A DNA stretch of 64,000 nt, taken from NCBI RefSeq assembly GCF_000208865.1, contig NC_018395.1:3069920-3133919 (forward strand), given 5' to 3'. This DNA comes from Neospora caninum Liverpool. Taxonomy: Eukaryota; Apicomplexa; Conoidasida; Eucoccidiorida; Sarcocystidae. Below, one piece after another: positions 1-64,000 of the stretch (position 1 is the stretch's first letter; each line of letters opens with the position of its first letter). The notes beneath the pieces were generated by a model. The model did not search any database, was not told the origin of the DNA, and saw nothing but the letters and a program-made list of their open reading frames with translations. Position numbers and translations under genes: made by a program.

Positions 1-3000
1 CGTTCTCGTTGCCTCTCCTCTTGATCCATGGCCTCCTGCACGATTCCTACGTGAGACACGCCCTTCGCTCCGCGGAAAAGCACGCGAGAGTCCCGGGTCC
101 TTCAATCCTCGCGGCCAACGCAGGCAGCCCCTGGCTCGGCCTCGAAGGCGCGTCGCCCTGTTGCCACCAACCGTCGCTCCCGCACAACTTGCATCTTCAC
201 CGACGAGCAGCCCAGAGATACGAAGTCTGCAAAATGGAAACCGAGCACCGAGAGCCGTCTTCGCTCCCCAGGTCTGCCTCCAGTTCGTCTTCCAATTTGG
301 GTTCTGGCCTGACGGCGTCAAGGCGTGTAACCGCCGCTGTCGAGAGGAAGTGTGTGGAGCGTTTCACTTTTTTTGCGTCTGCCCTGGCGGAGCGTGATGC
401 CGTGGGGACGCTGCATGCGGCGAGCGAGGCTGCGCGCGGGCCTGCCTTTCCTGACGCGATGTCGGCTGTTGCGGCGTGCGTCATTCAACGGGAGCAGCGG
501 AGTCAACTGAGGAAGGCCGGCTGCAGCCCAGCCGCGAGTCCAGCTGCCTCGGCGATCCAGCAACGCCTCTGGCGACTTCACAAGCTGCCTGGGCTTTGCA
601 AGTCGCCTGCGGCGCTCAAAGCGCTGCTCGCCGCTGGACCACCCGCGTCGCTGATCTCGCTCACTCCTCCATCTGCTCCGTCTCAGCCACTGGCGCTCTC
701 CGGCACCCGCGGAAGCGAGGAGCACCCTTCAGGGCCACGCACTCTGTCTTGCGTCGACCTCCTCGTGTCCTCGACCTGCGACGCTCTCGATCTCTCTGGA
801 CTTCCCTCGATCGCCTGCAAGAGCGCAGGGGCGCTCCGGGTGTCGGCGGCGTCCCCCTTCTGCTTCTCTTCGGCGACCGCGCTTTCGCTCACGTCCAGCT
901 TCTTGGCCCCCGATGCCACCGGCGGTATGGGCCTCGGCGGCAGGCGCGACTCCCGCGGCGCGCTCGGCTACCCCAGCCAGGGAGGCTTCTCGGGGCGACC
1001 GGGCGGATACGTGTTCGGCCTTTTTCTGGCCTCCTCGACCTCCGCCTTCCTCTCCGCCTGCGTGCGCTCCCCCGCCGCCGCCTGCCGAGCCGCCGAAGGC
1101 GCCAGGGCGCGGCTGCTCCAGGCTCTCGACGAGACGCAAAGTGGCGGCGCAGTCGGGACTACGGCTCGCCAACTGCAGATCCAGATTCAGCACCATCAGA
1201 AAGTCCTCTACCACCATCTCCATCTGCTGCAGTCGCAGCAGAAGCGGCTCGAGGCGCGGATGCGCCAGGAACGCGAGGCGGACGGAGCGAGCAAAAGCGT
1301 CGCAGACGAACCGGATTTCCCAAAGACGCACGGACCAGAAGCGGGAAAACAGGAAACGCATCCAGCTTCCGACAACCAAGACGCAGCGGCCTCCTCAGCT
1401 CTCGCCGCTTCCTCTTGTGCTTCTTACGTTTCCTCGTTGGGCAAGCACATCAGTCAGTTGCAGGCGCAGCAAGCCGCCATTCGCCACCAGCTCATAAGTT
1501 TGCAGCAGCAGTTGATCGCGCTGGCAGATGGCGAGCACTGGGGAGACGAGGGGCGAGCGGACGGCGCGCGTCGGCTTATACGCGGCCGCGAGCGACTCGT
1601 GCACGTCTCGCTCTGCGTCGCGACGGCGCCGTGGCCAACTCTGGTGGACGTCCGGCGCTTCTGTGATGCGCGCGACGCACGCGGGAGTCGGGGCGGGCCA
1701 GGAATCTCCGCCTTGGCGCTCGTGAACGGCGCCGAGAGCGCGCAGGAAGGGTCAAAGGTCGTGCCTGAGAACGCCTCCTCGTCTCGACCTGTCGCCTCGC
1801 CTCCACCGTCCACCTTCTCTTCTCTCACGTCGTCTTTCTCCTCTCTCTCGTCGCTCTCGTCTCTCGCGTCTTCGCCGTCGACTCCCCCCTCGTCCGGGGC
1901 TGCTGATTCCGACGCTCACGCTGACGCCTCTCACCTCTTCCGCCTTATCCTCTCTCTCAGGCAGGAGGAACGGGCGGTGTGGCTGCGCCCTGGGCCCCTC
2001 TCGTCGAGGCCGCGCTTCGGGCTTTCGGGGACTGGAGGCGCGAGCGGGAGGGACGAAGGCCTCCGGCAGCGAGGCTCGGCCGGGTTTGGCAGCTCCGAGC
2101 CTCGGCAACCTGCTGTGGCCTTCATCCCGAGCGCAGGGCGGCTGCCTCTGGCGATCGGCGGGTGGCCGTTGCCCCGGTTCGCCCTTTATAAGGACACCGT
2201 TTTGAGTTCGCCGCCGTGTGCCGAGTTTCTGCGTTTGTCGGGCGCGTCGCTGGCCTCCCCTCACGTCTCTGCAGGCACATCGCTCGCGTTTCTCGCCCTC
2301 CTCTCGGCTGCTCTGGTTCCGACGCTCACGCCGCCCCCGCCTTCAGTTGGGGCGCGCGCGGCTCTCATCCAGGCTTTCTCTGACACTTTCTGTCTCTCCT
2401 TCTTCCGCGCGGCGCCTGCCACGTCGTCTGCCGGTGTGCCCAGGCCCGTCCGCGCTGGCTTCGGCGCGGCAGGGATTCGAGGCGGGGGCGTCTCAGAGGC
2501 TCTGGCCTGCCGGCATCTCCCGTCCGGTGGCGCGGCGCGCTCTGAGTTTCGTCTAGCATCTGCGGAGGCGTCAAACACGCAAGACCCGCGAGAGGGTCGC
2601 GCTCGCCAACGCCTGGCCTTGGCAGCGGAGACCGGAAGGGAAAAGGGTGCGACGGCAGGAAGAGTCCCGACTTCGCTGACTCCATTTCCTCTCGATCCAG
2701 GCTCCTCTCTGCCTTCGGCGCCTCTGCCCTCTCTCTGGCTTTTAACTCACTGTTTTCTCCACAACTGTCCCTCTCCCTGTCACGCGTCCCACCACTCCCC
2801 TGCTGCTTCGGCAGCCGCGGCCAGTCGAGCTGCGGTGTATGTCCACTTCGGAGCCTGCCATCTGCTTAGGCGCACGATATGCGCAATGGAGGAAACGCAG
2901 CTCCTTCCCTTCGTCGATGTCTGCCTTCAGTTCCTGGGCGGAAACTGTGCACATGCGCAGGCGACGGCTGAGAACGAAGGGCCGCCGGGCGCGGAGGAAA

Positions 3001-3248
3001 CAGGCGTCGCGGCGCTGCCTCCAAGTCTTGCAGAGGAACTCGACTGCGCGGGGCAGAGTGCAGTGGCTCTTGTTCTCCTCGCCATCATCCTCTACGAACG
3101 TCCTGGACTCTGCAAAAGTGGGTGGCGTCACGGCAGCCGACCAGCACAACATGCGCCGGGAGATCTTGCTGCTCTGAGCGACCCGATCTCCCTCCTAACG
3201 GTCAACGCGAGTCCGCACGTCGACGTTCTCTCGCGCACGCAACCCACA

Positions 3249-3289
<41 letters not shown>

Positions 3290-4375
3290 GTGTCTGTATG
3301 TCGATGTCTGTGTCTCCATCCTTATTTGTATGCGTATTCCCATCAACGTATGTGTATGTGTAGGTCTTGAGTGTTGCTGCGTCCTGCTCCTTTGTCTCTG
3401 CATTGTGGCGTCTGTGTTTCACACTTTTTCCACGTCTTTGCGTTTGCGTTCCCATGTTCTGGAGGGTGGCTGTAAGCGCCTTCGCCCACTTCCGCAATTA
3501 GGTTCTTCCTGGTGTCTCTGCGTCGCGGAGCACTCCCGTAGCGCGCGTCTTGCCTCTCTGCCTGTGCGTTGGTCCTTCAGTTGCAGGATTGAACATTGGC
3601 ACTATCGTGGGCCACCAGCTAGCATGCACGTTCTTGGGGGCGCTCCTGCCGCTCGCCGCCTCAGGGCCTTCGGCGTCTGTCGGCGGCTTCGTCTCGCATT
3701 CTTCGTCGCCGGGCGTCGGCAGCCACTCTAGCGGTGGAGTGCAGTCTGTGCGTGCTGAGCTGCTCATGGAGCTCTTTGCGCTGGGTTTGGGGATTGTCTG
3801 GGACTGTGCCTGTCTCTTTAGTCGCGCCATCTCGGCCCTCTTGGACGACTACGTTCCGCGAAGCCTCACGGCCAAGTTGAGCACAAACAACGGAACCGGC
3901 ACGGAGGCATTGTTGCCCGACGAGCTCCTTCTCTGTCAACTCATGGCTGCAATGTTCGCCTTCACGCTGCGGCCGCAGTGGAGCGCATGCAGTTCGCTCA
4001 TTCTCACCCGCCTCGCGCGCACGAACGTCCCGCTCTTTGTCAAAGTTCTGGGCAGAGCTGCCGGGTGCGTGACAAGACAGCGCCTTCTTTCTGGCGGCTG
4101 TAGACGCATCCTTCTAGGGGTTTCACGCCGCTCAGAGAACCGGGGGGGATTACCACCCCCACCGACCGTTACCCAATATGCCTTCATTCGAAGATGTTTA
4201 GAGGTGGAAAGCATATACGTAGTTGAACGTCAAAAGCGATACGTCGTGCTCACGCGTTTGCATGTGCGTGCATACGCCTGTATGTACATGCACGCATTTG
4301 TATGGAAATGATCCTAGCGTGATCCATGTACACGTATACAAATCAAATGAACTGTCGCCCATACATACATACTAG

Positions 4376-4406
<31 letters not shown>

Positions 4407-6225
4407 TCTGTGCATTCACGTGTATAACGTGAGAGACAAAACCGTGTTCCTATGTGTGTGTGTGTGTGTGTTTCCGGAAGCCCTGGAGGCGTTTGTGGTT
4501 CTTTACGTCATTCGATATGTGTCTGGGGGATGTGTGCTCAGGACGGTTGAGTTCGGCTCCGAATATACGGCGGCGGCGTTGCTGACGCTCGTCCAGTTCA
4601 GCGCGCGGATCCCTGAGCTGTCTCTGGAGCATCTCCCAGACATCGTGGAAGCTGTCGTCCGGTGTCTTGACCCCGCAGAGCCTCATCTTCGCCGCCGTGC
4701 GTTGAACGCAGCAACAGCTGCTCTGTTTCACCTTGTTCGTTGTTTCCCGATGGCAACTTTTCACCAACAGACACAGCGCTTCGCTGTCGGCTGCGCAGAT
4801 GGGCTCATCATCCTCTACGACCTGCGCACTGCGACGAAGTGGAAGGTGCTCGAAGGCCACACCGGCGCGGTCAATTGCCTCTCCTTCTCGGACGACGGAT
4901 CGCTCCTCGCGTCCTACTCCAGTGCCGACTGCACAATGCGCCTCTGGCAGGTAGGCCCCACCCTATGCATGCAGAATGCAAGTCAGAAAAGCAAACACAT
5001 CGCTTGATGGGCCTCCCTCTATTTACATATACGTATATATGTTTTTGTGTTTGGTTGCATGCATTCACTTGTATTCGTGTACTGTCAGTTATACTCTAAC
5101 TGCATATATATATATATATATATGAAAACGGTTGCGTTGGGACCCGTGGTCGATATTCAAACTGAGCACCGTTTTGGCATCGCGTTGGGGGAAGGTAGGT
5201 CCACTTCTGTAGAGGTGTAGACACGTGCAACATATATGGATGCACACGCGTTTGCAGGTCTATGTGTGTTTATACTTGCATGCCTACTTCGGAAACATGC
5301 GTGCGCGAATACGTGGATTTGACTACTGATACATTGTGGCAGGCGCGATTAGAGGATGGGACTGCAGTGCAATCTGCAGAGTGTCTTTGAGCTCCAATAT
5401 TTCTCCGAATGTACACCGGTGTCTCACCCTTATTGACGTATACGCTTAGGAGCTTACGTGCGCTAATTTCTAAATTTTTATGCCACAAATGGTTTGTCTT
5501 TTCTCAGGTTTTCTTGTCCTGCGGTGAATCATGGGCATGGACATGGCTGCTACTCAGTGTTTGTCTCTCCAGAGTTTCATTTGGGTGTAACGATTTTTGG
5601 TGTTTGCGTCTGTTCACCGCAGAGTTCATCTTCTGGATTTTTTGGCGGAATTCTTGGCATTTCAGCCAAGTCCCAGAAGGTCATTCAGCTGCCTCCCTGT
5701 CCCAAAAATATTTTCTGGCAGTCCATCCCTTACGTACGTCATCCCGCGCACAAAAACCTAGAGTGATATGTATGTACATGCGTGATCATGTAAATTCATG
5801 TAGATAGGTATGTATGGTCATGTATAGGCAGATGACAGTAATATGGATACTCATGCATACGCGTATATATATATATATATATATATGAACGCATGTATCC
5901 AGCTTTATGCAATCATATCCATATGCATAAACGTATTGAACAGCCGAGTTAGAAAGAGTCAGGGTGTGTTGACCTTTCGGCAATCATCCATTTGTTGCGG
6001 TTCTCCTCTTCACTTTGCGTTTTTTCTTGTTTCATTCCTAACCGTATTGACCAAGCCGAGATGACCTGCTCACACACATCCAAGCCACTGCGTTTTACCT
6101 AGTTCCACGGTTTCCCCGGTTTGTTTTTTCAGCAATTAGAGACCGTCCGAATGGTGAACAAGTCCAAAACCGAGTGGATGATCCGCCGCGAAGACGGCAA
6201 GGGCTACATGGTCTTGGTTTCGTAA
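1..6225 (+). CDS. WDR7/rabconnectin-3 beta-like HEAT-WD40 protein (5' truncated by window)
   Basis: The gene enters from the left edge already open, so its start lies outside. My model is <3-3117, 3581-4064, 4542-4950, 5623-5733 and 6133-6225 (TAA); reading phase agrees at every junction, giving about 1,400 residues here. The first exon is low complexity, rich in Ser, Ala and Arg, with Gln/His-rich stretches near 1180-1260 and 1450-1520. Exons 2-3 encode helical HEAT-like repeats, then a WD40 repeat (4780-4950) containing the motifs FAVGCADG, LEGHTGAVNC and MRLW. A Gly/Phe-rich segment and a short tail ending in YMVLVS follow. HEAT-like repeats followed by a C-terminal WD40 half match WDR7, which partners DMXL/rabconnectin-3 alpha in V-ATPase assembly on endomembranes. 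That role is inferred from the family. Another large WD40 scaffold is possible. In-frame introns inside the long first exon cannot be excluded, and 3587 is an alternative acceptor for exon 2. Confidence 0.7.
3254..3284. repeat. (TA)n microsatellite in intron
   Basis: Uninterrupted AT dinucleotide tract inside the first intron (3118-3580) of the WDR7-like gene. It is open in one reading frame and would be translated as a Tyr-Ile run if the intron were missed. Confidence 0.95.
4376..4402. repeat. (TA)n microsatellite in intron
   Basis: AT dinucleotide tract within intron 4065-4541 of the WDR7-like gene; a short (TG)n tract follows at about 4453-4470. Confidence 0.95.
5104..5123. repeat. (TA)n microsatellite in intron
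   Basis: AT dinucleotide tract within intron 4951-5622 of the WDR7-like gene. Confidence 0.9.
5863..5886. repeat. (TA)n microsatellite in intron
   Basis: AT dinucleotide tract within intron 5734-6132 of the WDR7-like gene. Confidence 0.9.
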
Positions 6226-8697
6226 CTCTCGCTGAAGGACAAACGACAAACAACGTATCCCTGGGGCAGCCTGTTCCTCTCCACACTATCAATCTGGTAT
6301 GTATATATATATATACGTATGCATTCTTTAAGTATGAATATGATTGATGCTTGCGAGGGCTCCATAATGGCAGTTTCGAAGCAGGCGTCTAAGCGTTTGA
6401 GCAGAGAACCTGAAGTCCCGAAGATTCGGAGGATGCGAGTGTCGCGATCAACGTCGATTGAGGCGTTACAAGACGTTTGCCCAAGATTCGGCACCACCGC
6501 GCATTTCTGTTTAGCGACCGCCTTGCACGACGGCGGCTCCAGACGGCGAGCCTCCGTTTGCACAAAGCACCTGCTTTTACCTCTCGAATCTGGCGCATTC
6601 ATGTTTGCATTCGTAAATAGATAGGTACAGATATACATTGGGAATGAGGCACAGATGAAGATATTTAAAACTTGTTGGTTCAAACAGAGTTTTAATTTAA
6701 ATCTCTGTTGGTGGTCGCGTACGGCTTTTATGTCTCGTCGCCGCGTCAGGCTCGGATCTACATATTTTGCTGGTAGCGATTTTTCTGGGTACAGAACTTC
6801 AGCGAACGGCTTGTACAAGTGAACGCGAGTGCAGTGCTCAGCACATGCATCCCCAAGCGACGCCAGGTCAGAACAAAAAATCGCGGAACATGCACAAAGC
6901 AGAGTCTTACGCTGCTGCCAGCGCCTCGTTCATTAGGTTCACCGAGGGTGTAAACGCGTTGCTAGGCATTAAACGCCTATGGCCTTCACGATGGGCTGCA
7001 GAGACAGAGAATGCGGCGCCCAGCGCATTCCCTCTTCCACGCGTTCCGCACGAAGTCTAAATTATGAAGTCGTAGTGACCCAGCTACACTGCCGTAGGTG
7101 TCTCGAACAACGATACCGAGCCTTTTGAATGTCCACTGGGGGCATTAACGACAACAGTTGAGTGCGCACATGTTGCTCCCCCGCCGTCAATGCTTTCTGC
7201 CACAGCACAACAGCCCAGCAGCTTTTACTCGACCCCCCGTTCACTGCATCAAACCAATACGTAAACTACGTATCAGAGCAACCGAATCACTGATAATACT
7301 ATTTTCTATCAATCAATCGCGAAGGTAACTCACAATTTCCCCACCGCCTCGAGTCTGTCTTACGGCGGGATAACTTCTGCAGGTTCTGCTGACCGACACA
7401 CAATTCACAGGGACACAGGTGTTGGAAATACAGTTTTAAGTCTATCGTTTGTCTACGGCGGTTTTCTACCGTCTCACCCGCCCATCCGGCAATGGCATTT
7501 GTGTTCCTTCTGTACCGTCCACGAACCCGTACCGAGACGCTGTTTACTTACACTACTCATATCCTCACCTTTGGCTGCGGCTTTTATATTTTATGCGCTT
7601 TGCTTTCTTGACCTGAAACTGGAGGCTCACGAGGAGCGTCGGTAGTTAATACAGCATTGCCGGCGGATGTCTTTTAGAGCGCGGAGAGTTGAACGGAAGA
7701 AAGAAGAAAACGGGGAGGTACGGGCGAACTCTTACTCTAGGTGAAGTGATCAACCTGATTGAACGTAATCGTGCTGGGAGGTCGAGAATAATCGCGACTT
7801 TTACATGTCTTCAAACGCGCTAAACGCTGGACGGGCGACTTCAAACTTTGCGTGAGACGCCGTGTGTCTGTGGCGACGCTACAACCTTTTCGCTTATTGA
7901 CGGCCTAGCGAAAACGGTTCTCCGCGCTGGTAATTCCTGGAAAAGGAAATAGCAAGACGCCCACATTAACCCACTCAATGAATCCGTTGCTTCGTTCCGA
8001 ACGGGCGTCTTTTTGTCTCACATGTCTTTTTGCGAACGGCATCCTTTATCCGTCGTCCCTTGCTTGCTGGCGGGCGCCACTCCCTCAATGTGAAAGAGAC
8101 GGGACTATGTGTTTTTTGTAGTGAACTGCGGAAATGATGCCTTATCGAATCATCATTGTGGCACGTAACTATGTACCTCCCAAACGTTTGTGGTAATCAC
8201 AGTTGATATGTGAAAATTTTCTGTCAATATTACCTATGTCAGTTCCTGAGTCTTTATGCGTACCCAAGCAATCGGTTGATATTACATATTTAAACAATAT
8301 CACTGGTGGACAAATAGAAATGCTACAAGGATTATGTATTTTAGAAACAGTTATGTACATATCTGTGAACACGTGTACTATACGTAGCTGAACCACCCTG
8401 CGTGCCCGTATAGCACAAGACCGTATGCATCCAGTGACTGTCAATTTTCCTTCCAAATGCTGCCGAATCGCATATTGGAAGGGCCGATCGCTTTCGCTTG
8501 TCTTTCCAGTTGTCGTCGACAAAGAAATCCATGGTCGTTCTCTCGTCAGAAACCTTCACTAGGTTTTTTGTGGATCTAGAGACAAAACGGACGGTGGACT
8601 CGCGCGCATGATGGTTCAGCGGTTTAATTCTTTTTCCGTTTCTTTGGCATATTGTTTCTAGGCGTTAGCGTCCTTTATGTATTCGTGTAGAACGACT
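6226..8697. other. Intergenic region, no gene recognised
   Basis: This holds the 3' UTR of the WDR7-like gene and the promoter/5' UTR of the ATG101-like gene. Overlapping ORFs on both strands between 6200 and 7060 have no motif, no good splice context and no family resemblance. The stretch 7245-8160 is free of sizeable ORFs. Confidence 0.6.
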
Positions 8698-11484
8698 ATG
8701 CAGGCCAATTGCGCAGAGGTGATTTTGCCATCGCTCTCTCTCCCTCTGGCGTACGTGAAGTGCAGTTTACGGTGTATCCTTCATACTCTCCTCTTTTGTC
8801 GACAGAAGGGCCGACCTTTTAGTTCGTCGGATTCAGAACTGTCACACAGACAACTGGGTTGCGGTGCGGGAATATTCGGTGGAGCACATACGCCTCAGCT
8901 CGTGACAGCGGAGCCCCTTAGTGTCGCGTTTTTCAAATGTGGGGATGAAGAAGCCGAACGCGAACTCGAAACCAAAATCGTTGGATTCACAAGTAAGACA
9001 AGAGGGTAGCACAGCTGTTAACGAGTCAAGGACTTCGAGGGATAGAGCCCCGGCCAGATACAGAGGCAATTGTACGCTTGCATACATACACATGCCTACG
9101 TGTTTTGATTTTTGCATGTTTATGAGATAGGCAGCTCGAGCGCGGTACCCACGAAAAGCAAAACCGCTACGGTGCTCTACGGTCACGTACGAACACATTT
9201 GAAACTGGACTGTGGTTTATGTGATGCGTTTAACCACCGTCTGTAAGATCATGCTCACTCCCATTCCTGCTATATCTGTCACTCAGGCATGGTTTTTTGC
9301 TTTGCCCCTGTTCCACTCTCCAAGATATATTCTACGTCGTTGTTCCTCAGCACGCCATCTCCTTCTAGCTGTGTCGTTTGCTGTTATTCTCAGAAATGCT
9401 AGAGAGAGGGACGTGCAATACTGCACAGCTCTGTGTCTCTTTTTATCACTTGCGTTCGCGCGAGAGAGTGTTGGGGCTGTTTCAGCCTGCCGATGAAAAG
9501 ATCTTTTTTGAAAGGTGGGTTCTCTCCGTCTCTCTCTTTCACCACGAGAATCTCGATTCTCCTTCTCAATTGCCAAAAACGTGGAAGCTCGGAGTCAGCG
9601 GACTTCCTGTTTCTACAACTGTACGCCAAGTAAACGGGACTCTTGCTGAAGAATCTTCTCGCTTTAGCGCCGCAGACCACCATGTCCCAGCGGACCGCCA
9701 AACCGATCTTGACTCACGGGGAGTGGACGCTCCGTCGGGTGTATGTGCACCTCCCGGTTCTGCAGTCTCGAGCGGAGGAGAGACGTCGACCACTGGAGTC
9801 AGTCTGTGTTTACCAGGACAGTCGCCTTCGACAGAAGCAGGCTGTTTGCGGCTTTTCGCTTTGCCTTCGCGATCAACAGAGCCAGCCTCTCTCGGCTTTT
9901 GTTCTGATGGGCAACCTACCTTACGGGCTGCTCGTCAGCAGGAAGATATGCGAGACTCTTGGTTACGCATGACGCATGGCATGTCTGACGAACACGATGC
10001 CGTCAAAGAAAACAAAGGGCGGCAACAGTTCGTAGTGGCAGGACCAAGCATTGAAAGCAGCAAGGGGACAGGAGAGGTGCAAGAAGCCGTGAACGTGACA
10101 GGGGATTATATCCGAGAGCTGTCGCATGTAGAGACACAAGAATTTGAGCAACGTGTATCGCCTTCTTATTCGTATTCCCGCTCTCTACCTTTGTCCGCAT
10201 CTTTCACCCAGAGTCACCGTGTTGTCTGCTCACTGATGGGTGTAGACGATTCAGTAGGAGGGGCTAATGCAGCAGGCGTAATTAAGGGGGTTCGAAGGGG
10301 GGAGTCCAGCAACGGTATGCATGGACAACTATCTATTGGAAACGGTGCTAACAGGAGTGTCGGTGCGGAGGAGAGACGTGCAGATGCTCGTGTTTATGGC
10401 CTGGACACTCCCCTTTTTCCTTCACCTGCTGAGTCTCGGTGGAGCCGCCAGGTAGAGGAGAGAGTCCATGGCAGTTCGACCTGTTTTTTCCAGAAAAGCG
10501 AAAACGTGGAAAAGCAGTTGAAGCTGAAAACTGAAACACGATGGCTGAGTAGACCACTAGATAATTTGCGTGTGCAGAGCCCTGGGTTTTCTTCGAGAAG
10601 TGACATATTGATTGAAAGAGGAACTGAACAAGAACACCAGCAAGTTATTGAGCATCAGCGCCCCCAGTCGAAGGCCGTTCATGACGAAACGGGCGCTGAG
10701 GATGTGTGGAGTGCGCGCCTGAACCACAGGGCCCATTTGGAGCAGGATGCGGGAAGAAAAGGGAAGCAGACAAAGCGGTGTTCACGATTTTCGTCTTCCT
10801 CCTGGATGTTGCAAGAGGAACGAGCAGCTCAACGCTGCGTAGAAAGGGCCGTGAGGCAGGCCATGATGAAGGTCATTCAGGTGACCACAGAAAAACAATG
10901 GCATCTCCCACCTCCTTCGCCCGAAAATCGATGTGAGAGTTCAATGTACAGGTACGATGTGAGAGTCGCCATCGCCAGAAAGAGCACAATACGTCTATGA
11001 ATTTTGTGCAGCTAGATATCTGGGAACGTACATACGAGTTTCTCGAGGGGAGGCGGGACGAGAACTGTATTCAACTGTTCACACAAAACAGTGAAGTTTT
11101 GATATACAAGCTCTTCTACTCGTGCAACGAACCCAAATATGGGGTCACTTTTTCGAATTCGCTCTATGTGGACAAAAGTAGATCTATGAACTTATATAGA
11201 GCTCTTCATCCAGGAGAATGGCAGTAACACTCGTTCGCTGCAGGCCTTTCCAACCATGGTTCTTATTCACTCTGTCCCTTCGTTAAGCTAGATATATGTA
11301 CGTAGACGAAGCTCTCCACTTTTTCGTTTGTGTACCAATGCATGGCTTGCGGTGCACATTTTTTTTCAGATTTGAGATCAACTTCAGCGGACCGTTCACC
11401 GTTTCTGCTGACCACGGATGGCACCTACACTTACCTGCAGCTCTGCGCTCCGCCTACAGCCGCCACATGCCGTACCTGACATAA
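8698..11484 (+). CDS. ATG101: ATG101-like HORMA autophagy protein with large internal insertion
   Basis: Three exons fit with exact phase: 8698-8992, 9394-10951 and 11370-11484, giving 655 residues (an in-frame upstream ATG lies at 8677). Exon 1 carries the ATG101 N-terminus (NCAEV, then LRCILHTLLFCR) and a strand block ending ELETKIVGF. Exon 2 opens with the next HORMA block (LCVSFYHLR, then FFERWVLSVSLF). After about 420 low-complexity residues comes the C-terminal helix ending WHLPPPSP, completed across the last intron by MYRFEINFSGPF. Known ATG101 has the same order in about 218 residues, and I align it from memory of the human protein. It is a scaffold that binds ATG13 in the ATG1/ULK1 complex. 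The Trp of the WF-finger is replaced (LGLF), while the Phe is kept. Whether the insertion contains unrecognised in-frame introns is unknown, and the autophagy role is inferred. Confidence 0.8.
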
Positions 11485-13548
11485 GCGAAGATGCATTTAG
11501 TGGAGTGAGCTGACGTTCTACACGAATGTGGCAAGGAGCTTGTTTCCTGACAAGGAGTCTTACATATACAATATCTGGTGTGAAGTCGACGCTCATAGGA
11601 TGTCTTCTTATAACAGGAAAGAGGACACCTCACTTGATCCAGAAGGCGTTGCTATACAGAGTTTACCGGATCAAACCTGCTACACGATGTCTTCTTGTCC
11701 CAACCGACGTCTCATGACGGAAGTCTTCTAGTATGCAAGATAACGAAAATTTGCAGGCATGAAGAAGCCGCTGCTTACGGGGACAAACAGGCGTTGGCGA
11801 GACGCACCGTCGTAAGCCTCGGCCAAAGCGGCTGAGGACCCGGAGAAGCTCACCGGTCTCCCAAAAGAAAGACGGGACTCACGATCTTCTGGTGATCAGT
11901 TTGCCATGTTCACTTTGTTAACAGCTTCTTTCCGATGAACACAAATTTGGATTCCACACTCGATGCTTGGCTAGGCGACACACGTGCGTGGCTGATTTTC
12001 CCTTACCCCGATATTTGCGTGTATCCTTGTATATAGACATCGATATTCGTAGTGTGAATTTCCACTCATCAGAAAATGGCCTACAATGCCCGGCTCAGAG
12101 GTGGGAGCCCACAAGTTTTCGAATCTGTTTTTTTGTAAGCATGTGCGTAAATAAATTTATATTCCAACCGCCGTGTTTGCTCCTATATGCTGACTTGTTC
12201 TTCTTTTTCGTGGGAAATTACCGTTTAGATGTGAGAGATGCATGAACTGAAAGCGCTGTTGAGATGCGACTGGAACGAAGGCGGATCACAGTGGCAGACT
12301 CACACAACAGTGTACCAGAGAATGTCGTTCCGCCTCAGACTGGCAACGATAAAATCGCCCTGCCTCGGTGCTCATCGAAAGAGGTGCGCAGCAAGGGATC
12401 GTAAACCGGGGTACAGGCTGTGTGTTGGTAGCCTTGAATGAGTCTTACCCCTTTTCTGCTTTTTCCGGGGTCTTCTGCCTCTGAGCGGCCTAGAAGCGTA
12501 GTCTTGCGCCATTCTCGCAACCATCGTCTGAAAGAAAAGGCTCCGCGACAGCATGTACTTTCACTTAGACGGCAGTCTTTTTTAACCCGGTGTCACGGTC
12601 ACGCACCCGCTTCGTTGCCGTGTGGAGTACTTGTGCACGAATATCCAAAAAACTGCCTCTTTCACACACTTCCGTCTGTACGATTCTGCGGTCTCTATGT
12701 CGAAAGGATTGCGGGCCTCGCGCAACGCCTGACCGTCTCACCGCAACCAATCTGCAGAACCGGGATACACGACTCAGGGAGCAAGCTGCAACTGGGGTAC
12801 CTGGGAGAGTGCCAAGTTGATTCTTTTCCCCAGGAGAGATATTTTTGGTGTTTCTTTGATGATTCCGAGACTGTGTGTCACTGCAGAAAGTAAATACAAG
12901 AAGCCGCAGTGTGACATGCAAGGGACTTTTTTTCAGTTTTGCATGCCCCCCAGCTTGTTGCGTGGTTGGCGTTGAAGCTCGACTCTCCAGAAATCGTCGA
13001 TTCGTCCGACAGGGTCGCCAGATCGTCGGCCTTTTTATCGGTGCTTCGGTATCCACGACTCAAAAGCAGTCCCACTCCTTCTGCCGAGATGTGTTTTTTT
13101 TGTGAATACCGGCGTCTCGCTTCTGTCGCAAACTCTCCGCCTCGAGCAATCATGCGGTGACCTTTGCCGCGGGCTGGTTTCACGGCCCGGACACGCTCGA
13201 GAGATCTTGCGAAATGCTTTGTAGACCTCATTTTCTTCCTCCGTTTATTTCAGCTGGTTGCATCTGACCCTGCCTCTTGTAAAGCAGCTTGGGTAGAAGC
13301 CTCCTGGATACCAAATTCCCTGTTTTCCTCCTGCTCACAGATGCGCTCCGCCCCCCAAAGGAAACGACTTTTTGCGGCGTAGAGCGCCCTTCCACGACGA
13401 CGCGCCTTTAAACTGCCCTGTCCACCCCAAACGAATCTGTCACTTTCTTGCCATAAGATAGTATGGTCCTCAATGGAGAAAAATTCCGCTGTTCCTTCCC
13501 CTATTTCTCCCATTCGTAACCACCGTTTTCCCTCCTACATGTATGAAC

Positions 13549-13584
<36 letters not shown>

Positions 13585-13981
13585 TTCGAATATGCATACT
13601 TTTTTATCTACGCATGAGGCTATACATCTAAGCCTTGGAAATGTTTATCCGCCTTCCATGGGCTCTTGCCGTTTTTCTGCAGGTGTCTTCTTCTCTTTAC
13701 GCCTCGAATTGTTGACCAAAGTATCGACTGGTACTGACGATTACCTCAACCTCTATCCACATTACACATGCATATACGTATGGTTTTTTATGTGTACGTA
13801 TATGTAGATGCTTGCTTATCTTTGCGTATGAGTCGTAGGTAAGTTTTTTGCGTGTTCGCGTATCCATGATTTTAGCTCTTGGCATCTCGGTCTTCAGCCA
13901 CGCGGGAAAATGGCCGTCCATCCCCTGGCAAGGCCACTCCACTGAGACACAGAGAGACGCGAGGTTGGCACGTTGCCTTGC
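11485..13981. other. Intergenic region, no gene recognised
   Basis: It lies between the ATG101-like stop and the ZRANB3-like start. ORFs of 80-165 codons occur on both strands at 12438-13513, but they overlap head to head, lack motifs and have no convincing splice partners. A (TA)n tract lies at 13552-13581. Confidence 0.55.
13552..13581. repeat. (TA)n microsatellite upstream of the ZRANB3-like gene
   Basis: About 30 bases of uninterrupted AT dinucleotide, roughly 400 bases before the predicted start codon. Confidence 0.95.
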
Positions 13982-30577
<16,596 letters not shown>

Positions 30578-33457
30578 CGCGCTCCTCGGCGTTGTTGCTG
30601 GTCAGTAAGCGGCGAGCGCTAGGCTGCAGGCGCCGCGCTGAAGCGACTGGATCGAGAGGAAGACTGACCGCCTGCTTCGTCGTGCGTTTCAAGCATGCGC
30701 GGGTACGGCGGCCCTCCACTTAGTGGCATACACGGTGATACGTTGTCTTTTTTCGCTCAAGGGGACTCTATTGTGTGCAGTCTTGGTTACCATTCCTGGC
30801 CAGCTCTTCTTTGCAGCCGGAAGCACTCCGGACTGATCTTAGAGTAGCGACGTTTGTGAAGAATTATATCGGGTTGCACACGTTGAAATTGAAGCACTGC
30901 GAAACCTTAGTGAATATCGCGTTTTCATCCGGGATGAACACATTTTCGGACCCACATACGCAGAAGTATGTATGTGTTGCTGGCCGCCTCCCCCGTCGTT
31001 GGTCTATCTGCCGCACTGAAAGCCAGGCTCTCTCGGTAGTGTCCATTTACTTTTGCGTTTGTGTGAGCGTCCGACGACAAGGCTACCGACAGGACGGGAA
31101 GCTGTCAATTGCTGCAATGGCTACCTCGGCTCTCGGTTTGGGGCAGTTTGCCGTGTACCAATGAAGGTCTGGTGTTTTCTTTTGCTGGCCTCTCCCAGCG
31201 CGACGACTCGATTGCCGAGTGTCGGCACCCTTCTCCGGGTGAACGAGCGGCTTTTTTGCTGGGTGTGTTTCAACTCTCGGAGCCGTATCGACCGTCACTA
31301 CTGAAAAGAACCTCAATTTTTATGTTTCAAAGTGTATCCTGAAACGTCCCTCTTTTTCGCGAGACGGGAATGTCAAGCGGCTTTTGTCAGCTGGTATACC
31401 ACCCGCCATGGAAACACTGTTGTTACTCTATTTTTTTCGTCACCGTTCCTCCAACGGTGCACGAATTTGGCACACCTGTTTTAGTGACGTTTCAGCATAG
31501 GCGGTGTAAATCTTGGAACCGACTGTAACGTACGCCAATAGAAGGCAGCCGTCGCACGATTTCATCGTGGAACCCTTAATACATAAATGTTTCTTCGGCG
31601 GCAAAATCGCCTCGTGCCAGGAAGGATACTTTGCTGCTGGGACAGATTTTCGCGATTATGGCTCAGCTCATCGGATTCCGTTCATGGAGTCATGTGGAAT
31701 TTGAGAGTGTTATCTTAACTGTGGGCGGGCGAACACAACTGTCCAGTCTTCTCCCTTAGCACGAGTCCGTATTCTGGTGAAATTTAGTCTCCAACAAAAG
31801 CACAAAACGTGTTGTTTGTTTTCGTACTGAGAAGGCATCGACTTGACCTTCAATGGTGCAAGGAAGTTGGAAATATGTTTGTTGTCGGTCCCATATGTTT
31901 GATGGGCATGTTAATGGACGTCATCGTGCTAGACCGTGAGTGAAACCTGCTCAGACGCAGCTTCGAGCACCACAGCGGGTGCGCGTGGATCCTCGCAATT
32001 GCAAATGTAAAAAAGGCAAATCTTTAAAGTCTCTAAAAAGACGTTCCTGGATGGAAACCATTCCACTTGCACACCACATGCTGTTGATTATAGGCACGCG
32101 AATCGACTATTGATCATGGCAATATTTGCAGCCATGTGCAACCGGTTGTGGGCTCTAAAGAGCGACAGAATCATGCCTCACTAATCATCGGCTAGTCCGT
32201 TGCTATGCGATTGCACTTTTCAAACAGCAATGGGCGGTGGGTTTGGTGCCGAGGATGTGTGCAACACTCTTCACTGGAACCTCGTTCTAGTGTGTCAGAT
32301 TGGTGTCAAAATCGTGAGCCTGCTTTTTCTCTGTCTCGGAATCATTGTGGGTTTGTTCGAAGACAGTCGCTTCTCTTTGACAAACAAGGCAGAAAGTGGT
32401 TCACACCGGCCCCCTCCGAAGGGATTGTTCTGAGCTGCTTCTTGAAAGAGGTCAACAGAGAATTACCGAAAAAAGTCCCTAGAGAGAGCGCCGACTTCCA
32501 CGACGACCCCAGGTTCGTAGAGCACCACGAAGATCGCTGTTCTTGTGAACCACTTCCGGATGCAGAAAAGCCTTGAATGTATCAATGGAAGTGCACACTC
32601 AACGGATTTCCTCTCTCAAGCCGACACCTCTCGGCACATGTTCTTTTTCCTTGGTGGACGCTGCTTGTGAAGGGGGGATGAATCTAGCAGATAGCTCACC
32701 CACAACAGGGACGGTATACAGTTGTTTGCCATTCTCGAGGGAGACAGACGGCGTCCCATTTATTTTCTCTAATGAAAAGCGGTTAGTCCAAAGTGAGCAG
32801 GACGGATCAGAAACCCTGAATGGGCCACCGTCCGATATCGGGATCATCTTCGTGGTTCTCCGGGTCCAGATGGACTCGCCACAACCTCGACATAAATTTT
32901 AGCGTTGCCGGCCGGTGCATGCAGATCCCAGGCCTTTGGTTTGGGAATGAAGCTCGGTCAATAACATGCTTTAGACTCTCCAGATTTTTTAATGCCCTGA
33001 AAAGCGGCACTGCCGCTTCCCTGACATATTTCTTTTCTGTGGCTGTCTGATAGTCCTGTCTGGAGGACTCCGGACAAAATTAGTGGTTCCTTCCTTCGTG
33101 TCCTCTGAACATTGACACACTAAATCCTCTGCTCACGTTAAATTGTCCCCTCTCGCTTGGAATCAGGCTTTTGCACACCAGTTTTTTTCTGCTTTTATCT
33201 CATACGGTGACAGTTGTTTGTTGAATCCAGGCAGGGGCAACGGGTTTTTTGTACCTGTTTGGCGAACCCTGCCTTTTTTGTTGTTTCGTGAAGGCGGGTT
33301 TACACCCTCTTTAGTTGTGGTCCAATGCAGCAGTGGCTACAAATTCACACCTTGCAAGTCGTAGGGGCGGTGTCTTGCGTGGTTTAGTCGCATACGCGGA
33401 GGATCACAATGCATGTTTGACATCAGTTTTGGGGGAATCTTCACACAGTGACGCAAA
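30578..33457. other. Intergenic region with weak coding candidates
   Basis: The region holds the ZRANB3-like 3' UTR and the SelS-like promoter. The only stretch that reads like protein is a possible terminal exon at 32299-32576, listed separately. I found no start exon for it. Short ORFs at 30775-31164, 31513-31704 and 32573-32902 have no recognisable motif. Confidence 0.5.
32299..32576 (+). other. Possible terminal exon of an unrecognised gene
   Basis: After a plausible acceptor (GTGTCAG at 32292-32298) the frame runs 92 codons to TGA at 32574-32576. It has balanced composition and an acidic, His/Cys-containing end (EHHEDRCSCEPLPD). An overlapping frame at 32230-32433 encodes a possible 67-residue single-TM peptide starting MGGGFGAEDV. 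Only one of the two can be right, and I could not find upstream exons with matching phase. No family recognised. Confidence 0.3.
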
Positions 33458-34515
33458 ATGGACGAGCCTGAGGATGCCCCTGGGGGCATTGAAACGCCCT
33501 TGTTTCCCCGAAACGACGGATCAAGACCTCCCCTTATCGGACAGACACAAGAAACAGGACACGGGAACACATTCGATGCTTCGGTAGTAGACAATGCATC
33601 TGCCGGTGATAGCAGTGAAGGCGGCGGTCCTCTTGAACAACATATTTGGACAGTTATTGTCCTCGCCCTCGTCGCAGCTCTACTCTGTTTTCTTGGCAAG
33701 TACGTCCGAATCAAGAAACAAGAAGGCTTACCCTTGCCGCGACGCGATGAAAATGATAGCATGTTTATGTACATGTGTGAACATATGTGCTTGTAAAGAA
33801 TGTACAGCTTATTGAGTCCGTGATACCATGCTCCAGAAATGCACTGGCATGAGGAGACGTATGTGGCAAACCCCTTCGTAACGTGCTTTCCAGTGTGTTC
33901 CTTAAGATCCTTCAAGCAAACATTTTTTTCCAGCAAAGTACAGGCCAAGAAGCTTAGTTCGGTGTACCGCAGTAAACGGATGGGTTTACTGTTGCCGATT
34001 TACATATTCCGTGCACACACTGAGACACAGGGACAATCAGTAGGTGCCTTTCCGAAACAACAAGAATCCTTTCGTCAGACGCTTTCCAGGACGTTTCCTT
34101 GTTTGTGAGACGTGGTGCATATTATTCAGACACAGTTTATCTTCCGAACTGCATTTCCTCACTGTATTTGCTTTCAGGCGTGCAGTAGCCTTCGTCGACA
34201 GACGGATTGAGGAGAGAAAGGCGGAAGACCAGCGGAGATGCCGCTCCGCAAGGTGAGGGGTACCCTCTTGGCTTTTGTTCCGAGTATACGTCTCCGCTTA
34301 GGATCCGTAGATTGTGTTTCTAACCGCGAAACCGGCCTCATCACCTATTTGGACGGGAAATTGGTAAACGGCTCGTCTAGTCCAAAATTCGAGCATTTTG
34401 TAACTGCAAAAGATACACACGCTGATACGTGCGCGTGAACATATCTGCTTATCTTGATAAATCCATGTTTTTCATTTACGTCTCGAGATGTGAGCACTTA
34501 GAAACCCGTATCGTA

Positions 34516-34550
<35 letters not shown>

Positions 34551-35000
34551 GGTTTTGTACGTAGTTGTTTTTTGCTTCGTAGCCGTGTCCGAACACGAAG
34601 GGTCACCAGTTTTTGTTGGGATCTATGATGCACTTTGCTCACTTCGTGTGCACAAATCAAATGATGCGACATGAGTGATGACCCTATAAAGCGTGCCATC
34701 ATTTCTCAAGACTTTAGTACTCTGTGTGAGACATCGGGTTTTCCCTCTCGTTTTTCGTACGCTGGTAGGATGCGTTACGTGGAGAAGCTGGAAGGCGCAA
34801 TGAAGGATTTCAAGAAAACAGAGGAGTTTAAAGAGTTAGAGAAGGAAGCTCAGGATCGAGAGAAAGGCGTCCAACCAGAACATAGACGCACATGGCGGTT
34901 CCCAGGCAACAGCCCGCTAAATCCGCATTTCGCGCCTACGTACCGGCCTAACGTGAATGACCGCTATCAAATCCGACGAGACAGAGGGGGCTGATGCTAA
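33458..35000 (+). CDS. SELENOS: Selenoprotein S-like single-pass membrane selenoprotein
   Basis: Three exons with matching phase: 33458-33699, 34178-34252 and 34769-35000. Reading TGA at 34992-34994 as selenocysteine gives 182 residues ending Gly-Gly-Sec-Cys and then TAA. The N-terminal 60 residues are acidic and Gly/Ser-rich. A membrane segment spans about residues 63-79 (IWTVIVLALVAALLCFL). Next comes a charged helix through exons 2-3 (RRIEERKAEDQRR, then VEKLEGAMKDFKK), then a Pro/Asn/Arg-rich tail. One TM segment, a coiled coil and a penultimate Sec in a GGU end is the layout of selenoprotein S (VIMP), the ER protein that recruits p97/VCP for ERAD. A SECIS-like hairpin lies downstream at 35269-35332. 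SelK is an alternative family, but its TM is nearer the N-terminus and it lacks the long charged helix. An ordinary annotation would stop at TGA. Confidence 0.82.
34519..34549. repeat. (TA)n microsatellite in intron
   Basis: AT dinucleotide tract in intron 34253-34768 of the SelS-like gene. Confidence 0.95.
34992..34994 (+). other. In-frame UGA read as selenocysteine
   Basis: The codons around it are GGG GGC TGA TGC TAA, so termination at TGA would remove only two residues. The penultimate position after Gly-Gly is where SelS and SelK family proteins carry Sec. The downstream SECIS supports recoding. Confidence 0.8.
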
Positions 35001-35268
35001 AGGAAGAACGACGAACATGTGCCAAACGGTGCACATGTCTCGACGAGTTGCAGCCCTCTGTCAACCAACGATTTTGCTCGACTCTTTGGCTCGACAAGTC
35101 AAATCAGCGCCAGGAAGAGGCCTCCACCAACCCTGGCTATTTGAAGTGTGCGAAGTCTCGGAACCTCCTGGTGTCTACTGAGAATCGTTATGAGTTGGCA
35201 GCGAGGAATTGGGAAGAAGCAGTGCATTCCACCTCTGGTGGTGTCGCCAGTGAGAGGACAAGGAACGT

Positions 35269-35332
35269 GGTCATGAGTGACGAGGCACAGAGAAACCGTG
35301 TTCGGATCTGTGCTTCTGAAAGATATTTGACC
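35269..35332 (+). promoter_or_regulatory. SECIS element (form 2) in the 3' UTR of the SelS-like gene
   Basis: Helix I pairs GGTCA (35269-35273) with TGACC (35328-35332). An internal loop and the quartet follow: GTGA (35277-35280) opposite TGAA (35317-35320). Helix II pairs GAGGCACAG (35282-35290) with CTGTGCTTC (35308-35316), nine pairs with one G-U. The apical loop has A-A at 35293-35295, about 12 bases after the quartet as required, and a small CCG/CGG stem (35296-35298 with 35303-35305), making it form 2. It starts 275 bases after the UGA. I found the fold by eye; no energy was calculated. Confidence 0.75.
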
Positions 35333-35713
35333 CCCTCTGACGTCTCACAGTTTTTAGGCCGCAAACAGGAGGTTGGTGCAACCTTTGTGACATGTGTTCA
35401 AGCATGAACAAATATCTCGATTTTGGGAATGGAAAGGCTGACGACCTTGTGGATACTCCTCAGGTGAGTGCACTTGAGTTCCTACTAAAAACCAGAGACA
35501 TCTGCACGTGGATTAGTTTCCCCCGAAACTACACAGGTGTGGTGCCTTCCCTAAGAACACAAAGCTGTGAGCGCGGTCGCCGCGCTCTTTTGTAAAGGTC
35601 GCCATGCGCTTTTTGGGGAAAAGTTTAACTGTCACCTTTGATACCGCATTCGTTCTACGTCGTACACTTCGTCTCCTGAAACAAGCTCGTTTTCCTCGTG
35701 GTTGGGAAACTCA

Positions 35714-36442
35714 TCAGCAGGCAGCACAATGAGCAAACCCCGCCGTAACCAGAGGTGTTGTCTGTTGCACCGAGGGGGATGATAGAACCTTTATTATCAG
35801 ATGGATCCCATTTTTGTTCTTGTCGCGCATGTCGAACAGTAGACCACTGGCTTCGAATTCGTCTAAAATTTTTTCTAGCAACGCCAGGCGGTCCTCCCAC
35901 AAGTGTCATCACCATCGTTTGTATAATACGTAAGGCATGTTCTTCGCTGTGTGGAACACCGTATTTCCGGATCGTTTGCATTGAACACTTGGGTAGCTGG
36001 CGGCCCGGTAGGCGCCGCCGGCCGCGGTATGCACACCGTTGTAGTGCTGTAACTGTCCTGCTGCTCCTGGACCTGTCAACCTCCGCTAATGCTATGGACG
36101 ATGACACCGTAGTGAATACGCTCCTTGCGCATACTAGTTTACCGTAGACGAGACGAGCACACATGTTTTACCATGAAAGACACAGTACTACAGGTACGTT
36201 CCTAGCCCAATCCATTTACGCCTGTAAGCGGGAGGATCAGCTATCTGTGGTTTGCTAATACCCGGTTCATACACATGTGAATTCTCGACATTCTGGGTGA
36301 CTGTGTAAAAAAAAACTTCAGTAGCTTCGCTAACTGTAGAGTACCAGCAACCGCCTAGATATTCGGTAGCACCTGCACATTTGGCCACCACGGTAGAAGA
36401 ACGGGGCAGACACCACCGTTCCTTACTCTGCAGACTGTACAC
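35714..36442 (-). other. Possible minus-strand gene with WW-like exon (incomplete model)
   Basis: Two stretches on the minus strand read like protein. One is 36442-36198, with a Trp-Tyr then FFYTVTQ and HVYEPG, vaguely like a WW domain. The other is 35893-35714, ending at TGA, with LLEKILDEFEASGLLFD followed by RDKNKNGIH. Between them the splice phases I tried do not match, and no start codon was found before the Hsp70 gene begins at 36789. It could be one small gene with exons I have mis-set, or chance ORFs in 3' UTR sequence. No family assigned. Confidence 0.3.
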
Positions 36443-36788
36443 CCTCCTCTACATCATGTGCATTGAGAATTAGAACCCCAAAGGTTCACGGGAAAATCTT
36501 AGCAGCATGCCGTTCGTCCACGTATAGGTAGTTGAGTTTCTTTGTGAGAAAGTTGATGTTTCTATACTTTCGAAAACAATGCGAAATTGATGTTATATAT
36601 ACACACAGTGTATATACACCAGGAATCCCCATCCTCTCTGCCTCCCTTTCACTTGGAGTTGATGGATGCGCGTTACACCACTACTAGGAAAAGAGTCAAA
36701 CGCCTGTTACTTTCTTCATGCGAAGAACCCAAAAACTGTCGATGTGACTTGCCCGGGGCTTCTGCTCACTTCCCCCCGGTTTCCTCTC

Positions 36789-38804
36789 TTAGTCAACTTC
36801 TTCCACGGTGGGGCCGCCAGAGCCTCCCATGCCTCCAGGCATTCCACCGGGCATTCCACCGGGCATGCCGCCCATGCCTCCAGGCATACCACCCATGCCT
36901 CCAGGCATGCCGCCCATGCCTCCAGGCATGCCACCAGGCATACCGCCTGCTGCTGCCCCTGCCTGGTACAACTTCGTGATAATAGGCGTGCACACCGATT
37001 CGACTTCCTTCTGCTTGGCCTCAAACTCCTCTTTCTCTGCAAGTTGGTTCTTATCCAACCAGTCAAGCGCGTCCTGGATGGCTTTGTTTGCGGTCTCCCT
37101 GTCTTCAGCGGAGATTTTATCCTTAAGCTTTTCGTCGTCCAAGGTCTGTCTCATGTGGTAGCAATAGTTCTCCAAACCGTTCTTTGCTTCCACACGATGC
37201 CTGTTCTGCTCATCCTCGGCCTTGTACTTCTCGGCTTCTTGCACCATACGGTCAATTTCGGACGCGCTAAGACGGCCTTTGTCGTTCGTGATGGTAATTT
37301 GGTTGCTCTTGCCTGTGGATTTATCTTGGGCTGTGACGTTCATGATACCGTTGGCATCAATATCGAAGGTAACTTCGATCTGGGGAACACCGCGTGGCGC
37401 AGGTGGGATACCATCCAAATGGAACTTGCCAAGGAGATTGTTGTCCTTTGTCATCGCACGCTCACCTTCGTACACCTGAATCAACACTCCTGGCTGGTTA
37501 TCGGCGTAGGTGGTGAAGGTCTGCGACTTCTTGGTGGGGATGGTCGTGTTTCTCTCGATCAACTTCGTCATGACACCACCAGCAGTCTCCAGTCCGAGGG
37601 AGAGGGGGGCAACATCGAGAAGAAGCAAGTCTTGCACTTGGGAGCTGGTAACTCCCTTCAAAATAGCTGCCTGAACAGCGGCGCCATACGCAACCGCCTC
37701 GTCGGGGTTGATGGACCTGCAGGGCTCCTTTCCGTTGAAGAAGTCGGTGATGAGCTGCTGGATCTTGGGAATACGGGTCGACCCGCCAACCAACACAACC
37801 TCGCTGACCGAGCGCTTGTCAATGCCAGAATCCTTCAGGACCTTTTCGACTGGCAGCAGGGAGTTGCGGAAGTAATCCATGCAAAGCTCCTCGAAGCGTG
37901 CACGAGAGATGGACACAGAGTAGTCAATGCCTTCGAAGAGAGAATCGATTTCGATGGTTGCCTGAGTGCTGCTGGAGAGAGTTCTCTTGGTGCGCTCGCA
38001 TTGGGTACGCAGGCGGCGAAGGGCGCGGCTGTTGGTGCTGATATCCTTGCCGCGGTTCTTGCGCTTGAAGTCCTGGACGCAGAAATCCACCAGGCGGTTA
38101 TCGAAATCTTCTCCACCAAGGTGAGTGTCTCCTGCTGTTGCCTTCACTTCAAAGATACCGTCTTCAATTGTCAGCAACGACACATCGAAAGTACCGCCAC
38201 CCATGTCGAAGATGAGGACGTTCATCTCTCCGCAGCCTTTCTTGTCCAGACCGTACGCGATGGCAGCCGCGGTAGGCTCGTTGATGATACGCAGGACACT
38301 GAGGCCTGCAATAGTACCAGCATCCTTGGTCGCCTGACGCTGCGAGTCGTTGAAGTAGGCGGGCACCGTAATGACGGCTTCCTTGACATCCTTCCCCAAG
38401 TACGCTTCCGCGATTTCCTTCATTTTGCCCAACACCATGGCTGAAACCTCTTCCGGGTGGAACGTCTTTTTCTCCCCCTGGTAAGTAACTTCAATCAGCG
38501 GCTTGTCTCCCGGACCAGCAATGACCTTGAATGGCCAATGCTTCATGTCCGACTGCACGGACGGGTCATCAAACTTGCGACCGATCAGGCGCTTGGCATC
38601 GAAAATAGTGTTTTCCGGGTTGCGTGCCACTTGGTTCTTGGCAGCATCACCGACAAGTCTCTCCGTGTCAGTAAACGCAACGTAGGACGGGGTCGTCCTG
38701 TTCCCCTGGTCATTGGCGATAATTTCCACGGCATCGTTCTTCCACACACCTACGCAAGAGTAGGTGGTGCCAAGGTCGATACCCACAGCAGGAGAATCCG
38801 CCAT
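36789..38804 (-). CDS. HSP70: Cytosolic heat shock protein 70
   Basis: Intronless, 671 residues. The start [17 protein letters not shown] at 38804 matches eukaryotic Hsp70. The actin-like ATPase domain carries [29 protein letters not shown] and [13 protein letters not shown]. The substrate domain and lid follow, then a Gly-Met-Pro repeat tail ending GPTVEEVD. The EEVD end binds TPR co-chaperones and marks the cytosolic/nuclear form rather than BiP or the mitochondrial type. The frame stays open upstream of the ATG, but that stretch is a Phe/Ser-encoding pyrimidine-rich leader and I treat it as 5' UTR. It refolds proteins with Hsp40 and nucleotide-exchange partners, and in coccidians it is stress and bradyzoite associated. 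Confidence 0.98.
36804..36957 (-). repeat. GGMP-type tandem repeat in the Hsp70 tail
   Basis: Imperfect tandem units of [11 protein letters not shown] encoded by near-identical DNA units. Such tails are typical of apicomplexan cytosolic Hsp70 and often vary in copy number. Confidence 0.9.
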
Positions 38805-40537
38805 TTTTTCTTCTGCGGGGAGAGACAGGAGACTACAAGATGATACAAAAAAGAAAAAGGTGGAGTGGGATGAAAAAAAAGTTGGGAGAAAAAACACTGA
38901 CTTTTCAGTCTGTTTTCAGACTGAGCTGCACCGCACCGGACATTCCTCTCCAAAAGATGAAATGCGGGGCGGGTGATTTGGACACAACCCTATGACTCGT
39001 ACCGAACAGCACACCCGCGCAGCAGCAGGGGATGGTGAACGACGAGTAGGACGGTGTGTGGTATCGCACAGGACGGACGGTAGGTGCTTCTCCGTGTACT
39101 CTTTTGGGGAAGCAACGCGGCGCAAAAGCTCTCTGTGAAAGCAAAGGCGATTCTTACAACGTTCTTGTTTCTTTTCCGCAGCCTCTTGTTGCCAACACAC
39201 AATGTGCAACTACACAATCTACACACATTTCCTCTCTAGTGGCGCTTTGAGCACCGTGGACTACAACAGTTCATCGTGAAGAGCGCCGGCGTCGCACGTG
39301 GGGGGAGGAGAGCAGGATGACGCAAATCTTCGGGTGGGAGGGGCGGGAGTCTAGTCACGTTGTCAAGCAAGCATCCCCGCAACAAGAGGCTGGCGTTGCT
39401 CGCTCGGTCTTAGCATCCTGCCTCTCTCGTCGTGGCCGCTGCCGATAACGGCTGTTTTGTGTTTCCCCCGTCGGAGGGGTTGCAGGGGGGGAGCGGCGGA
39501 CGTTTCCACTGGCAACAACCTGCAAATGCGTTGTGCGCGAGCCTGTCGGCGAAACGCGCCCCTCACAGAAACGGGACGGCTGTTTTGCTTTGTTGACCTA
39601 TCTCCATGAAAGCAGTGGGCAATGGAAAGAATCAGTGGCAGGGGTGATGTTTCGCTGTAAGCGCATGTAACTAACTCGAATTCTCGGTTTGTAAGGGGCT
39701 GACGAAGCAGTCAGAAGACGCTGGGGAACGACAAATTTTGTTTCCCTCAGTAATCGTCGACCATCCACAGCGGTGGGACGGGGCATGTCCGCATCTGGAG
39801 AAGCGATGGCATATTTGTCCGAATCGGCCAGCGACGGCAGTAATGCGTGTAACGTTGTAACCGAATAGTGGCTTCAATGCGAGGGACCGTTTGTAGCGTC
39901 ACACGCAAGATATCTGGGATAGAAGGGAAGCTGGATTCTGCCCGAAAGACGAACGAAACGGATGGTCAGGGGTCCGGACGTGCACGGCAATACTGACCCT
40001 TTTTCTGGCGCAGCACTCTACAGTCTCACACACAGTGGATGAAAACCGGCTACCGATAGCGGAATAATGTTGTGGGGTCAGACTCAACTGTCGTGGCCAT
40101 TAGCCCGTTTTCACGTAGAAAGCTGTTTTATTTAGAAGCGGAGACCCAACAACAGTATAATCTAGCACGTTCACGCGATTTGTGCTCTCGAGTTTGACCA
40201 ACTTCGATGCCCACGTATGCTCCCGCCCGATACAGTGCAAGTCGACGAGGTCGTCTCCGCACTATCGCGAAGACGCACATTCCAACGTGGTACGGCTGAT
40301 ACGTTTTGTACGAAGTGTGCGTGCTCCAACTCCCGATGCTGCGTTAAATCCAAACGAACGCGTATTTTAGATCACTGGTTTGTGTATACCAGTGTCGCTT
40401 CTGATGTTCCGGAAGTGTTGAACATGACGAGACACGGCGTCGTGGTTATGTGCTCTGATCAAAAATATAGTGCGAAGTGGCCCGTTAGGTGCTCGTTCAC
40501 TCAGTGGTAGACCAGGAGAAGTAGGTCAGACACAGCA
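38805..40537. other. Hsp70 5' UTR/promoter region and intergenic DNA
   Basis: Pyrimidine-rich leader of Hsp70 on the minus strand (about 38805-38900), then sequence with only short ORFs. I could not pick a clear heat-shock element by eye. The rest probably holds the 3' UTR of the 83-residue minus-strand gene. Confidence 0.5.
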
Positions 40538-41037
40538 TTACACGATGCCCATAAAACACTGGGCGACGGCGCGGCCTGGTGTCTGTAAAATATTCATCGT
40601 CCAGCGAGGCCCCGCCGGCCTGCCGGGGACTCCTGTTGTACCACCAAGAGTAAATAGGAGAGCACAACCAAGGGCAGCCCACAGCTCTACTGTTCGTGTT
40701 AGTTGCATGACTAGCCATATAGATACCTAACCAGTAAAGGATTTTTGTATCGTTCCCTAGTGTGGGCACATCACATGATGACTGTCGATCTAGAAGTTGA
40801 TACACGTACATACTTCTCAGCTATGACAATTATGATTGCATCGCAAGCCACTGAGATTACGAATTATGGTTGTGGGCTTGTGAGTGTCTCTCAATAACTA
40901 GCTGCGTGCCTGTATGATAATTCTATCGATGCATTACCAATTAAGGTGTGTAGCATTTCCTTGTAAATATCGTGGCGGCGATTTCGAACCAGTTCGATGA
41001 CGAACTTCTCAGGGAAACCAAAGTTTTCTCTTGCCAT
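40538..41037 (-). CDS. Small single-TM protein, 83 residues, unknown function
   Basis: Two exons on the minus strand, 41037-40938 and 40689-40538, join with correct phase (leftover G plus TA). The start [12 protein letters not shown] sits in a good context (ATCATGG). The N-terminal half is a charged amphipathic segment ([17 protein letters not shown]). A hydrophobic segment crosses the junction and reads [16 protein letters not shown] short basic, Pro/Gly-containing tail ends CFMGIV. No family recognised. A soluble N-terminal helix, one TM and a short tail is common among supernumerary subunits of mitochondrial complexes, but that is speculation. Confidence 0.5.
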
Positions 41038-41386
41038 GATTCCGGCGTTGAGGGAAATTAAAGCGTGATCAATGACTGACCACCTCCATGGCACGTTCTC
41101 CAGCCACTGGCGTCCTGTCGCTCCCTTTTCCCGTCTTTCACTGATTGCTGACGATTAGCATTTTCCACTCGCAGGAGGCTCCTGAGGTTTCTATAGTTAA
41201 AGAAGACCTACGGACTAGTATTTGATCATATGTGCCTTCGAACGTTGCTGTGCGCCAAGACAGAGCGAAGTGGGTCAGCCAGAAACGTTGGTTCCGCTGT
41301 TGCGTCACAGGTTGCGCACCCATTAAAATATAACGGAAAGTGTTTGATGATCATGCATGTTCGTTCTGATTGGACGGAGTCAAGCA

Positions 41387-41674
41387 ATGGAAAACGGCAC
41401 ATCTCGTGAATTCCTGGATCCGCATTTGTGCCGGTTGCCCTGGAAGTGCTGCCGCACAATCGAGGAGCTGATCTTCGACGGCAAAGCGCAGCCCCCGATA
41501 AAGTATGTGTGTGCCTTGACACCTCAGGATGTTTCCGAGATGAACAGCAAGAATTAGCGGGCTTGTCATAGTATGCAATAGTAGGGGCTAATCTGTTGTC
41601 ATAGGTTCTCGCGCTACGCTCAGACGCACTTCGTTTTTGCCACGGCCACAGAAGGCTTCCTGGCTCGACCATGA
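41387..41674 (+). CDS. Possible 61-residue protein, unknown function
   Basis: Two exons, 41387-41502 and 41605-41674, join in phase (AA plus G). The protein starts MENGTSREFL, has three Cys in LCRLPWKCC, and ends TATEGFLARP before TGA. The intron is 102 bases with GTATGT and ATAG ends. It is divergent from the 83-residue gene, 349 bases apart. Downstream of 41604 another frame stays open to 41804 and could instead be the coding one, so the model is tentative. No family recognised. Confidence 0.35.
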
Positions 41675-42673
41675 AACTGACACGACGCTTCGGGGCGTTG
41701 CCGAATGCCTTCGAGTGTCAGAGAGGCTCATCGGAATTCAAGGAGTCCGCATAAATGGTCCCTCCTTCCCAAAGCACATTCGCCGTTTTTGTTATGATGG
41801 GGTGAGTATGGAATAATGAGAGGGCAGATTAGTGCTTCAAGGGAGTGCGAACGAAAGCTTCCAACATCAGGCTCGCAGCGCTCCTTTCAACGAGTCAACA
41901 GAGCCTGATCAAGTGGCGGTACATTAAATCCGGGGGCGGCCACGTCTTGGACACTACTGTCCATGTCTGAAACTACAATTCTTTTCTCAGTGAAGGAGGT
42001 GTATTCAAAGGAAGAGACTGCAGAGTTGGGTGCCTTGTGAAATTAGCAAGCCTGCATGTGCTGGGTACTCTTCATTACTGGCTGCATGCTGACATCTGTG
42101 TGAACCGCCTGATTTTAAGACCACTGAGACGCGAACCATTGCTCGCTGTCTCGCAGGATTCTGTTAGCTAGGACACAGAAATCGACGCAGGAGCTGTCCT
42201 TCTCCGCGAAACCTTAAGCCGCGACAGACAACAAAGTCAGTGTACGTCATCCACTGCCACGATGGGAATGACCCGTCAGCCGAGGACTCTCGCTCTGAAA
42301 ATCGACGGGGTGGCGTCGTTTCCCGGACTTTGAGACTTTCGCATGGCTTTTTATACGAATGTACGTTGTATTATGCCCGCCAGTGGGAGTTATCTGTCTT
42401 GTCTTGATTCTGCAACGTTTACAGCCTCCCCAATGATGATTGCAGTCGAGCTTCTGCCGCCGTCAGCTCGTTCTGTGGTGCGGGGCACGCCGAAGGAACT
42501 CTTACCACCTGTTGTATGGATCAGGCACCGTCACACGAGTATTTTCCCAGTTGCTCCCCCTTTCGGTTCACAGACAGCGTCGTGGCCGGTCGGGTGACTG
42601 GGACGTCAGTCGCTGAATAAAACCACAAGCGTATCTCACACAAAAGACGTTTACTCTTTTCCACGATCATACA
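41675..42673. other. Intergenic region, no firm gene
   Basis: A frame open to 41804 followed by a GTGAGT donor, and an 84-codon ORF at 42343-42597, could be parts of an unrecognised gene, but I could not connect them with matching phase. The end is the CFAP77-like promoter/5' UTR. Confidence 0.4.
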
Positions 42674-43654
42674 ATGTATTTGTCTGGCCCCAGGTTTGAG
42701 TACCAGGTCCGACCAGGGCTTCCGAAGCGACAGCATTGGGGCTCTCCACGGGAACTCTTCGTGCCACAGAAACCCACATTGTCGGGACCCGGCCTTCATT
42801 TGCCAGCTACGTCCCATACACAAGCGGGACCTGAATCTCACGCGCGTTTGTGGGCCAACTCATTCCCCGTCACACAATGTCCTGACTTGATATCACAAGT
42901 GTCGTTCGTCGCCAGTCATCCGTCAGTAACGACACACAACCCCCTCGTTCAACGAAGTCCAGTTGGAAGGGCTAAGCAAGCGTGTCACGCACCACGTTTC
43001 CCTGCTACGGATCACTTCTTCGGATACAAGGCTCTACAGGGTAAAGATGGCAACGTGAGGGCCGTGTTTCAGAGGTGGATGGAACACCATCCGCCAGCGA
43101 CGCACAAAGACGCTCAAAATTTCCAACAGCGAAATAAGGCAGCGTTACAGAGTGGGGCCACGACGCCCAAAAAAGTCTCAGCGTGGAGAAGAAGTAATCC
43201 GGTTCTTCGTGCACGACCTCAGACCTCATCTCGGCCTGTGTCGACGCGACCTGTTGGCAACGACCCATTCTTCTCGTACGGTCACAGGAACCGTGCGCAG
43301 CCGGGCGTGGCTCCGCTCATACAAAATATCTACGGTGTTGAACATGTGCAAGAATTGGCTCGAAAATATGAAGCGCAGCAGAGCATTCGGAAGGCCGAGG
43401 CGAAGCAAACATGGCGGGTCAAACTGACGAAAGCTGCCTATGGACACTCACTCGGACGCTGCCGGCGATACCAGGAAGTTTGCAGCGTCCGTCCTCCCCA
43501 CGAAAAGTGTTCATTATTACAACAGCAAACGGCTGAACCGAACGGGCGCTCGGATGGGGCTGTGAGCCAGTTTAAAATCAAAAAATTCGTCAAGACGCCA
43601 CCGCGGATTACAACGCGGTGGAAACAATGTCCGACCAGAGAAATCTCTGAGTGA
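42674..43654 (+). CDS. CFAP77: CFAP77-like cilia/flagella-associated protein
   Basis: Single-exon ORF of 326 residues. The central region matches the order of CFAP77 (C9orf171) as I recall it. First comes a short NPLVQRSPVGRA block, then Pro-x-x-Asp-x-x-x-Gly (FPATDHFFGYK), Asp-Gly-x-Val with a conserved Trp, and a basic helix with Asn and Gly (NFQQRNKAALQSGATT). After a low-complexity spacer there is a second block (NDPFFSYGHRNRAQPG) and a long basic helix (ARKYEAQQSIRKAEAKQ). CFAP77 is an axonemal doublet-microtubule protein. In a coccidian the only axonemes are in microgametes, so I infer male-gamete expression. Start is the first ATG of the frame; a missed upstream exon is possible. Confidence 0.75.
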   Translation: MYLSGPRFEYQVRPGLPKRQHWGSPRELFVPQKPTLSGPGLHLPATSHTQAGPESHARLWANSFPVTQCPDLISQVSFVASHPSVTTHNPLVQRSPVGRAKQACHAPRFPATDHFFGYKALQGKDGNVRAVFQRWMEHHPPATHKDAQNFQQRNKAALQSGATTPKKVSAWRRSNPVLRARPQTSSRPVSTRPVGNDPFFSYGHRNRAQPGVAPLIQNIYGVEHVQELARKYEAQQSIRKAEAKQTWRVKLTKAAYGHSLGRCRRYQEVCSVRPPHEKCSLLQQQTAEPNGRSDGAVSQFKIKKFVKTPPRITTRWKQCPTREISE

Positions 43655-44479
43655 GTCTCTCCTTGACCTACTAAAGTCGTTCAATCTAAAAGATATTCTT
43701 CCTCTTCCAACGGAAAGCTACACTACAGAGACGACAGCGAATCCATCGGTGCTGCCCTCTACAATAGCGTGAGCAGTGAATCTGTCAACTCGCAGAAGCA
43801 ATTAGCGCCCGAGCCTGTACCTGGTTCCAAGGAAGAGAATCCTTGTTAGTCGTCTTATACCGGAAGATCACCAGGAAGGTCATGTGAATGTCGCTACCTT
43901 TTGACATCCGTTTTTAATAAACACGCCACATGTGTGTGAGCCGGCGAAATACATGATACAAGATACTCTGTCAGACCCCCCAAAGGCTTGCGGTGTCGCC
44001 CAGGTGTACTCATCTGTCTGAGGTTTTGAAAGGCATCAACATCTGAAACGCTCGAATGGGTCCCCATCGTTCCGCTCGCCACCTACCCAAGCATCCAGGG
44101 GCTCGATTAATTTAGAAGAAACTGTGGCCATCTACGTGCCCTCACAGTCACTGCAGCAACGCAGTATGCTAGCCCCTGTTCAACGTGTCACCCACGCGGG
44201 AATTTTTTTGAATACATGCTCGCCTGACCCGTGTCTCTGCTTTAAAAGATTTGTGACAGCTTCGCGGGATTGCTAGAGAAAGTATGGCAAGAGAACCTGG
44301 CAAACTGAACACACTGTGCTTTCAGTTAGGTGTGAAGGAGACTGTCACACGACTGAAAGGTGAAGGACAGCGGCACGTTTTTTTTTGTTTCGAGACCCGA
44401 CATGTAACTACTCGGCATTGACCTCGCAGAACCAGTTTAGACCATAACGCGAGCAATCGCACACCCGGCGTTTCTACTA
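43655..44479. other. Convergent 3' UTR region
   Basis: It separates the CFAP77-like stop (+) from the thiolase stop (-). No coding or RNA gene seen. Confidence 0.6.
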
Positions 44480-47400
44480 TTACCGAACAAGGTTTTCAAT
44501 GACAGCTGCTGCGCCCATCCCCGTTCCCACACACATGGAGACAACCCCATAACGGAGCTTTCTCCTCCTGAGCTCCGGCAACAGGGTTGCGATTTGTCGA
44601 GCGCCTGTGCATCCTAAAGGATGGCCTAAAGCGATGCCCCCGCCTGTACAACGGAAAACAGTCTAGCAGAGAGAGACACATGAGGAGACATTGGTAATTA
44701 GCGAAAAGAAGTAGATAAACAGATATACATATATCTGTAGACATGGAGTGCTAGCCACACGCCGACCGAGGGGAGAAAGGCGCACGAGTTCTCAGGAAAG
44801 CATTGGTTCGGTCCTCTGAGTCATGGTAAAATGATCTAACTATACATAGGCCGGTTGAATCCACCTACCGTCATAAAAGAAACGGGTGGGAAAGACAGGG
44901 CACACGTCACCTTCCCAAGATGAAGACTGCATACGAGTCATTTTGGGGCCTTGTATGAGGCCGCCACGGAAGATATCAGGAACTACAATCAATCCGATTG
45001 AAAGTGGTTAATGGCTTCCCTTTTATTTATGTAGAATAATACCACATCTTCGTTGCAGCACTTGATGCCCCCCCTCCCCAACATAAGGAAACTGTCTGGA
45101 GTGCAGCTGGTGAGAGGCTTGCCTTTCGGGTTTAATTTCTCTTTCGGGATATTGAGCTTTTTCACGCAGTACACCGCTTGCGACGCAAATGCCTCGTTGA
45201 GCTCAAAAATGTCGATGTCGTCCATGGACAAGTTTGCTTGTTCTAAGATGCAAGAACACATCGGAAGACGGAAACCTAGAACCGAAGTCACCAAAGCCGT
45301 TCTGAACACTGCGCGGCCTCGCGTTTGTTCACCATCAATGGGAGATGCGATAGCATTTCAACAGGTGCCAATGAACAAAGGCACTGCTCCGGAACCGAGG
45401 AACTAACAGAGTAATATATTCCAAATGTCTGTTGTATCATGTTCGTAGTCGTGGGCTCCTTACCTAAGACAGCCGGAATCGCAACTGCCGGACCGATTCC
45501 CATAATATCTGGGGGCACTCCAACGACCGTGAAAGCTACAAACCTGGCTAAAATGGGAAGCCGAAGTTTCTCTGCTGCCGATCGTCTGGCCAGAAGGACC
45601 AAGGCGGCTCCATCAGAGACTTGGCTGCTGTTCCCTGTAGCAGTCAGGCAGACACCATAACACATAACTGAGAGTACTAACCCACGAGTTTTTTCATAAA
45701 CGGCCTGGCGGCAACAGTGTTTCATGCAGAACCATAATTACCGGCTGTAGTTGTTCCGTTCGCCTGGAATGCAGGTTTCAGTTTAGCAAGGTTCGCAACC
45801 GTCGTGGCTTTGCGTGCCCCATCGTCGCGGTCAACTATTATCTCCTTCTCCACTCCATCGGCGTCCTTCACCTGAGCAATCCAGTAGGATATTCTCACGC
45901 ATAGTTACAGACATAGATGAGTCTGCTTCATATATATATATATACAGACGAGCAGATAATGCTTCCAACGCACCTGCATTTCTACAAATGCAAATACGTT
46001 TATATAGGTTTTTGGATATACACACATGTGCATTCGGCAATTGCGCAGAATGATGAGACACGAAAAGCAAAGTGGAAAGACCAACAATCTGGAAGATCGT
46101 TGTTTCCTTTGTACAGAGATGATGCCTACGGTACCCAGCATGCTGTCTGTGTATGTGTAGTCCTCCAACCTTGACATGTAGGAGATTAACTGTGGAAGCC
46201 CACCTTCACATTAAGAGGAACAATTTCTTCTTTGAAAAGTCCTTGCTCCTGAGCCTTCACACATTTGTCATGGGACTCCTTCGCCAGCTGATCCTGGGCC
46301 TCACGACTGATGCCATACTTCTCAGCGACATTCTGAAAAGAGCACAAAATGTCCATAAAAACCAATATAGTGAACGACACAGGGTATGGAAAAAGCTCCA
46401 AGCACAAACGGGAAGGGTCGGGATTGAGATGTACAGACCGAAGGCATGTCTCTCCACAAATATACATTTTCAGATGTATATGCTACTAACATCATGCCGC
46501 ATGAACAGCTGGGGACCACGGAAACGTCTGCAAGCAGATAGAAACACAGTCATGAAGTGCAAAATTGTAAGTCCAGCAACATGTAATCCCACGGAATGCA
46601 CCCCTTACTTCCGAGGTGAGCCCCATGGGGATGAGGCAGTTGCGTCCCTGTTCATCTTCGAAAACTTTCTCCGATAGCTTTTCGGGGTTGAGCGTCCTCA
46701 TCATATCAAACTGAGACATGGACTCGACGCCGCCGCCGATACCAACATCGATGAAGCCACTCTTAATTGCCGCTGAGAACACAACGCGCATTTCCGCGCG
46801 CACACGTGGAGTAGAATCCCATAGACCCTCTCAAAATGCCAACTCACTGGACGTTCGTGTTCGGTTCAGCTGATGCGGCATGATGTACGCAACGCTCTCT
46901 AAAAATACTTCCTTGCACAGCAACGTACCAACGATGTTGGCAACAGCTTGCAGGCCGCTGCTGCATTGTCGATTGACGACATTCACCGGGACAGATACTG
47001 GTAGCCCTCCCATAAGCATCCCAATCCGACTTCCCAGGGCCCCCGCGCCAGGCTGCAAGACATTGCCTGCAAGGAAAAACGCGAATCCGGGAAGCAATCT
47101 TGCGCTAGAAAGCCCATCCGGCTATTTGCTTGTCATGGTCGGCGGGTGATTTACAGAGAGGTTGAGGACCAGACTGAATGTAACCGTACCACCTCATAAA
47201 TATGCATATATGTGCACATCTGCAGACGCTTGAAATCGCGCACGTGACCTTACATAAGTATGAAAATATATGTCCATGCCAGTAGATGGAACGCGTGGTG
47301 GCTAAAAAGAACTAGAAACGCTGAGGGCACACATTTTATTGTGGTTTTAGGCAAGGGACGACTGTGCATCGCGCCCCCCAGGAGCCCGGCTGTTGCTTTT

Positions 47401-48041
47401 CGAAGAACCCCTTACCAATGCAAACGTCTTGGATTCTGCTTGGGTCAATTTTTGTCTTCTTCAGTAACGCCACCAAAAGATTTGCCAGAAGGTCTTCCGG
47501 ATATGTATCTTTGAAACCTGTTTAGAACACAGACGAAAATAACTCGCTTGTGTCAGCAGTGGAGGCCGTTCAGTAGATCCATGCCCTGTACGCTGTACGC
47601 TTATTTGAATTTCCTCTGTTTTTATAGCTGAAAACACACAGAACTGCCAACATCTGCGAAACAGACGCGTACCACCTCTCTTGGCCTTGGTAATCGCCGT
47701 CCGCAGAGCCGCGCAGATAACAACGTCATCTGAATTTCCAGGAGCAACCCTGGTATGAGGGAGAGGCAGTACACCAGTCAAAGGAATAAATTTCCTCTCG
47801 GCGAGGAAAAAGAACTCCCAGCAATGACCAAGATTATTTCTCCCCCACACAGTTTCGCCCCAAAACCACTGCGAGGCCGATCCCCCATCTATTCGGCTCG
47901 GGTCTGGTATCGCCGATACTGGTGAACAGATAGCCATGGCTCGAGTGGTCTAGCACAAAACACATCCAGTCCGTTTCCTCACCTCGACGGGTTGTCGTTT
48001 AGATGAGAAAATTGGCCAGAGAGAGTGGTTAGTCGGTTCAT
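44480..48041 (-). CDS. ACAA1: Peroxisomal 3-ketoacyl-CoA thiolase (acetyl-CoA acyltransferase)
   Basis: Ten exons on the minus strand close in phase at 417 residues: 48041-47983, 47749-47673, 47517-47416, 47066-46929, 46772-46609, 46332-46204, 45871-45742, 45634-45464, 45242-45123 and 44643-44480. Catalytic features are intact: nucleophile Cys114 in NRQCSSG, His371 in ALGHPLGC and Cys401 in SMCVGTGMG, plus LNEAFA and [13 protein letters not shown]. The enzyme cleaves 3-ketoacyl-CoA with CoA in the last step of beta-oxidation. Exon 1 encodes RLTTLSGQF at residues 3-11, which fits the extended PTS2 consensus, and the C-terminus (LVR) is not a PTS1. This points to peroxisomal import through Pex7, as for ACAA1-type thiolases. 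One intron is GC-AG. Confidence 0.96.
44644..45122 (-). other. GC-AG intron in the thiolase gene
   Basis: On the minus strand the donor reads AAAG|GCAAGC and the acceptor TACAG|GCGG. No GT donor gives the needed phase, while GC joins the codons exactly at the conserved [11 protein letters not shown] junction. Confidence 0.8.
47985..48041 (-). other. PTS2 peroxisomal targeting signal exon
   Basis: The first thiolase exon codes for 19 residues plus two bases. RLTTLSGQF matches [RK][LVIQ]xx[LVIHQ][LSGAK]x[HQ][LAF] at every constrained position. Confidence 0.75.
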
Positions 48042-49605
48042 TGTTGGGTGCGCCTTAACAACTCTTTCCTGCCCAGAAGACCCAAGTCGCCGAATGCAAC
48101 ACAAATGCAAAATTACCTCCCTTGAAAAACGCAAATCGGCGCATTCTTCAGTAGGGCTACACAGTGGTGGCAGTTTCTGAAACACCAGCAGTTTGGTTTG
48201 TCTATAAGTCTACATCAGATGAATCTGCTCTCTACGCGGCAACAGCGTCGAATTGGCTCGCCAAGTTGGGGCCAAAAAGTTGCCTTTTGGCCTGTGACTA
48301 TGATAAGCATCACCTGCCCATGCTGAACGTTGGTCTGACGCGTACTGCGACATTTTTCTCAGTTGGAACGCTGACTATCACCGACGTCTGCGGTGCTGGC
48401 AACCCCCTCTCGGCGCCGAAAAGGCATTCGCTATAATCTGAAACCAGCTTCTCTGCTTGCATGATTCAACGACTCTGCAGAATGTTCTCACTTGAACATA
48501 CCGATCGTCAGACAGATGTACCAACCCTTTATGATAGAACCCTAGACAGGAGGAATACACCGATTCGTAGTATTGGTGCTGGATGTCCATTTCTCCCGTG
48601 AGGGACAGCCTGCCATTCGGCATGAGAGGACCGGCGCAAACCGCCAGTGAAGGTGTAGTTGTCAGGGGAACAGTGAGAATCAGGGTGGTCGTCGGCTGAC
48701 AGCCAGACTACAGAGTATTGCACCCGCAGCGGAACCAAGCCTCGTATGTTACTGGGCGATCAACCAAGGAGTTGTCTGCTAGTGACAACAATCCCTACAA
48801 AGTAGAACATATCCGCTTCTTGCCCCATTTAGGAAGCTCGGACGTATGAAACTTCTCAACGGTATAACTACATATTCTCCGGATACGCTCTACTGTCGGG
48901 TGCACGACTGGTGTTCTTTGTTTTGCTGTGCTTTTGTTCTCTCCGGTTCAGACTAGTGGGCAGCGAAGCTCCTCCCTTGTCTGCTGGGCGAGCCTTGCCA
49001 ACTGGTACTGTATGACCGCTTGTCATTCCGGCTGGATGCCAGAACCAAACTGACGGTAGAAACTTTGTTTCGTCGTTGACTCTCTGCACGGCACATCACT
49101 GACACATGGTAGAATGCGCCTGGGCTCGTCGTGGGCGCCTCACACCGCTTCGAAGTCTGACTTTCGTACAGAAAGAATGTTGTGAACCGCTTTGTGATCC
49201 GACTATCACTTCACCTGCAGAGTTGGCTTGTATCACTTCGACTTTCTCTGGGTGGCATTGCTGCTTGTCGCCGGTGAGGTGCGTGCCCTCGTGTCCGCAT
49301 TGATCGACGTAGTATACCGAGACGAGATAAACTATTCGTATGACTCCGTTTTTACTCACGCTTCCTACGCTGCACTGCCCACCCTCCTGAGAGACAGATT
49401 GGAGGCCATATTGATGACTGGACCCTGGCTCGTCTCTAGAAAATGGTCGATGTAAGCATACACATGCACTCTTCACCGTTACGTTACTTTTATATTACTG
49501 TACACAACGGTGCATGCATACACAGTCACTGCGTATGCAGTGGTATGCTTTGAGGGTCGTTCCTCACTCTCACCCTCATAGCCAGTAAATGTAAAATGGG
49601 AACAA
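48042..49605. other. Thiolase promoter and patatin 3' UTR region
   Basis: ORFs at 48160-48440 (+) and 49096-49476 (both strands) lack motifs and splice partners. No gene recognised. Confidence 0.55.
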
Positions 49606-52102
49606 CTAGGAGTTCACTTCGTGTGAGAGAATTTCCCGTCGCTCCCGCTCTGTGGCTGCCGCTCGGGTAACATAGTCCGCGAGCGCCTTCGGATCGCTCG
49701 CGCTCTCAGCTGAAGCGTCGAAGAGCGGTGGCATCAACGGAAATGAAGAGACAGATGATGTGGATGGCGTGAAAGCCTCAGTAACGCCGGGGAGATTCGA
49801 AGGAAATACCTACAGGGCACATACGGCAACGGCCACAGACACTCGAACTAATACACCTTCGCGGAAACCACTCCCGATCAGCAATCGACACTTTATGGCC
49901 AAGTGACCCGACCATCCATCGGCTTACAGACGTTACAAACGTGGGATTCTCTGAAATTTCCTTACCTTCAATGCCTCCTCGTAGCCTCGGCCCCTCTTCT
50001 GTGGGTCGGGGACAATCACGTCGTACAAGCGAGCGAAGCCTGCCCTGACGCCCTCCAAAATTTGTTTCCGCGTCATGGAAATCCGGGCAATCTCAGCTGT
50101 GGAAGGGTCCAAGGCAACAGCAAAAGCGTGCCCCTCCTTTTCGACTCCGTCCTGACCAGCAACCTTTAGTCTGCGTCGGTTGTTCGTTGCATCGTTCAGC
50201 ATCAGCATATCCTTCATGTACCGAATACGATGTTTCCGTTGCTTCATGTATTCGTATACATGCCGCAGCTTGTGCTTTCCAGCAAAGAATCGACGCGCGA
50301 GACGATTTTCCACCTGCATTGAACAGACAATAAGAATGGCCGACAGCATCGTCTTTTCCGTGAGTCCTCACGCGAGCTTTTCATTGATGCATGTCTTCGT
50401 ACATGCCACGCTGTCATGCTTGAATAGGACCGGTGAAGAGGACCCTCTCTGTCCTGACAGAAAAGATAACATTAACGTGTTATACTGTGCGTCCACTCAG
50501 CAGAGTACATCCACTGCGTTTCGGCAGGCCGACCCCGCTACGCGCCACACCAAAATCACTGGCGCACTTTCGTCCCCATACATCATTGATCTGGCCTACC
50601 GCAGCCTCGATTCCTCCTAATCGTCCCACGCGCTTTCCGTCAGGCCTGCTCCGCAGCACAAGAACCTGATCGTATCCTTCGGCTATGGCACTCCGGAAAG
50701 GGACAGGTTCGTACAGAAGAGCGTCCGCGAGGGGCTCTGAGACAAATCCGCATGGTGGTTGTGGCGCAAAGCGGGGAAGCGCTGACGGTGTAATCAGAGG
50801 AAGGTAGTGCGGAGTTAGATTGCTCGACTCCGGATAGACGGGCAAGTGTACCACCGGGCCTGCCAACCCGGGCAACAACATCGACGCACGCACACACGCC
50901 ATTAAAGACTGCAGATCGCGGATGTTTCCGTGGAGACTGTCGAGGATGATAGCTCGCTGGCTACACAATCCTGAGGTGACGACCTGCAGAGAAAACACAA
51001 CAAACGGGACATCTCACATCCTTGCCTCCATCAGGCTCCAGCAGTCCTGGTGGACAGCAGCTGCATCTTCCCACGGGAGGAAGCACGTGTATGCTTCAGG
51101 GTAATTGTCATTGTACCTCGTCAGCACTTCATCCGAACTGGAGCAAATATGCGTCATTTAATGTGGGACTTTTGATCCAAAACGCATTCACCACAGATAT
51201 ACTGCTGATCCTGTGTTCGATCGAAAGATTGTGAAGGTTACGCGTGTCGGCCCAAGCAAATCACCGGTATATTGTACCACACAATCATGTTTCCCCTCCT
51301 GTTTCGCGCACTACACTCTGTTGCAGAGCACTTGATAACTCCCACCGTTATGGGAAACCAGCCGACCACAATGTTTATAAGAAACCCGCCGTCTTTTTGT
51401 CACCAACTTGTACCATACAGATTTCAGATGCTTGCATTGCCATACCTTAAGCGGTTGCCAGGAATCATTCGCCTTGAATTTGTCCCAGTCCAGTGGTTGC
51501 TTTTGCTGCACTATGTCCTTCAGTAGTATATCCAGGTTTAGAAGGGGTTTGCCAAGCTTATTGAGGAGGAAATCGATAATATCACCGTCTAACAGGAAGC
51601 CCAGTCCAAGTCCACGGCCTATTCGCTTGAGATCGAGGAATTTCTTGCCCATGAAAGGCAGCCAATCATAGTAAATTTGTGCTCCTTCATACGGTAGTTG
51701 TCGAGAAATGAAGTAAGCACCAATTAGGCTTCCAGCGGAGGAGCCGAACACAGCATCGAATGTATCTGCATATCCCATGTGATGTAATGCCACGGCCATG
51801 CCGGCGGTGACACAGCCTCTCATGGCGCCTCCCTCTATGGCAAGAGCTAAACGGTGGTGCGAATCCTTGTACAGCCCTGCTCTGGAGCCACTGAGTTTTC
51901 TTTTATACATGCTCAGCAGTACAGGATGGACCGCCTCCAGCAAGAAATCCGTCAATTCCTTATATTTCTTTGCTACTGCCAAGATCGCTGTGCCACTGTC
52001 GCTTCCACTTGCTTCCGACAGCACTCTTAGAAAAGCGGTCCGGTCCTCCCGTGAAGGAGCCGCAGCTGGAGACGAGATGACGCTGTCGAGCAGGTTCGCG
52101 AA
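49606..52102 (-). CDS. Patatin-like phospholipase, core exons (5' end unresolved)
   Basis: Four minus-strand exons join in phase 0: 52102-51446, 50983-50600, 50313-49966 and 49809-49606 (TAG). The patatin fold shows its oxyanion loop EGGAMRG, the nucleophile elbow GSSAGS, and a helix-strand block ending AIAEGYDQVLVLRSRP, with the catalytic Asp in LADALLYEP rather than the usual DGG/DGA. The C-terminal part is basic (RLARRFFAGKHK) with a short acidic/Arg helix at the end. The family hydrolyses acyl chains of phospholipids or neutral lipids. The frame is open upstream to 52159, but the stretch reads through a pyrimidine-rich acceptor ending at 52103, so I place the exon start there. Possible leader exons lie at 52387-53294 and are listed separately. 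Parasite patatin-like proteins include one needed for apicoplast lipids; identity with it is not shown. Confidence 0.9.
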
Positions 52103-52386
52103 CTGCAAGACTAACATGGGATTAAAATCGTACGTCGGGGGGCGAAGATCTCCACTCACATCAAGTGAGCTGAAGCCACATCACACGGGGACAGCTTCAC
52201 CGGGGATTCTACACAGTTTCTGTCTTTCAGACGCGATAAGGAGATATGGGAGTCCGTTCGATATCTAGGGAGAGACGAAATGGAATCTGATTCCTTGGTC
52301 GCAAACACGTCAAGCGCAGCGCTCATACGCAGTTCCCACCGGTGCGATACTCGCACTACCCGTACAAGACGCTCACTTTCTCACAC

Positions 52387-53294
52387 TGCTATATCTACTG
52401 CAAATCCGGGATGAAGTCCGGATGAGGAAGGCTTGCCTTTTTCGGTGCCATGTTTCCGTAAAAAAAAAGTATACTCGTGTGCGGGGGCGAACAAGAGGTT
52501 TTTCGGAACTGGGCAAAAGGGGTGCCACGCCACAAGTCTGTGAGGAGCGAGAAAAGCTACCAACTCACCGTAACGGGACTCCTCGCCGGAGAGCTGTGTC
52601 AATTTGCTCGGGCTGCCGAACTTTCAATCTCCTACGACCAAGGAAAGACGCGTGAACGCGTGTAGAGTAAGACCTCTTTCTCCCCAAAAACGACGGTACG
52701 GAATTCGGAGTTAGGAAACATGCCGGTCCCCCTGAACCTCTCTGATCTCCAGCAATTTGGAAAGAGCCTAATGAAGGAAATCTCCAGCGTTGCCATCTGT
52801 GAACGGACTTTAAAGTGGCGGGAAATGTAGGAGCCAGAGGACGACAACCCAGTACGCTTGCGACCTCAGGTGAGCAGTATCGAGGTATTGGCGAAAAAGC
52901 GACAGCTTGACTGAGTAGTGGACGTGACACAAACAGGCACACTGTGATGCCGGGCGCCAGGAGATAAAGAAACTTTAGCAGAAGGCGGCCCGGGGAATGA
53001 AAGCGCGAAATGGCGCACGACGACCTGCGAAAGGCCCCTCTTGTCTTCTCTCGCTCTCCGTGAAGTTGTCCCCTGTCCGCTGCGCAATTTCGCTGCGTAG
53101 AATAATATGGGGCCGGTGTAGGTGCCATCGTGGTGGGGACTGTCTGATGCCGGTCTTGGTGTCAACAAACCCATCGCGAGTGCATACGGCTGGCAACATC
53201 CATTGTTGCATACAAGGGAGATGGCCAATACCGACAGAAGTCCTAGAGCCCCTATATATATGTTGCGCCTTCTGAACTGCACACTAAGGGCCAT
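52387..53294 (-). other. Candidate 5' leader exons of the patatin-like gene
   Basis: Three minus-strand segments fit in phase with each other and with the 52102 exon. 53294-53214 is an ATG followed by a hydrophobic signal-like stretch (IYIGALGLLSVLAISL). 52864-52569 is 98 codons rich in Arg, Ser and Pro. 52537-52387 begins RLVAWHPFCPV and follows a strong donor, CG|GTGAGT. A signal peptide followed by a basic, Ser-rich leader is the form of an apicoplast-targeting presequence. A further exon near 52200-52300 (with ISSLPRYRTDSH) may sit between. The hydrophobic exon could also belong to a separate ORF ending at 52866. Confidence 0.4.
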
Positions 53295-55773
53295 CCTGCT
53301 GTGGAAATGTGCCGTCACTGAGAAGCGGGCACACATGAAGGATGCGGGATAGTCATTTTGTCCTTGTCCTTCCGCGAAGAAAATGAAGCCACAAAATCGT
53401 TCGTGGCTCGCAGATTAGCCACACAAACAAGCGTGGCTGTCATAAAACACCGCCGCCTCTAATGATGGACGATTACGGTCTCGTACGGGAAACACGGGGA
53501 ACCAGCGCAAGACCGGTCACGAACAGCAGAGCGTACAACTGGTACAAGACAACACGAAACGAAAGATGTGCTGCACACACCCTGCGTATAATTCTTCGAC
53601 TTGGAAGCGCAGGTAAATGCCTGAAAATGCAAGCGGCAGTTTGTCAGAAGGCGCCACTGAGAGGGATATTTGTAGGTCAGAAACATCAAGTCGCACCAGT
53701 GAAATAACATGCACAGCCAAAATGCGCAAAGCACATTTCAGGACTGACGGTGCCGCAACAGTAGTTCTGGTTACATTGAATCCAGTTTTCTCTTCAGCAG
53801 CACGTACCATGTTCTCCCTTAGAATGTAACCCTTTGTGTCGGAAAATGGCAGAACATAGCTTGAGTAACTACCAGTGCTGGAAGAACGCTCGAATCCCTA
53901 CGAAAAATACTCATGGGGCAAGATCCGTCTCCGCTCAGTCCGACCTTACCGCTGAAAATGCATGCCCCCCTGTCTCCTTCGTCAGACCGCGCGTGCAGCC
54001 GCGCAGCATCGCCTACCCAGTAAAAAGCGAAGGTCTTCATTTGGATCCTGATACATACCTTAGCGTGACCTCGCAGCCGGAAAAAAATAATAGCGAGTAT
54101 GTAATAACGATATTGCAGAAGTGCCCTTAGGTGACATGTTTTCCCTACAGTCAGTCACAGCTGTTGTTCAAGATGCTAGACGACCGCGGCTAAAGAGTGT
54201 GGAAATACCTGTTATGGATGATTGTCGTAAAAGAAAGGTGCCGTGTTACACACAAGCCACAGAGAAAACGGATACCAGACGCCTTTTCGGAGGAGACAAT
54301 ATGCAGGCAGAAGACTGAAGAGGCCACGGTAAAACAGAGAGAGATCTATCTTTCTTGTCAATCTATTTCCGCAACTGCGGATCCCTATAAATGAAGCCAC
54401 CATCATGTGTAACATTCAGATCCCGTTCCTGCTTCGCACTCGTAAAAGCTGTTATAGCCAGAATGCTTCATTTATTCTCCAGTTCTTTCGAATTCCACTA
54501 TGACATATTCCTTTGAGTAATGACGGATTTGAGAGGGCAGCCATGTGTCAGTGTCAATCTGACAGGGAATGGGCTAGCCGTGGGGGCCTCCAGTAGACAA
54601 ACCACACTGTTAGAACCATCACTGCCCCTCCGGGACCTTGTAGAGGTCATCAAGTATGAACGCCCCCTCCTTGTTCACTTAGGATTGCAAAACAGTTTCG
54701 GAGGTCCCAACAGGCAGCAGGCTGGACACCTTCCAGCATGGAGAAAACAACTACATAGTATCACAGCTGCAACGTACTTCTTTTCCTGAAACTCTAGCCT
54801 TCCTTCGATACTTTTTCTCAGAAAAAATTTCTTTTCCTATTGCACGAGCAGCGGGGGACACAAAAGCTCCGTGGAGCTTTCATGCACGGTACCGGGCAGC
54901 GCAGCACTTTTTCCAAGCCATCCCCCTTTTAGCGCGGCGAAGTGGATACAAAGTGCCGCAATGACAGTCGATTACTGTGAAAACCCCCAACGTCGGTCTG
55001 CCAGGACGCGTTTTCAGCCTGGTTCAGTATTGCAGGAGTACCCGGAGAGCCGTCGTCGTGAAAGTGACACTCAATTACCTTCTTCAGTGAATAAAGAACA
55101 GGACTGGCAGATTTCACACATATCGAGGTGACCCTGTCGACGGAGATGATACCCTCGTGCAGTTCGGTTCTTACCTCGAAAATTTTCGCGAACTGGGAGG
55201 GCATTGTATTCGAGAAAGGTCTCACTATGCCGGACGTCCTCACTTGTGTGGAGATGATTGCGCCGACAGGTCAGATCCCACACGAATCCGACGGTGCTAA
55301 AATGTGTTGTGTATCATCGTTTTATGGTCAGCACAAAATAGGGCACAATCCCTGTTGATGTAGTCGGAGCGCAGCAAATCCGTGAAGGTTATGACTGCCC
55401 CAGTCAAAAAAGAAACCATATGACGCTCGTCTCATCGTCCGGCTCCACATTTGGTACACGGCTACGCATTTGACAAAAAACGGATTTCAAGAGAAGGTAC
55501 AAGTGGCAGCGGATGCTGGTTGTTCCCTCCGTGTCACGATTGGTGGAATCCAGGTCCACGATCATTGAGTCGCCACCTCTTTTGGTTTCCTGTACCTGTT
55601 GTTGCCCCCCGTAGCGAATAGATTTCGCGCTACCCTGGCTCCGTTTTTCTCACCCCGCCAATAGAAACTGTTATCCCAGTGGCCAGGAGACAACGCATCT
55701 CCAGCAAAGCACAGCAAAAACCGGACTACTCTCCCTAGGGTTTTTTATGACCAAAATATCCGTGGATGTCCAT
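53295..55773. other. Intergenic or unresolved region
   Basis: Minus-strand ORFs at 53517-53810 and 53819-54040 have protein-like composition but no motif, and could be further 5' exons of the patatin-like gene or chance. Plus-strand ORFs at 54520-54789 and 54871-55131 are likewise unrecognised. The right end is the FAM221-like 3' UTR. Confidence 0.4.
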
Positions 55774-58236
55774 TCATTCGTCTGGTGTCAGGCGAGACAC
55801 AATCTGGGCGGTTCCCTTATTTGTCTGCTCCGAAGGAAGGGCACTGCGATCTGCCAGCCTCATTTCGGAAAAACGCTCTTGCAGCTCCGGCATCTCGTTC
55901 AAAGGCATGAAGTCTGGGCCAACCGCACGGTTCGCTGCGCTCCTCTCAGCGGCTGTCTCTACGATGGTCACATGGTCTTGCCATTTGCCTGTGCGAGATA
56001 AATGCGAACACCGCTCACAGAATAACCATGCAGATGGTAGGTGACGGGGCATGTCGCCCGCTTTCAGGACGGCAAAGAAAGGTCGCCTGTGAAGACGTTT
56101 GAACTTGATCTGCATTGTGGCTCACGGTGAGGGGAGCAGCCGTTGTCCCTATCTATAGTAGAAGTCGACGACTCCAAGCAAAGATTCACAAATGTGAAGC
56201 TGTCGCCAAATAGATGAGCAATGGGCCATGTACGGACTCCTGCCCAGTGAGATGGCGGGGCACACAAGCACAGTGATCTCCCCGAACGTAAACCGGATCG
56301 ATATTCCTGAATAAGCTATCGGGCGCACATGAAGCATCCTTGACCGCTGTGCACCGGATGATTGAAGGAGCCGCTTGGCTCACCGTCGCAGATGAGGCAT
56401 TCCCATGCTGACGTGTAGCCTGAGCAGCCACACCCTCTTTCTCTACATCGATGAGGGGGATTCACATCATGTGTCAGATGTGTGTGCTTGCACTGGCATT
56501 TCGCTGCCCACGCGCTGGCCTCGAATCCAGCTCTTCGTGAGAGCCAGGGTTCGGCGATGGCATCCGGGTGATCTGTTCAGTGGAAAAAGACACGAAACAG
56601 GCGTCACATTTTCTTGTCTATGCCAAGTGCACACATCGCCCTGCCTCAGTGTCAGCCAATTGCCTCGACTGCCAACGCACCCGTGCTACTCCGTGAGCTG
56701 GTGCGTAGTGCATTAAGATGGACCAGTGTAAGCGACAAAAAAACGGCGAGACAGAGCTTGTTCAGTATTTTCTCCTCTGGTGTCAAAAGTAGAGTCATCT
56801 CCAGCGCCGTGGCGGCCTTCTCCGACACCCTGACCCTTCAGGCTGATATTTTGGCATCCTCACCAGGTATGAACCTATATTCTGAGCAGTGGCACTCGGA
56901 ACAAGAAGGTGGAAATCGAGGAATTGCAGGCCTCGTACGATGCGCCCCATTTTCTTGTCGTGCCACGATGGGAAGTGGTAGGCGATGAGCTTTATATGAG
57001 TGACCACAGAAACAGCGACTTGAGGAGCAAATCCTGAAGCATTCGTGGTAATCCGTGATATCCAATCCGTTGTCAGTGCGATACGGTCTCCCGTACTTCG
57101 TCTTGTCAATCACATACTCGTTACGCCAGACGGAATACAGCCCTAAGCGTGAACAGTTCAAGAGCCCACAACAGGTTCAAACGATAGGATGCACGTCAAG
57201 AGGATGGGGGGAAAGAGATCAGCTACGCATGGGCTGCTGCTACGAAGATTGTTGCGCAGAACTACAAAGGGGATTCGGGATTCGAAAACTGATGACTAAT
57301 ACTGTATAAGGCGGGAGAGTCTTGAGCTTGGCGCTGAGGTGTGAGGTGGGCGAGGGGGGGGGGCGAATACAAGGGGCGATAAGCTGCTTAGTACCTGTTC
57401 TGATAGCTTCTTCGGCTGCCGCGAGTTCAGCTCGTAGCATATGCTCGCTCCCTGCAGAGGGGCCGTACCGCTGTATGCCATCCTGCAGAATGGTTACTGC
57501 AGCTTGCGACGTACTTGCCACTCCCTGAAAATGTCCAGAGGTTTGGGAGCACGACAGGCTAATGTGTATTGTATATGCAATTGTGAGCCCTGTATGAGGT
57601 GCTTAGTCAGCCTTGATGGAGCACTGTATGGTTTAGACACCAATGCAGAATCTGGTGTGGTGGAGAGGATCCGAGGTGACCTGTCCGCCCGCAAAACAAC
57701 AAGCTTTCTGCGAAGCAGAGCCGGGGTGTAACACAATGCTCTCGGAGGGGTGCACATGTTCATACTGTGAGGGTATACGGGAAGAGCTTTGAACTCACCT
57801 GGATTTTTTTGTGGCTTGAAATGCAGGCACGTTTCTGCTGCGGTTCTCTTTTGAGTTTAGTGAACGCGGTGGCTGCACAAGAACCGGGCAACCCGCGGGA
57901 AGTTGTTAATGACGCATCCTCCCTTGAAAGAGGCAAGGAGCATCTCCTGGAAACGCGAACAGGATTGTTGGAAATGCCCTCCTTTTGTGATAGCCGTGTT
58001 GCTCCTGGTTTCCGGTTTAGTTGAGGAGACGCGCTGCCAACGGGACTCCCGTAGACGGGGCACGTGCTGGTACCAAGACCTGTTGGACGGCGCCTGCCAT
58101 TATCAGAGGCGGAAGTTGAAGGCACAAGATCTGGGGGTTGTCGACTGTTCAAAAATCCCTGTGGCTTGGAGCCAGCTGCACGGTTCCATCTTGCGGCAGT
58201 CGAAGACAATTTTCCATCTCGGGCGGCGTTCGACAT
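55774..58236 (-). CDS. FAM221-like Cys/His-rich protein
   Basis: Five phase-matched minus-strand exons: 58236-57799, 57524-57395, 57142-56864, 56572-56384 and 55988-55774 (TGA), 416 residues. Residues 1-146 are basic and disordered. A helical segment (RAELAAAEEAIR) comes next, then GLYSVWRNEY and the first Cys/His block, CFCGHSYKAH (about residues 233-242). CSECHCSEYRFIP follows. A second block has CQCKHTHLTHD, GCGCSGY and CLICDG, and the run HVTIVETAAERSAANRAVG is close to the human FAM221A segment after its last Cys motif. FAM221 has no established biochemical activity; it is found mainly in organisms that build cilia. The last Cys pair of FAM221A is reduced here. Together with CFAP77 nearby, a microgamete role is possible but inferred. 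Confidence 0.82.
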
Positions 58237-60085
58237 CTGGCACGTCCGAACTCGCGGTTAGTTCACACGGAACAGAGTAAAACGTATGACACGGCTTCTG
58301 AACAACAACTCCAGGACTGCCACAGGAGAGAAAACGAAAAGGTGTGCGACACTGAAACTGCGTCGAACGGGTTCATGCCAACAATCCGTCGACAGCTTTG
58401 AGCATGTGTCGGAGCACAAGGGGGCTTTTTCCTGCATGTAGCGGCCGCCCACTAGCCGTTTGTCTTGGACGACAAGAAAATCGGTTTGCGGCGCACATCC
58501 GTCGAGAGGGCACTATCTGTGTTTTACGTCTCACGTTTACTTGGCTAGGAGCCCATAAAATTCAATCTGAATGCTACTAGAACATCGAGAAGCATCATTC
58601 TCCTGCGTTGTTGGCATGCAGATCTACTGAGCACACATTCGAGAGCTTCGGGCGGTCCACGGCGTCGTTCGGATTAGGAGCTGAACTGCGAAAAGGAGTA
58701 TGACATATAAAGCGTCAACCGTAAATATGAGCCGCAAAGAGTTGTCGCTTACTGGGCATGAAGAGATATTGTCACAATAGCATTCGTGCTGTCTTCGCCA
58801 CGGATTGAGGTTATGAGCAAAGCAAATAGTGCGTGGTGAACCTCCGACCGCCATGTAGCTACTGGTGCTGTTGAAGGTATCAGCAACTCAAATCAACGCT
58901 TAAGCTTTTTCTACCGGTAGGATGTCGGTTTTATGGGAAACTCTACTGAGTTGTTATGCGACTTGGAAGGTTGTGTGCATCTAGTGAGGACGGCGAAGCC
59001 GAGTCGACACCAGTTTGCAGATCTGGCACGGGCTTGGCAGATCCGGAAACCACCAGATGCAGTCACTTTGTGATCGGCGGGCCGGCTGCGGGAGCTGTCG
59101 ACTGCGGTAACAAATGGCCTGGCTTTGGTTGTCAAGTTTATTCCCTGCATCATGCGTAGTGACTTTATAAGCTAGCATTCGGGTTTTCCCATATATTCGT
59201 CGCAGCCCTCACTCTACATTCGTACAACAATGAGCACGACAGCAGCCCTGTGCACCCTGAACAGTCTTACAGCATACTATTGTATCACCATGGTCCAAGA
59301 GTAACGGTCCTTCAGTCAGTCCCATGAATCATCTTTTGAGCAGGAGCAATCACTTTTCAGCTCTCACTGTGACCCAGACGATGTTGCTGCTGTAGCATGT
59401 TTTATTGCAGAGCCATTTTGTGGCATCAATTTCCTTGTTCGCACAATTGAAAAGAGGTGTAAGCGGCTACACAAATGAAGAAATGGTGCCCCTGCTGGGA
59501 GGTGAGCACCTTCCGGACCAAATAATCTCATTTGAGACACAGGCAAATGCGTTGCACTCGCACGATGAAAGAGCAAAAGGACATTACGGATGGACGATGC
59601 AACACAGTGACATATAGCTGTTTTTTGCCATACTCACGCGCAAAATATTCAAGGGTGTCGTCGTCTCTACATATACAGGAATCCAAACCAATCAGCTGAC
59701 AACGCCTAAACGGTGTTCCAAGAGGCATTTCTCCGTAGTTTGATCGTGTAACGCACACTGCCTCGCGTGACCACTCTCTGGCACACGAATTGGGAGCTCT
59801 AGGAAACGGGATACCGCAGATGTTGTTTTTGATATCTCATATTACCGACTTACGTAGTCGAAGAGAACACAACAGGCAATAGCTCTTCCCTATCTGAAAA
59901 AAAATGAATGTCGGAAAAGGTATACTGAGAGTTCATAAATACTACCATCAAAGGAAGCAGCTTGGAGGCCACTTACCCAAAACGTATGTACACTTGTTAG
60001 TCAGCGCGCTACCTGCACATCGTATTAGAAACAGCAGCTTTATTTAGGCGGTTTCCTTATGCCCATACATACGTTGTTAAACATA
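58237..60085. other. Divergent promoter region
   Basis: It lies between the FAM221-like start (-) and the secreted-protein start (+). ORFs are all under 80 codons, with no motif. Confidence 0.6.
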
Positions 60086-62342
60086 ATGAAGGGATGTGTA
60101 TTCTTTGTTGCGGCGACATCCGTGTTCAGGGTATCAACCCCCGTTGTTGCCCTTGGCGACCTTCAGCTAGCTGGAGCAATTTCACGTCTCTTCGGCCTAG
60201 GTTCGCGAGACGACGCCGCCGCTCCAAACGTGAGTCACCGCCACTTGAATACGTGAACTATGTGTTTTCAAATGTCGTCCCCAATGTTTAGATAGAAGGA
60301 GATATTCTCGGACGATTCCTTCAGACAGGAGATACTGAGTCTCACAGTGCAGTTCCTGACGCAGCCATTGATGCCGATGATGACCTTCGAGCTCAGTTTG
60401 AGGTATGTGCTTTGTGTAGAAGAAAAAAAAGACAGAAATTTACCACTGTGCTCGATCCCACACCACACCCTCCCCATCATCATCCGCAGATCCTGAACAC
60501 GGATAGATATGATCATCTGCTTCTCGCCGCGCAGAAGAAAAGAAAAGTGGCCGAGCAACTTCGTGCTGCAGCTGATAGTGAGCCTCTTGTTATAGTGTAA
60601 GATGAACACAAGTGCTTGATAACTTGCAATCAGGAGCACAGGCTGCAGTCGTACCGTCTACAGATCGCGAGAGGCAGAGAGAAAGCGAGGAAAGTTCTGC
60701 TGAGGCTGCGTAAGAGTTGGCGTTTGAGATCGTCACCCCAGATAAGATAATACTGCTTTGCAGCTTCGATCGAACTCAAGCGGATATGACGGAGCGACAA
60801 GCGGAATTGCTGGACGGTAAACGGCCTTGAATGCCTATAGTCCTCGGCAGCGGCTATCACACTTACCTTGCAGCTGAAGCACGCGAAGTCAAGCGTCTAA
60901 TAGAAGCTGTAAAGGTTGAGGCCGAGAAGCCTTCAGAGGCCCCAACTGCAGGTGACTGACCTTGATTCAACCAGAAAACCGCTGATGCCTTTGAGAGCCG
61001 ATGGATGATTGCTTAACAGAGTGCGATATTTTGAAAGTCGGCCCTGTCAAATTTGTACCTCAGGTAAGCGCCAGTGCAGCTATGGCTCGTACGGGAATGT
61101 CCTACTTTCCGAGCAGCCTTCTGAGCTTTTGAACTACATTGGAGAGTAGGCTTTTAGCTGGCCATTTTCCATTTCCATCACGCTACTCTCAGTCGCACGG
61201 GATGCAGCGAGACGATGGGTCGAATAACGGGCACCGCCTTCACGGTTCATTACAAGAAGGCAGTGAAAGCGTAAGTGACAGTGACTGTATTTGTATAGAA
61301 TGTGTCAGTACCGTACCGATATGTAGGACGTTTTTCTGGGAGGGCGTGGATTTGCCAATCCAGGCAGTTGCTGATTCAGTCAATTGTAAGGAACCATTGA
61401 TATAGATGTTATTCAGGTCACATTGACAAGGCAACAGGTTTCTCATTCAAATATAGAGGAACTGAGCAAGTTCTGTGCGCATCTTCAAGAATAGGGCGTG
61501 ACAGCTGGATTGACGGTGAGACGATGCCGTTCAACACCTCGAACGTTCCTCATACCGGTGGCAGCCATGACGGAGGCCTGGTTCTGCCGAAATATGGGGA
61601 TCAAAGGTTAGAAGACATGCCTACGTTTCGGGAAGTATACCACCTCAGTTTGTGGTCATAGGAACGCTGCCAAGCATTAAAACGGCTGTCGCTGGTATGT
61701 CCCAAGGGGTTACACGGAGCGAAACACGCCAACACGTTATTGCCCGTGCAGAAGCAAAGAAAGAGAAGCTTATTCCTCCTCCACCACCGGTACGATAATA
61801 CTTAACATCTAGGAAAAGGGAAACCCTTAGTCCACTGGTTACCTTAGCCACCAGCAAAGAAGCCAAAAGCAGCAAGAGTTAATGTCAAGGTTAGCATGGA
61901 TGAGAACAGAGAGATGCATGTCGAAGTAAGCAGAAACCGCCGGGTCGAAAATACAAAGCATAACGTCTTATCAATGCGATCCAGGTCAACGGCAAGGAAC
62001 AGCCAGTGGGTAAGCCTTCCAAACTGAGGACGTTGGTTTTAGATGAAGTCAGCTTGATTCTACAGGGAAACACGTGACAATCAACGCGGCCGAGTACGTG
62101 AAAAAGGCTGATGAAGGCACCGAAGCTGGAGGGGTGATATCCAGACTATCACGTGCTGCCGACAAATTACAAGTGAGAGTCTGCTGTTGTTTGGAGCCTC
62201 ATATCTGTTGAAGCATTACGCTGTATAGGAGACGGCACAACAACTGGTTTCCCCGAAGCCGCAGCGGAAAGCAGAAGAGCCGGAAGAGGAAGAGGATGTC
62301 GAAGATGAGACTGAAGAGGGTGAATCAGAAGAGAAATTTTAG
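60086..62342 (+). CDS. Secreted protein of unknown function, 12 exons, acidic tail
   Basis: Model: 60086-60229, 60292-60402, 60490-60577, 60874-60951, 61022-61145, 61193-61270, 61406-61515, 61662-61789, 61848-61925, 61985-62009, 62066-62172 and 62229-62342 (TAG). All phases fit, giving 394 residues. The start has a signal peptide (KGCVFFVAATSVFRV, likely cleavage after ALG or VALG). Next is a helical charged region (DHLLLAAQKKRKVAEQL; EVKRLIEAVKVEAEK). A Cys-containing central domain follows with RPCQICTSGKRQC, SYGSYGNVLL, GRITGTAFTVHYKKA and DKATGFSFKYRG. Then come a Pro run, KPKAARVNVKV, GKHVTINAAEYVKK and an Asp/Glu-rich end. Introns are very short (47-300 bases) and one exon is 25 bases. 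I recognise no family; the signal peptide suggests a secretory (dense granule, microneme or surface) destination. The exon 7/8 junction is the least certain; 61516-61620 also reads open. Confidence 0.6.
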
Positions 62343-62953
62343 GAAGAGGAATGTCCGTTTTCTTAGTTAATCCACGTTTCCCACTAGGAGTAGAAACCGT
62401 GTGAAAGATAACAACCATGGGCATAATCGTTAACCGTGCACCTCCAGCTCGAACGCAGAGGATGCGTCTCCTAAGAACAGCTTCTTGGAACCAGGTTGAT
62501 ACCGGCACCAAATGATGTGACTCCACGGGCGCGAATAAAGCGTAAAATGTGGGACTTACGAACTGTCGACACTTCGCTGTAATTGCACTGGAGCTAATCT
62601 GCCATTTTATTTGATGCTAGCCTGATGGGTATTTTAATCAGTCTGTGGGACGTGTTCGTCACGTTATAATCAGTAGGTGTCGGGAGATGGACATGTAATT
62701 CGTGACAGCGCCTGCCTCGCAACCTTTCTCATCCGCGGAACACTCACGAGTTGTGACTACGGAAAAACTATTTTGGGTAACATGTTCTTCAGTATGGCCG
62801 GGGAACCAATACACACAGTGAACCGCGCAGGGAATTTTAGACACCGTGTCATATGTGGTTGTACCGGTTCCAATGCACGCCAGGGGTAAAACGACAAGGC
62901 TAGGCGGTAACTCCGGACACGGCAAAAATCTCGCATTCAGTGTCCATACAAAC
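62343..62953. other. Convergent 3' UTR region
   Basis: The region between the secreted-protein stop (+) and the kinase stop (-). No gene seen. Confidence 0.6.
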
Positions 62954-63903
62954 CTATCGTAAAGTGTTAAGGGGAAATGCAGTCGCGCCAGCACCGACTC
63001 TGCAAGCAAGCTGTTGTCCTTGACCTTCAGCGCTGTTGCCGGTTGTCGGCCTAGGCGCAGGCAGTGGAACTAGAGGCGACACAGAGTGAGATACTATTGC
63101 GCACTCCGAACGCGAATCGTGTTCTCTGTTCCAGTCGGAGCGAACACCTGGCTGATTTGTCCCAGACCGCCTCATAGTCGTCCTCGACGCCTGTTGACTC
63201 TGAATAATAACGCAACCACATATGAAAAATAAGCACCCCCGCGCTCGTACACAATACGATGAGCGTCTCACACTGATCGTACGTCATTCAAGCCTTGCCA
63301 GCTTACCGGCGCCAAGGGATCAGTCGGAGTGTTCTTCTTTTGTAAAAGATTCACTATCTCTTCCGTTGCTCTGTCGAGTCGTTCTCGGTCATTTAGAATT
63401 CGGCGGACGCGGACGTCGTCAATAATGTCATCCGTTGAAGGTCGATTGGCGCTGTCCTGCAGCACGTACTCAGATGCATAAGGCAAAAACCGCCATACGG
63501 AGTCGTACGGGAAAATATTTATCTCGGGAGTGTGCCTTCACTGTGGTACCCTCACCTTTGCCGTTAAGGCTCCGATAAGCAGCTTGAAAATGGGGTCTCT
63601 GCAAGCAAGAGTAATGAACGTGCAGCGACACTTTTTTGAGAAACGTCTAGCATCCAGGACGTTCCAGAGTTCCCTGAGGATCGCCCAATCAGCTCCGTGC
63701 CAGCTCACTCTGTTCCTCGATCTGTGATGTTCTCACCGTGGAGGGTGTTGAGGAAATGATAAACGCGTGTGTCCAAGGATCAATCGGCGGCAGCTGGATG
63801 GCTCTTTGTCTGTGTACGGGACGCGCGCGTAGCACATCGCGTAAAGAATCATCCCAAGGCTCCACATATCTGACTTCATGTCATAATTCGGGCTGAAGAG
63901 GCC
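62954..63903 (-). CDS. Protein kinase, C-terminal part (5' end beyond window)
   Basis: Minus-strand exons 63903-63737, 63598-63556, 63468-63307 and 63199-62954 (TAG) join in phase. The first encodes the start of subdomain IX, with the invariant Asp in SPNYDMKSDMWSLGMILYAM and then VPYTDKEPSSCRRLI and LSFPQHPPR. The next two complete the lobe: DPIFKLLIGALT, then DSANRPSTDDIIDD with the conserved Arg of subdomain XI. The last 82 residues are a Ser/Arg/Pro-rich tail. The APE motif should lie just upstream, so 63904 onward is probably intron and the rest of the kinase lies past the window edge. The phrase WSLGMILYAMCY recalls IKS1/iksA-type kinases, but family assignment needs the missing N-lobe. 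A 43-base exon is notable. Confidence 0.85.
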
Positions 63904-64000
63904 CTGCAACGCAAAACCACAACGGACAGTCCCCACGGTTGCTCTGCCATCCCTGTACGAACAAGGATAGGTATTTGAACCAGCAACAGGTGTCAAGACC

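What the first reader, a model, noticed from the sequence alone, without database searches (positions are those of the whole stretch)
8698..11484. A divergent ATG101 in a coccidian, with a ~420-residue insertion and an altered WF-finger
Three phase-matched exons reproduce all the blocks of ATG101 in order. About 420 residues are inserted before the C-terminal helix, which would hide the gene from ordinary searches. My recollection of published surveys is that the ATG1/ULK1 complex partners ATG13 and ATG101 are regarded as missing in Apicomplexa. The WF-finger Trp, used in animals to recruit downstream factors, is not conserved (LGLF), so the protein may have kept only its scaffold role.
Basis: partly seen in the sequence, partly recalled or inferred. 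Interest (0 to 1): 0.85.

Follow-up and report, generated by a model that had tools for sequence, protein, structure and literature searches.

The report
Divergent ATG101 autophagy scaffold in Neospora
The stretch encodes a genuine but altered version of ATG101, a scaffold protein that helps start autophagy, in a coccidian parasite whose autophagy starting machinery is poorly known; the gene family is known, but here it carries a long disordered insertion, and it gives a concrete handle on how these parasites begin autophagy.

The parts
8698..8992 (+). exon 1, residues 1-98: N-terminal strand and helix alphaA of the HORMA domain, then a variable loop and short strands
   Evidence: ATG, GT donor; PF07855 19.7 bits alone, below cut-off; colinear with P0002, P0003, P0004; missing from the public N. 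caninum protein P0001
8812..8901 (+). variable loop, residues 39-68, about where human ATG101 G43-Y45 contacts the ATG9A tail
   Evidence: 15/30 identical Neospora-Toxoplasma, 3/29 Neospora-Cystoisospora; paper section 8; alignment
8993..9393 (+). intron 1 (gt...ag)
   Evidence: junction spanned by P0002 and P0003 without a gap
9394..10951 (+). exon 2: HORMA strands and finger, the disordered insertion, and helix alphaC
   Evidence: residues 100 onward identical to public protein P0001
9465..9482 (+). finger loop RVLGLF, residues 123-128, in the place of the human WF finger; loop 5 residues longer than in the 14 canonical rows
   Evidence: Cystoisospora has KVWGLF
9549..10790 (+). insertion, residues 151-564 (414 residues), predicted disordered
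   Evidence: 180/413 identical to Toxoplasma in the insertion against 121/150 in the block before it; block means of pLDDT 26-46 over the insertion of the Toxoplasma protein
10089..10166 (+). conserved island inside the insertion, residues 331-356 (VNVTGDYIRELSHVETQEFEQRVSPS), candidate partner-binding motif
   Evidence: best 20-residue window 19/20 identical to Toxoplasma; 0 of 2000 column shuffles reach 19
10794..10919 (+). helix alphaC block, residues 566-607
   Evidence: 41/43 identical to Toxoplasma over residues 565-607
10952..11369 (+). intron 2 (gt...ag)
   Evidence: junction spanned by P0002 and P0003 without a gap
11370..11484 (+). exon 3: last HORMA strand (MYRFEINF continues across the junction) and C-terminal helix, with stop
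   Evidence: (this block modelled at lower confidence, block means 37-67)

Best explanation
This is the Neospora caninum orthologue of ATG101. It folds as a HORMA domain and serves, as ATG101 does elsewhere, as a scaffold at the site where autophagosomes start. Shown here: gene structure, family membership, orthologues in Hammondia, Toxoplasma and Cystoisospora, a predicted HORMA fold of the Toxoplasma orthologue, and a disordered insertion with a conserved island. Inferred: that it pairs through its HORMA face with another protein (a highly diverged ATG13, or another copy of itself), that the C-terminal helix and the hydrophobic finger touch membrane, and that the insertion carries docking motifs. 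It would work beside ATG9, which is present, and possibly beside the ATG11/FIP200-like protein found here as a candidate.
Against: ATG13 (PF10033), the ATG11 C-terminal domain (PF10377) and the ATG1 C-terminal MIT domains (PF12063, PF21127) gave no match at E 10 or below in six frames; these searches read exon by exon, and the control genomes gave no usable positive control, so absence is not shown. The loop that contacts the ATG9 tail in human is not conserved. The AF2 model used 14 canonical ATG101 rows; with the four coccidian rows alone all 675 residues fell below pLDDT 50, so the fold is not an independent proof. The good model is poor overall (mean pLDDT 45.8, pTM 0.41), and Foldseek's superposition is only moderate (TM by target 0.46-0.53, rmsd 4.5-8.1 for the 15 best). 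The C-terminal block alone has no ATG101 match. A profile of the four cores found no PDB chain at E 10 or below. No localisation, interaction or phenotype data were available.
Confidence: 0.75

Rival explanations
1. An ATG101 orthologue that has left autophagy and serves another membrane process, for example one tied to the apicoplast, where several apicomplexan ATG proteins work.
For: A review places ATG8, ATG4, ATG7, ATG18 and VPS34 in apicoplast biogenesis (PMC8161075, passages). ATG13 and the ATG1 C-terminal domains were not detected, and both known contact loops are altered.
Against: ATG9, which that review says does not take part in apicoplast biogenesis, is present, and an ATG11/FIP200-like candidate exists, so a starting complex may remain.
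Confidence: 0.13
2. ATG13 has been lost and ATG101 does both jobs: the HORMA domain self-pairs and the 414-residue insertion replaces the disordered tail of ATG13 that binds FIP200 and the kinase.
For: [quoted passage not shown] Here the HORMA domain itself carries a long disordered region with a conserved island, and ATG13 is not detected.
Against: Non-detection of ATG13 is weak evidence; the island is not evident in Cystoisospora; long disordered insertions are common in Toxoplasma proteins (recalled).
Confidence: 0.17
3. The insertion is an artefact of the gene model, an unrecognised intron or an assembly error.
For: The insertion has no known domain and low conservation.
Against: It is one open stretch in a single exon, present in the Neospora, Hammondia, Toxoplasma and Cystoisospora protein models with length changes in register, and holds a window 19/20 identical between Neospora and Toxoplasma.
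Confidence: 0.03

Closest known systems
Human ATG101 (PDB 4wzg, 5xuy, 5c50, 8do8)
   Same: Same Pfam family and best structural match; colinear blocks from the N-terminal strand to the C-terminal helix
   Different: 24% identical over the core; 414-residue insertion before alphaC; finger Trp replaced and loop longer; shorter stretch between alphaC and the last strand; ATG9-contact loop not conserved
Fission yeast Atg101 (PDB 4yk8_A)
   Different: 15% identity over the aligned part; the chain has 162 to 187 residues, so no insertion of this size
Toxoplasma gondii (TGPRC2_273790), Hammondia hammondi (HHA_273790), Cystoisospora suis (CSUI_000729)
   Same: Orthologues with the same insertion point and the PF07855 label
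   Different: Insertion sequence drifts quickly; Cystoisospora has Trp in the finger and its public model stops at the exon 2/3 boundary
ATG13 (HORMA domain plus disordered tail)
   Same: Overall plan of one HORMA domain with a long disordered region
   Different: The profile match is to ATG101, none listed to ATG13; the disordered part is inside the HORMA domain, not after it

Membership tests
ATG101 (PF07855) | Score over the curated family cut-off (26.5 bits) | tested here: met
   62.3 bits, E 6.4e-17; 4 of 4 members of A3 match
ATG101 (PF07855) | HORMA fold, closer to ATG101 than to Mad2, Rev7 or HORMAD | tested here: met
   on the Toxoplasma orthologue; its alignment held 14 canonical ATG101 rows, and the control without them gave no confident model
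ATG101 (PF07855) | Heterodimer with ATG13 HORMA | not testable with these tools
   No ATG13 found in the genome (insensitive); no complex prediction on hand
Human-type membrane-contacting ATG101 | Trp-Phe finger | tested here: not met
   RVLGLF in Neospora, Hammondia and Toxoplasma; KVWGLF in Cystoisospora; Trp in 14 of 14 canonical rows. A functional element, not a criterion for the family
Human-type membrane-contacting ATG101 | C-terminal amphipathic helix | tested here: inconclusive
   AF2 gives helix 659-670 in the Toxoplasma protein at low confidence; amphipathicity not computed
Human-type ATG9-tail binding | ATG101 loop G43-Y45 (Y45D abolished binding) | tested here: not met
   The matching region is the variable loop 39-68; no Tyr in that loop of the Neospora, Hammondia, Toxoplasma or Cystoisospora rows
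ATG13 (PF10033) | Profile match | tested here: not met
   Pfam scan of the protein at E 10 lists ATG101 only
ATG11/FIP200 (candidate at G000:C14, not in the window) | ATG17_like domain PF04108 over cut-off 43 | tested here: inconclusive
   29.2 bits, E 8.7e-7 over profile 7-354 of 355, below the cut-off; reversed sequence has no such match
ATG11/FIP200 (candidate at G000:C14, not in the window) | C-terminal domain PF10377 | tested here: inconclusive
   No match at E 10 in six frames; downstream exons not resolved

The most novel reading that the evidence does not exclude
Coccidian parasites keep a rebuilt autophagy-starting complex that surveys have missed: ATG9, an ATG11/FIP200-like scaffold, and an ATG101 whose large disordered insertion has taken over the role of the lost ATG13 tail, so that one HORMA protein does what two do in other eukaryotes.
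Probability: 0.17. Interest if true: 0.82.

Novelty: new variant of a known kind. Interest (0 to 1): 0.6.

Why it matters
A 2024 study of TgATG9 describes the T. [quoted passage not shown] A firm ATG101 orthologue, and a plausible ATG11/FIP200-like protein in the same genome, turn that gap into genes that can be tagged, pulled down and removed. It also shows a large insertion inside a HORMA domain kept across Neospora, Hammondia, Toxoplasma and Cystoisospora.

Tried and rejected
Rejected: that the gene is invisible to ordinary searches. Rejected: that exon 1 is spurious because the public N. caninum protein lacks it; three relatives have it.

Led nowhere: sequence searches of PDB with the full protein and with the core profile gave nothing at E 10 or below. 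AF2 with four coccidian rows only was uninformative. Searches of the genome for ATG13, the ATG11 C-terminal domain and the ATG1 MIT domains were empty. HORMA matches lie on C11 (two exons) and C7; of these the C7 frame and the first C11 exon were scanned and list PF02301 only. A PDB sequence search with the ATG11-like candidate gave six hits at E 2.2 to 2.7, read as chance. The downstream stretch of that gene was read for open frames without resolving further exons. No LIR-type motif (W/F/Y-x-x-L/I/V) lies in the insertion. Matching of the finger residue by residue is ambiguous: the automatic alignment sets the canonical Trp against the coccidian Phe of LGLF.

Papers: no held paper contains TGME49_273790, TGGT1_273790, TGVEG_273790, TgATG101 or NcATG101 in its main text (supplementary files were not searched). 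The looser number search found 31 papers, of which 15 were listed; none of those titles concerns this gene and none was opened. Of the 17 papers with ATG101 and Apicomplexa I opened five as found passages: PMC10104450, PMC8161075, PMC13381302, PMC3962217, PMC6170468; of the 69 with ATG101 and Toxoplasma 30 were listed. The 2014 survey of Atg1 in non-unikont parasites is not held and was seen only as cited in PMC5244887.

Full report
What is there. The window lies at G000:C10:3069920-3133919 of a 57.5-Mb, 14-contig genome. A public protein identical to the model from residue 100 onward is labelled Neospora caninum Liverpool, and its contig has the same length as C10, 6,723,156 bases, so the source is taken to be that assembly. 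Exons 8698-8992, 9394-10951 and 11370-11484 have canonical borders and give 655 residues with no internal stop.

Is it ATG101. hmmscan of the joined protein against 24,736 Pfam models at E 10 lists one family, ATG101, 62.3 bits, E 6.4e-17, cut-off 26.5. Exon 1 alone gives 19.7 bits (below the cut-off) to profile 7-62 and the start of exon 2 gives 27.2 bits to 76-117, while the C-terminal block alone gives no ATG101 match; the assignment of that last block rests on the alignment and the fold model. In six frames of the whole genome the family gives one match, here, at 25.6 bits, just under the cut-off. A protein search returned four proteins: the N. caninum record (556 aa, lacks exon 1), Hammondia hammondi (676), Toxoplasma gondii (675) and Cystoisospora suis (605). 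All four carry the Pfam label. UniRef calls the Cystoisospora entry Autophagy-related protein 101; the UniRef name of the Toxoplasma entry is cut off after 'Autophagy-related prote'; the other two are called hypothetical. A second search with the core profile added two unnamed fragments of a coccidian type (P0005, P0006).

Anatomy. Against Toxoplasma the Neospora protein is identical at 121 of 150 residues in block 1-150, 180 of 413 aligned residues in the insertion (22 further columns are gaps), and 77 of 91 in block 565-655; residues 1-38 (38 of 38) and 565-607 (41 of 43), which hold helices alphaA and alphaC, are nearly frozen. The insertion is richer in disorder-promoting residues (59% against 52% in the core) and has block means of pLDDT 26-46 in the Toxoplasma model. 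Within it residues 331-356 form an island: the best 20-residue window is 19 of 20 identical, and 0 of 2000 column shuffles reach 19; a weaker one (16 of 20) starts at 255. The main island is not evident in Cystoisospora.

Contact sites. In human, ATG101 W110 and F112 and the C-terminal helix bind membrane together with WIPI proteins (PMC12637519, preprint, passages), and loop G43-Y45 pairs with the ATG9A tail, without need of the finger (PMC9931213, sections 7 and 8 and passages). In Neospora, Hammondia and Toxoplasma the finger reads RVLGLF, in Cystoisospora KVWGLF; 14 of 14 canonical rows have Trp. The loop is five residues longer, so residue-to-residue matching is uncertain. It remains hydrophobic, so loss of membrane contact does not follow. 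The ATG9-contact loop falls in the variable stretch 39-68, which holds no Tyr in the coccidian rows. The last open frame with an ATG9 match in this genome ends without an obvious P-x-x-H tail, but its gene model was not verified.

Partners. ATG9 is present with four exon matches. ATG13, the ATG11 C-terminal domain, and the ATG1 MIT domains gave nothing at E 10; these are exon-by-exon searches without a usable positive control. PF02301 HORMA matches lie on C11 and C7. PF04108 (ATG17_like) gave one weak match on C14, 19.9 bits, E 0.014 (8 of 14 control genomes also rang, none over the cut-off, so a weak match to this coiled-coil family is not rare). Its open frame of 1967 residues aligns to nearly the whole profile: 26.2 bits, E 7e-6 for a 795-residue piece from a Met chosen by me, and 29.2 bits, E 8.7e-7 for the 421-residue domain, with nothing of the kind for the reversed sequence. 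That stays below the cut-off of 43. Local alignment with a recalled Arabidopsis ATG11 fragment scores 70, against 35 +/- 5 in 500 full shuffles (0 reach it; 1 of 500 windowed shuffles does); BLASTP of the pair gives only E 0.006. I regard this as a good lead, not a proven member.

Literature. A 2021 review describes the initiation complex as poorly conserved in parasitic protists (PMC8161075); a 2013 review and a 2018 paper speak of Atg101 and FIP200 in Plasmodium with Atg13 absent or presumed so (PMC3962217; PMC6170468); Atg101 was not found in the ciliates analysed in 2017 (PMC5244887); a 2024 paper calls the T. gondii initiation complex yet to be discovered (PMC11588310). These were seen as found passages or a legend section, not whole. 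No held paper names this gene.

Verdict. A real ATG101, misannotated at its 5' end in the public N. caninum record seen here, already labelled by automatic pipelines in relatives, and not named in the papers searched. Its altered contact loops and large insertion, beside an undetected ATG13 and a candidate ATG11/FIP200, make it a useful entry point to an open question.

Noticed in passing
G000:C14:5034652-5040553 (-), locus L010: Open frame of 1967 residues with a sub-threshold but nearly full-length ATG17_like match; candidate ATG11/FIP200 scaffold of Coccidia.
   Followed up: partly
window 8698-8992: The public N. caninum protein (P0001) starts at Met100 and lacks exon 1, which is conserved in Hammondia, Toxoplasma and Cystoisospora.
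   Followed up: yes
window 10089-10166: Conserved island of about 26 residues inside the otherwise fast-drifting insertion.
   Followed up: partly
P0004 (Cystoisospora suis): The public model ends exactly at the exon 2/3 boundary (CMYR), so exon 3 was probably missed.
   Followed up: no
window 4351-5007 (+): Frame with a WD40 repeat (PF00400, 50 bits), part of a beta-propeller protein upstream.
   Followed up: partly
G000:C7:2658819-2659082 (-) and G000:C11:4006655-4007237 (-): Other HORMA-domain (PF02301) genes, the latter in two exons; possible Mad2 or Hop1 types.
   Followed up: partly
window 23230-28866 (+) and 36663-38915 (both strands): Long open frames (1878, 593 and 708 codons), not identified.
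   Followed up: no
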